Source: a virus. From it: a stretch of DNA of 42,983 nt. Position 1 is the stretch's first letter. Every line of letters begins with the position of its first letter. The stretch is taken from IMG/VR virus record IMGVR_UViG_3300022693_004333, positions 1 through 42,983 of that record; one strand, given 5' to 3'. Positions 1-42,983 of this stretch are shown one piece after another. A program made the translations under genes and the position numbers. The notes below the pieces were generated by a model. That model had not been told where the DNA came from and searched no databases. It worked only from the letters and a program-made list of their open reading frames with translations.

Positions 1-264
1 TTACTCTGATACTTCCTTGTTAAACCCTTCGTGTGCATAAAGCCACATGTGGTAAATCGCTTTAGGTATTGTAGATAGGAAGAATACTATTATTAGAGGC
101 AGTATGAAGAAAACTACTGCAAAATCACTTTTCAAAATTTTATTAAGTGTTCCATCAAAGTATTCATACAAAATCAATCCTACATACCAGCACATACCTA
201 ATAGACCAATAATCCATGTAAAGATAACAGATAACCGTCTGTATCCTTCTTTTTTATTATTCAT
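1..264 (-). CDS. Small two-helix membrane protein, unknown function
   Basis: An 87-residue protein beginning MNNKKEGYRR, with a short basic N-terminus and two hydrophobic segments at about residues 12-34 and 48-68, so it is probably an inner-membrane protein with both ends in the cytoplasm. I recognise no family motif. It is divergent from the excisionase gene that begins at 302; the 37 bases between hold the promoters and ribosome sites of both. It lies outside the tRNA-derived attachment sequence, so it belongs to flanking chromosome or to the older element whose xis/int remnant follows. Confidence 0.55.
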   Translation of the reverse strand: MNNKKEGYRRLSVIFTWIIGLLGMCWYVGLILYEYFDGTLNKILKSDFAVVFFILPLIIVFFLSTIPKAIYHMWLYAHEGFNKEVSE

Positions 265-301
265 GTATAACCCTCAACATAAATAAAAGGAGCGTTATTT
301 T

Positions 302-508
302 ATGCAACCTACATACATTCGTCTAGGCTGGGTTAAGCCTATTGTTATTGAAAATTTGAAAGGCATTACCGTTGGTGCATTAGATAAACGAAAGATTCGC
401 GGCAAGCTAATCGAAGGTATTCACTGGAAAAAAGTGCATGGTACAGTTATGTATCACTACGAGCGAATTGACCAGTTGTTTGAGGATATTGATGAGTCAG
501 CTGCATGA
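302..508 (+). CDS. xis: Excisionase (Xis-like recombination directionality factor)
   Basis: A 68-residue protein with the pattern WVKPIVIEN near the start, followed by a GALDKRKIRGKL helix-turn-helix-like core, IHWKKVHG, and a tyrosine/arginine end (YERIDQLF). This layout is known from small excisionases that sit just upstream of DUF3596-type tyrosine integrases. Such proteins bend attachment-site DNA and bias the integrase towards excision. An AAGGAG ribosome site precedes the ATG by about 10 bases. The partner integrase immediately downstream survives only as a C-terminal piece, so this gene is probably an orphan relic of an earlier integrated element. Confidence 0.7.
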   Translation: MQPTYIRLGWVKPIVIENLKGITVGALDKRKIRGKLIEGIHWKKVHGTVMYHYERIDQLFEDIDESAA

Positions 509-516
509 TTTAGTAA

Positions 517-780
517 AAGAAGTTGAAGGGGTTTCTCAAAAAGATAGGTATTCGTTATCGAGGACCAAATCAAGCTCGCCATACTTTCGCTAGTCAACTT
601 TTAACTAAGGGAGTTGCCGAAAGATGGATCATGAGAGAAATGGGTCATACTTCGATCCAAATGTTTGAAAAACATTATGGTCGATGGATGGATTCTGAGA
701 TGCCTGATATGGCAAAGACGGTATCACAAATGTTCCAAAAAGACCCAACAGCGACCCATGAAAATTTAAAATCATCGTAA
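517..780 (+). pseudogene. C-terminal fragment of a tyrosine integrase
   Basis: About 85 residues containing the end of a phage-type tyrosine recombinase catalytic domain: the RHTFASQLL box (second catalytic Arg), MGHTS (His/Trp position) and the nucleophile region EKHYGRW. The N-terminal DNA-binding domains and the first catalytic Arg are missing. The reading frame is open only from 517 because a TAA lies just before it, and the only available start is a TTG at 523. Its position directly after an excisionase fits an original xis-int pair that lost roughly the first three quarters of int by internal deletion. It cannot be an active recombinase alone. Confidence 0.75.
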
Positions 781-822
781 GCAGCTGAATTGTAAGTAAA
801 AATAGAATCTTCATCATTAACA

Positions 823-839
823 GGGGACATCCGCATTCA
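823..839 (+). repeat. Left terminal inverted repeat of the ISL3 element
   Basis: Reads GGGGACATCCGCATTCA. It matches the reverse complement of 2079-2094 with a one-base gap and two or three mismatches, including an identical GCATTCA inner end. Confidence 0.6.
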
Positions 840-880
840 TTAAACTGATTTTGCGAAGAATCATTTAATCGAGAGTACAG

Positions 881-2081
881 TTGTCCCACGCAGGTACTAT
901 TTTAGGCATAAGTGAGTTAGAAATAGAACGAGTTCATCGACATGATTTTATTGAAGTGTGGGCAAAGCCCACTAAGAAGCCGCAATGCAAGCATTGTGAG
1001 AGTCGACATTTACGCATAAAAGCCACACATAAGCGTACTGCGAAGCACACGCGCCAAGGTAATCAGGTGCTAACGCTACATTTAAAGGTGCCTAAGTATC
1101 ATTGTCGATGCTGTGGGCGTTATTTCAGGCATCCTTTTATTGGAATTCGGCCACGGCTATCGGGCGTCGGAGTGCTTTCGCTTGGAAGTCTTTGAGGCGC
1201 ACCACGGTGGCGTGACGCAGCGTGGTATCTCACGCACACATCGCATTAGTCCGACTACGGTAGAGCGTTGGTACCAATCTCACATCAATCAAAAATATAA
1301 AGAGATTATCAGCCGTCCCTGCCCTGAGATGCTAGGCATAGACGAACACTTTTTCACGCGCAAAAAGGGTTACGTAAATCCACTACGTTAGTGGATTTAC
1401 GTAACCGCAGCGTCTTTGATGTGAATTTGGGGCGTTCTGAGTTGAGCTTAAGCAGCTATCTACGTCACTTACCTGGCAAAGAAAACGTGCGGCTCATCGC
1501 TATGGATTTGTCCGAAACGTATCGCAGCATTGCCAAGAAGTACTTCCCTAACGCGACAATCGTCGCTGACCGCTTTCATGTCGTGCGATTGATAAACCAT
1601 CATTTTTTGAAAGCATGGCAAATACAGCACCCAGAGGGGCGAAAAAACCGAGGTTTACTCAGTTTAATGCGACGGCACCAATGGCGATTAAACAAAGATA
1701 ACCGCGCTAACTTAGACCGTTACTTGGCGAACTACCCCGTCCTACGCGCATTGTATATAACGAAACAGAAGCTTATTCGTTTCGTGCTGATGAAAACAAT
1801 GAATCAAAATCGGATGGAAAAAAAGCTACCTCAATTCTTAGAGTTACTCGCACAGCTGCATCAGAGCCCACTCAACGCCTTAGGGAAGACCTTGGCATCC
1901 TGGCTACAACCGATAGTGGCAATGTGGCGCTTTACACACCGAAGGCTTCCACAACAAAATGGAAATGATATCGAGAAGAGCGTATGGTTTTAGAAACTTT
2001 GAGAATTACAGAATAAGAGTGATGACCCATTGTGCTATGCCGGTTACCGGATGGGATGGTGTTATCAATCGTGTAAGGTGA
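881..2081 (+). pseudogene. ISL3-family transposase with three frameshifts
   Basis: Read across three frames this is a complete ISL3 DDE transposase. It has an N-terminal zinc-finger region (CKHC...CRCC, residues about 32-85), an HTH (HRISPTTVERWY), the first catalytic Asp in GIDEHFF, the second in VADRFHV, and the catalytic Glu region EGFHNKME. Three lesions break it: an extra base near 1152-1160, a five-base insertion at 1375-1379 that creates a perfect palindrome, and loss of one AC from an AC run near 1931-1939. After the last shift the frame runs to a TGA at 2079-2081. The first start codon available is a TTG at 881. With three independent lesions no active transposase is expected. Confidence 0.85.
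1368..1406 (+). repeat. Perfect 18-bp inverted repeat inside the transposase
   Basis: Left arm GGTTACGTAAATCCACTA at 1368-1385, a CGT spacer, then the exact reverse complement at 1389-1406. Removing TAAAT at 1375-1379 restores the expected protein reading G-Y-A-T-T-L-V-D-L-R and leaves an imperfect palindrome. The insertion therefore looks copied from the opposite arm. Confidence 0.9.
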
Positions 2082-2094
2082 ATGCTGATCCCCC
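2079..2094 (+). repeat. Right terminal inverted repeat of the ISL3 element
   Basis: Reads TGAATGCTGATCCCCC. Its complement matches the left end at 823-839, and the transposase stop codon TGA is its first three bases. Confidence 0.55.
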
Positions 2095-2130
2095 GTTTAT
2101 GGGGTAGAGCCTGTTTTTTTTGGGAAAAAA

Positions 2131-2189
2131 TGGTGCCCGGGGCCGGACTTGAACCGGCACGCTGTTACCAGCGAGGGATTTTAAATCCG
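2131..2189 (-). other. 3' part of tRNA-Leu(UAA): prophage attachment junction
   Basis: On the minus strand this holds the anticodon loop with UAA (TTTAAAA), the 3' side of the anticodon stem, a variable arm, the T-arm GGTTCAAGTCC, the 3' acceptor strand and an encoded CCA ending at 2131. Upstream of the anticodon stem the sequence stops resembling tRNA, so the D-arm and 5' acceptor strand are absent. Phages commonly integrate into tRNA 3' halves and leave such a fragment at the distal junction. The polarity implies that the element lies to the right and that an intact tRNA-Leu lies beyond the window on the right. No second copy is visible in the window. Confidence 0.8.
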
Positions 2190-2229
2190 TATGAAGAGGG
2201 CAGTAAACATATAGGTTAGACCAGTATTG

Positions 2230-2293
2230 TTCCTAACAAATCTCTTTGTTTAAGTGCTTGATTTACCTTATTTGGCGCAGTTATTGTTAGGAA
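2230..2293. repeat. Inverted repeat next to the attachment site
   Basis: TTCCTAACAA at 2230-2239 is the exact reverse complement of TTGTTAGGAA at 2284-2293, and the match continues outward imperfectly (TATT-G/A). The arms are 44 bases apart. They could be integrase or excisionase arm sites, or an operator for the small plus-strand gene that follows. I have no direct evidence for either use. Confidence 0.4.
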
Positions 2294-2342
2294 ATAATAT
2301 TGGCTGTATTGCTTAATTATCTATACTGTATATCCTTACAGA

Positions 2343-2537
2343 ATGAGCAAAACGAGAAAGCTATTCATATATAAAGATGGGGTTCACATCCAAACCGTGA
2401 CCTACGTAAAAGCCAATGGTTTTTGGTCTGCTACTCACTTCTTTCGCGACAAATACATTCCATTCGCACTTCACGAACCGCTAAACTATCAACGAGAATG
2501 CCTAATAAAAGGCGGCTTTACTTGGGAGTGGAACTAG
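2343..2537 (+). CDS. Small hypothetical protein at the prophage left end
   Basis: A 64-residue protein beginning MSKTRKLFIYKDG, rich in aromatic residues (HFFRDKY, FTWEWN), with no recognised motif or membrane segment. It is the only plus-strand gene between the attachment fragment and the convergent late operon. A TATACT box at 2322-2327 could serve as a -10 element about 16 bases upstream of the ATG, which would give a very short leader; no good ribosome site is visible. Genes at prophage ends are often accessory, expressed in the lysogen. Function unknown. Confidence 0.5.
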   Translation: MSKTRKLFIYKDGVHIQTVTYVKANGFWSATHFFRDKYIPFALHEPLNYQRECLIKGGFTWEWN

Positions 2538-2576
2538 TTTTAATAATCAGACCAATACATTGAGGCTTCAAAAGAC

Positions 2577-2596
2577 ATAGGGGCGATTGCCCCTAT
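2577..2596 (-). terminator. Hairpin at the end of the late operon
   Basis: A perfect 8-bp stem, ATAGGGGC/GCCCCTAT, with a four-base loop, located 38 bases past the last minus-strand tail gene. On the minus strand it is followed by GTCTTTTG, a weak U-tract. It separates the convergent 2343-2537 gene from the late operon. Confidence 0.6.
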
Positions 2597-2634
2597 CATG
2601 CCTTGTTGTTAATAATTTTCAGGCGTGCCAAATG

Positions 2635-2958
2635 TTAGGGGCGCTCATCTAGCACCATGCTTAATACAATGCTTCCTTCCTTGCCTGGGCCAATAATTAC
2701 TTCACCTTCTGGGTAGGTTGGAGAGTATGCCCAAATTGTGGGGTTCGAATCCCCTTCAACTGCTAACTTTCCCCACGCTATTTTTATTCGTGACCCAGTA
2801 AATGAAACGTGATCTCCATCACTATCAATTGACTGCCCTTTTTCAACAACCTGTATTCTCGTAACCCCCGCCGCATTTAGGTCAAAGTCCACACCATCCT
2901 TAGTAATATTGTATTCTTCTTTGGCGCTAGAGTTTTGATAAGCGGTGACGCGCAGCAT
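2635..2958 (-). CDS. Hypothetical tail-fibre-region protein
   Basis: A 107-residue protein, last in the late operon, beginning MLRVTAYQNSSAKEEYN. Its composition suggests an all-beta fold with alternating hydrophobic residues (RIQVVEKG, GSRIKIAWGKLAV) and no signal peptide. The gene follows the 127-residue protein after only two bases and so is translationally linked to the fibre genes. It could be a minor fibre or fibre-tip component. No family recognised. Confidence 0.6.
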   Translation of the reverse strand: MLRVTAYQNSSAKEEYNITKDGVDFDLNAAGVTRIQVVEKGQSIDSDGDHVSFTGSRIKIAWGKLAVEGDSNPTIWAYSPTYPEGEVIIGPGKEGSIVLSMVLDERP

Positions 2959-2960
2959 AA

Positions 2961-3344
2961 TTACACCGCGCTAATTTCACGCACATAAATCTGCGCGGCT
3001 GGGATATCTACTGTATCACCATCTTCATTGGTAATATCTCTGTCGTTAGCATCGACACTTACGAGAACTTCAGAAGCTGAGCAATAAACAATTTGAATAT
3101 CATCGGTTGATGCAGCCACACCGCTTGGGTCAATGCCACTTTTGCCATTGATGGTTACTAGCAAATCATTGCCAGATGCCGAAAATGATACGTCAGTACC
3201 AGCGAGTGGAGTAGTGGCAATCGACTTAGATTGAATAGTTGCCAAACTATCTGCCGCGGAGGGATTTTTGCACAGATGAGCAACGGTTACATTGTCTTTT
3301 AAATACTGGTAACCGTATTGTTTGATCGCAAGCTTAGTAAACAT
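2961..3344 (-). CDS. Hypothetical structural protein near the tail fibres
   Basis: A 127-residue protein beginning MFTKLAIKQYGYQYLKDN, rich in Ser, Ala, Asp and Val, with predicted beta strands and no membrane segment or catalytic motif. It lies two bases after the LamG/repeat protein and two bases before the last gene of the operon, so the three are co-transcribed. The position distal to J and the fibre genes suggests a virion accessory or adhesin subunit, but the sequence itself does not show that. Confidence 0.6.
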   Translation of the reverse strand: MFTKLAIKQYGYQYLKDNVTVAHLCKNPSAADSLATIQSKSIATTPLAGTDVSFSASGNDLLVTINGKSGIDPSGVAASTDDIQIVYCSASEVLVSVDANDRDITNEDGDTVDIPAAQIYVREISAV

Positions 3345-3346
3345 AA

Positions 3347-4618
3347 TTAAACCTTATTGAGTAAATAGCTATTTGCTATTGGGGTTATTGAATATATTGG
3401 TGTTACAGGTTGCAGGCGTAAGCCCGTTAAATCAGTGTTGTCTCCACTTAAAAGAACATGAAGTATCTCAGCCTCTGTTAGTTGCTCTACCTCAATAGTT
3501 TTTATATTCTGCAAGTCTTTTATTGAAAGCGCTTGGGCGTCTGAGGCTTGCTCAGCAGTTATGAGATCCAATTTATTGACCTGACTAACTAGCAGAGTTT
3601 GGGCGCCTTCTCGCTGCTCGGCCACTATAAGAGTGATTAACTGACCTGTGTATTGCTCCACCGTTAACGGAGTAGCGTTCTGTATTTCTTCAGCAACCAC
3701 GAAAGTTAAAGCCTGAATACTCGACAAGCTTGCGCTTAGCGCTTGCTCAACCTGTTGAGCTACAATGCTATTTAAGCGCTGATGCTGAATTGGCGTTAAT
3801 ATTTGAGCTTCTGAAAGATGCTCTGCAGCTATCGAAATCACGCTTTGTGATGCCGTTTGCTCAACAGTCAACATCGAAGCTTGATGCCGTTCTTCTGAAA
3901 TGGTGGCGCTGCCCACCTGCGAGCTAACAAGATTCAGCACATAACCATTCGTTACGTGCTCGCCCGTAAGTAAATTTACCGAAAGTGCTTCTGATATCGG
4001 TAGAGTAAGCGCTTCTTGCTTGTTTTCTGCGGTAATAAGGCTAACGGGTTGCGAAACCGGTTCGGGAGAACTTCCGTCATCGTAGTATATCCAGTGGTCA
4101 TTATTAGCTGGAAATCCACTCAGTTGTCCGTGCGCACCGCTTACTGTTTCAGTATATTCAATATCTGGGTTGCCGCTCGTGCTTGACTTGATAAAAGAAT
4201 GAGTGAGGACACCGTTTTGCCATACCTGATTGCGATAAACTTTACCCGTAAATAGATTTTTAAAGTTGATATCGCCTAGTTCAAAATAGTTTGTTTGAGG
4301 ACCTACTTCCTCGAGCGCTCCACCATCAATAGACCACGAAACTAAACTATCTGTAGCTTCCACCCTGATTACAGTGCGAGCGCCTATAACCACTGGCGTT
4401 GATGATGTAACGGTAGGCAAGCCAGCGGAACCATTACGGAGTTCCCACAATCCACTGTCAGCTTTGAGATAGCGGAAATCACTCTCGTTAAAATTGATAA
4501 CTCGCTGGTTTGTCGTGTTAGGAACGTCTACTTCAAATTCCCATGCCCATGTTCCGTTTAGGCGAATAGTAGGTAACGAAACTAGGCCACCAACTGAACA
4601 ATCAAGAGCAAGTGCCAT
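3347..4618 (-). CDS. LamG-like tail protein with about nine 22-residue repeats
   Basis: A 423-residue protein from the ATG at 4618, which overlaps the upstream stop as TAATG; an in-frame upstream extension to 4681 lies inside the preceding gene and is less likely. Residues 1-175 look like a concanavalin/LamG-type beta sandwich (WAWEFEVDV, YFELGDINF, FTGKVYRNQVW). From about residue 190 to 400 there are roughly nine degenerate repeats of 22-23 residues, typified by LITAEQASDAQALSIKDLQ and LIVAEQREGAQTLLVSQ, with consensus hhxAEQxxxAxxLxVxQ. A lectin-like domain followed by a solenoid or fibrous stalk fits a receptor-binding or side-fibre protein. The repeat is not one I can name. Confidence 0.7.
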   Translation of the reverse strand: MALALDCSVGGLVSLPTIRLNGTWAWEFEVDVPNTTNQRVINFNESDFRYLKADSGLWELRNGSAGLPTVTSSTPVVIGARTVIRVEATDSLVSWSIDGGALEEVGPQTNYFELGDINFKNLFTGKVYRNQVWQNGVLTHSFIKSSTSGNPDIEYTETVSGAHGQLSGFPANNDHWIYYDDGSSPEPVSQPVSLITAENKQEALTLPISEALSVNLLTGEHVTNGYVLNLVSSQVGSATISEERHQASMLTVEQTASQSVISIAAEHLSEAQILTPIQHQRLNSIVAQQVEQALSASLSSIQALTFVVAEEIQNATPLTVEQYTGQLITLIVAEQREGAQTLLVSQVNKLDLITAEQASDAQALSIKDLQNIKTIEVEQLTEAEILHVLLSGDNTDLTGLRLQPVTPIYSITPIANSYLLNKV

Positions 4619-5229
4619 TAGATTATAGCCCCGTATAGGTCGTCCACATAAAGCGTTGAGTAGCGTGTTGGCACTTGACACACGTAGTCTTTGGCTTCTG
4701 TTACTACATCAAATCCGGTAACACGTTGAGTTACACCTTGGATTTGTGCGTACACTTGTGGCCTGTGCGGTTCTACTTGTTGAGATAGAGTAATTTTGAT
4801 GAAACCATCAACAGGAGTGACGGGCTTTGTCGGGATAACTTCACCGCGAGCTTTTCGCCAGTCATACTCACTTACGTTTTCAAATGGTTTTACCGTGACG
4901 TTGGCAGCATTGAATACAGCGGTTGCAAATCCTAGTGTCAACGTTCCTGCTTCAACCAGACTGTTCATTTTGCTGGAAAGCCTGTCACCATCAGTTTCTG
5001 CGCTTTCTTGCGCTTCGTTTTTACGAAAATCGAATCTGCCGCCACCGCTTCTAAATAAAGTTAAAAAAACCCTTACTGACTCGTCAGTGCTTTCAATGGC
5101 TTCAAGGGCACTCAAATTACCCGGGTGTTTATCGAAAATGACGCCCATGTCATTGGCGTTAAGGATAACGCCCAGGCTTTCTGTATGCGTCCTTGCGGCG
5201 CTCAATGTCTCAAAATCACCTAACTTCAT
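4618..5229 (-). CDS. Tail-fibre-region protein, unknown family
   Basis: A 203-residue protein beginning MKLGDFETLSAARTHTESLG. The first 100 residues look alpha-helical and the second half is richer in beta strand (DGFIKITLSQQ, YVCQVPTRYSTLYVDD). It overlaps the upstream stop by one base and its own TAA overlaps the next start, so it is tightly coupled between the DUF4376-like protein and the LamG/repeat protein. It may be a fibre-assembly factor or fibre component. No catalytic motif is visible. Confidence 0.6.
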   Translation of the reverse strand: MKLGDFETLSAARTHTESLGVILNANDMGVIFDKHPGNLSALEAIESTDESVRVFLTLFRSGGGRFDFRKNEAQESAETDGDRLSSKMNSLVEAGTLTLGFATAVFNAANVTVKPFENVSEYDWRKARGEVIPTKPVTPVDGFIKITLSQQVEPHRPQVYAQIQGVTQRVTGFDVVTEAKDYVCQVPTRYSTLYVDDLYGAII

Positions 5230-5759
5230 TAGTTGATGCTCCAGATGCTAGCCATGTTTTCAACAGCCAGCTCGTGCGCCTCTTCTAAATCTGCAAGAGT
5301 CACATCAGTCATTACACCTGTGGGCGTATCGGCAAGCGACCATTGAATATTGGTTAGGTCTTTGCGCTGTGCTGCCAAAATGGCATTTGCCATGCGAGAA
5401 ATACTTTGCTCATCTGCATCATATTTATTGCCGTTTGATGTGGTAACTACCGCGCTATCTAGTAACTTTTGACGATTGGATTTAAACGCTTGAATCTGCT
5501 GCTCAGTAGCAATGGCATCTTTATCTTCTTGCGTTAGCCATTGAATGAATATTTCTCCTGAGTGCGCTTTGTTGAGCATCGTTTGCCACACATCGATTTC
5601 ATTATCTCCCGCATCTTTGCGGGTAAAGCCTGGACGAATAACACCAGAGTGCGTAGGCAGACCTTCACCTTCGTTATATACCCATGACACAGAACCATCT
5701 TCATTTTCTTTGTATGTATCGACTAATAGAAAGTCGTTTTCGTCTATAAATTTAAGCAT
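5229..5759 (-). CDS. DUF4376-like tail fibre assembly protein
   Basis: A 176-residue protein. Residues about 80-176 (FKSNRQKLLDSAVV, YDADEQSISRMANAI, WSLADTPTGVMTDVT, HELAVENM) match the pattern known for DUF4376 domains: a short beta hairpin ending in YDAD, a serine-rich helix, then W-x-LAD. These are often attached to tail-fibre chaperones of siphoviruses. The N-terminal 70 residues have an aromatic, acidic beta-rich character. It follows the 362-residue fibre gene after 12 bases, consistent with a fibre-chaperone pair. Confidence 0.7.
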   Translation of the reverse strand: MLKFIDENDFLLVDTYKENEDGSVSWVYNEGEGLPTHSGVIRPGFTRKDAGDNEIDVWQTMLNKAHSGEIFIQWLTQEDKDAIATEQQIQAFKSNRQKLLDSAVVTTSNGNKYDADEQSISRMANAILAAQRKDLTNIQWSLADTPTGVMTDVTLADLEEAHELAVENMASIWSIN

Positions 5760-5771
5760 GTTGATTTCCTA

Positions 5772-6860
5772 TTAGAAGTTGACGGTGATTTTTGAAGATG
5801 CTGAAACGCATTTTAATGCGTAAAAATCCCCTGCCACTATTCCTGTCAAACCAGAAACTTCTAGAACTAAAACTTTTAACCCTGACCTACTACTATATGT
5901 AGGGCTAACGTTGTTTTGAATAACGTCATTAGAGCTATTAACTAACTGAAAATCATTAGAAACAGTTACATCAGTCGGGCGCACTTGTGAGTTTAATGGT
6001 AGGTAGAGCCAAATAGTGGATGAGTTGAGCCCAAACCCTGTAGCCACAAAGTCCCCTGCATTACCACCAAACTCATTAAAGTTAGTGTTACCGCTATCAA
6101 AAACAGTACGCTCTTTAACGGTTGAGCCGTCTTTAGCGCGGATGACTGTTTCGCCAAGATTCCCTGAGCTTCTAGATATAGTGATTTGACCCCATATATC
6201 ACTCGCCCTAGATATTGTTAATCCCACTCCATTAGTCACTATGCCGCCATAATGCGTTACAGGACGATTAACTGTATCAGAGTCAAATACAAAAGCCTGT
6301 GTAGGTTGTGATGGGGTGTTTAAGTCATTTTTAGCTATCTTATCTTCATCTATTATAGGTCCCGTCACTACACGACATAGCCCGTAGTTGGTAGGATTAG
6401 CGGAGTTGCCGCTGTGAAATATGCCAGCCGCATCTAAACCTGCGGCACTCTGAAAGTACCCCTTATTAACAACATCATCATTAGCACTTGGCGTAGCGGC
6501 TTTAATTCTGCCGTTTGAATCACGCTTTACGAAGCTATTAGCCGTAGCGGTTGCGCTTGCGCTACTGACTAAAGATTGAATATCTGTGATTAACTGTTGC
6601 GCTGCTACGCCAGCTGATGCAGCTGCGGCTGCACTGGGTTTAATCGTGGCTGATGTAGTTCCGGTGCTACCAGGCCAATTGTTGTAAAGTGTAATGGTGT
6701 TACCACTTACCGACTTCACTTCTACCGGTTCATTGTAGTTGCCGGCGGTTAATGATGAATTAGCTTTTACACTATCTAAGCTTGGGCCCGTATTAACCGT
6801 TACTGTCTTGCTGCCATTAGTAAAAGACAAGCTAGAGCCCGTCCAAAATGTTGCTGTCAT
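5772..6860 (-). CDS. Tail fibre protein
   Basis: A 362-residue protein. Residues 1-75 contain a beta-rich module (GSSLSFTNGSKTVTV, TITLYNNWPGSTGTT) seen at the start of many siphovirus fibre proteins. Residues 75-105 are Ala-rich and probably coiled coil, and 105-140 resemble the fibre shaft linker VKRDSNGRIKAATPSANDD. The C-terminal 200 residues are beta-rich, as expected of a trimeric fibre tip. It begins two bases after J and is followed by its probable assembly protein, so it is the likely side or tip fibre that selects the host. The C-terminus resembles nothing I can name. Confidence 0.75.
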   Translation of the reverse strand: MTATFWTGSSLSFTNGSKTVTVNTGPSLDSVKANSSLTAGNYNEPVEVKSVSGNTITLYNNWPGSTGTTSATIKPSAAAAASAGVAAQQLITDIQSLVSSASATATANSFVKRDSNGRIKAATPSANDDVVNKGYFQSAAGLDAAGIFHSGNSANPTNYGLCRVVTGPIIDEDKIAKNDLNTPSQPTQAFVFDSDTVNRPVTHYGGIVTNGVGLTISRASDIWGQITISRSSGNLGETVIRAKDGSTVKERTVFDSGNTNFNEFGGNAGDFVATGFGLNSSTIWLYLPLNSQVRPTDVTVSNDFQLVNSSNDVIQNNVSPTYSSRSGLKVLVLEVSGLTGIVAGDFYALKCVSASSKITVNF

Positions 6861-6862
6861 AA

Positions 6863-9800
6863 TTAAGCCGCCATTCTATTTTCTTCGGTTCGTATTGCTA
6901 AGTCGTAGGTGTCTAGCGTTGCTGCATCACCTGTAAACTCGAATTTGTAAGTGTTATCGCCCACTTGAGGAGAAGCATCTCGGGCAATAATGGTTGCGCT
7001 TGCGACTTCGATAACAAGGTATTCACCGTTCTCAAAGCGCGATTCCCTTCTCCCGCGTATCTGCCCCGTTTTAATAACGGTAGAGTTTCTAACAATGCGC
7101 CAAGCAAAGTTTATGGATTGACTAGAAGGGTTTGAGCTGGATGTGTAGAAGTTTCCAATTTCTGCCGTAATGGTTAAATCAACATCGTTACCAACACTGC
7201 CTTTGTGAACTACGGATACATCGAAATCATCGTCTTCGTTATAACCTCTTATTGAAGAAAGACCCTCAATAAACTGAGCATTTACAAGCACCTTAGCTGG
7301 ATTGCCATTTTTCGATTTCTTGATAGCGAAGATTGCGTTTTGGTCATTCTTGGCACCCTGACCTACCCAGCCCAAATAAGTGCCATCATCTTGCCAAATT
7401 GAGCGGAAGCCGGTACCCGATGATGAAATTAACGCCCCACCCACTACCGTGCCTGTAAACGTGCCTGAAGCTGCACTAAGTGAGCCAGTAAATGTTCCAG
7501 TAGCCGCTTCCAGCTTGCCGCCAAAACTTCCTGTAGTTGCATCGATATGCCCAATAAACACATAACGCCCGTTAGTGGTATCCCAAAAAACTACGGGGTT
7601 ACCTTCATCATCAAGGGTTACAACTTGTTGAGCTTGGAACGCTATTTGAGAAACATCATTTTGACTATCAAGGCTAATAGCTGAAACCACGCCATTTGCA
7701 TCAGTTCGTAGGAGTATGGACGCTCGTATGCTGTCTATCTCACCTTTGTTATCAGTAGCGAGTGTTAAACTTGCAGACGCATCACCTTCAGCGCCTGATA
7801 AGCGGGATTCGATAGACGTTATAGAAGACTGTGCGCCGTCAGCTTTGCTTTCAGCCCGTTGAGCAATGGTGTTAGTTGCGCTTAGGCCAGTGGTAGCATT
7901 GTTTACTGTGTTACTGAGCTGATTAACTGCGTAGTTGGCAACATCTGCACCCTCTTTCGCACCATCAGCAGTAACTTCAATCTGTTGCGCGAAGGTGAAA
8001 AGAGCATCGTTTCCTTTTTGACTGTCTTGCACTTTGGCCTGAACGCCACTAAACGCGGTAGCGGTTCCATTCGCAGTTGTTTCAACCGAGTCAAGGCGAG
8101 ATAGCGCGCCAGTTAGATTACCGCTCAAACCCGATACGCTAAGGTTTAATTGCTCTATTGCGCTAGCATTACCATCTGCATCGGTCTCTACCTGAGATAG
8201 ACGTTTACTTGTCGCGGTAATGGCGTTACCGTTTGATAGTGTTACCGCTTGCAATGAACCAATATCTTTAGCTAACGCTCCTTCAGGCGAAACATCAATC
8301 TGAAGCTGGTTAACCGCTAGTGCAACTGACTCATTGGTTTCGGCCTCTTGCATATAAGCAGATAAGTCATTAACTGCCTGCTGCAGAAGTGCCGCTTGCA
8401 CATCGTAGGCTTGGATTTGCTGTGAGGCTAGCCCAGCTACTTGCTCGGTAATACCTAGGCTATTTACTTGCTGTTGAACATCGCTAATTGATGACTCAAC
8501 ACCTTCAATGTCTTGCTCAAAGCTTTGAACAATATCTTGAATAGTACCGGTTTGGCCGTTTAGGAACGTGGCCGCAGATACAGCCTTCTGAATGACGTTG
8601 TTGTCAATCAGTTCTTGGCGTTTGGCTTCTAGCGCAATGATAGTGTCTAGTGCATTAACTTTTTGTTCAACGTTGCTGACCGTTATAGCGTTTTCATTGA
8701 AATAAGACGTTGATACACGCTGGGCTATTTCCGCTTCATTGGCGTTTATTGCCAACTCTGCCGCATTAACCCTTGACGTTATGTTAGCTAGGTCTTGTGT
8801 GGTGGCGTCTGCTTTACCAATGCTAATCGATGATATTTTAAATTCATCACTAACAGAGGCGCCCAACACCAAGCGAACGCGGGTAACTGTACCTGTGTAG
8901 CTAGCCATCGCAGAGAAATCAATGAGCAGTATTGACGCTTCTTCTACGTAGTTAGCATAAGTCTCAACTGAACTATCATCACGCTCGATGATAACGGTAC
9001 CATCCCAACCCGAACCAGCTAGGCGCTGCAGCGATACACGAATTAGCTTGTTTTCGCTTGCTAGATAGTTAAGCGTATTGTTCTCAATATCGCCGTGCGT
9101 AACCGTAATTTCGTTCAGTCCCGCGGTTAGCGTTCCGTTAACTGCTTGCCAGCCTTGGGCGCTATCGAAAAAGTTGAACACATAGGCAGGCTCTAACGCT
9201 GAAATTGACTCGCTGACAATGGCAGTAGCCTTTGCAGTTATAATGCCTGGTATTAAAGAGAGCTCTGAAGATAAACTAGTAATTGCATCTTCAGTCTCAC
9301 CGATGCGCTTAGAAGCAAGCTCGACTTCGCCTGACACACCATCAATCTTTAACGATGCTTCAGTGAATTTATCATCAGCATAGTTGTAAGCGCGATTAAC
9401 AATTAGGCCGTTAGACGGATCACGATAAACTACCGCGTTGGTAAGTTCTTCGCCCTGCTCTATTCTACGCGCCAATTCAAGCTGATAAGCTGCGTTTTCA
9501 CTGATGCTTTGCAGTAAGAGCGCTTGCGCGGCTTCAGTGCTGATACGCTCTTGCTGAACAATGCTTAGCGTTTGTGCTTCAAAATCCACAAAGCGATTGT
9601 CAATATCTTCTACGCTTAACTTTAAGCTCTCGATATCGACTGTGATCGGCGCAAGGATAGGCTCAATGATTTCAGTGATAGGCTGCGCATCATTGTGCGT
9701 GGTTGCCGGTTCCGATACCCAATCAGAAACGCCAAGCGGATTGTGAGAGCGCACCCAAATTTTATAGTTGGTGATAGGTGATAAACCAGAGAACGTATAA

Positions 9801-11551
9801 GAAGCCGCAGGTCCCCTAATTAATTCGCCGGGCTCTTCCGCATTTTCATCGGTAATTGTATAGTCGAATGAAACTGAACTTCCCGCATTTTCTAGCCACG
9901 GAATAACTTCAATATCGAAGTTTGAAATGTTGAGGTTTATGCCTGTCGGTGGTGAAGGAACTTGCATTACAAGTGGAACTTCAGCCCAGCCAGAACGTTT
10001 ACCTAAACCACTTAGTGAACGAACCTGAAAGCGATACTGCCCCATATCAAACCCAGAAAGCTCAACAGAGTGAGAAGCTACGCGTTCCGTTTGGATGATC
10101 ACATCACCTTTTAGCACCCGATAATCGAAACGCTGAGATTCAGACACCCAACTCGCTCTTACTTGAACAAAATTATCGTATATGTGCTCGATGTTTAAAT
10201 CGGTTGGAACGTCTGGCGCTTTATTTGTATAGGTAGTATCTGGCAGCTCTGGCTTATTACCCAAACCAAAAAAGTCATAGATGTAAGGCTGATGTTCACG
10301 AATAGTAAGCTTTACTTCTTCCCTGTTTTCTTCCTTAGACTCAATCCTAAATAACTTTGCATCCCAAAACGGCAAACCACTCATGTAAGTAACTGGAACA
10401 ACATCACCCACATCATAAATAGTGGCCCACTTTGGCAGGGTAATAGTTGTTCTGGTTTGGTGTCGAGATACTTCAAGATAGGTTTTAGCGAACTCTAGAG
10501 CTTCGTAATAATTACGACAGGTTTTTAGATCAACGCTTTCTTCACGCAAGAACCCATTATCTTCAGCAAGCATCTGTTCAAATAACTCGCTATCAGGTTC
10601 AGGGTAAACCGCCTCTTGCTTACTGCCATCTGCTGCAGGGTCATAATAAGTGACACTTACACGGTTAAAGCGGTTATTCTTGTTTCCTTCTGTAATCTTG
10701 CCCATTTGAAGAATGTCTTCTTCGAGAATAGGCTGATCAACAGGCGGGTTATCTTCTTCAATAATTAGCGTGAGCTGGCCGTCAATAATAGGTAGCCAGC
10801 CGCGCATTGGTTTGAGTAATGTGTTTACGTTTTCAAGGACAGTGGCGCTCGTATCTATTGCCACATTACAACTGAATAAATCCCTGAATACACCACTACC
10901 TTGCCGCTCTTCAATATCCGAATTACATAACGCTTCTGCATAACTAAATGAGGCACTATTGATGTAAGAAGATGGAAGACCTTTGCCGTAGATACCATTG
11001 GTTAAATAATCCAATAACGCGGTAGCAGGGTTTGAAAATGTGGTGCCAGTTAAATCTGCTGTAAGATTCGGCTCTGATAGGATGGCTGTTTCATCGTCAT
11101 GGTATTCAAGCCGGATATAAGAACAGGCTTTACCTTGTAATTTGTCTGATGCTCTCCACCCCGCGCGAGTGAGGATAGGGTCTGAGTAGCTGCCCATACC
11201 ATTAGGGAAATTGCGAACGTGAACAGCGCGCTTATCACCTGCATAGAACGCATCATCGTTTGAAGAGTCTGGGATATCATCAATATAGACTTCATCTATA
11301 CTCTCAACCGCTTCACCCCATACAACGATGATATGAAGCAAGTCATTCGGGTAATCGTCATCATCATTATCGTTCGTTTCTTTGAATACGATGTGACCAG
11401 GCTTCTTTTCAACTTTGCCGTAAACCTTCGCAATGTTTGCATCTGTTTCAGCACTCGTTAATTCGGCGCCCGGTGCTAGTTGCTTCGGCGGGTCTGGCAT
11501 TAGCCAGCCGAACGCAAACTCAAATACGTCTTCTAAAAAACCCAAACCCAT
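6863..11551 (-). CDS. Host specificity protein J, central tail fibre/tip
   Basis: A 1562-residue protein, longer than lambda gpJ (1132 residues). Residues 1-110 (MGLGFLEDVFEFAFGW, then ELTSAETDANIAKVYG) and about 150-430 form the hub-like tail-tip domains typical of the J family. About 440-630 is two fibronectin-III-like modules (PPTGINLNISNFDIEV, ITNYKIWVRSHN). About 640-1250 is a long Ala/Gln-rich coiled-coil stalk. Repeated GTFTG/GSLSAASGTF turns near 1370-1400 lead to a beta-rich C-terminal domain. J proteins close the tail tip and contact the receptor. The start overlaps the stop of the upstream gene by one base. Confidence 0.92.
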   Translation of the reverse strand: MGLGFLEDVFEFAFGWLMPDPPKQLAPGAELTSAETDANIAKVYGKVEKKPGHIVFKETNDNDDDDYPNDLLHIIVVWGEAVESIDEVYIDDIPDSSNDDAFYAGDKRAVHVRNFPNGMGSYSDPILTRAGWRASDKLQGKACSYIRLEYHDDETAILSEPNLTADLTGTTFSNPATALLDYLTNGIYGKGLPSSYINSASFSYAEALCNSDIEERQGSGVFRDLFSCNVAIDTSATVLENVNTLLKPMRGWLPIIDGQLTLIIEEDNPPVDQPILEEDILQMGKITEGNKNNRFNRVSVTYYDPAADGSKQEAVYPEPDSELFEQMLAEDNGFLREESVDLKTCRNYYEALEFAKTYLEVSRHQTRTTITLPKWATIYDVGDVVPVTYMSGLPFWDAKLFRIESKEENREEVKLTIREHQPYIYDFFGLGNKPELPDTTYTNKAPDVPTDLNIEHIYDNFVQVRASWVSESQRFDYRVLKGDVIIQTERVASHSVELSGFDMGQYRFQVRSLSGLGKRSGWAEVPLVMQVPSPPTGINLNISNFDIEVIPWLENAGSSVSFDYTITDENAEEPGELIRGPAASYTFSGLSPITNYKIWVRSHNPLGVSDWVSEPATTHNDAQPITEIIEPILAPITVDIESLKLSVEDIDNRFVDFEAQTLSIVQQERISTEAAQALLLQSISENAAYQLELARRIEQGEELTNAVVYRDPSNGLIVNRAYNYADDKFTEASLKIDGVSGEVELASKRIGETEDAITSLSSELSLIPGIITAKATAIVSESISALEPAYVFNFFDSAQGWQAVNGTLTAGLNEITVTHGDIENNTLNYLASENKLIRVSLQRLAGSGWDGTVIIERDDSSVETYANYVEEASILLIDFSAMASYTGTVTRVRLVLGASVSDEFKISSISIGKADATTQDLANITSRVNAAELAINANEAEIAQRVSTSYFNENAITVSNVEQKVNALDTIIALEAKRQELIDNNVIQKAVSAATFLNGQTGTIQDIVQSFEQDIEGVESSISDVQQQVNSLGITEQVAGLASQQIQAYDVQAALLQQAVNDLSAYMQEAETNESVALAVNQLQIDVSPEGALAKDIGSLQAVTLSNGNAITATSKRLSQVETDADGNASAIEQLNLSVSGLSGNLTGALSRLDSVETTANGTATAFSGVQAKVQDSQKGNDALFTFAQQIEVTADGAKEGADVANYAVNQLSNTVNNATTGLSATNTIAQRAESKADGAQSSITSIESRLSGAEGDASASLTLATDNKGEIDSIRASILLRTDANGVVSAISLDSQNDVSQIAFQAQQVVTLDDEGNPVVFWDTTNGRYVFIGHIDATTGSFGGKLEAATGTFTGSLSAASGTFTGTVVGGALISSSGTGFRSIWQDDGTYLGWVGQGAKNDQNAIFAIKKSKNGNPAKVLVNAQFIEGLSSIRGYNEDDDFDVSVVHKGSVGNDVDLTITAEIGNFYTSSSNPSSQSINFAWRIVRNSTVIKTGQIRGRRESRFENGEYLVIEVASATIIARDASPQVGDNTYKFEFTGDAATLDTYDLAIRTEENRMAA

Positions 11552-12177
11552 TAAGGTAACTCCGGTATAGGAAACTTCGAATACGGTCTAGTGGTGTCGT
11601 AACCGTATGAGGCTGATGAAGGTGCTTTTCTGCCCCAGTAAATTTTGCGTTTAGCCTTTGCAACATGATCAAAAGCAGTATCAGTTGGATAGTTCCGCTG
11701 CTGGCTCTTAGTGTTTGTTCTAGTACCGGCTTCTTTGTCAAAGTCAGCCCAAACCGAAGTGACATTTGCCAGTATCTTTCTTTTTTCGGGGTCTAAATCA
11801 CGTGAGTCTAAAAGCCCTTCGAAGACATTGCTGGTGAAGATGAGGCCAAGATCATCATAGTGCTGCTCATAAATTGTTACGGGACCATTCATCCAGCCTT
11901 CATTAAGAAACAGCGGCACGAAGCTATTTTCGTTAGCGTCTATCTCAATGCCGATATCGTTAGTCTTCGGCTCTGAAGTTGTTTCAATATCATCAATGCT
12001 TTCATCATCGATGTAGCCGGGGTAATAGGTTGCACCTGCAAAATCAACTTCAGTATCAGAGTCAGTGATATACGCCCACTCACCATTGATTTTCATTTTC
12101 ACCAGATAAATAGTCTTCCTCCCCGCACGGTAGTTTTCCTTCAACCGTTGCAGGGTTATTGAATCCAGTTGCTTCAT
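11551..12177 (-). CDS. Tail tip/baseplate protein (gpL-like position)
   Basis: A 208-residue protein beginning MKQLDSITLQRLKENYRAGR. It contains the sequence style of DUF2163/gpL-type tail-tip proteins: a strand-rich N-terminal part (TIYLVKMKINGEWAY), VTIYEQHYDDLGLIFTSNVF, and a helical, basic C-terminal tail with RKIYWGRK. It sits directly upstream of J and overlaps the 195-residue gene by four bases. Lambda has L, K and I before J; here no K (NlpC peptidase) or I counterpart lies between. Family assignment is by position and overall pattern, not by a decisive motif. Confidence 0.65.
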   Translation of the reverse strand: MKQLDSITLQRLKENYRAGRKTIYLVKMKINGEWAYITDSDTEVDFAGATYYPGYIDDESIDDIETTSEPKTNDIGIEIDANENSFVPLFLNEGWMNGPVTIYEQHYDDLGLIFTSNVFEGLLDSRDLDPEKRKILANVTSVWADFDKEAGTRTNTKSQQRNYPTDTAFDHVAKAKRKIYWGRKAPSSASYGYDTTRPYSKFPIPELP

Positions 12178-12761
12178 ATTTGTTCGATTAGCTCAACGTA
12201 GTGCGAACCCCAGCGCGCTTTATCTGCGGTGGTGGCGTCGCTATCGCGATCGGTCATTGATACCTGAAACTCCACAGCATCACCGTACTTGACTGACGAT
12301 GGCGCAAGGTGGTCTTGTATTAATGCTTGAGTAAGCTTTACTTCAACGTGCCCTGAAGAATTAGCGTTCGCATCCTCAAGAACGCGATACGCTTTTTTGC
12401 TACCAGTTATTTGGAGAAAGTCGCCTGCTATTACTGCGTCAACTTCGTTAGGTTGTGCCCCAGCCAATATGATTGTGGAAGCCCCTTTATTCGCAGCCTG
12501 ATACACATAGAGCCCTGTCTGGGCTCTATGTGAAATAATTGGGTTGACTAAGGCGAACACTTCAAATTCACCTTGGTAGCTATCGAGCACCGCATCTATT
12601 CGCGAGAACTCTCGATAGTTCTTCATTTGAGATTGCAGGCTAAACTGGTAGTAAGGCTCTTTGCTGCTTTTAGAGCGATAGCGCCTTAATCGCGCTTTTG
12701 GAATAATCGTGTGGCTTATCAACTCAGCCTGGATTGATTCAAAATCATTAGTTGGAAACAT
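12174..12761 (-). CDS. Tail tip/distal tail protein (gpM-like position)
   Basis: A 195-residue protein beginning MFPTNDFESIQAELISH. It has a beta-rich pattern throughout (GEFEVFALVNPII, STIILAG, GHVEVKLTQALI, VEFQVSMTD) and no signal or membrane segment. It starts one base into the end of the tape-measure gene and overlaps the next gene by four bases. Position between tape measure and J is that of lambda M or a distal tail protein, which joins the tail tube to the tip. I see no motif that separates these options. Confidence 0.6.
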   Translation of the reverse strand: MFPTNDFESIQAELISHTIIPKARLRRYRSKSSKEPYYQFSLQSQMKNYREFSRIDAVLDSYQGEFEVFALVNPIISHRAQTGLYVYQAANKGASTIILAGAQPNEVDAVIAGDFLQITGSKKAYRVLEDANANSSGHVEVKLTQALIQDHLAPSSVKYGDAVEFQVSMTDRDSDATTADKARWGSHYVELIEQI

Positions 12762-14698
12762 TAACGAGGCCTTTGCAGTTGTGCTTGCACTTTGCGTATG
12801 AACTGTTTTGGTAATTTATCCACGCGAGAAAGCATTTCTTCTGGGGAAAAATTTCCACCATTGAACGTGATAGGCGCATTGATGCTCACACCCTCACCTT
12901 GACCTCGGGTTAAGTCGATTACTTTTTCGCGTGGGTGAAGCATGGCTAACTTACCGCCCTTTCCATCCATACCGCCGATACGAGCACCCGAACCAGTAAA
13001 ACCACCACCGTCATAGGAGGCAACCGCGGCGCTGGCTGATAATCCGGCTATAGCGGCGGCGATAGGTTGTGTGATAGAAAGTGCGGTACCCATGGCAGCT
13101 GGCGCCATTGCGGGGCCAACGATTGGAATTGCTGCCGTACTTTGGAAAGCGTTAAGGCCTGCCATCAGTGATGATGCTTGGGCATTCAGCGCTAAACCTG
13201 ATGCGCCAGCTACTGCAGCACTTTTACCCACAAACATTTGAACAAGCTGATACGCCAACCACTGCGCCGCCATTTGACCAAGCGCGTTCACAACGCTTCG
13301 AGCCATACCTTGCATTACGCCTTGGAAAGCATCACCCAAGTTTTCAGAATCAAAAACAACCGACTCTAGGGCATCACCCATCTGCCCTGAAAAATTCTCA
13401 ATCGTGGTGGCTGAAAGTTCATCAAAGTTTGTTAGATTAGACTGCGCAGCTTCAAGCCACCCTTCCCAGAAAGACTGGTTTCCTTCTTGAAGGTTTTCAT
13501 AAGCAGTGAAGCCTCGCTGCTCGAAGTTCTCCCAGAACATGCCAGCGTTCTCGGCCATTGACTCATCAAAACTAAATGCGTTAGCGTTAATCTCATCAAT
13601 AAGAGCAAGACTATTGAGAAATGAGTGTTCTACTTCTTTGGTGGCTTCTTCGACCTGTTTTGTAATTGGCGTGGTATCGATATTGGTTGCAGCGCCAGAT
13701 AAATCAAAAGGATTTTCTAGCCCCTTAAAAATATCGTCGGTTTCTCCATAACCAAGCTCATATTCAATTGGCTCTCCTTTAATTTTTCTGGTGAGCTTGT
13801 CGTACTGATCAGATAGGTATTCTGCTCTCTGCGCCAACTTATCCATTTCAGCAGTATCGACATTGGCACCAACTGCTTCTTTAAATTGAAGAAATGAAAG
13901 TTTTGCCTCAGTGACGAACTTGTCAATTTCAATAAAGTCGCGCTCGAAACGAACAATAGAGCCTGTATAAAAATCGTTTATTGCTTCGCCGATATCGGCT
14001 AAAGGCTCTACGAAAGCTGACGCTAAGCTAAACTTTAACTTTTGCCCTGCCGCTTCTAAGCGCGCCATTTCATCAGAGAGATCTTTAACCTTAGTTACAT
14101 CGGTTTCCGATATAGCTAGGTTTAGATCTCTGTATTCTTGCGCTAAGTCATTTACAACTTTTCCGTTGTTTTCTAATGCAGGAATTAGAAGCGTGGCATC
14201 ATTGGCAAGCGACTCCATATAGAATACTTGCTCTTTGGCCGATACATTCGCATCGTCCATTGCCTTTTTAACAGCAATAAGGACTTCGCTGCTTGAAAGG
14301 TTTTTCAATGCATCAGCGGTCAATCCGACCTTGGGTGCAACTTGCTCGAAGAAGTCTTTGAATTGGCCTGCGCCTGTAGCTAGGAAATCACCCAGCTTGT
14401 CTTGAACATCTTTCGAAATATCAGCGAACTTTTCTTGGCTGATATTGAACTGCCCATAGGCGTAACTTAGTGCCTGAAACTCTTCAACAGTAACACCAGC
14501 AAGTTTGGCTTGGGCATCCAACTCTTTCGCTGAGTTAACTGCACTACTGGCCATTACCGCAAAAGAAGCAGTAACACCAGCTACTGCAGCTGCGGTAGTA
14601 ACTGCCTGCTTGGTTACCGTTCCTAGCTTAGAGTTGATAGCGGTGAAAGCCTGCGCGGTTTTATCCTGCGCTGAGATAATAAATTCGTATTTACTCAC
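12761..14698 (-). CDS. Tail tape measure protein
   Basis: A 645-residue protein from a GTG at 14698 (GTGAGTAAA), overlapping the end of the frameshifted GT frame. The N-terminal 60 residues (FIISAQDKTAQAFTAINSKL) are the classic start of lambda-type tape measures. It continues with coiled-coil and amphipathic helices, hydrophobic stretches near 30-55 and 480-570, and a C-terminal lambda gpH-like region ending SPEEMLSRVDKLPKQF. The length of this protein sets tail length; 645 residues predicts a tail shorter than lambda's (gpH is 853 residues). It would be threaded into the tube by the G/GT chaperones encoded just upstream. Confidence 0.9.
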   Translation of the reverse strand: MSKYEFIISAQDKTAQAFTAINSKLGTVTKQAVTTAAAVAGVTASFAVMASSAVNSAKELDAQAKLAGVTVEEFQALSYAYGQFNISQEKFADISKDVQDKLGDFLATGAGQFKDFFEQVAPKVGLTADALKNLSSSEVLIAVKKAMDDANVSAKEQVFYMESLANDATLLIPALENNGKVVNDLAQEYRDLNLAISETDVTKVKDLSDEMARLEAAGQKLKFSLASAFVEPLADIGEAINDFYTGSIVRFERDFIEIDKFVTEAKLSFLQFKEAVGANVDTAEMDKLAQRAEYLSDQYDKLTRKIKGEPIEYELGYGETDDIFKGLENPFDLSGAATNIDTTPITKQVEEATKEVEHSFLNSLALIDEINANAFSFDESMAENAGMFWENFEQRGFTAYENLQEGNQSFWEGWLEAAQSNLTNFDELSATTIENFSGQMGDALESVVFDSENLGDAFQGVMQGMARSVVNALGQMAAQWLAYQLVQMFVGKSAAVAGASGLALNAQASSLMAGLNAFQSTAAIPIVGPAMAPAAMGTALSITQPIAAAIAGLSASAAVASYDGGGFTGSGARIGGMDGKGGKLAMLHPREKVIDLTRGQGEGVSINAPITFNGGNFSPEEMLSRVDKLPKQFIRKVQAQLQRPR

Positions 14699-15337
14699 TA
14701 TTCACCTGACTATCAATTATTCGCATGGCTTCAAGGTATTTGTGCGGCTGTTCAAGAACGCCACCTGACAGGCACAGTTGCCCCTGCTTGTAAAAGCCAT
14801 AGAGATTTAAAAGGTTGTTACTTTGCGGTGTTACTTGGCCAAGAGGGCAAATGCGGGTTGATTCAATTTTGCCATCTATTTTTATATCCCATTTATCGAA
14901 GGGTGCGGGGTTAGTTTCGTCGCAGTGCCTACCCCATGTGCAATTGTCGCAATTAAACGCATCTCGTTTTTTTGCAACTTCTACTGCGATAATTAGTTTT
15001 TTCTTTCTGACTCTGCCAGCGCTGATTTGTTGTAAATTGCCTGTGCTACGTGAACGAGATCTAATGCGGGAATTTTTGAAATCTGCGAGGCGTCTTCTAA
15101 CCCATAAGTAAGTAGCAATTTCACGCCTACCGAATTCATTTTGTTAATACCGTTTTTAACTTCGTGACCGTCCATCATCACTTCCATGAACTGAAGTGAA
15201 TTAAGTGGCTTAATGCGGTAACCTTTGGCGTTATCTTTAAGCAAAGGCTTTTCATCAGCGCCTTTAATTAGTTCTCCATCATCACTCCTTTGATAAGCGC
15301 TCAATGGATAGTGAGTTTCAACTGCTAGTGCTTGCAT
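14691..15337 (-). CDS. Tail assembly chaperone GT, -1 frameshift product
   Basis: If ribosomes slip -1 at 14996-15002 they bypass the TAA at 14993-14995 and add 101 residues, giving a 215-residue fusion. The extension is open to TAA at 14691-14693, has no start codon of its own suited to independent expression, and carries cysteines in the spacing FNCDNCTWGRHC...RICPLG, suggesting a small metal-binding module. Lambda makes gpG and gpGT the same way and needs both in a set ratio for tail assembly. The extension overlaps the tape-measure start by eight bases, as in lambda T and H. Confidence 0.8.
14993..15337 (-). CDS. Tail assembly chaperone G
   Basis: A 114-residue protein beginning MQALAVETHYPLSAYQR, with a largely helical second half (LQFMEVMMDGHEVKNG, LDLVHVAQAIYNKSA) and ending in SERKN. 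It lies between the tail tube gene and the tape-measure gene, the invariant position of the gpG-type chaperone that coats the tape measure before tube polymerisation. Its last three codons form the slippery sequence used to make the longer GT protein. It starts nine bases after the tail tube stop. Confidence 0.8.
   Translation of the reverse strand: MQALAVETHYPLSAYQRSDDGELIKGADEKPLLKDNAKGYRIKPLNSLQFMEVMMDGHEVKNGINKMNSVGVKLLLTYGLEDASQISKIPALDLVHVAQAIYNKSALAESERKN
14996..15002 (-). other. Programmed -1 ribosomal frameshift site A AAA AAC
   Basis: The heptamer A-AAA-AAC is in the exact phase required (AGA AAA AAC TAA) and is followed directly by the zero-frame stop. It matches the X XXY YYZ rule for -1 slippage and lies at the G-T junction. 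Confidence 0.85.
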
Positions 15338-15346
15338 GATAAATCC

Positions 15347-16264
15347 TTACTTAAACTCAATAGTGAATTCGTCATCACCCAATGTTTCGTGAGCGCCATA
15401 GGTTAAGTCGTCAGTTCTTCGCTGATCACGCTCACCCGCTGAAATATCACGAATACCCGCCTTGGCACTAACATTCCAAATGTTACCCGCCACTTTGCCT
15501 ACATCGCCGGTAGTCATATCCATAAGCTCACCGTTTTTAAACTTCGTTTCGAAGTCGATCACAGAAATCTTTTGTGCTTCTGGGTCAATCGAGCCGTTCG
15601 GGTCACGCTTTGATATTTCTACTTGTGCATAACCGTCTGCTTCACGGACATTGCCAGGTGTAGAAATCGTGTTACCGAATGCTAATGAGAAAGAATTAAT
15701 GATTGCGCCATAGCCACCGATAGAGAAAGGAACTTCAATAAACGGGCGTGGAACAGTTGCGTTGTATGCGAGTGCCGGGAAGTTCTGATCAACGCGGCCT
15801 GCATCCTTTCCAGTAAATTCAAACTGAATTGTGCCTAAACCGCCGGCTTCTGCGTTAATTGTTGCTGTGCCTTTGGCGCCAACAATTTTATTTAAACGGC
15901 CATCTTGGTAGTAATAAATGGTGCAGGACTCATGACCTTCAGATACTGGCTGATAGATAACACTCGCGCCGATAGTCTCAGATAAGCCACAACAGCGTAA
16001 TGCTTGACCGATTTCAGGAGCAACGCCAGCGGTACCGGAACCTTTCATTTCTGCGGTAAAAGTTAGCTTTTTAAGCGTACCCGCGAAGATAGATTGTTCA
16101 GTTGAAATGGTAGGCTTAATAAGGGGGCGCTCAACCATTCGCAAACCTTCATTTGCGTAACTTAACTCTGAAACTAAAATGGCATCAGCTGATGGATCTG
16201 GCGCGGCTTCAACACCTTGGGTGGTTTCAATTTTTAAGGCAATGGCCTCTTTAGTAGTAAGCAT
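15347..16264 (-). CDS. Major tail tube protein
   Basis: A 305-residue beta-rich protein beginning MLTTKEAIALKIETTQGV, a pattern known from phage tail tube proteins (KIETTQGVEAAPDPSADAILVSEL truncated here to its first residues). Downstream features include EMKGSGTAGVAPEIG, CCGLSET and a strand-rich C-terminal half that could be the extra surface domain. It lies between the small basic 26-residue gene and the G/GT chaperones, as lambda V does. Its ATG follows the small gene stop by two bases, so it is strongly translated from the same leader. Confidence 0.85.
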   Translation of the reverse strand: MLTTKEAIALKIETTQGVEAAPDPSADAILVSELSYANEGLRMVERPLIKPTISTEQSIFAGTLKKLTFTAEMKGSGTAGVAPEIGQALRCCGLSETIGASVIYQPVSEGHESCTIYYYQDGRLNKIVGAKGTATINAEAGGLGTIQFEFTGKDAGRVDQNFPALAYNATVPRPFIEVPFSIGGYGAIINSFSLAFGNTISTPGNVREADGYAQVEISKRDPNGSIDPEAQKISVIDFETKFKNGELMDMTTGDVGKVAGNIWNVSAKAGIRDISAGERDQRRTDDLTYGAHETLGDDEFTIEFK

Positions 16265-16266
16265 GC

Positions 16267-16347
16267 TCAGTCCTCTTTACTTTGCTTCTTTGGAGCCGGT
16301 GCCTTAGTGCTACCGCCTTTACGTGTTCTGAATTCGCGCTTTTTCAT
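16267..16347 (-). CDS. 26-residue basic peptide upstream of tail tube
   Basis: Encodes MKKREFRTRKGGSTKAPAPK plus KQSKED, a short lysine- and arginine-rich peptide. It has a good ribosome site (AGGTGA, five bases before ATG), and its TGA is two bases before the tail tube ATG. It sits just downstream of two tandem terminators, so it is the first open frame read by transcripts that pass them. It may be a real small protein or a leader peptide for the tail tube gene; the sequence does not decide. Confidence 0.6.
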   Translation of the reverse strand: MKKREFRTRKGGSTKAPAPKKQSKED

Positions 16348-16359
16348 GTCTTCACCTAC

Positions 16360-16382
16360 AAAAAAACCCGCTCAGTGGCGGG
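16360..16382 (-). terminator. Second terminator after the lipoprotein gene
   Basis: On the minus strand: stem CCCGCC/GGCGGG-type pairing (CCCGCCACTGAGCGGG) followed by seven T residues at 16360-16366. It lies immediately downstream of the first terminator. Confidence 0.8.
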
Positions 16383-16397
16383 TGAATTACGGGCAAT

Positions 16398-16417
16398 AAA
16401 AAACCCGCCGAAGCGGG
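16398..16417 (-). terminator. First terminator after the lipoprotein gene
   Basis: On the minus strand: CCCGCTTCGGCGGG with a UUCG-type loop, then six T residues. It is 23 bases past the lipoprotein stop and closes that single-gene transcription unit. Confidence 0.9.
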
Positions 16418-16439
16418 TCTTGATTGTGATTTTTTAAAG

Positions 16440-16808
16440 TTACAAGGCGGTAAGGCCCGTCTTAATTTCTTGGGTAGAGTCATTGTAAGAATAACTCGTT
16501 ACCTTCCCCTCTTTATCAAACCATATTTGCAAGGTTTGAGTTTGGGTGTCAGCTCCGCCTGCGAAAGCACCTACTACCGGAATAAATGTACTGGCCTTTG
16601 TTTGGGCTTGCGTGTAAGTATAAATATAGAATTTCAATCCATCAGGTGTAACGCCAGTTGTAAACGGGCTACCTAGATTTGCTCTAACTTCATGTTCTGT
16701 AGTTACCCCCTCCTGAATAGATGTTGCGTATTGAGCATCTATTTTATTTCCATAAGAGGCACAGGCTGCTAGAAAAAGTGACAGGGCGATAATTAAGATA
16801 TATTTCAT
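16440..16808 (-). CDS. Lipoprotein moron (BamE/SmpA-like fold)
   Basis: A 122-residue protein with a signal peptide and lipobox, MKYILIIALSLFLAAC, so Cys16 should be lipidated. The rest (TTEHEVRANLGSPFTT, FYIYTYTQA, LQIWFDKEGKVTSYSY) has the small alpha-beta pattern of SmpA/OmlA/BamE-like outer-membrane lipoproteins. It interrupts the head-tail operon between the tail terminator and tail tube genes, and has its own promoter, an AAGGAAG ribosome site and two terminators. That is the design of a moron expressed in the lysogen. Phage lipoproteins of this kind can block receptors against superinfection; this role is inferred. Confidence 0.8.
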   Translation of the reverse strand: MKYILIIALSLFLAACASYGNKIDAQYATSIQEGVTTEHEVRANLGSPFTTGVTPDGLKFYIYTYTQAQTKASTFIPVVGAFAGGADTQTQTLQIWFDKEGKVTSYSYNDSTQEIKTGLTAL

Positions 16809-16838
16809 TATTTTCTTCCTTGAATAAAGTGGAGTTTA

Positions 16839-16867
16839 AATATACGCCAATAATTCAGATGTTACAA
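16839..16867 (-). promoter_or_regulatory. Sigma-70 promoter of the lipoprotein gene
   Basis: On the minus strand TTGTAA (16862-16867), a 17-base spacer and TATATT (16839-16844). The -35 element overlaps the stop codon of the upstream tail terminator gene, and the lipoprotein ATG follows about 30 bases after -10. Confidence 0.75.
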
Positions 16868-17293
16868 ACTAGGGTCTGCAACATTGGTTCTGTATCTAAC
16901 AAGCCATGCAACACTAGTTACACTGTTGTATAAGTCAGAGTCATCGGAACGCTTTGGTTCCTGCTGACCAATGGGGTCGATTTCAGTAACGAAATCCAAA
17001 CCAAGCGTATAATCTGCCATTAGCGCTTTGTGAATTTCCTTTCTCACATTTTGTGCTAACGCATCTACATCTTCATCGGTTGAACTAATCGTTATATCTG
17101 TATAGACAGTTAATTCCCAATTGATAAACGCACTATTTTTGTTAGCCACATCATCGGGGCCAATTAATACGCTTATCGATGGGTAATCGTGAGAGTGGCG
17201 AGCTCCCTTTGTTATCTCTTTTACAGTGTCATCTGCTACCAGAGGTTCAAGTGACGATATGATAGCGTTACGGATAACAATGGTTTTATGCAC
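16862..17293 (-). CDS. Tail terminator / minor tail protein U-like
   Basis: A 143-residue protein beginning MHKTIVIRNAIISSLEPL. The pattern of an N-terminal helix, DYPSISVLIG, strand INWELTVYTDITI, then a helix DVDALAQNVRKEIHKAL and a C-terminal strand VAWLVRYRT matches gpU-type tail terminators, which cap the tail tube and join it to the head. It overlaps the preceding gene by eight bases and is the last head-tail joining gene before the moron. Assignment rests on fold-like pattern and position. Confidence 0.7.
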   Translation of the reverse strand: MHKTIVIRNAIISSLEPLVADDTVKEITKGARHSHDYPSISVLIGPDDVANKNSAFINWELTVYTDITISSTDEDVDALAQNVRKEIHKALMADYTLGLDFVTEIDPIGQQEPKRSDDSDLYNSVTSVAWLVRYRTNVADPSL

Positions 17294-17570
17294 TCTTTAA
17301 CTCCAAGTCCACTAACGGTTCGTCAATATCCGGTATATAAGTGACAACGTAACTACGATTACGAACCACAATAGAATCACCTTTTTTAAAGCGGACCATA
17401 TCTTCTTTTTTAACAGAGAGCGTAGTCTTCCTAAAAAGACCCGCTTCTTCTTCGAATGTTTCATCAGCAAAGATCGCTTTGATTTGAACACCATTTATAA
17501 AGATATCCTCACCAAAGCGAGCGAGCGCAACATCTCTCATACGCCCTTGTACTTTGCTGATGTTAGACAT
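17286..17570 (-). CDS. Head-tail joining protein (gpFII-like)
   Basis: A 94-residue beta-rich protein beginning MSNISKVQGRMRDVALARFG, then DIFINGVQIKAIFADE and a C-terminal strand pair DSIVVRNRSYVVTYIPD. The size, the start and the GDSIVVRNRSYVV pattern match FII-like head-tail connectors that form the ring on which the tail docks. It abuts the decoration protein stop by one base and overlaps the tail terminator gene by eight. Confidence 0.7.
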   Translation of the reverse strand: MSNISKVQGRMRDVALARFGEDIFINGVQIKAIFADETFEEEAGLFRKTTLSVKKEDMVRFKKGDSIVVRNRSYVVTYIPDIDEPLVDLELKSA

Positions 17571-17893
17571 TAAGCTACTTGACCTGTAAACAACACGTCG
17601 GCGTTACCCGCTGAATCTTTAGCACTAACAAATGCGCCAACAAGCGTATTTCCAGACGCGGTAGTAGTGATCAGATTTGAACCAGTTAAATACGCCTTCG
17701 CACCTTCTGTAGGCGTGTCTGACGTTGCAACGCTAAACACACCGCAACGATGACCTTGAAAAGTATCACCCTCGGCTGCATCTGTAACCGGAACCACAAC
17801 AACTGAGCCAATTTTCACTGGCTTACCTGATTCGACACCACCAGTAGGTGCTGTAAAACCAAGAACGTTACCTTCTTGAACGAAATTTTTCAT
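17570..17893 (-). CDS. Capsid decoration protein (DUF2190-like)
   Basis: A 107-residue protein beginning MKNFVQEGNVLGFTAPTGGV. The sequence VLGFTAPTGGVESGKPVKIG and the later GVFSVATSD...GAKAYLTGSN are characteristic of DUF2190 capsid-stabilising proteins, the functional counterpart of lambda gpD. These proteins bind the expanded capsid shell and help it withstand packaged DNA pressure. It lies 29 bases downstream of the capsid gene, which is the usual position. Confidence 0.8.
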   Translation of the reverse strand: MKNFVQEGNVLGFTAPTGGVESGKPVKIGSVVVVPVTDAAEGDTFQGHRCGVFSVATSDTPTEGAKAYLTGSNLITTTASGNTLVGAFVSAKDSAGNADVLFTGQVA

Positions 17894-17922
17894 TTCATTA
17901 ATCCTCTAGCGAGAGGGGCAGC

Positions 17923-20025
17923 TTACGCTGCGCCCTTAGATTTATACATAGTGCGGAAGTCTAGCGGTGATACACCAGCGTCAAGACGAACTTTGAACTC
18001 AGTACCATCAACAGACCAACCTTGCATCTGATCAAGGAATGGGTTCTCGTTACCATCTAGGTAAGCAACCTCGATAGTGTCATACATGCCGCCAGCCGCT
18101 AAGTACCATGCAGCTGCGCTGCTTTCGTCTAAACGAGCTTCGGTAATCACTTCAGCCATGTTTGCAACAGGGTTACGCTGGTTGTTGTTTTTACCTGGGT
18201 AAACCGTATCATTCATTAGCATTTCTGCATCGGTTTCGAGAGCAGCAGGAACAATCAAGTAATTTGGCGTGATATTTAACGCTTTACCTTCTGCCAACTT
18301 CTGCGTTCTCATCGCTGTGCGAGCTTTAGTTAAAGATTCTACAGAAAGTGATGATGTAGCTCCGGTCACATAGTTATTATGATCAGCGTGGAACAACGCT
18401 TTATTGTCAGACATGACTGGATTATCAACTAATGTTGCATAAACCAAATCACCCACTGTGCGGCGTGCTGCTGCACCCATCAACTGAGTAATGCGAGTAA
18501 ACGCGCCTAAATCATCATTGATGATTGCTTGGCGAGTAATAGAAAAACGCTTACCGTAAGTAGCAAGTGCAATCTTTTCACCACGCTCACCCACTGTGCC
18601 ATACTTGAATTCAGCACCTTCAGGCACTTTTTCAAGAGACTTCATATCGTTAAGCGCTACGCGACTTGTGATCTTAAAGTCAGAAAGTGAACCGCGCTGC
18701 GTCCAGCGGTCAAAAGTCTCTGGTGCTTCAGAGTAGCCTTTAAGCATTGTCTTATGAGCCACATCGGCTAAGACTGTTCCGAAGTCACTTGAGCTGTGCG
18801 TAAATGCTGCACCAACCAAGCTCATGCGATCACCTAAAGACGCGGTACCAACACCAGCATCGTTTAGAGCGGCACGCGCCATTTCAACCAAACTCATAGA
18901 GCGGTACGGGTTATCGCTGGTAAGCTCGCCATCTGCGGTTTTAACGCCTGCGCGAGCCTTAAGAACGGCAACCATAGAGTCTTTAGTGATATTGCCGTTG
19001 CCAGCGTGAGCAGCAACATTGAAACCACCTTTCTGTGGCGCTTGATCTTTACCTAGTGCTTCAAGCAATTTAGCGCTAGCAATTTCTTTAGTACACTCTT
19101 CATCTTCCAAGCAGTTCTGAAGTAACTCAGGGTGAAGGTGTTTCCAACTAGCGAAAAGCGAGTTGATACCCTCTTTGCGCTTTGCTTCTTTTGCTTTAAA
19201 TTTAGCAATGGCTGATTCACCAATTGCTTGTTCATCGACCACGTTAGTAGCCGGGTTCTGTGCGTCTGTAGTCATCGCAGTTACCTTTTTGTTGAATTCG
19301 GCGTTGGCCGATGAATTAATGATGGGTTGAGAGTCTTTGATTCGCTTTTCAGCTTCATCTAAGCCAGCAACCTCAACGTTAATCGTCACGGTTGAACTGG
19401 TTTCATCAACAGGTGAAAACTTCTCTTTCACGCTGTTTTTGAATTGGTTTAATTTGGATGTATCAAAAGAGGCCTGAAGGTTCACTTCATCAGTAATCTG
19501 CGTAGCGAAACCTTTCTCTAGCGCTTCTGCGCCAGTCATCCACGTTTCAGCAGTCATCAGAGCGGCAATTTCAGTATCTGCTAAGCCTGTCTTGTTAACG
19601 TATGCTGAAACCAAAGCTGTTTTCATTTTGTCGAGAACATCAGCCGTTTTACGAAGTTCATCAGCATCACCCATTGCGCCGCCCCAAGGGTTATGAATCA
19701 TCATTAAGGCGTTTTCTGGCATGGTTATTGTGTCACCAGCCATAGCGATTACTGAAGCCATTGAAGCGGCCAAACCATCAACAAAAGTATTTACTTTAGC
19801 TTTGTGGTTTTTGAGAAGGTTATAAATAGCAATTCCGTCTGTAACAGAACCACCTGGTGAATTAATACGAAGATTAATTTCACCTTTAGGGTCTAGCTCT
19901 TTAAGGTCACGAGCGAAGTCTTTCGCAGTAATGCCCCAAAAGCCAATTTCATCGTATACGTAGATTTCAGTAGCACCATTTTCGAGTGCTTTGAACTCGT
20001 ACCAATTTTGGTTAGTTTCCGGCAT
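17923..20025 (-). CDS. ClpP-type prohead protease fused to major capsid protein
   Basis: A 700-residue protein from ATG 20025, chosen because AAGGGG lies eight bases upstream; an upstream in-frame start at 20094 lies inside the portal gene. Residues 1-210 are a ClpP/S14-like protease: SPGGSVTDG, nucleophile Ser88 in GLAASMA, His111 in MIHNPWG. Residues about 210-340 are a charged helical scaffold-like linker. About 350-700 is an HK97-type capsid protein (ALFHADHNNY, ITPNYLIVPA, WYLAAGGMYDTIEVAYLDG). Self-cleavage would release the shell protein. Lambda encodes protease-scaffold and capsid separately; the fusion is known in other siphoviruses. Confidence 0.9.
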   Translation of the reverse strand: MPETNQNWYEFKALENGATEIYVYDEIGFWGITAKDFARDLKELDPKGEINLRINSPGGSVTDGIAIYNLLKNHKAKVNTFVDGLAASMASVIAMAGDTITMPENALMMIHNPWGGAMGDADELRKTADVLDKMKTALVSAYVNKTGLADTEIAALMTAETWMTGAEALEKGFATQITDEVNLQASFDTSKLNQFKNSVKEKFSPVDETSSTVTINVEVAGLDEAEKRIKDSQPIINSSANAEFNKKVTAMTTDAQNPATNVVDEQAIGESAIAKFKAKEAKRKEGINSLFASWKHLHPELLQNCLEDEECTKEIASAKLLEALGKDQAPQKGGFNVAAHAGNGNITKDSMVAVLKARAGVKTADGELTSDNPYRSMSLVEMARAALNDAGVGTASLGDRMSLVGAAFTHSSSDFGTVLADVAHKTMLKGYSEAPETFDRWTQRGSLSDFKITSRVALNDMKSLEKVPEGAEFKYGTVGERGEKIALATYGKRFSITRQAIINDDLGAFTRITQLMGAAARRTVGDLVYATLVDNPVMSDNKALFHADHNNYVTGATSSLSVESLTKARTAMRTQKLAEGKALNITPNYLIVPAALETDAEMLMNDTVYPGKNNNQRNPVANMAEVITEARLDESSAAAWYLAAGGMYDTIEVAYLDGNENPFLDQMQGWSVDGTEFKVRLDAGVSPLDFRTMYKSKGAA

Positions 20026-21499
20026 TATCTGCCCCTTGTTGTGCTGTTGGTTGCTGAACTTCATGGCGCGCATCAGAACTGAATACCAAATCACGTTCTT
20101 CGTTTTCTTTTATTTCTTGGGCGCGCTGCTTCTTCACTTCTTGCGGATTTAACCCTTTAGAACGGATCACGTTGGCTTCAGTGTTAAAGCCTGCCTTGAC
20201 TTGGCGTTCGTGCGCTTTTGTTTCTTTGTCTGGGTCAATCCACGGCATTACTGGCGCAATATAAACAGCGTTGTATAGCGTGTTCATGTCGAGATCGGCG
20301 GGAACGTCTAGCATTCCTGAAGCAATACCTATTTCTAGGGCTTTGCGATAGAACGGGCGTGACCATTTAGCAATGAATATTTGCTGAAGTGCTTCGTAAC
20401 CAGCATAGCCTTCAACCATTTCTTGACGCTGAGCTGAATACGACCCGTCATACTGACCCGAAATACTAGAGAATGTGCTTCTGGTACCACTTGCAACAGC
20501 CCGTAACATGGCATCACGGAATGGTTGTAGTAGAGTGCTTGGGCGATTGCTTTCCACCGTTCCCACTTCTTCACCAGGCATTAAGCCATCAAACACCATA
20601 CCGGGTGCCATCTGGAAAGTTCTATCACCATTTGGCTTGTGTGCTCCGGGGCCATCTGGGCGCTTGATGTATGCAGCGAGCACCGCAGAAATTCGAGCTG
20701 CTACACGTTCTGATTCTTCATAGTCTTTCAAGTCTTCAAGACGAGTGATAACCGCGTGTAGAATAGAAACGCCGCGCCCCTGTCTTAGCCTGTTTGTATG
20801 CTTTAAGTGCATTACTCTTGCGGCTGGAACCGAAACAGTATTAGTGTTAAATCCGTAAACGCTGCCCGGATGCTCTTTGTAAAAGTGGTATGCTTGGGGT
20901 TGCCCCCAGTTGTTACGCTCGATGCCCTGAATGATTCGGTCACCGATAAGATCATCCATCGGTAAAAAGTCAGACTCCAACAGCTCAACACTTAACGGTA
21001 TGCGAGTATTGTGTTTAAAGTTGGCAACGTTGCCTTCTACGAATTTCCCAAAGCACTCACCATCACGCAGCCAAGAACGGCAAACTAAGCGCTCCATTTC
21101 TGCACGTGAATATTCGCCGGTTGTATCTGGCGCGAGCGATAGTTCATCAATGAAACGTGAAACTTGCTGGGCAAACTCTTCTGCTTTTTCGCCTGCTACA
21201 GTGAGAGGCATTGGCTCAACAGATATTCCCTTTGGACCTACAACTTTCTGTTCTAACTTATCGAGCAATCCAACAACAAGATCGTGATTTTCATCCAAGT
21301 ATCTTGCTTGACCGCGTATTGATGTAGCTGCGCCTCTAACCGCTGTGTCGCCAGAACGGTTATCAACTTTCATTTTACGGGTTCTACCAGGCTGAGCAGC
21401 ATCGTAGTTAAGAAACTGCTGAGCAATGGCTTTGTGCTTAAGGCGTTCAGCGCCCCATTTTGGAGCAAAAGCAAGAATTGTCTTATCAAGGAAATTCAT
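20012..21499 (-). CDS. Portal protein (lambda gpB family)
   Basis: A 495-residue protein beginning MNFLDKTILAFAPKWGAERL. Markers of the family include a basic N-terminal region, SGDTAVRGAATSIRGQARYL, LVVGLLDKLEQKVVGPKG, SWLRDGECFGKFVEG and HYPG-like wing segments (QAYHFYKEHPG). Twelve copies would form the vertex channel through which DNA is packaged. Its start overlaps the gpW stop as ATGA and its stop lies within the capsid fusion leader. Length agrees with the family. Confidence 0.93.
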   Translation of the reverse strand: MNFLDKTILAFAPKWGAERLKHKAIAQQFLNYDAAQPGRTRKMKVDNRSGDTAVRGAATSIRGQARYLDENHDLVVGLLDKLEQKVVGPKGISVEPMPLTVAGEKAEEFAQQVSRFIDELSLAPDTTGEYSRAEMERLVCRSWLRDGECFGKFVEGNVANFKHNTRIPLSVELLESDFLPMDDLIGDRIIQGIERNNWGQPQAYHFYKEHPGSVYGFNTNTVSVPAARVMHLKHTNRLRQGRGVSILHAVITRLEDLKDYEESERVAARISAVLAAYIKRPDGPGAHKPNGDRTFQMAPGMVFDGLMPGEEVGTVESNRPSTLLQPFRDAMLRAVASGTRSTFSSISGQYDGSYSAQRQEMVEGYAGYEALQQIFIAKWSRPFYRKALEIGIASGMLDVPADLDMNTLYNAVYIAPVMPWIDPDKETKAHERQVKAGFNTEANVIRSKGLNPQEVKKQRAQEIKENEERDLVFSSDARHEVQQPTAQQGADNAGN

Positions 21500-21696
21500 G
21501 AAAAGCTCGCTAATGAGTAAGGTCGGTTACCGTTGGCTTCATCGCGAACTTTACGTTCCCATTCTTTACGACCATTGCGGATTGATTCAAGATCTTCCAT
21601 ACCAACAGTTTCACCACGGAAAGTAACGTTCTTGCCTGCTAATACATCTTTTTCAGCCTGCAGATAAAGATTGAGCATTACCTGTGAATCTGTCAT
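21496..21696 (-). CDS. Head-tail connector gpW-like protein
   Basis: A 66-residue protein from ATG 21696, which overlaps the large terminase stop as ATGA; the upstream in-frame extension lies within the terminase gene. MTDSQVMLNLYLQAEKDVLAG, then GKNVTFRGETVGMEDL, IRNGRKEWERKV, has the helix-hairpin-helix pattern of lambda gpW, which stabilises the filled head and joins portal to FII. The order terminase, W, portal is the same as in lambda. Confidence 0.85.
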   Translation of the reverse strand: MTDSQVMLNLYLQAEKDVLAGKNVTFRGETVGMEDLESIRNGRKEWERKVRDEANGNRPYSLASFS

Positions 21697-23546
21697 AACC
21701 AACTGCCACCTGATGTGTTCAACCAACCACCGCCGCCACTGTTTGAAGTCGGCGTTGATTTAGGTTCTTCTGATTTGTATTGCTGACGCTCTATCTCATG
21801 CCGCAACTGTTCAAAGTCGGGGTTAAGGATGTAAAGACACGCCAAGTTATAACCGCTTAAGTCGAAAGCTTCGTTTCTTGGTCGAGTCTTGCGCCACTCT
21901 TCTTTTCGAACCCCTTTTATATAGCGTGTTACTAGTTCTTCAGAAGTGAACTGAAGAAACCATTCTTTATCGAACTGATCGCTAACAGGGAAATGAATGT
22001 AACCAGCGCCGGGCTCTAAAATTCCAGCGCGCTGCATTACTTGTTGTTTAAGCTTGTGCGTTCCTAGTTGGAACAGGTTGATTCGACCCAAGTTGTTTTT
22101 GCTGGGTCTGCCGACTAAAGGCGCATCTTTATTACTGGAACCTTTGATTGCAAAGATACCGTAACCGCGCTGACGAACGTAATCATAGACTTGTTGCGTA
22201 AAGTGGCCACCAGTATCGATAGTAGTGCCAGAAATATCTAACATTACGCCGCTTTCATGTTCAAAGCGTCTATCAAGCGCAGCATCCAAACGGCGCCATA
22301 TATCTGGCTTGTTCAAATCGCCGCGCAATATCTCGAAATCAATTTTCCAGTTTTCTTGCCCTTCTCCCCAAGCCTCGTACTGAATTTCTAGGCGGTCATC
22401 TTGGGTGTCTACCGCAGCGGTAACAAGTACAGCACCATTAGGAACGGGGGCAGCGTAATGTTCACGGCGTGTATAAAGCACTTCAGGGTCTTGCTTTGCA
22501 CCTTCTGTTTCCCAAGTCTCAGCCAGTGAAACGTTGGTGAAGGTTTGCAAATCGCCCATTGCTTTCTTTTCAACAAAAGAGATAACAATGTCTTTCAACT
22601 TTCTGAAGGCACTGGCCAACTCTGGTAAGTGATAACTGGCATGCCCTCTAAATGGCTTTTCAGCTATCCATTCACCCTTACGAATAGCTTGATAGCGCGC
22701 GCCATCATCCCACGCACATCCGCATTCTTCACAAACGTAAACTGCGGTTTCAGGTTGATGTTCCCCGCTCTCGTCTTTTTGCCAGCTAACTTGGCCCCAC
22801 TTAAGGTACTGCTTATGCCCACAATCACCACAAGGAACATACCAACGGCGCTTATCACCAGCTTCAAAGCTAGATTCAATGTGCGACTCACCTTTAATGG
22901 TGGGCGTTGATGTTTCAAAAAGTAAGCGTTGATCACCAAACGTTGCAGCACGTTGCCAGATAAGCGAAACGGGGTGACCCTCTTGTGTTCGCTCATAACC
23001 GTCTGTTTCATCACAAATGATTTTAGGTGCTGAGCGCCCACGCATTGTTTTTGGTGAACCAGACCAAGCACCCATAAGAAAGCCGCCGGGATAGCTTTTC
23101 ATTGTCTGGTTATTCACACCATCACGTGAACGCGGCTTTGCAACTTTCTCAGAAAGTGCTGGCGTTCCGTCAACCATCGGATCGAACTTCGCGTTAAGAA
23201 ACGTATTGAAGTCTGACTGGCTTGGTTGCATCAACATGATGCTGCTTGGCTCATGCGCGATAAAATAACCTATCGCCATAAGTTGCATCTGAGTTTTCCC
23301 AACCTGTGCGCCCCACATCGCAGTAATGCGGTGACAGTTTGGATCCGCTGTCATGTTAAGCGGTTCTACTTGGTAAGGTGCGTTCGCAAACCTAACCGGA
23401 CCCGGCAAAGCGTTGCCTGCTGGAATTCTACAATGCTGTTCTGCCCATTGTGATGGCAATAACGGCTCTGGGGGTTTGAAATGCTCTAAGCAGTTTCGAG
23501 TGATATTCCTGAGTATTGGCCTGTAGTCATAACTATCATTCATCAT
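21693..23546 (-). CDS. Terminase large subunit (lambda gpA family)
   Basis: A 617-residue packaging ATPase-nuclease. Walker A is GAQVGKT at residues 79-85 and Walker B KIICDE at about 175-180. A C4 zinc ribbon follows (CGDCGHKQ ... CEECGCAW, residues about 240-280). The C-terminal RNase H-like nuclease has acidic residues in AAVDTQDDRLEIQ and TTIDTGGH. It would bind prohead portal, cut at cos and pump DNA. It overlaps the small subunit by 11 bases and gpW by four. All expected motifs are present, so it should be functional. Confidence 0.96.
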   Translation of the reverse strand: MMNDSYDYRPILRNITRNCLEHFKPPEPLLPSQWAEQHCRIPAGNALPGPVRFANAPYQVEPLNMTADPNCHRITAMWGAQVGKTQMQLMAIGYFIAHEPSSIMLMQPSQSDFNTFLNAKFDPMVDGTPALSEKVAKPRSRDGVNNQTMKSYPGGFLMGAWSGSPKTMRGRSAPKIICDETDGYERTQEGHPVSLIWQRAATFGDQRLLFETSTPTIKGESHIESSFEAGDKRRWYVPCGDCGHKQYLKWGQVSWQKDESGEHQPETAVYVCEECGCAWDDGARYQAIRKGEWIAEKPFRGHASYHLPELASAFRKLKDIVISFVEKKAMGDLQTFTNVSLAETWETEGAKQDPEVLYTRREHYAAPVPNGAVLVTAAVDTQDDRLEIQYEAWGEGQENWKIDFEILRGDLNKPDIWRRLDAALDRRFEHESGVMLDISGTTIDTGGHFTQQVYDYVRQRGYGIFAIKGSSNKDAPLVGRPSKNNLGRINLFQLGTHKLKQQVMQRAGILEPGAGYIHFPVSDQFDKEWFLQFTSEELVTRYIKGVRKEEWRKTRPRNEAFDLSGYNLACLYILNPDFEQLRHEIERQQYKSEEPKSTPTSNSGGGGWLNTSGGSWL

Positions 23547-24024
23547 CTATGACTAATTGAGAAACATCACTTAGCGCTTCAAGTTGCTCAGCTTCGATAA
23601 TCTCTTTTATCTCAGCTTCGTTGGTTCTACCTATCAACTGGGTAGCGCAACGCCTTGGAACCAATAGCAATCTGGTTCTGGTAGCAATAGCCAATGCAGA
23701 AAGCGTTTTGTCGATTTCGTCTTTCGGTATTAGCTCGCCTCGTTTTTTCCCAACCTCCAATTCAGCAAGTTGTGTATCAGCTGCAAGCTTTCGACGCCTT
23801 AGTTCGTCCTCGGTTGCAGCCTCGGTATCACCCACTGTATCTTGCACAGCCTTATCTGCTCGCCACTGTGCAACATCTGCAGTATCAAGAACCCAGTCTT
23901 TACCCTGCTTTTTGTTAGCCTTCTGAACGAAGGGGCAACCCTGCTTGATCCAGTTCGCTACTGTGTTTCGGTGTACTCCGAAGATCTCAGCACAATGGCT
24001 TTGGCTAACGTGTCTTTTGTTCAT
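23536..24024 (-). CDS. Terminase small subunit (Nu1-like)
   Basis: A 162-residue protein beginning MNKRHVSQSHCAEIFGVHRN. Residues 5-30 are a winged helix-turn-helix (HCAEIFGVHRNTVANWIKQG) like that by which lambda Nu1 binds cosB. A charged coiled coil follows (DELRRRKLAADTQLAELEVG) and then a C-terminal segment for contact with the large subunit. It is the first gene after the cos-containing gap, as in lambda, and overlaps the large subunit gene. Confidence 0.88.
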   Translation of the reverse strand: MNKRHVSQSHCAEIFGVHRNTVANWIKQGCPFVQKANKKQGKDWVLDTADVAQWRADKAVQDTVGDTEAATEDELRRRKLAADTQLAELEVGKKRGELIPKDEIDKTLSALAIATRTRLLLVPRRCATQLIGRTNEAEIKEIIEAEQLEALSDVSQLVIDDE

Positions 24025-24204
24025 GGGGTGTTGTCGTTGACATCAATTTGAAAATGCTCGCACAAGGCGAATTCTGCGCTGCTGCGAACCCGTATGCCAT
24101 AAACTCAAAAGGACCCATTTTTTTTGGCACGAAGTTTGTCGTCCTCGATTTTTTTAATGAGTGTTTTGAACGTGGTTCGGGTGATTACACAAGTAGTGTA
24201 AGGA
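24025..24204 (-). other. Cos packaging region with a lambda-type cosQ
   Basis: A 180-base gap without genes between the gpZ-like gene and the small terminase. On the minus strand GGGTCCT at 24110-24116 is identical to lambda cosQ. By lambda geometry the nicking site cosN should lie about 20-40 bases further along (plus-strand 24073-24098, a GC-rich TCTGCGCTGCTGCGAACCC stretch), and cosB nearer the Nu1 gene. The exact cohesive ends cannot be read from sequence alone. Confidence 0.6.
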
Positions 24205-24852
24205 TTAACGCGGCTGCACTTTGTTTTTAGTTGCCAGTCTTATCTGGTTGCGCACGGCATCAGCCATGTTCTTTTTAAACCTAACGTCAGCCATACTTTT
24301 AAGCTTGGCTTGCATTGGTTTTGATTTGAATTCAACTCTGATTGATGGTCCAGTGATTGACTTAAGCGGGGTCTGGCTGCTGCCCTTGCGAGCGAACACC
24401 AGGTACTTACCTGATCCCCTACCTTTACCAATGAATGTTCCATCGTAGGTTTTGCTTTTACCCCATGCTCTAGCCTTTACGCCTTTGGCGCGATACTTAC
24501 CCTTTCGACCACTCTTTAATGTCTTGCGGTGGTTGAAGTGGTTAGGCTTACGCAATGATGGAGATACAAAACTGATAAGGTTTGATGCTCTACCTTCTGA
24601 CGAATCGACGGTAGCAAACTGCTTGTTACGTGTAGCTTTGAACTTAAAGTTATCTGATGGACCAGATATCTTAGCGCGCACTTCTTTCTGCTGGATGCCG
24701 GTCTTCTTGCTGACTTCACGAACCGCGTCGGTCTTGGTGCCTCGGCCAGTTCGGTTAAGTGCTTGAACCGTTGCCTTTGGTACAGCTGATTGCTTGATGG
24801 CGTGTAAGTCTTTGGTTAGTGCCGCAATATCATTCTTGAAACTGATTTGCAT
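24205..24852 (-). CDS. Minor tail protein Z-like
   Basis: A 215-residue very basic protein. The N-terminus DIAALTKDLHAIKQSAVPKA, then ALNRTGRGTKTDAVREVSKK, resembles the lambda gpZ family start (a helix, AVPGAAAMAINR, then a helix that resembles AVREV). The C-terminal KKNMADAVRNQIRLATKN also fits that family. gpZ acts late in joining the tail to the head. In lambda Z lies between FII and U; here the gene sits between the lysis genes and cos, so in the virion it would be at the opposite end of the genome from its usual partners. Confidence 0.7.
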   Translation of the reverse strand: MQISFKNDIAALTKDLHAIKQSAVPKATVQALNRTGRGTKTDAVREVSKKTGIQQKEVRAKISGPSDNFKFKATRNKQFATVDSSEGRASNLISFVSPSLRKPNHFNHRKTLKSGRKGKYRAKGVKARAWGKSKTYDGTFIGKGRGSGKYLVFARKGSSQTPLKSITGPSIRVEFKSKPMQAKLKSMADVRFKKNMADAVRNQIRLATKNKVQPR

Positions 24853-24859
24853 GCGATAA

Positions 24860-25270
24860 CTACTCAGGCAATCTCGTTGTTAAATTGTAGAGGGATTCTG
24901 GCGTATGCTTATGAGCAAAGAAGTCAGGCACATAGTTCGCGGCGTGGGCTACCAGCTCAGAACAAAACCAGCTATTAGGGCAATGCTCAAAACTCCTGAA
25001 CAATATCCCTTTTATTCCTTTGTTATCGAATGGCTTTCCAATTAGCTTGCGTGCTTTTTCTATATCACCAGGCAAGTATCGATATTCAGTAATGTCGTAC
25101 CGCCCAAGGAAATCTAATAGGTTATTACGCTGAACGCCATAACCGCCACGCGCTTCAATCACATGGCAATCATCATTATCTAGTATTGCAACGTGAGACC
25201 ATTTTGAGCCGGTGATAAACCTTATAGTTCGTGACATCCAACTGCGATTTGCGGCGAATATCACAATCAT
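24860..25270 (-). CDS. Permuted NlpC/P60-like (papain-fold) hydrolase
   Basis: A 136-residue protein beginning MIVIFAANRSWMSRTIRFIT. The motifs KWSHVAILD (probable catalytic His), HVIEARGGYGV and SWFCSELVAHA (probable catalytic Cys followed by Glu) match circularly permuted papain-fold enzymes of the YebB/YiiX type, where His precedes Cys. Such proteins cut amide or ester bonds in peptidoglycan or lipids. It lies four bases after the holin gene, so a lysis role is plausible; it could also stand in for the missing tail-tip peptidase K. Confidence 0.7.
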   Translation of the reverse strand: MIVIFAANRSWMSRTIRFITGSKWSHVAILDNDDCHVIEARGGYGVQRNNLLDFLGRYDITEYRYLPGDIEKARKLIGKPFDNKGIKGILFRSFEHCPNSWFCSELVAHAANYVPDFFAHKHTPESLYNLTTRLPE

Positions 25271-25273
25271 GGT

Positions 25274-25525
25274 TCATGTCTCGTTTGGTTGATCTCTTTC
25301 GGCCATATACTTCATGTGCCGTTCGTGCGCGCGTTGATCTTCTCTACGCTTAAAATAGATATTTACTGCCAAACCAATAAATCCAATCATCAAACCAAAT
25401 AATGCTACGATATGCTCAAACGTTAACGCGCCCCATAACGCAGTAAATGCGCTTGCGGTATAAGTTGTTATCGAAGCTTTGTCTGCCATGTCTTGATTGA
25501 ATTCTTGTTGGTAATGGGTGTTCAT
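25274..25525 (-). CDS. HP1-type holin
   Basis: An 83-residue protein from ATG 25525, chosen because GGAG lies nine bases upstream; an in-frame start at 25579 has no ribosome site. It has a short polar N-terminus, a stretch TTYTASAFTALWGALT, one strong membrane helix (HIVALFGLMIGFIGLAVNIY) and a charged tail KRREDQRAHERHMKYM. This matches HP1-like phage holins. It would control timing of lysis by forming or triggering membrane lesions that free the endolysin. Confidence 0.7.
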   Translation of the reverse strand: MNTHYQQEFNQDMADKASITTYTASAFTALWGALTFEHIVALFGLMIGFIGLAVNIYFKRREDQRAHERHMKYMAERDQPNET

Positions 25526-25585
25526 GCTGTTGTTCTCCAATACAGGTTCAACAACATGGTTATTCAAATGGTGTTCCATTTTGTA

Positions 25586-26113
25586 TTAGATGCTAGTCTG
25601 CTTTTTCGCAGAAAATGCTAATAAATTACGCTTACCGATTTCCCTTAGCCCTGCATAAGTAAAGGGTAAAGTAAGGAATGCACCCAATATCATAAGATCT
25701 GGCGTGTCATTGATAAACGCATAGCAAATACCAGCAAGCAAAGAGGCTGTTGCGTGAAAAGGCCTTACGTATTTAACGCCACCTTCTGCGTTATCACCAT
25801 TACGAATAGTTTGCTGTGTCTCTGAATGGCTACGCTGTTTATCTTGAAGTTCTAGCGCCATTACTGATTCAAGGTGGCGATTTACTTCAGCTTCTCGCGC
25901 AGCGGCGATTTCTTCAAGCCTAACCATTGCATTGGGGTTACTTTTCAGTGTCACTAGCGCTTGTTCTGGGTCTGTCGTTCCCGTTGCCTGAGCAACCATT
26001 GAAGCCCCAGCACTGACCGCGCCCACTACGTTACCCGTTAATAGCGAACCAACTAAACCGGCTACGCCTTTTTGATTTTGCTTTAGAAAGCTTCCTACGT
26101 CTGACCAGTTCAT
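25586..26113 (-). CDS. GTA-type three-helix holin family protein
   Basis: A 175-residue protein beginning MNWSDVGSFLKQNQKGVAGL. Hydrophobic segments are at about 18-42, 120-138 and 140-160, with a charged helix EEIAAAREAEVNRHLESVMA and the phrase VRPFHATASLLAGICYAF, typical of the GTA holin_3TM family (usually WVRPxxA). It lies between endolysin and the HP1-type holin. The pair may form a holin and antiholin or pinholin arrangement; sequence does not settle which. Confidence 0.75.
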   Translation of the reverse strand: MNWSDVGSFLKQNQKGVAGLVGSLLTGNVVGAVSAGASMVAQATGTTDPEQALVTLKSNPNAMVRLEEIAAAREAEVNRHLESVMALELQDKQRSHSETQQTIRNGDNAEGGVKYVRPFHATASLLAGICYAFINDTPDLMILGAFLTLPFTYAGLREIGKRNLLAFSAKKQTSI

Positions 26114-26122
26114 TATCTCAAC

Positions 26123-26551
26123 CTATGGCTTATACAATTCGAAGTGTGGTAGGTCACGGAAACGCTCGTCGCGGCTTCTACCGTCCATATCCCAATCACC
26201 ACCCCATCGAAGCAAGTGTGTGATCTTGCCATCTTTGTATAACTGGCGAGCAATACACATGACATGACCAGCGAATACAGCAAAAGCCAGTTCGTCTTTC
26301 CAGTCAGTATTGCTTAGCTCTACAAAATAAGGGCCAGCGTCAATAGCCATGGATGGGCATGAATTGTGTTTGGAGTTAGGCCACTTTAATTGACTGAGAC
26401 CATCGGCAAAGGCTTGGTTCTGTTCTTCTTTGCCACGGTGTCCGCAAAAGATAGACGCATTAATGAAATTCTTCACTTCGTCGAATATCGTTTGAATATC
26501 AACATGGCACGTATCGAGACGCGCTTGTGAAGTTTTGCCGTAGGGGAACAT
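26123..26551 (-). CDS. Endolysin, M15-family peptidase
   Basis: A 142-residue enzyme from the ATG at 26551 (MFPYGKTSQARLDTCHVD), the standard start of this family. It has GHRGKEEQNQAF, SKHN, MAIDAGPY and LPHFELY, which supply the His-Asp-His zinc triad of M15 L-alanyl-D-glutamate or D-Ala-D-Ala-type endolysins. The open frame extends upstream to 26620 as a hydrophobic leader, but that part overlaps a terminator hairpin, so the internal start is preferred; its ribosome site is weak. No convincing spanin pair is seen beside it. Confidence 0.85.
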   Translation of the reverse strand: MFPYGKTSQARLDTCHVDIQTIFDEVKNFINASIFCGHRGKEEQNQAFADGLSQLKWPNSKHNSCPSMAIDAGPYFVELSNTDWKDELAFAVFAGHVMCIARQLYKDGKITHLLRWGGDWDMDGRSRDERFRDLPHFELYKP

Positions 26552-26564
26552 AAATTTCAGCCAT

Positions 26565-26594
26565 AAAAAAAGCCCCAACGTGATGAAGGAGCTT
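26565..26594 (-). terminator. tR'-like terminator before the lysis genes
   Basis: On the minus strand AAGCTCC pairs with GGGGCTT (one G-U), followed by seven T residues. It lies between a promoter-like site at 26623 and the endolysin start, giving a leader RNA of about 50 bases unless antiterminated. Confidence 0.75.
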
Positions 26595-26622
26595 TGCATG
26601 TAACTGTTACCAGAATACAAAT

Positions 26623-26631
26623 ATTATGGCA
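26623..26631 (-). promoter_or_regulatory. Candidate late promoter, extended -10
   Basis: On the minus strand TGCCATAAT, an extended -10 (TG-N-CATAAT), with only a poor -35 (TTTATT 16 bases upstream). It lies in the gap between the Q-like gene and the terminator, as lambda pR' does. Confidence 0.5.
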
Positions 26632-26726
26632 TTTTCGGGGGTGCAATAAAACGTAACATCTGGCTAATAACGGGTAAAATGTGGCTCTTTTGCTAGTTCA
26701 TGCGGGTTCAAGAGCGTTCATAGGCA

Positions 26727-27065
26727 TCACAAAAACGCTATCAAAGTGTTCTCAGCTTCGCGAATATAGTAATCATCACGGACCTTTCTTTTAATGTATT
26801 TATCCTTGACCGCAGTTCGACAACTAAGAGACAACCTATCTATTGCTTTTCCAATTTCATCAATATGCGGGGGCACATAGAAATTATCAGCCTGATGACT
26901 AAAAAGGTGTAAGTCAGACGATATTTGAACTTGCGTTCTCATTATCTCACATATACGGGCCGTTACTGATTGGCGCGCATAACCCTGCCCCATTTCAGCA
27001 TTAGCCCAGAACGAACCCCAAACACGCAAGTCTTTGCGAACCTGCTTGATATTCTTAAGCGGCAT
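26727..27065 (-). CDS. Late antiterminator, Q-like protein
   Basis: A 112-residue protein. The phrases LRVWGSFWANAEMGQGYARQ, SVTARICEIM, DEIGKAIDRLSLSCRTAVKD and KYIKRKVRDDYYI follow the pattern of small phage antitermination proteins: a W-G-x-W motif, a Gly-Tyr, then a sigma-like helix-turn-helix. It is the last gene before the promoter-terminator pair and the lysis genes, which is where Q is found. It would load on RNA polymerase at the late promoter and let it pass the terminator at 26565 and probably later ones. It overlaps the upstream HTH gene by 11 bases. Confidence 0.65.
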   Translation of the reverse strand: MPLKNIKQVRKDLRVWGSFWANAEMGQGYARQSVTARICEIMRTQVQISSDLHLFSHQADNFYVPPHIDEIGKAIDRLSLSCRTAVKDKYIKRKVRDDYYIREAENTLIAFL

Positions 27066-27279
27066 GTGGCAAATCCTCCAACTCAGAAACGGTGAAGTGC
27101 AAGGTTTTTATGATCAGGTCAACATCATCATAACTGGGGCGCGCTCTGCCAGACTCCCAATTGTAAAGTGTCTTCACTGAAAAACCTGTTAACCCTGCTA
27201 GCTCGGCACGATTATAGCCGCGTATCGTTCTAGCTAATTTAACAAGCTTGCCACCCTTTGTTGCATTGTTATCAGTCAT
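27055..27279 (-). CDS. XRE-family helix-turn-helix protein
   Basis: A 74-residue protein with one XRE HTH at about residues 13-60 (LARTIRGYNRAELAGLTGFS, then VKTLYNWESGRARPS). It lacks a peptidase or dimerisation domain, so it is a small DNA-binding regulator. It lies directly upstream of the Q-like gene, overlapping it by 11 bases, and could tune late gene onset. An AAAGGGGG tract precedes the ATG. Confidence 0.8.
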   Translation of the reverse strand: MTDNNATKGGKLVKLARTIRGYNRAELAGLTGFSVKTLYNWESGRARPSYDDVDLIIKTLHFTVSELEDLPHAA

Positions 27280-27308
27280 AGCGCCCCCTTTGTTCTATTG
27301 TACCTATT

Positions 27309-27833
27309 TTAAGCGGCCAGCGCTTGAATAAGTAGGTTATCTACCGATTTATATAGGTCTTGTAATGTGCCATTATTGTCAATTCGGAATGTAACCAATT
27401 TACTGCTTATTCCGTTCTCTGATGAGTGGGCAGCAACCTCATTAATATCTGCGCGGGAAACTTCAATAACAATACCCCCAGAATCTAAAACTGCCTCGGC
27501 TTCATTATCAAAACGACAATCACTAATCACAATGCAATCATGCTGTTCCATTTCCTTTTGGGCGCGTAATATCCATAAATCTGAATTGATAGTATTGCGC
27601 CCCCACTCCGTTCCTAGCGTTTGCAATGCTACTCGAGGCGAAACACCAAACCGTGGGTCTACCACTTCTTTTAAATCACCATATAAATGTGCATCATCCC
27701 AGCCGAACATACTGCGGCAAGCGTCTTTCATTGGCTTACTAAACCAATAGTGGTGAAATCCGTGCGCTACTGACAAATGCTCTGCCACTGTATCTTTGCC
27801 GCTTCTTGCTTTACCTGTTAAACCGATGATCAT
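27309..27833 (-). CDS. Deoxynucleoside monophosphate kinase
   Basis: A 174-residue P-loop kinase: GLTGKARSGKDTVAEHL (Walker A) at residues 4-20, the LID/substrate region with GVSPRVALQTLGTEWGR, and VISDCRFDNEAEAVLDSGG, all typical of phage dNMP kinases related to T4 gp1. It would phosphorylate dNMPs to supply phage DNA synthesis. Its ATG overlaps the stop of the membrane-protein gene. Confidence 0.85.
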   Translation of the reverse strand: MIIGLTGKARSGKDTVAEHLSVAHGFHHYWFSKPMKDACRSMFGWDDAHLYGDLKEVVDPRFGVSPRVALQTLGTEWGRNTINSDLWILRAQKEMEQHDCIVISDCRFDNEAEAVLDSGGIVIEVSRADINEVAAHSSENGISSKLVTFRIDNNGTLQDLYKSVDNLLIQALAA

Positions 27834-28114
27834 TGCTTACGCCCCTTAAAAACGTGTTTCACCATGTACGGGTGAGTTTTGATTGATGCAACTATGGCGG
27901 CTGGACCTGATAGCATGAAAGCGACACCTTCAACTGTGAACATATCGCCAGCACTTAAGCCACCTATTATTGAAAATACAAAAAACTGACTGACACCGAT
28001 GAATAAACTTCCTACCGCTGCACCGGTACAGTTTGCATCCCTAACCATCTGGCTTTGAATACCAAGTAGGAACACTACGGCGAATTGACTTATAAATATA
28101 ATTAGGGCGCTCAT
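27830..28114 (-). CDS. Small membrane protein, three helices
   Basis: A 94-residue protein beginning MSALIIFISQFAVVFLLGIQ with hydrophobic segments at about 2-20, 30-50 and 57-78 and a basic tail (HPYMVKHVFKGRKQ). It resembles short phage membrane proteins that ride in middle operons and have no assigned role. It is coupled by overlaps to the phosphoesterase upstream and the dNMP kinase downstream. Confidence 0.65.
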   Translation of the reverse strand: MSALIIFISQFAVVFLLGIQSQMVRDANCTGAAVGSLFIGVSQFFVFSIIGGLSAGDMFTVEGVAFMLSGPAAIVASIKTHPYMVKHVFKGRKQ

Positions 28115-29274
28115 TAGTCGTTCGCCCTTACTGTTTCTTCAATGCGTTTTGGTGAGTAGCCTATCTTCTTATCAAAGATAATGCCTTGGATGCCTCGTGC
28201 AGCTCCGTAAGCGCCCCCATGTGCATAAGCGTCTTTTGGCGGGATAATGCCAACGGTTTCAACTTTACAACCAGGGTGCTCTTTAAACTGAGTCCATGAG
28301 TTGTGGTGAACATGGCCGGTAATCCAGTGGCGATATGTGGTTTTACCCCAAAGCTTAAACTGATCATCTGCCATCTTGCCCGGTAAACTGGATAGCTTGC
28401 ATGTATGGCCATGAGCGAAACCAAGTAGAACTTTGCCACGCTTCACGTACTGGAACGGGCTATCACCTTTTTGTACTTCAATGCGCGGATTATCGCGATA
28501 CAGCTGCCAAACGTAAGAACCAATTGCACGACCCAGAATATCATCGTGGTTACCTGGCACGTTGATGAACTCAACTTTCTTATATTTACGTAAGCAAGCA
28601 TCGATAAACATGCGTATAACAACAAATCCAGCATCCAGCCACTTACCGTGTCGGCCATCAAGATCAAGCTTGTGTTTGCTACGGCTGGTTTCACCTTGGA
28701 TATTATCAGCATGGAAGAAATCACCCGTATTCACCAAAATACATTCTTCAGTATCTGGCAGGTTCGATAGCAGGCGCTTAAATACCTTTCTGTATACTCG
28801 GTCTGCGATTTTAATATCCCAGTCCTCGCCTACTTCTTTACTCCAAGTCATCAGACCAATGTGCGGATCACCAATCGGAATAACAGTGAACTGGTCAGTG
28901 GTTGCCACTGTGTTCTTGAATGGGATAACCGGCAAAGGTTTGATTTCTTCAATCATGCTTTCAACGATTGCACCAGCGGTTTCCACTTGCTTGCTTATAT
29001 GAACGTTGGTTTTCACCCACTCCATAACGCGGCCAGTGCTGCTATCATCTTTATGTTTGTGGCGAACTAGCGTTGAGTAACCCGACACTAGTTGGTTTTC
29101 TGGGTTGTTATATTCTCTGTCGTTCGCTGGGTCGAAACCTGAGTCTTTGAGGTTTTTAATTCGACGCTGAACAACACGCTGAGACATTCCATACTGATCG
29201 GAAATTTCCTTTGTGGTCTTTCCTGCTCGCAGTTCATCGCGCAGTTCTTCGTGTGTAATCTTAATTGCTGCCAT
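28114..29274 (-). CDS. Calcineurin-like metallophosphoesterase with HTH
   Basis: A 386-residue protein. Residues 1-50 hold a helix-turn-helix (ITHEELRDELRAGKTTKEIS, then MSQRVVQRRI). From about 130 the metal-binding motifs of calcineurin-like phosphoesterases appear in order: GDPHIG, NTGDFFHAD, VPGNHDD, FAHGHT and ITGHVHHN. Such phage enzymes cut phosphodiester bonds in nucleic acids or nucleotides, but the natural substrate is not known. It lies between VRR-NUC and the membrane protein in the middle operon, suggesting a role in DNA metabolism. Confidence 0.88.
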   Translation of the reverse strand: MAAIKITHEELRDELRAGKTTKEISDQYGMSQRVVQRRIKNLKDSGFDPANDREYNNPENQLVSGYSTLVRHKHKDDSSTGRVMEWVKTNVHISKQVETAGAIVESMIEEIKPLPVIPFKNTVATTDQFTVIPIGDPHIGLMTWSKEVGEDWDIKIADRVYRKVFKRLLSNLPDTEECILVNTGDFFHADNIQGETSRSKHKLDLDGRHGKWLDAGFVVIRMFIDACLRKYKKVEFINVPGNHDDILGRAIGSYVWQLYRDNPRIEVQKGDSPFQYVKRGKVLLGFAHGHTCKLSSLPGKMADDQFKLWGKTTYRHWITGHVHHNSWTQFKEHPGCKVETVGIIPPKDAYAHGGAYGAARGIQGIIFDKKIGYSPKRIEETVRAND

Positions 29275-29295
29275 TATTTCACCTTAGCGCACGGC

Positions 29296-29688
29296 TTATG
29301 CCGCTATGTAGTTTTCAATTACCTGCTTTGCCTCTTGATACCCATAGCAAACGTGAGCGTCATAACCAGCAAGTTTCATTCGTGCAATCCAAGCTTTTTG
29401 TAGAGCAGTAACGCTCGCTTTCTTCCTATCTGGTTGTTTCATTTCAATCCACAAACCAGATTTCCCGTTAATTGGTAGAGCAAAGTGCAAATCACTAACA
29501 CCAGCTTTAACACCTTGCATTTTTAATCTGCCTGCCTCTCTCTTATTTCTGGTACCGCCATTAGGTATGGCATACAGGTAATCAATCACCTTGGCACCGC
29601 TTTCAATATTTTCACCCTCTGGTAAGCGTCTTAATTTAGCCCACTGCACCAAGCTTTTTTGGTGGTCATCTTCTATATGCTTAGCCAT
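29296..29688 (-). CDS. VRR-NUC domain nuclease
   Basis: A 130-residue protein with the VRR-NUC version of the PD-(D/E)XK fold: NGGTRNKREAGRLKMQG, GVSDLHFALP, LWIEMKQPD (E-x-K) and a final helix ENYIAA. Single-domain VRR-NUC enzymes from phages are structure-selective nucleases, thought to resolve branched DNA. It is the first gene after the integrase, following a 53-base gap. Confidence 0.88.
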   Translation of the reverse strand: MAKHIEDDHQKSLVQWAKLRRLPEGENIESGAKVIDYLYAIPNGGTRNKREAGRLKMQGVKAGVSDLHFALPINGKSGLWIEMKQPDRKKASVTALQKAWIARMKLAGYDAHVCYGYQEAKQVIENYIAA

Positions 29689-29741
29689 TTACCTACGCCC
29701 TTTTTACTGTTTTGTGTATTCCATATTGGAACACCCTTAAA

Positions 29742-30965
29742 TTACGCTACATTATTGTTATTATTGGTTAATTCGTGATTCTGTGAATTTTCCAAAACAC
29801 CTTGGCAACATGTAAATTCACCACTAAAAAGCCATTCGTGATACTGGGTTAATGCTTCACGTTTCACCGTTATCGAGTCGGCTTTGATGTAAACCAAATC
29901 CAAGCCCTTTTGCTTATGGTTAAGTAAGCGCTCTGCTACCCAGTAATCGATACCAATTGTTGCCCATACACTACGAGCCAGCTTTCTTAGGTCATGGGCT
30001 GACCACTTTCGCTTTGATGAAGTTCTTACTAATTGGTCGGCTGCACTGGCGCTTATTGGTGATTTACCGCCGAACAGGTATTCACCCTTACAGCGCTGTT
30101 TGTAATCTGTTAGTAGTTGGTGGGCATGTTTAGTAATTGGTAGCGTGTGAACTGCACCCGTTTTAGTTACCGACTCAGGAAGGGTTATTACACCGCTATG
30201 CAAATCGATATAACGCCATTTAAGTTGGCGTGTCTCACCAATGCGAGTGGCAAACATCAGCATGAATAACAGCATTACCTTAGTGCTCTCTGGTAGCACC
30301 GATAACTGCTCTACCACGCCCTTTGCATCCTCAACTAGCAACTTACCTTGCTTTGGCTCTATTCTTCGCTGAACGTGATCACGAAACTTCATACCCGCCA
30401 TTGGGTTAACCGATATAAGCTCTAATTCTTTTGCGCTGGCGAACGCTCGTTTAAGAACGGCAAAGTGCTGACGAATGGTTGATGGTTTCAGGTTCTGGTT
30501 TTGAAGTGGAAGTATTAACTGTTCATCGATAACCACTTTGCGAACTGCAGTAATGCTTACGTTCTCTAGCATTGGGAAAAGATGCCTGTTTATTGCGCTC
30601 AGCACGCTCTTGCGGCGGCTTTTGCTTTTTAAAGCCTCTTTCTCTGTTCTGGCTGCATACCAGGTAAGCAAATCACCAACGGTTTTGAAGCTGGTACTCT
30701 GTATTTCCTTACCTTTATGAATGCTTTCAATAACTGTAGGTATAAGCGCTACTGCTTCTTTTGTTTTTAGCGTGGGCCAATAACCAATACGGGTTCGCTT
30801 AGTAACACCACCAACGTAATGAAGATAACACCATGTAGCCTTTTCTCTGCTCTTGTGGAACTTGAGTGAAATAGGATTTCTGCTATCGCGCAGCTCCCCT
30901 ATCTCACCATCTTTAGCGTGAGCCTTAATTGCTGTGTCGTTAATCTGGGTTGAAATTGATTTCAA
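29742..30965 (-). CDS. int: Tyrosine integrase inside the early operon
   Basis: A 407-residue recombinase from a TTG at 30965, which overlaps the preceding TGA as TTGA and has GAGAGG about 10 bases upstream. Residues 20-90 form an arm-binding DUF4102-like N-terminus (WCYLHYVGGVTKRTRIGYWP), and 95-185 the SAM-like core-binding domain. The catalytic domain has Arg241 in ATRIGETR, Lys268 region, HDLR (His324, Arg327), His350 in LLNHKQKG and Tyr359 in VYIK. All key residues are present. It is unusual that it lies mid-operon, about 28 kb from the attachment fragment, with no excisionase beside it. Confidence 0.92.
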   Translation of the reverse strand: MKSISTQINDTAIKAHAKDGEIGELRDSRNPISLKFHKSREKATWCYLHYVGGVTKRTRIGYWPTLKTKEAVALIPTVIESIHKGKEIQSTSFKTVGDLLTWYAARTEKEALKSKSRRKSVLSAINRHLFPMLENVSITAVRKVVIDEQLILPLQNQNLKPSTIRQHFAVLKRAFASAKELELISVNPMAGMKFRDHVQRRIEPKQGKLLVEDAKGVVEQLSVLPESTKVMLLFMLMFATRIGETRQLKWRYIDLHSGVITLPESVTKTGAVHTLPITKHAHQLLTDYKQRCKGEYLFGGKSPISASAADQLVRTSSKRKWSAHDLRKLARSVWATIGIDYWVAERLLNHKQKGLDLVYIKADSITVKREALTQYHEWLFSGEFTCCQGVLENSQNHELTNNNNNVA

Positions 30966-31120
30966 GCCAATTCCTCTCTAACAGTTACACGTGAACTTGC
31001 TTTAACTGCATCGTTTATTGTGTTTCGATGGATAGGGTCAGAATGTAACTTAGAAGGTAAACTAAGTTTGGTGCCGTCCTTAAAATGAAAGGTGCAATAA
31101 GTTTCGGCTTTAACTACCAT
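30962..31120 (-). CDS. 52-residue protein upstream of integrase
   Basis: Encodes a short protein beginning MVVKAETYCTFHFKDGTKLS and ending SSRVTVREELA. It starts in a TAATG overlap with the gene above and ends in a TTGA overlap with the integrase start, so it is translationally coupled to both. Its beta-rich first half and helical second half are compatible with a small DNA-binding protein. An excisionase role is possible by position only; no Xis motif is visible. Confidence 0.6.
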   Translation of the reverse strand: MVVKAETYCTFHFKDGTKLSLPSKLHSDPIHRNTINDAVKASSRVTVREELA

Positions 31121-31485
31121 TAGCGATACATCTCAATTCCAGCCGCTTTCGATACAGCGATAGCCTGCTTTTCTTTATATTCGTTAATGCGTTCTTCCCC
31201 ACTAAGCATGGAAAACTTATCTCTATGCCTAACGCTTTCTGCTGGATTTAGTGGGCGGCAGCTTACCTTTAAGCTTTTGAAAAAGGCCTCTTGGCCAACG
31301 GTTCGGGCTTTTAATATGATTAACGGACTAATAGCAGCTGGGTAGCTGTCCTTTATGGCATCACTGATGAATTTCGCTTCAGCCATTTTTCTATTCACTT
31401 CGGCTATTGCGCGCTTAAAACGGATGGCACCATTTTCGTAATCTAGGGTGCTAAACGAACAACTTAATTGAGAATATGCGTTCAA
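31120..31485 (-). CDS. Hypothetical early protein, 121 residues
   Basis: Begins MNAYSQLSCSFSTLDYENGA and is mostly helical and charged, with RFKRAIAEVNRKMAEAKFIS and ERINEYKEKQAIAVSKAAG. I recognise no family. It is four bases downstream of the NinB-like gene and ends in a TAATG overlap with the next, so it belongs to the same early-operon block. Proteins of this size and position in lambda's nin region are dispensable recombination or host-interaction factors, but that is only an analogy. Confidence 0.6.
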   Translation of the reverse strand: MNAYSQLSCSFSTLDYENGAIRFKRAIAEVNRKMAEAKFISDAIKDSYPAAISPLIILKARTVGQEAFFKSLKVSCRPLNPAESVRHRDKFSMLSGEERINEYKEKQAIAVSKAAGIEMYR

Positions 31486-31489
31486 AGCT

Positions 31490-31960
31490 TTAAGCCCCCA
31501 TAGCTTTTAAATAAAGATCGTGATTAGTGGTTAGCCTGTAACGCTTGTGGTCAGCCCAGTCTTTGATGGCGTTCAAATAGCGGTGCATTTGCTTGGTGTT
31601 AAAGTTTCCCGTTACCGTTAATGACGTTGGGGGGACCATGAAGCGAATCTTCACTTCTTTGCTAAGCGGTCGTATTGCAAAATCATAAAGGCTTCGAAAC
31701 TCTGCATCTGATTCACGCGCAATGGGAACGCCAAACACCAGCTTGCAATAAGCATTTATATACTTGGCGCTTTTACCCGTTTGAGTGCTTAGTTCGTTGT
31801 ACCAGTGGTGTTGCAATGCTTTCATAGCATCTAGGCGTGAAGGAGCGCTTTCACGCACCTTCACATCAACCATTTTGCCTTCACGAAACCATTCACATGC
31901 TGCTTGGTTCACTGAATCGAGTTGCTGAAGGTTTGCAACGGTTACACTTTGCCAGCTCAT
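31490..31960 (-). CDS. NinB-like recombination accessory protein (tentative)
   Basis: A 156-residue protein beginning MSWQSVTVANLQQLDSVNQA. The central region SRLDAMKALQHHWYNELSTQ followed by YCKLVFGVP, and the end TVTGNFNTKQMHRYLNAIKD, resemble the layout of NinB-like phage proteins (a W/Y-rich helix, then a T-x-x-T-K-Q-M motif and a final helix). NinB stimulates recombination in lambda. The match is by pattern and by position downstream of the helicase, so it is tentative. Confidence 0.5.
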   Translation of the reverse strand: MSWQSVTVANLQQLDSVNQAACEWFREGKMVDVKVRESAPSRLDAMKALQHHWYNELSTQTGKSAKYINAYCKLVFGVPIARESDAEFRSLYDFAIRPLSKEVKIRFMVPPTSLTVTGNFNTKQMHRYLNAIKDWADHKRYRLTTNHDLYLKAMGA

Positions 31961-32226
31961 ACGTCACCACTTTTAAGAGTTTTCTTAGTTTCTTCGTCAG
32001 CTCTATATTGCAGCCAGCAAACAACTGCTTTCGCTGGGTGGTATAGCATGTAGCCTGCTAGAAATATTGGCCAAGCCGCCAAACTAAAGAGAATGAAGAG
32101 CGCATCGAAAAATAATAAGTCTTTATTGGGGCACCCCGCTTTTCGCCAAGAAACCATAAGCTTAAAAGCTGTAAACAATGCAAACGCTATCCAGAATAAA
32201 GCGCCAAAAATTAGTTGCATGATCAT
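31957..32226 (-). CDS. Two-helix membrane protein in early operon
   Basis: An 89-residue protein beginning MIMQLIFGALFWIAFALFTA. Hydrophobic segments at 3-22 and about 40-64 flank a short basic loop (SWRKAGCPNKD), and the tail is charged (YRADEETKKTLKSGDV). It overlaps its neighbours by four bases on each side. Function unknown. Confidence 0.6.
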   Translation of the reverse strand: MIMQLIFGALFWIAFALFTAFKLMVSWRKAGCPNKDLLFFDALFILFSLAAWPIFLAGYMLYHPAKAVVCWLQYRADEETKKTLKSGDV

Positions 32227-32399
32227 GCTTCAAGTTCCTTCCATAACGCATTAAAGTGCTCTTGATCACTTAACGCTATTGCACTGGCATCGCGATACTC
32301 TTCATTGATACGGCGAGACTTAGCGCGCTTTTGCAAAGTTGGGCTTTTTGTTTCACGCTTAATGCGTAGTGAGCGGTTTTCTAATTGGTGTTGATTCAT
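32223..32399 (-). CDS. Small basic protein, 58 residues
   Basis: From ATG 32399 (MNQHQLENRSLRIKRETKSP), whose ATGA overlaps the stop of the gene above; a longer frame to 32447 lies within that gene. It is rich in Arg and Lys in its first half (KRAKSRRINEEYRD) and acidic at its end (SDQEHFNALWKELEA). It could bind nucleic acid, but no family is recognised. Confidence 0.6.
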   Translation of the reverse strand: MNQHQLENRSLRIKRETKSPTLQKRAKSRRINEEYRDASAIALSDQEHFNALWKELEA

Positions 32400-32653
32400 G
32401 CTGCTTTTACCCCAAAGATAGCCATGCGTAATAGGCTTTGATTGCAATGCTCACTACCCTGAATACTTACAACTTTAACCTTGCGGTTAGGTAGAGAAGT
32501 TTCTTCCACTTTGTATTTCTTGCTGTGCCTAATGTTGTAAATTAGGCCAGATGCGCGCATTGCGGTTATTTCCATTTTGGCGGCGAGTGTTGCAGCTGTA
32601 TGCCAGCCGCCATCACGATGCATTATTTCTGCTGCTTCTTGAGTGTTGTTCAT
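32396..32653 (-). CDS. Small winged-helix-like protein
   Basis: An 85-residue protein beginning MNNTQEAAEIMHRDGGWHTA. The helix-turn-helix part TAATLAAKMEITAMRASGLI, then a strand pair YKVEETSLPNRKVKVVSIQG, resembles a winged helix. It overlaps the methyltransferase stop by four bases and the next gene likewise. It may be a small regulator of the operon; this is not shown by sequence. Confidence 0.6.
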   Translation of the reverse strand: MNNTQEAAEIMHRDGGWHTAATLAAKMEITAMRASGLIYNIRHSKKYKVEETSLPNRKVKVVSIQGSEHCNQSLLRMAIFGVKAA

Positions 32654-33186
32654 GCTGCCACCTCTAACTTGTTAACTTTCCCCTTTTCCATTAGCGTTTC
32701 ACGCGTAACAAATGACACATGCCCAGCGCTTATTCGGTGTGGGTCAAATACGAATATCACTGAGCCTTTGTTATTACCCTTTTGCGGTACGCCGTTCTTT
32801 AGGAACGCTAAGCGGCCATCAGTGATAAAACGGGTTTCACTGGCATATTGCTGAGCAAGGCTGAACCATTTAACTGATGGGTCGCACATCACAAGCATTA
32901 CTGTCATTCGCCCTTTTAGCTGTGCTTCAATGGCCTTTTCTACCCAAGGCGCGATCTTAGAATATGGCGGGTTACACCATAGAGCGCCCATTTCAATTAA
33001 GCCGGCACCAGGTATGCGGCTCTTTGCATCTTCTGACCAGTCTTTGGAAAGCGCATCATCTTCGATAGTCCAATAGTCTGGACACTTCGCTGTTTCATAC
33101 TCGGCGCATACATCGAACCCGAAGCAAAACTCTTTATCTAACGCCTCAAACACCTCTGGTGGTGTAGCCCATAAATCGTTTGACAT
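32650..33186 (-). CDS. Phage DNA N6-adenine methyltransferase (Dam family)
   Basis: A 178-residue protein beginning MSNDLWATPPEVFEALDKEF. It has the phage Dam pattern: TPPEVFEAL at the start, FDVCAEYETAKCP (AdoMet side), the catalytic NPPY at residues 72-75, and TVMLVMCDPSVKWF. It would methylate adenine at a short motif on phage DNA, which can protect it from restriction or affect replication and packaging. It has no restriction partner here, so it is an orphan. It lies six bases below the helicase. Confidence 0.88.
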   Translation of the reverse strand: MSNDLWATPPEVFEALDKEFCFGFDVCAEYETAKCPDYWTIEDDALSKDWSEDAKSRIPGAGLIEMGALWCNPPYSKIAPWVEKAIEAQLKGRMTVMLVMCDPSVKWFSLAQQYASETRFITDGRLAFLKNGVPQKGNNKGSVIFVFDPHRISAGHVSFVTRETLMEKGKVNKLEVAA

Positions 33187-33192
33187 AATCCC

Positions 33193-34599
33193 TTACCCCT
33201 CGAACTTATCTGAAAACTTTTTAACTTTGGGCACATCACCCACAATCTGGCGGTTAGCCAGTGGTTTGAACTCACTGTACTCACCACGAAAAACAGAACC
33301 TACCATCCCAATTTCACCCATACGGCATTTGCCTATGATGATTTCGGCTAGGCCTTTGTCTTGGCTGTTCTCGTTGTAAACCTCATCGCGATAGATAAAA
33401 ATTATCTTGTCTGCGTCTTGCTCAATCTGCCCAGACTCGCGTAGGTCTGAGTTAATTGGTCGCTTGTTATTGCGAGTTTCAAGTGAGCGAGAAAGCTGGC
33501 TCAACACAAGGAACGGGCAATCGAACTCTTTAGCCAACGCTTTAATGCCGCGGCTAATTTCACTGATTTCGTTCACTCGGTTGTCTGTTTTGCTATGGCC
33601 GCGAATTAATTGAAGGTAATCAGCCATTATCAACGTAGGCTTGCCGTGCTTTTTTTGGTACCGGCGCAACTCTAAGCGCATGCGCGGTATAGTCATGTAA
33701 GCATCGTCAATTACTGATAGGTGCGTTTCCTTCAGCTGCGCCATTACGTTAGAGACTCGCGACCAATGTTCATCAGTCATACCCGCCTCTAGATCACCAG
33801 GGCGTTGAATTGATGAAATAGGCACTTGCCCAATGGAAGATAGAAGCTTGTAGATAAGCTGTTGGCGCGGCATTTCCATGCTGAAAACAATTGGCTTGCC
33901 GCCGTTTACTGCTTCACTGGCTACCATGTTCATTGCTAGTGTGGTTTTACCCATCGATGGCCGTGCCGCTAAAACAATCATGTCAGCTGGTTCTAAACCG
34001 TTTATCTTCTTATCTAGGTCTTTAAGGCCCGTAGATATTCCAGCTATTTCGCTGCCTGAATTAATGCGCGCTTCCAACTCATCAATGGCTGAACCAATAG
34101 CAGCTTCAATCGAGTAATCTGATTCATTGGTACAAAGCTTTTCAGATACATCACCCAAGCGCTTTTCAGCGTTGCCAAGTATCTCAATCACATCAGACCC
34201 GTCTGAGTTGTAGCACTGTTCTTGAATGTCATGTGTTGCAGCAATTGCCTGGCGCTGTAGCGAACGGTTGCGAACCGTATTTGCATAGGTCATTAGGTTT
34301 GCTGTTGAAGGAACATTACGCACCAGTTCGTAAACGTAAGTGTCACCACCAACGTCTTCTAACCAATGCTTGTGCATCAGGAAATCAGGCAAAGTGATTA
34401 AGTCTACTGCGCGGCCAGAACCAATCATTTCAGTGATAGCACGGTAAATTAGGCCATGCGCACGGCTGTAGAAATCGCCATCGTTTAAAATTGGTGCTAC
34501 AGCATCAAACAACTCGTTATTACTTAAGATGGCACCTAGTACACCTTGCTCCGCTGTTGGGCTGTGCGGCGGGATTCGAAGTGTTTCAGAATTACTCAC
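33193..34599 (-). CDS. DnaB-type replicative helicase
   Basis: A 468-residue protein from the GTG at 34599 (GTGAGTAAT), which overlaps the stop of the initiator gene and has GGAGG eight bases upstream; a GTG five codons earlier is less well placed. The N-terminal DnaB domain starts PHSPTAEQGVLGAILSNNEL. The ATPase has Walker A ARPSMGKTTLAMN, Walker B LIMADYLQLI, and SQLSRSLETR with an arginine finger. It would be loaded at the phage origin by the product of the gene just upstream, replacing the host helicase and loader. Confidence 0.95.
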   Translation of the reverse strand: MSNSETLRIPPHSPTAEQGVLGAILSNNELFDAVAPILNDGDFYSRAHGLIYRAITEMIGSGRAVDLITLPDFLMHKHWLEDVGGDTYVYELVRNVPSTANLMTYANTVRNRSLQRQAIAATHDIQEQCYNSDGSDVIEILGNAEKRLGDVSEKLCTNESDYSIEAAIGSAIDELEARINSGSEIAGISTGLKDLDKKINGLEPADMIVLAARPSMGKTTLAMNMVASEAVNGGKPIVFSMEMPRQQLIYKLLSSIGQVPISSIQRPGDLEAGMTDEHWSRVSNVMAQLKETHLSVIDDAYMTIPRMRLELRRYQKKHGKPTLIMADYLQLIRGHSKTDNRVNEISEISRGIKALAKEFDCPFLVLSQLSRSLETRNNKRPINSDLRESGQIEQDADKIIFIYRDEVYNENSQDKGLAEIIIGKCRMGEIGMVGSVFRGEYSEFKPLANRQIVGDVPKVKKFSDKFEG

Positions 34600-35468
34600 G
34601 CTTGTTCCCTCCACTGCTTGTTTGAAAGGAATTTAGCAGGCCACATTTTTTCGTGATTGAAGTAATCAGATGTTTGGTTAGTGCCTTGCTTGGTGGCAAT
34701 GTCTTGGTGCGCTTCTAGTGCAAAGGCGCACATCTGGTTCACTTCGGCTTTGAATGCATCAACACCTATGCGGTTGATGTAGCTGTCAGTGAAAAGCTTT
34801 GCGAAGTTGTTGGTGTAAGTCTTCTCCTTGGGTGCCTTGTTTTTAAGGCCTACAAGGTCTTTGCAGTCTGCCCATTTCTTCCAGAAGTAGTTGAATGCGT
34901 TTTTGCGAAGTTCAGAGTGCACAGGCGGGGTCGCAGACCCTGCATAATCTTTATTATTGTTAAGATCATTATTGTTTTCTTGGTCACTTGATTGGTCACA
35001 CGATTGGTCGCTACTACCATTCAAGCCCTTTATTTCTGCGGTGTGTGGTTGGTCACTTGATTGGTCACTTGATTGGTCGAATTTTTGCCATTTTTTCCAG
35101 TTAAGGAATGTAACTCTTTGACCAACGCTACGCTGACCGCGCTTTATAGTTTCACGGCTAATAATGCCAAGTTGTTCAAAGCTGGCAAGAACGCGCTTAA
35201 CCTTTGAGTCATTAATGCCTTGCTCAACAAAATGCTGGCGCTTTGTGAACAATTGACCGGGGTGAAGGAACACAGGAACGCCGTCAACTTCAATCTTACG
35301 GCTCTTGTGCTGGGCATCTAATAGCATATCCAAGAACATGCCTCGAGCTATTAAATCGGTGTAGAAAGGCTGTTTCTTAATATCGCGCCATAAGCTTATA
35401 TAGCCGTTCTTGCTGGGCATTACTCGCTGCCCCTCATGTAATTGATAGACATTGGCTTGGTTACCCAT
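34596..35468 (-). CDS. Replication initiator (lambda O-like) with iterons
   Basis: A 290-residue protein beginning MGNQANVYQLHEGQRVMPSK, with GGAGG nine bases before the ATG. Residues about 18-125 are a winged-helix DNA-binding domain (NGYISLWRDIKKQPFYTD, SKVKRVLASFEQLGIISRET). Residues about 130-165 are a Ser-Asp-Gln repeat stretch (FDQSSDQSSDQ and SSDQSCDQSSDQ) that encodes the iterons, and the C-terminal 110 residues form a helical domain for helicase loading (NYFWKKWADCKDL). This is the arrangement of lambda O: initiator with its own origin in the middle of the gene. Confidence 0.85.
   Translation of the reverse strand: MGNQANVYQLHEGQRVMPSKNGYISLWRDIKKQPFYTDLIARGMFLDMLLDAQHKSRKIEVDGVPVFLHPGQLFTKRQHFVEQGINDSKVKRVLASFEQLGIISRETIKRGQRSVGQRVTFLNWKKWQKFDQSSDQSSDQPHTAEIKGLNGSSDQSCDQSSDQENNNDLNNNKDYAGSATPPVHSELRKNAFNYFWKKWADCKDLVGLKNKAPKEKTYTNNFAKLFTDSYINRIGVDAFKAEVNQMCAFALEAHQDIATKQGTNQTSDYFNHEKMWPAKFLSNKQWREQA
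34980..35084. repeat. Replication origin iterons inside the initiator gene
   Basis: Six TTGGTC-starting 12-base units in two blocks of three: 34980-35015 (TTGGTCACTTGA, TTGGTCACACGA, TTGGTCGCTACT) and 35049-35084 (TTGGTCACTTGA twice, TTGGTCGAATTT), separated by 33 bases. An AT-rich stretch flanks them at 34944-34979, as expected for a DNA unwinding element. Predicted to be bound by the winged-helix domain of the protein encoded by the same DNA. Confidence 0.75.
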
Positions 35469-35646
35469 TAGCTTTCGCCTCCGCTGCCAAGATGTTTATA
35501 GTTGCATCCAGCTCAGCTATGAGGCGTTCACAATCAGCAGCTGTAAGGCGCAATACCTTACCCACCTGATTGGTTCGCAAGAACACTTGGCCACCACTGG
35601 CGGCAATGGTGTAATTGGGGTTGTTAAATTTGGTTAATTCACTCAT
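35461..35646 (-). CDS. Small early protein, 61 residues
   Basis: From ATG 35646 (MSELTKFNNPNYTIAASGGQ) with GAGG six bases upstream; an in-frame ATG at 35664 has no ribosome site. A beta-rich first half (QVFLRTNQVGKVLRL) is followed by a helix LTAADCERLIAELDATINI. It is the first gene after the terminator at 35670 and overlaps the initiator start by eight bases. No family recognised. Confidence 0.6.
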   Translation of the reverse strand: MSELTKFNNPNYTIAASGGQVFLRTNQVGKVLRLTAADCERLIAELDATINILAAEAKANG

Positions 35647-35669
35647 AATTACCTCGATGTTCATTCATC

Positions 35670-35707
35670 AAAACCCCGTTAATAGCTTGTCCGGCTTACG
35701 GGGTTTT
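35670..35707. terminator. Bidirectional terminator upstream of replication genes
   Basis: A 10-bp stem AAAACCCCGT/ACGGGGTTTT with an 18-base loop. The plus strand shows six T residues after it and the minus strand four. On the minus strand it marks the 3' end of the structured RNA and stands between the early promoter and the replication genes, like lambda tR1. Confidence 0.75.
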
Positions 35708-35916
35708 TTATTGCCTGTAACAATCACATTTTGATTTGTGAGTGTTTTAAGTAACAGACCTCCCAGCCTGCTTGGTCGGGGTTAACGTGCTAATGCGCTT
35801 CACGCCTTACCGACTAGGTAGGATCAACACTTACGGCGCTACCTCGTTATTCCGTAAGCATCAGACCGATATACTGCGTCACCCAGTTAAAGCGCGGCCG
35901 CAAATGTGCAACCCTT

Positions 35917-35992
35917 ACGCTTTGATGTGTAGTTCTCTGCTATGGCTTTACCGCCCCAATAAGTGGGCAAAGCAACTACACTCAAAACGCCC
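35917..35992 (-). repeat. Structured RNA hairpin motif, copy 2
   Basis: Plus-strand flanks ACGCTTTGATG and CTCAAAACGCC enclose the stem TGTAGTT/AACTACA. Inside is a second stem GCTTT/AAAGC. The flanks match copy 1 at 36161-36255 while the stem sequence differs and stays paired. Confidence 0.7.
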
Positions 35993-36160
35993 TCGTTCCT
36001 TAATCGTGGTGAGGGCAACCACGGTCTTTTCGGTGACAAGGGAGACACACCCCTTGGACGGTGTTTAGCAGTTAAGCTACTGCCGCCAGATAAACGCTAT
36101 CGTTTGCATTTATTGATTGAATAAATAGCCACTACGACAACGAAACTTACTCTTTAAGCT

Positions 36161-36255
36161 AACGCTTTGATGAATGGTTGCTTACGCTCGTGCAATCCTC
36201 TGATTGAGGCCTACCTGTGGTTCTGCCTACTTCCCACAACCATTCTCAAAACGCC
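36161..36255 (-). repeat. Structured RNA hairpin motif, copy 1
   Basis: Plus-strand flanks ACGCTTTGATG and CTCAAAACGCC enclose the stem AATGGTTG/CAACCATT. A small inner hairpin CAATC/GATTG is also present. It shares outer sequence with copy 2 but has a different, still complementary stem. Confidence 0.7.
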
Positions 36256-36476
36256 TTGTCTCTCCAAGTGTCACCTTTGTTTCTTACGCCGCTAGCTCAG
36301 GTCACTAGCCCATGCAGGGAAAACCAACCCCATTGGCTTACGCATCGTTTGTCTGATTGTCCATCGCCGTGCTGGAGGCTGGCTCAAGCGGTACAATCAG
36401 GACGTTTAAAGCGCTACGTCAAACGCTTACAGCTGAATAAAAAGGGCCACATACTGCGTAGCCAAAACCCAACGGG

Positions 36477-36641
36477 TTACAGGGATATCTGGAACAAATA
36501 ACTATTGCTAGCTAGGTAACTAATAAAGCCAACAGCAAGCGGAACTAGAACACACGCAATACGAAATTGCGGATCGTCTTTACACTGTTTCTTCAGTGCC
36601 TGCCATTTGCACTTACACCACCAGCAGAAAGGCGAACGCAT
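36477..36641 (-). CDS. 54-residue Cys/Trp-rich membrane peptide
   Basis: Starts MRSPFCWWCKCKWQALKKQC and ends with a single membrane helix (FRIACVLVPLAVGFISYLAS). The Cys-x2-Cys-x-Cys cluster at residues 6-11 next to two Trp could bind metal or lie at the membrane surface. Its ATG overlaps the stop of the 25-residue gene above as TAATG, so translation is coupled. It is the last open frame before the structured RNA. Function unknown. Confidence 0.6.
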   Translation of the reverse strand: MRSPFCWWCKCKWQALKKQCKDDPQFRIACVLVPLAVGFISYLASNSYLFQISL

Positions 36642-36718
36642 TACGCTTCTTCCTTGTCTGGTGCAAAAGATGGTCTAGGTGAAGCTTTACGGTTCGGAAA
36701 AGTGACTACTTTGCTCAT
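36641..36718 (-). CDS. 25-residue peptide MSKVVTFPNRK
   Basis: Encodes MSKVVTFPNRKASPRPSFAP plus DKEEA, with AGAGG nine bases before the ATG and a TAATG overlap into the next gene. Short proline- and basic-rich peptides with the opening SKVVTFPxR are common near phage early promoters. It follows the 151-residue frame after 14 bases. It could be a leader peptide or a small host-interaction factor. Confidence 0.55.
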   Translation of the reverse strand: MSKVVTFPNRKASPRPSFAPDKEEA

Positions 36719-36732
36719 GTTAAAAACCTCTG

Positions 36733-37188
36733 CTATTGTTGAGTTTCTATTGATTGAGAAAAGGAATATTCATGATCGAAAGCACTGAAATCCCCATCCT
36801 CTGCCCGCAATGCGGAAAAAAGACAAATAAGCGAATCAGATGGCTTAAGCGGAATAACGAGTTCACATGCCGTTGCGGTACTACCATCTCTATAAAACGC
36901 GACTCCTGGAACAAGAGCGCTTTGAGTATCGATAAGAAACTTAAGGCGCTCACAAAAGGGCTCAAAAAACTCTGAATCTTTAAACAGCATTGCTTCATTC
37001 AATAAAGACTCAATATCCCCGACTTCAGTAGACACACTTAAGGAATTCTTGGGATGTATGTTATTTGCTTGGGGCATGCAGAAAGCATTTCCCCTAACTC
37101 TAGTCTCTACGCTGCCTGTAAAGCCACCATTCACAAGGTTCAGGGTATCCACGCCTGTGCAAGGTAAGTTTTTTAGATGCTTAGTCAT
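36733..37188 (-). CDS. Hypothetical early protein, antisense to a zinc-ribbon frame
   Basis: A 151-residue frame beginning MTKHLKNLPCTGVDTLNLVN, with AAGGA nine bases before the ATG, in line with the other cro-side genes. Residues 1-72 have no opposing gene. Its C-terminal half overlaps, on the opposite strand and in codon register, a 67-residue zinc-ribbon frame (36772-36975). In that register the second codon positions face each other, so one frame tends to keep the other open. It tiles perfectly in the operon, so I favour it as real, at least in its first half. Confidence 0.5.
   Translation of the reverse strand: MTKHLKNLPCTGVDTLNLVNGGFTGSVETRVRGNAFCMPQANNIHPKNSLSVSTEVGDIESLLNEAMLFKDSEFFEPFCERLKFLIDTQSALVPGVAFYRDGSTATACELVIPLKPSDSLICLFSALRAEDGDFSAFDHEYSFSQSIETQQ
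36772..36975 (+). CDS. Zinc-ribbon protein on the opposite strand
   Basis: A 67-residue frame beginning MIESTEIPILCPQCGKKTNK, with AAGGA seven bases before the ATG. It has two knuckles CPQC and CRCG spaced 17-20 residues apart around IRWLKRNNEFT, a pattern I know from small zinc-ribbon proteins of proteobacteria and prophages. The tail is a basic helix (KLKALTKGLKKL). It runs against the early operon and overlaps the 151-residue frame entirely. The clear Cys pairs suggest it encodes a protein, but it has no visible promoter and could be a shadow. Confidence 0.5.
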   Translation: MIESTEIPILCPQCGKKTNKRIRWLKRNNEFTCRCGTTISIKRDSWNKSALSIDKKLKALTKGLKKL

Positions 37189-37201
37189 GCTGCTTTATCC
37201 T

Positions 37202-37396
37202 TCAATCAGGAACTTTTGAGTCCCTCATAATTTTCTTCATTGCCATAGATGATGGGCAAATGTCGGTTAATACAGATCCAAAGCCTTCATCCATGACACG
37301 CTGTGCAGCTTCCTCAATACTTACACCAAGCTCATCTGCATGTTTTTGTAGTAGTTCTAATTCTTCGTTACTGAGCTCTATTTTTTCTTCGGTCAT
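37202..37396 (-). CDS. Small early protein, 64 residues
   Basis: Begins MTEEKIELSNEELELLQKHA. It is acidic and mostly helical (DELGVSIEEAAQRVMDEG) and ends with a basic segment SMAMKKIMRDSKVPD. The helix with spaced hydrophobic residues resembles the DNA-binding or dimerisation arm of small ribbon-helix-helix proteins, but no clear strand is present. It is the third gene of the cro-side operon, 13 bases above the 151-residue frame. AAGG lies nine bases before the ATG. Confidence 0.55.
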   Translation of the reverse strand: MTEEKIELSNEELELLQKHADELGVSIEEAAQRVMDEGFGSVLTDICPSSMAMKKIMRDSKVPD

Positions 37397-37452
37397 TATT
37401 GAGGGCCTTAAAAAGTCTTAGATGAACCCTCCTTGGGTTCTTCGTTAATGTT

Positions 37453-37605
37453 TTAAGCTGCTGTACGCTCTTTGCTTCCAAACGAAACAGACTCTTTTAG
37501 GCCACGCATGAAAATGTCACGAACAATTACCGCTTTTTGCCCGCCAGTGTTTTTTACCAGCGCTTTTACTTCGTTCTTTTTGATTTTTCTTGGGTCTGCG
37601 TACAT
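37453..37605 (-). CDS. Small basic protein after cro, 50 residues
   Basis: From ATG 37605 (MYADPRKIKKNEVKALVKNT), with GGAG about ten bases upstream; the frame is open further into cro but that start is not placed as well. It contains KNTGGQKAVIVRDIFMRGLK and ends SFGSKERTAA. It is strongly basic and lacks a membrane segment. As the second gene after the early promoter it could act as an early regulator. No family recognised. Confidence 0.55.
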   Translation of the reverse strand: MYADPRKIKKNEVKALVKNTGGQKAVIVRDIFMRGLKESVSFGSKERTAA

Positions 37606-37621
37606 AGCCTTTATCTCCGTA

Positions 37622-37807
37622 TTAACTGGCTTTACTAAGTTCGACTTCTTCAACTTTGAGCTTTCCGCCCGTAATTTTTTCAAGCTGGTAAGCGCGAAGG
37701 AGAGGTATAGTCTCGCCCCACTGCGATACTGCTGCGGGCGCTATATTGATTGCGCTAGCGAGTTTTGAAGCACTACCGAAGTGCTCAATCGCATCACTCT
37801 TTTTCAC
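37622..37807 (-). CDS. Cro-like repressor
   Basis: A 61-residue single-domain helix-turn-helix protein from a GTG at 37807, with TAAGG eight bases upstream. The HTH reads AIEHFGSASKLASAINIAPA, then AVSQWGETIPLLRAYQLEKI, typical of Cro/YdaS-type proteins. It is transcribed divergently from the LexA-type repressor across three operators and is first in the leftward early operon. It should compete with the repressor to commit to the lytic cycle. Confidence 0.85.
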   Translation of the reverse strand: MKKSDAIEHFGSASKLASAINIAPAAVSQWGETIPLLRAYQLEKITGGKLKVEEVELSKAS

Positions 37808-37827
37808 GTTAAAAACCTTAAATTAAG

Positions 37828-37887
37828 TAAGATTTCTTAAATTTAAACCTTAATATATCTTACGTCAAGCTGTTTTAAGATAACTTA
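37828..37887. promoter_or_regulatory. Three repressor operators between cro and repressor
   Basis: TAAGATTTCTTA (37828-37839), TAATATATCTTA (37851-37862) and TAAGATAACTTA (37876-37887), consensus TAAG-N4-CTTA, spaced 23 and 25 bases. The third is the exact complement of the two sites at 39473 and 39507. The middle one lies between -10 and -35 of the cro promoter. Confidence 0.85.
37840..37868 (-). promoter_or_regulatory. Early promoter PR driving cro operon
   Basis: On the minus strand TTGACG (37863-37868), a 17-base spacer and TAAATT (37840-37845). The second operator fills the spacer and the first lies just downstream of -10, so repressor binding would block it. Confidence 0.8.
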
Positions 37888-37905
37888 AAATTTAATTGGT
37901 GGTTT

Positions 37906-38622
37906 ATGGATACATTTGGAAGTTGCTTAGAACGGGCGCGAAAAGCAGCTGGCTTTAGATCAGCTGGCGAATTTGGCAAAAAGCTTGGCGTATCTCATGT
38001 GACTGTAAGGGCATGGGAGAAAGACGAGTATAAGCCTAGTAGCGACAATATTTTTGAGATAGTTAACATACTTGGAGTGCATAGCGAACTGCTACCGCGT
38101 GTGCATCACCAAAGTAAAAGCAAAAAGAATCAAGTGAACGAGAATGCGGAATATTATGGGCATATCGACGCTTGGGACAGCGCGACACCACTAGATGAAG
38201 ATGAAGTAGAGGTTCCTTTTTTCATGGAAGTAGAATTAGCAGCAGGGATTGGTGGTGAATGTAGTTTAGAAATACAAGGGCCGAAACTGAGGTTTTCAAA
38301 GTCCACTTTGCGTAGGTGCGGTGTTGAAGCGAGCGCAGCCGCATGCGTTAAAGTTTCGGGAAATAGTATGGAGCCTAGACTATTTGACGGCGATGTAGTT
38401 GGAGTCAATACGCTTGATAAGCGCATTATTGATGGCAAAGTGTATGCAATAAATCACTCAGGCCTATTGAGGGTTAAGCGTCTTTATCGAATCCCAGGTG
38501 GCGGATTAAGGGTCAACAGTATTAATAGTGATGAGCACCCAGATGAGATATATCAAGGCGATAACTTACAAGATGTGGTCATCATAGGTAGAGTATTTTG
38601 GCACTCTAGCATTTGGAGTTAA
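37906..38622 (+). CDS. LexA-type prophage repressor (CI)
   Basis: A 238-residue protein. Residues 5-60 are an XRE helix-turn-helix (FGKKLGVSHVTVRAWEKDEY). The C-terminal S24 peptidase has a cleavage site Ala113-Gly114 in ELAAGIGG, the nucleophile Ser154 in SGNSMEP and Lys191 in LRVKRLY. RecA filaments should trigger self-cleavage, linking prophage induction to DNA damage. The GGTGG before the ATG is a usable ribosome site. It is the first of the two rightward transcription units of the immunity region. Confidence 0.95.
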   Translation: MDTFGSCLERARKAAGFRSAGEFGKKLGVSHVTVRAWEKDEYKPSSDNIFEIVNILGVHSELLPRVHHQSKSKKNQVNENAEYYGHIDAWDSATPLDEDEVEVPFFMEVELAAGIGGECSLEIQGPKLRFSKSTLRRCGVEASAAACVKVSGNSMEPRLFDGDVVGVNTLDKRIIDGKVYAINHSGLLRVKRLYRIPGGGLRVNSINSDEHPDEIYQGDNLQDVVIIGRVFWHSSIWS

Positions 38623-38673
38623 AATTATCTTTGAACTTATTGAGTATTGAATCATACTAAATATACGTGTAAC

Positions 38674-38701
38674 TTGAATTTGAAATGGTTGTATGTATAA
38701 T
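38674..38701 (+). promoter_or_regulatory. Promoter of the toxin-antitoxin pair
   Basis: TTGAAT (38674-38679), a 16-base spacer and TATAAT (38696-38701), followed by GGAGGTGAG before the antitoxin ATG at 38730. No TAAG-N4-CTTA operator is close, so it should be active in the lysogen. Confidence 0.85.
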
Positions 38702-38729
38702 GCGCGGCCTTAAATCACGGAGGTGAGTT

Positions 38730-38921
38730 ATGGATACCAGAAGCTTTAAAGAACGGATTACAGAACGTGACAGTGAAGATAAGCTATTAAATGTTATTGA
38801 TAGCGATATAAATAATCATAGAAATATTGAACAAGTTCCATCGAGCATTTTTACTCGTATGTCTGCTATAAAAGCAAAAGCTCAAGCAGCAAGAGAAAAA
38901 CGAGAGCTATTAGAGGGCTAA
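38730..38921 (+). CDS. Short PrlF-like antitoxin lacking the AbrB domain
   Basis: A 63-residue protein beginning MDTRSFKERITERDSEDKLL. The stretch LLNVIDSDINNHRNIEQVPS, then SIFTRMSAIKAKAQ, resembles the C-terminal toxin-binding half of PrlF antitoxins (FLxFLxxDI-x3-P-x2-I-x-P-x4-L-x2-R), but the N-terminal AbrB/SpoVT-type DNA-binding domain of PrlF (about 110 residues in Escherichia coli) is absent. It lies three bases upstream of the YhaV gene, the usual antitoxin-first order. It should bind and block the toxin but probably cannot repress its own promoter. Confidence 0.75.
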   Translation: MDTRSFKERITERDSEDKLLNVIDSDINNHRNIEQVPSSIFTRMSAIKAKAQAAREKRELLEG

Positions 38922-38924
38922 CAA

Positions 38925-39395
38925 ATGAATGTTCATGGATGGAATTTCTACTGGCATGAAGCCTTCAAAATCATTTTTGAAAACCTGCTAGGCGAAGTTG
39001 AAAGGATTGCCGATAAAGATCCTGACAACTTCGACCAACACCCCACCTACAAGCTTTATGATGCTATTGAATCTGCGATTTTCGATCGCATAGCAGTTAA
39101 CCCCGATGCTAAAGAATTTAGAATGGGTGACACTCTTCGAGAAAAAAGATTAAAACATTGGCGCCGCGTTAAACACGGAATGCCAAACCGATATCGAATG
39201 TTCTTCCAGTTTAGCACTCAAAATTCTGCGATTATTTTAGGCTGGTTGAACGACTCAAGAACATTGAGAAAACAAGGCGCTAAAACTGATGTTTACACGG
39301 TGTTTAAGAAGCTAGTGTTGAGCGGCGATATCCCCAACTCATTTGATGAAATTTTCGAGCAATGTAGACCTGCTGACATTAAGCGTTCAAGTTAA
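38925..39395 (+). CDS. yhaV: YhaV-family ribonuclease toxin
   Basis: A 156-residue protein closely following Escherichia coli YhaV (154 residues): NVHGWNFYWHEAFKIIFENL, AVNPDAKEFRMGDTL, HWRRVKHGMPNRYRMFFQF, SAIILGWLNDSRTLRKQG, AKTDVYTVFKKLV. YhaV is a RelE-like ribonuclease toxin that cleaves RNA and stops growth when its antitoxin is lost. The catalytic basic and aromatic positions of the RYRMFF and WLND segments are kept, so it should be active. Location between repressor and pL is that of lambda rexAB, suggesting prophage maintenance or exclusion of other phages. Confidence 0.92.
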   Translation: MNVHGWNFYWHEAFKIIFENLLGEVERIADKDPDNFDQHPTYKLYDAIESAIFDRIAVNPDAKEFRMGDTLREKRLKHWRRVKHGMPNRYRMFFQFSTQNSAIILGWLNDSRTLRKQGAKTDVYTVFKKLVLSGDIPNSFDEIFEQCRPADIKRSS

Positions 39396-39431
39396 CAATT
39401 AAAATTTATAAAGTTTTTAAACATTTCAAGA

Positions 39432-39452
39432 CCGCCAATCGGCGGTTTTTTT
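39432..39452 (+). terminator. Terminator after the toxin gene
   Basis: Stem CCGCC/GGCGG with loop AATC, then eight T residues. It ends the repressor and toxin-antitoxin transcription before the pL-like promoter. Confidence 0.9.
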
Positions 39453-39472
39453 ATGCATTCCACAAATTAATT

Positions 39473-39522
39473 TAAGTTATCTTACATTTTTTATTGACAA
39501 AAAAATTAAGTTATCTTACATT
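39473..39522 (+). promoter_or_regulatory. pL-like early promoter with two operators
   Basis: Two identical operators TAAGTTATCTTA at 39473-39484 and 39507-39518, 34 bases apart. A promoter TTGACA (39494-39499), 17-base spacer and TACATT (39517-39522) overlaps the second operator. The repressor should shut off the rightward operon here. Confidence 0.85.
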
Positions 39523-39554
39523 CAACTTACAGGATAACTGATTGGATAAAAACC

Positions 39555-39839
39555 ATGTCCTCAACCTTTAACGACTTAATGGGCTTTCAAAAGTCTCAAA
39601 TAGTCTCTTCAATCGTTTCTAAAGTGATGTATGGAAAGTCATTCACTTGGACAGCAGAAAGTGCCAATCACAAGCCACAGGCGGTTACCGTTAGCTTAAA
39701 TGAGCAATCTGACATACCAACCACCCTACTTTCTGAAATTAAGCCAGTTGTAAGTAATGCTTTGCATACATTCAACCGCGCACCAGATGGTTACCAGTTA
39801 GAACACTTTTTGTCTCTGCCAGATAAGGCAGCGGCATGA
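39555..39839 (+). CDS. First gene of the pL-like operon, 94 residues
   Basis: Begins MSSTFNDLMGFQKSQIVSSI. It is hydrophilic, with a helical start and a strand-rich middle (SFTWTAESANHKPQAVTVSL). No family recognised. As the first gene of the rightward early operon it may act on the host very early, in the place of N or of a host-takeover protein; it lacks an arginine-rich N-like motif. Its TGA overlaps the next ATG as ATGA. Confidence 0.6.
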   Translation: MSSTFNDLMGFQKSQIVSSIVSKVMYGKSFTWTAESANHKPQAVTVSLNEQSDIPTTLLSEIKPVVSNALHTFNRAPDGYQLEHFLSLPDKAAA

Positions 39840-39988
39840 TTATCAAGAACGAACATCCAGCGCAAACAGCGCTAAGAATAAAAACGCTTCAATCACTAGG
39901 GTTTTCACTTTTAGAAATTGCAAAAGTATTCGGAGTGAGCGTGACCGAGTTCTTAGAGATTAAAGCAAAAGCGAGGTTAGCGGCATGA
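39836..39988 (+). CDS. 50-residue helix-turn-helix-like protein
   Basis: Begins MIIKNEHPAQTALRIKTLQS and has a compact segment FSLLEIAKVFGVSVTEFLEI that fits a homeodomain-like helix-turn-helix. It ends KAKARLAA and overlaps both neighbours by four bases (ATGA). It may be a small DNA-binding regulator of the early operon. Confirmed only by overlap pattern and motif. Confidence 0.6.
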   Translation: MIIKNEHPAQTALRIKTLQSLGFSLLEIAKVFGVSVTEFLEIKAKARLAA

Positions 39989-40080
39989 TTACTTTTTTAA
40001 CTGCACTACTCGTTTTCGGGATGATGTTTTTATTTGCGTTTTTTGTACGTGTATTGATTACACCGGGAACAGGCGAGTGA
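39985..40080 (+). CDS. 31-residue single-helix membrane peptide
   Basis: Encodes MITFLTALLVFGMMFLFAFF followed by VRVLITPGTGE, one strong membrane helix with a short polar tail. The ATG overlaps the preceding stop and its own TGA overlaps the next GTG start. Tiny phage membrane peptides of this kind can alter host membrane potential or exclude superinfection; no specific function is shown. Confidence 0.6.
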   Translation: MITFLTALLVFGMMFLFAFFVRVLITPGTGE

Positions 40081-40169
40081 TTTATTTAACTTTAACCGTC
40101 CTTTTGGCTGGCTACTGCTATGCGTGCTTTTGCGTTGTGAAGTCGGTTAACGGGATTAATTGGAAGTAA
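40077..40169 (+). CDS. 30-residue Cys-rich membrane peptide
   Basis: From a GTG in overlap with the preceding TGA. Encodes MIYLTLTVLLAGYCYACFCV followed by VKSVNGINWK: one membrane helix with three Cys in its second half. It is the fourth overlapping frame in a row from 39555, which supports real translation. Function unknown. Confidence 0.55.
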   Translation: MIYLTLTVLLAGYCYACFCVVKSVNGINWK

Positions 40170-40173
40170 ACCA

Positions 40174-40233
40174 CGCCCCTAACTAAAGGGGCGCAACCCA
40201 CTGGCTGCAATCGTTTTGGAAGACAGTGCAGCC
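40174..40233 (+). other. Two stable RNA hairpins before the next gene
   Basis: CGCCCCT/AGGGGCG with a six-base loop (40174-40193), then GGCTGCA/TGCAGCC with a 17-base loop (40203-40233). Neither is followed by a T-run, so they are more likely mRNA leader or processing structures than terminators. Confidence 0.5.
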
Positions 40234-40255
40234 AACAGCATGAGGATAATAACCC

Positions 40256-40522
40256 ATGGAAATAAGAGCAGCAACAAAACAACCAGGCATGTTCTACCTG
40301 ATTTGGAACGATTCAGGTGTTGAGGGTGGCCCACGCTTTACCAAGATAGAAACTGTTGATGGTAAGCCATCACAAGATGCAATTTTAATGAATGGCCTGA
40401 AGCACGTAGACACGCTTCACATTCAACAAAATGCCGTTACCCCATTCTTTAACGCAGCTGCTGAAGCTGGCGTTCCTGTGTTTGCCGACACACTTAGCAA
40501 AGGTGTAGAGGTGGCAGCATGA
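40256..40522 (+). CDS. Hypothetical early protein, 88 residues
   Basis: Begins MEIRAATKQPGMFYLIWNDS. A beta-rich first half leads to a helical and strand end (HVDTLHIQQNAVTPFFNAAA). GAGGA lies about nine bases before the ATG, and the TGA overlaps the next ATG. It follows two stable hairpins. No family recognised. Confidence 0.6.
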   Translation: MEIRAATKQPGMFYLIWNDSGVEGGPRFTKIETVDGKPSQDAILMNGLKHVDTLHIQQNAVTPFFNAAAEAGVPVFADTLSKGVEVAA

Positions 40523-40668
40523 TTATCTTCAAAAACCGTCAAGCAGCAATGCGCTGGTGTAACGCATTTAACACTTTTCCTTGGTTCAACCTAATGGTTA
40601 CTGCTGTGCCCGGTGGTTGGACTCTTACTCGCGCATCTGGCGTGAACAACTCAGTAAAGGCTCAATAA
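40519..40668 (+). CDS. 49-residue hypothetical protein
   Basis: Begins MIIFKNRQAAMRWCNAFNTF and ends PGGWTLTRASGVNNSVKAQ. It has a helix followed by a short beta hairpin. Its ATG overlaps the preceding TGA and its TAA overlaps the HNH gene start as TAATG, so it is translationally coupled on both sides. Function unknown. Confidence 0.6.
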   Translation: MIIFKNRQAAMRWCNAFNTFPWFNLMVTAVPGGWTLTRASGVNNSVKAQ

Positions 40669-41222
40669 TGGCAACAAAAGGCGTAAACGCGCCAGAGGCA
40701 AAGCTTTATCTTAGCGGTCTTAGTATACCGCAAGTAAGCGCTGAAACTGGCATACCTTTGTCTACTCTCCGATTTCGCTTTAAGAAGATAGGAATCCTCA
40801 GAAGCAGAGAGGAAGCAATAAAGATGGCCGCTGATGATGGGCGCTTAGGGTCTGGCATGAGAGGGAAAAACCGTTCGTTTTCTGACGATCATAAAGAAAA
40901 CATTCGCCAGAGTTTGCTTAAGTATGGAGAGAAAAACGCCAAAGGTACAACTTTGAAGCCTAGTGGCTATGTAGAACATACGCGCGGGCCACACAAGGGC
41001 AAAACTGTCCATGTCACTGTGATGGAAGCAAGACTAGGAAGAAAACTAAAAAGTGATGAAGTTGTTCACCATATAGATGGGGATACGCAGAACAATGATG
41101 AAAATAACCTCGCACTATGTACTCGTTCAGGGCATACGAGACTGCATAGGTTTGAAGACCAGCTGCAAGGGAAGTCTTTAAAGCGAAATAATAAAGGTCA
41201 GATAGTAGGAGAGAAAAATTGA
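40668..41222 (+). CDS. HNH endonuclease with N-terminal HTH
   Basis: A 184-residue protein from ATG 40668, in TAATG overlap with the gene above; an in-frame upstream extension lies inside that gene. Residues 10-50 are a helix-turn-helix (LSGLSIPQVSAETGIPLSTL). An HNH core follows: GYVEHTRGPHKG, then EVVHHIDGDTQNNDENNLAL and HTRLH, with the HH, N and H metal and catalytic residues. This resembles phage HNH_3 or homing-type nucleases. Tight overlaps on both sides suggest a resident phage gene rather than a fresh homing insertion. Confidence 0.85.
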   Translation: MATKGVNAPEAKLYLSGLSIPQVSAETGIPLSTLRFRFKKIGILRSREEAIKMAADDGRLGSGMRGKNRSFSDDHKENIRQSLLKYGEKNAKGTTLKPSGYVEHTRGPHKGKTVHVTVMEARLGRKLKSDEVVHHIDGDTQNNDENNLALCTRSGHTRLHRFEDQLQGKSLKRNNKGQIVGEKN

Positions 41223-41779
41223 ATGATTTAAACCTTTGTCAGTTTATAGGGCGGATGGGTAACCCGGCAGAAGTTAGATACATGCCAAATGGTAAAGCGG
41301 TAGCTAATTTCAGTATTGCTTGTAACCGTTCTTGGAAAGATCAGCAAGGACAAAAACAAGAAAAAGCTGAGTGGATTAGATGTACTGCCTACGACAAGTT
41401 GGCAGAAATAATAGGCCAGTATACAGAGAAAGGGTCACAGCTTTATGTGAGCGGTAGACAGTCGACCCGCAAATGGCAAGACCAGCAAGGCCAAGACCGT
41501 TACACCACTGAGATTATTGTAGAGCAAATGCAAATGCTTGGTGGGCGCCAAGGGGGTGCGCAGAACGATGCTGGCTTTCAGTCAATGGGCAATAACGGAA
41601 GCGGAACGCCTGGGAATAATACTGGACAATCTGGCCGACCAAGCAGCACCGGCAATGCAAACCAACGCAACAATGCCTATGCCAACGCGAAATCTGCCTC
41701 AAATGGGATGAGTCAGGGCTATAAAGCTCCACCTATGGCAGAGCCCGACTTTGATTTTGATGATGACATACCTTTTTAA
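41219..41779 (+). CDS. ssb: Single-stranded DNA-binding protein
   Basis: A 186-residue protein from a TTG at 41219, with AGGAGA eight bases upstream and a TTGA overlap with the HNH stop. Residues 1-110 are the OB fold (NLCQFIGRMGNPAEVRYMPN, WIRCTAYDKLAEIIGQYTEK, LYVSGRQSTRKW). A Gly/Asn/Gln-rich linker follows, ending in the acidic tip DFDFDDDIPF that recruits partners. It would protect phage single-stranded DNA during replication and recombination. Confidence 0.95.
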   Translation: MNDLNLCQFIGRMGNPAEVRYMPNGKAVANFSIACNRSWKDQQGQKQEKAEWIRCTAYDKLAEIIGQYTEKGSQLYVSGRQSTRKWQDQQGQDRYTTEIIVEQMQMLGGRQGGAQNDAGFQSMGNNGSGTPGNNTGQSGRPSSTGNANQRNNAYANAKSASNGMSQGYKAPPMAEPDFDFDDDIPF

Positions 41780-41831
41780 TTTCTGGTTATTCATGCAGCA
41801 CCGCGCAATGCACTTAGCTTGTTAATTGAAT

Positions 41832-41847
41832 AGGCCCCTTCGGGGGC
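41832..41847 (+). other. Stable UUCG hairpin after ssb
   Basis: GCCCC-TTCG-GGGGC, a five-pair stem with a UUCG loop, followed by TAAGG. There is no T-run, so it is probably an mRNA stabiliser or attenuator rather than a terminator. Confidence 0.55.
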
Positions 41848-41861
41848 TAAGGATAAAAACC

Positions 41862-42533
41862 ATGAACTTGCAACAAAAATTAAATAACGCTACTTGTTTC
41901 AGCAGTAACGGAGAAGACTGGTCCTCTGACATGGATGACCTGATCCACGATTTAGAAGCGCACGGAAAAGAGGGAGAAATAGTTTCGTTCTTTATCGCCA
42001 ACAAAAAGACTTTCACACACGCTGACTTTATATGTAATGCATTGGAGCGCGCAATAGAAGACGCCGTAGAACAAGCTTATGACGAAGTTGGGGAAGTTGC
42101 AGAAGCGTACTTGAACAAGGTCGATACACCTGAGAACGAAGCTGAATTCAAACAACTTGTAGCTAATTTTCTCCAAGAGAAATCTGGTGATGTAAACATT
42201 TGGCAAGTTATCAACGCGCAGGAAGTTGTAGCTATCTGGAATGGTAGTGACCTTGATGAATACACAATAGATAAGCCAGATGGAATTGAAGATTGTGACA
42301 TTCAAAATCTAAAGCACATGCTTGGAGCCACTGAAGAGCCTTCAAAGTGGGGTTACAGAAATTACTTTGCGGCAGGAGGTGAGGACGTAAATTCAATGGA
42401 GAGACTTGCGAAAGCAGGACTTGTTGTTAAGCGGAATAATGCGGTAACCGATAATTTGTACACCGCAACAGTTGCTGGCTGCGAGTTGCTCAACTTTAAC
42501 CAATCAATGATTGATTACGCTTTCGATAGATAA
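41862..42533 (+). CDS. Hypothetical early protein, 223 residues
   Basis: From ATG 41862 (MNLQQKLNNATCFSSNGEDW), with AAGGA nine bases before it; an upstream in-frame start at 41826 lies in the hairpin. The protein is acidic and helical (GEIVSFFIANKKTFTHADFI, then AIEDAVEQAYDEVGEVAEAY) and ends in a possible winged-helix region (KWGYRNYFAAGG, MERLAKAGLVVKRNNAVTDN). It sits between ssb and an exonuclease gene, so a role in DNA replication or recombination is possible but not shown. Confidence 0.55.
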   Translation: MNLQQKLNNATCFSSNGEDWSSDMDDLIHDLEAHGKEGEIVSFFIANKKTFTHADFICNALERAIEDAVEQAYDEVGEVAEAYLNKVDTPENEAEFKQLVANFLQEKSGDVNIWQVINAQEVVAIWNGSDLDEYTIDKPDGIEDCDIQNLKHMLGATEEPSKWGYRNYFAAGGEDVNSMERLAKAGLVVKRNNAVTDNLYTATVAGCELLNFNQSMIDYAFDR

Positions 42534-42542
42534 GGATAGACC

Positions 42543-42983
42543 ATGAACAACATTATGTTAGACCTAGAAACAATGGGCAAAGGCTCAAACGCAGCTATCG
42601 TGTCAATCGATGCGGTATTCTTCAATCCTCTTACTGGTGAGTTAGGTGAGCGGTTCTATAAGCGCATTTGGCTAGAGAGCGCTGCCAAGTATGGCGAACT
42701 GGACGCAAGCACGGTTGTATGGTGGCTAGGTCAAAGCGATGAAGCACGCGATGAGATTAATCACGATGATAGCGTTGGCTTGAGTGAAGCGATGCGTGGG
42801 TTTAGTGAATTTGTTATTGGAGAAGCCCAATGCTCTTTTTCTGATATTCGCGTATGGGGCAACGGGTGCACATTCGACAACGTAATTATTGCCAACGCAT
42901 ACAAGCAGCTGAAGCTCCAAAAGCCTTGGTCTTACGCTGGCGATATGGATGTACGAACCATTGTTGAGTTAGGCCGCAAGCTT
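42543..42983 (+). CDS. DEDD-family 3'-5' exonuclease (partial)
   Basis: The first 147 residues of a gene that runs past the window end. MNNIMLDLETMGKGSNAAIV has the D-x-E motif of DnaQ/RNase T-like exonucleases. Later FSDIRVWGNGCTFDNVIIAN gives the second Asp motif; the third is expected beyond the end. It most resembles the phage-borne DUF5051/Rv2179c-like exoribonuclease group. It would trim 3' ends of DNA or RNA in the early operon. ATG follows AAGGATAGACC. Confidence 0.85.
   Translation, partial: MNNIMLDLETMGKGSNAAIVSIDAVFFNPLTGELGERFYKRIWLESAAKYGELDASTVVWWLGQSDEARDEINHDDSVGLSEAMRGFSEFVIGEAQCSFSDIRVWGNGCTFDNVIIANAYKQLKLQKPWSYAGDMDVRTIVELGRKL

Follow-up and report, generated by a model that had tools for sequence, protein, structure and literature searches.

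A phage RNA element homologous to the mRNA-like half of tmRNA, and conserved by covariation across unrelated phages, lies on the minus strand of a gene-free interval in a marine, Alteromonas-type phage. tmRNA (ssrA, RF00023) is the cell's ribosome-rescue RNA and by definition unites a tRNA half with an mRNA half as a single functional unit. The element resembles it in having a GCA codon after AUAAAU, a tag of the form AND...A-stop, a helix around the stop codon and pseudoknots on both sides of the tag. It differs in that there is no tRNA-like domain (TLD) on either side, and hence no charging or SmpB-binding half, in that only two pseudoknots are clear after the tag, and in that ARAGORN and Rfam miss it at their thresholds. 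The element was found in an IMG/VR virus record, IMGVR_UViG_3300022693_004333, the whole 42,983-nt stretch of which was analysed and is referred to here as the window.

The interval 35708-36476 of the window had been singled out as devoid of genes and ornately folded on its minus strand, within a prophage early operon, and this description holds. Just two ORFs in it exceed 60 aa, both on the plus strand (35772-36068 and 36217-36501), and neither matches a PHROG family; a hidden protein is rejected. Folding of minus strand 35690-36490 (-275 kcal/mol; z = -5.0 relative to dinucleotide shuffles; z = -2.5 for the plus strand in the same test) is far better than that of shuffled sequence. Within the interval, z scores of 260-nt minus-strand windows go down to -4.4, -3.3 and -2.8, and two of these windows lie below all 32 background windows taken from elsewhere (mean -0.56, sd 1.07, minimum -3.08). 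The upstream neighbours on the same strand are ORFs of 54 and 25 aa, and a DnaD-like loader and DnaB helicase follow downstream, also on the same strand; genes for a CI-type repressor and an integrase are found elsewhere in the window, and the positions around 35672-35706 form a bidirectional terminator-like repeat. Among named phages Alteromonas phage P24 comes closest, being 93% identical across 48% of a 20.7-kb query. In P24 (MK241539.2) an annotated hypothetical protein, QIV64695.1, overlies the RNA region at 45575-45913. The annotated stretch is mostly not conserved in the window, and the CDS is probably not a gene.

The original prediction anticipated a structured phage RNA with covariation, which is what the interval contains; what had been overlooked is the chief feature, an mRNA domain like that of tmRNA together with its tag frame. 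The stems originally listed are not the informative part, which is the pseudoknotted core at 35982-36155. A proposed loop pairing (35839-35844 with 35816-35821) does exist as 6 bp, CTACCT/AGGTAG, and taken alone is no better than chance. Likeness to GOLLD or ROOL had also been raised; that the interval encodes a giant phage RNA of either type is extremely improbable, for all that its length, phage setting and ornate folding would fit, since its content is tmRNA-like and no Rfam family reaches its gathering score anywhere in the window (GOLLD, ROOL, OLE and HEARO included; STnc100, RF02076, likewise has no match). When the threshold is relaxed, the one relevant match lies around 36189-36023 and is to models of the tmRNA type, with a best score of 23.8 bits against a gathering score of 47. 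ARAGORN calls neither a tRNA nor a tmRNA in the window.

The core is matched by covariance model R1 with 89.2 bits (E about 1e-22), a value to be read with the window's own core being among the 29 from which R1 was built; the window holds no second match. Its order is solidly established: a pseudoknot region, the resume codon, the tag, a helix around the stop and the H-type pseudoknots PK2 and PK3 (Table 1). In PK2, S1 pairs 36056-36051 with 36042-36037 (CAAGGG/CCCUUG) and S2 pairs 36046-36043 with 36027-36024 (GUCU/AGAC); in PK3, S1 pairs 36023-36018 with 36010-36005 (CGUGGU/ACCACG) and S2 pairs 36016-36011 with 35994-35989 (GCCCUC/GAGGGC). PK1 is supported in most relatives and well formed in those of the long form; it is poorly supported in the window, where only the AU-rich hairpin AUUUAUU/AAUAAAU is clear. 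In three relatives with short PK1 forms (L004, L154 and L299) a loop 5' of the resume codon, AUCAUUU, is complementary to the tag start, AAAUGAU, over 8-10 bp including wobble, and in relatives with AAC at codon 2 AUCAUC faces GAUGAU, as if the loop paired with the start of the tag.

Table 1. Positions of the element and of neighbouring RNA features in the window and in two laboratory phages
Feature	Record	Positions	Strand	Basis or location
tmRNA-like core (mRNA-like domain without TLD)	window	35982-36155	-	covariance model R1
Core 5' part (AGUUUCGU... AUAAAU), place of PK1 in relatives	window	36111-36147	-	alignment and pair counts
Tag frame GCA AAC GAT AGC GTT TAT CTG GCG GCA GTA GCT TAA	window	36072-36107	-	sequence
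PK2	window	36024-36056	-	covariation of both stems across homologues
PK3	window	35989-36023	-	covariation of helices across homologues
Hairpin A, clamp GGCGUUUUGAG ... CAUCAAAGCG, just upstream of core	window	36161-36255	-	P24 and six IMG/VR contigs
Hairpin B, same clamp GCGUUUUGAG ... CAUCAAAGCG, just downstream of core	window	35917-35990	-	homologous hairpin in L360/L363/L364
5' scaffold domain	window	36256-36440	-	common to P24 and L360-L365
Terminator-like hairpin GGCUAC...GUGGCC with U run, 5' edge	window	36445-36464	-	sequence and P24 alignment, consensus only
Conserved 3' segment (AACACUCACAAAUCAAAAUGUGAUUGUUACAGGCAAUAAAAAACCCCG) and bidirectional terminator	window	35672-35749	-	P24 alignment
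P1 element	NC_005856	68879-69069		between dmt and tRNA-Asn
Felix O1 element		25717-25889

Sensitive BLAST against phage records returned 270 records, and in nearly all of them the match to the 1.1-kb query is confined to ~90 nt, a stretch that in the window holds the tag frame; these matches are in Felix O1-like phages, Ackermannviridae, Klebsiella phages and Alteromonas phage H4/4. Pattern scans of the collected loci place such a tag at 134 sites, 87 of them unique in sequence. (A scan with a CUAUUU-form pattern gave mostly chance matches in protein-coding DNA and was discarded.) Covariation was evaluated with 29 cores less than 88% identical, aligned by sequence alone. The model structure, made up of PK1, a hairpin, the stop-codon helix, PK2 and PK3, pairs in 81% of the cells of this alignment vs 40-46% when it is slid; two-sided changes affect 24 of 40 pairs vs 10-13 when slid, a level reached by none of 500 shuffles; the covariation score is 0.297 vs 0.05-0.11 in controls. 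These homologues thus diverge yet keep their pairs through two-sided changes, the opposite of the divergence without preserved pairing that had been named as the alternative outcome. A model-guided alignment of 46 sequences, which leans towards the model that guided it, has S1 of PK2 98.5% paired and S1 of PK3 99.6% paired, with many two-sided changes (4 of the 6 pairs of PK3 S1 have changed on both sides). R1 also weakly recognises some genuine phage tmRNAs over its full length (L029, 37 bits, E 2e-8; L006, 24 bits), which supports common ancestry with tmRNA. Rfam tmRNA models align mainly with the PK1 and tag part of the element family.

The tag of the window looks intact as a degradation signal and reads ANDSVYLAAVA-stop (11 codons), its opening GCA being the presumed resume codon. 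The E. coli tmRNA tag is ANDENYALAA; other phage tags of the family are ANDNVFLAVA (SUSP2), ANDNAYLMVA (phiMAM1) and ANDETQLAAVA (H4/4). The 87 unique cores contain 37 different tag DNAs specifying 24 peptides of the form AND....(A/V)A. Because the search pattern fixed a GCA AAY GAY start and the filter fixed an A-stop end, conservation of these two features is partly a matter of ascertainment; members found by BLAST and by model agree with the tag form (ANEEMYLAVA in L271, for example). The stop codon is TAA, TAG or TGA at the same place (TGA in Felix O1). Between close pairs of cores the third-position changes in the tag are all synonymous, with a rough dN/dS of 0.34, these counts not being phylogenetically independent. 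In 72 of the 87 cores the part 5' of GCA, read back as far as its first in-frame stop, holds no in-frame ATG, GTG or TTG, and an in-frame TAG precedes GCA by 9 codons in the window and by 8 codons in P1. A leader peptide driven by its own start codon is rejected, most members having no start, and an overlapping frame that does have one (AUG CAA ACG) ends variably. The tag frame is thus kept as protein-coding sequence, though normal initiation is impossible in most members, and resumption, as in trans-translation, would be the simplest known way for ribosomes to enter it.

An ordinary or permuted tmRNA is rejected: neither ARAGORN nor Rfam at their thresholds finds a TLD, with its acceptor stem, UUCGAC D-loop, T-arm and CCA, in members of the element family, while genuine phage tmRNAs from the same scan, serving as positive controls, are recognised by ARAGORN and reach 100-153 bits with Rfam. 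Rfam finds no TLD match anywhere in the window, and T-arm motifs are no more frequent there than expected by chance. In two phages the flanks of the element are so filled that a TLD could not fit. The H4/4 core (1493-1669 of L004) starts inside an acetyltransferase gene, and 30 nt separate its end from the following ribosome-binding site; the SUSP2 core comes immediately after a consensus-like promoter, with a tRNA-Arg starting 60 nt beyond it. Some tRNA-rich phages have tRNA-like hairpins with T-arms near the core, which might be a remote TLD. Beside the core of L072, L089 and L138 are long hairpins, GGUAAGRGCAUUG...CAGUGCUCUUUCC, with tRNA-like T-arms (GGUUCGAAUCC) that are not called as tRNAs and may represent a class of shortened phage RNAs resembling tRNA.

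The element has probably been noticed in passing. Genome notes on the Felix O1-like phages Moogle (PMC4319497) and Mushroom (PMC4392139) mention an ARAGORN ssrA, reported as an ordinary tmRNA and given no coordinates, that is probably the same element. When its threshold is lowered, ARAGORN makes a call with tag ANDNVFLAVA and a TLD borrowed from neighbouring tRNA sequence. No tmRNA feature is annotated at the element in the Moogle and Felix O1 records as deposited, and no description of a TLD-less tmRNA was found in a literature search that lay outside bioRxiv and most subscription journals.

In the window the core is part of a larger early RNA with a cassette-like build. Both P24 and six IMG/VR contigs have the window's 5' domain and the clamp of hairpin A (mostly the 3' end too) without the core; since these related phages keep the scaffold and dispense with the core, the latter behaves as one exchangeable module. 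The scaffold contains a stem, CUGAUUGU/ACAAUCAG (36400-36393 with 36360-36353), that is kept through a UA -> AU change, and 48 contiguous bases of the 3' segment are identical in P24. Hairpins A and B show compensatory changes (AAUGGUUG/CAACCAUU -> AAUGACUG/CAGUCAUU and GUGUAG/CUACAC -> GUGCAG/CUGCAC, respectively), as do hairpins sharing the common clamp, GCGUUUUGAG...CUCAAAGCG or CAUCAAAGCG, around differing contents. Long hairpins with other clamps flank the core in many other phages too. Between hairpins A and B of L360-L365 other modules replace the core, for example UAUCGGUAACGGUAAGCAAUAGGGCUUAUUCAUCCGAGUUGG..., with no Rfam match. L202, an IMG/VR locus, has STnc100 (RF02076) at 1331-1118 on the minus strand, 1 kb downstream of its core; this prophage RNA differs from the element in fold and sequence and has no tag. 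Its clamp, CUGUUUGG...CCAAACAG, is the same as that of the hairpins flanking the core, and STnc100 may therefore be another cassette of the same array. Hairpin content CUCCCUUAUGGGGCUUGGCUUAAAUGCA...GAG, which is a second mobile RNA module, occurs after the core in a Felix-type locus (L003 1656-1720) and before it in a lambda-like one (L041).

We give an even chance to the element's being a tmRNA-derived, TLD-less phage RNA that targets host trans-translation, whether by donating a tag or by competing. If ribosomes enter the tag frame only by resumption, the RNA would work on the host's ribosome-rescue pathway; since it has no TLD of its own, either the host would lend the tRNA-like half (alanyl-tmRNA with SmpB, while message and alternative degron would come from the phage RNA) or the phage RNA would compete with host tmRNA for rescue complexes. 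A more specific form of this proposal, in which we place somewhat less than even confidence, is that ribosomes undergoing rescue read a stand-alone mRNA-like domain in trans, which would let the phage instead of the host set the tag on stalled proteins, or block tagging, and that in some phages this domain is an exchangeable cassette of a modular RNA with a phage-specific clamp. Such putative resumption in trans would be sterically demanding.

A rival proposal, that the RNA is a pure decoy, never itself translated, which resembles the body of tmRNA and so ties up SmpB, ribosomal protein S1, RNase R or ribosome-dependent toxins, accounts for the missing TLD and has a precedent in the message-less tmRNA of mycobacteriophage DS6A, which inhibits E. 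coli tmRNA (PMC11915505; that phage-borne half is, however, the opposite one, with the TLD kept and the message missing). We consider it rather unlikely, roughly a one-in-four proposition, because a tag frame, stop and alanine-rich degron end kept through synonymous changes would be needless for a decoy. Two-piece tmRNAs exist, in phages as well (L006 and L029), and tRNA-like hairpins with T-loops adjoin the core in lambda-like prophages, so that the element could be the message piece of a split tmRNA with its tRNA-like piece elsewhere in the phage genome. Two-piece or permuted phage tmRNAs (RF04321, RF01850; phage Melnitz, PMC9004378) are likewise phage-borne with a separate message part. The permuted tmRNA controls, however, carry the 5' half of the TLD on the message piece (GGGG...UUCGAC) and have the acceptor piece upstream in the same gene; both are absent from the element, and with the window also devoid of any tRNA, tmRNA or Rfam TLD match and its T-arm motifs at chance level, a split tmRNA is improbable. 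The lack of a TLD would also suit a relic, an ssrA fragment that was captured and has since decayed, with no present function, as would the frequent integration of prophages in ssrA and the ssrA fragments known in prophages (PMC9004378), yet covariation, coding constraint and upkeep in unrelated, strictly lytic phages make this very unlikely.

The spread of the element, which suggests that many phages may tap into host rescue of stalled ribosomes, takes in P7, D6 and SJ46 along with P1, and phiMAM1, Vibrio pYD38-A, Ackermann- and Alteromonas phages and lambda-like prophages, strictly lytic phages among them. Felix-type elements are found in 253 phage records and a P1-type query matches 257 (the sets may overlap). 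Of 5426 complete E. coli genomes, at least 561 have the P1 type, almost always in plasmid records, mostly of 90-105 kb (P1-like), and 136 have the lambda-like type, on chromosomes; BLAST of the window's own sequence finds no match in plasmids. A model search of family-mates of an Escherichia genome finds the element in 4 of 149. Across phages and E. coli genomes it is essentially unannotated, the sole annotation near the P1 element being a 'dicF-like region'. A conserved message half that is widespread without its partner, and whose selected tag frame is served by no start codon, would imply trans-acting resumption or a new form of interference with ribosome rescue and proteolysis, and the presence of the element in the classic laboratory phages P1 and Felix O1 makes it directly testable. 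The element is also relevant to a connection, known for a long time, between trans-translation and the growth of lambdoid phages (ssrA and lambda-immP22).

Transcription of the element would be driven by promoters placed upstream: in P1 it lies downstream of P1ban/P2ban, with their C1 operator, and the Felix-type core is directly preceded by TTGACA-17-TATAGT (identified by eye). In two lambda-like prophages it is located between the Q antiterminator and lysis genes. A hairpin resembling an intrinsic terminator is seen 5' of the element in several phages (at 36445-36464 in the window, and in the P1 and lambda-like loci), and the element may consequently be made only under antitermination. In the Moogle record (KM236239, 61252-65011) tRNA genes are listed on the plus strand, with the homologous element and the neighbouring genes on the minus strand; the strand given for the tRNAs is probably an error of the record.
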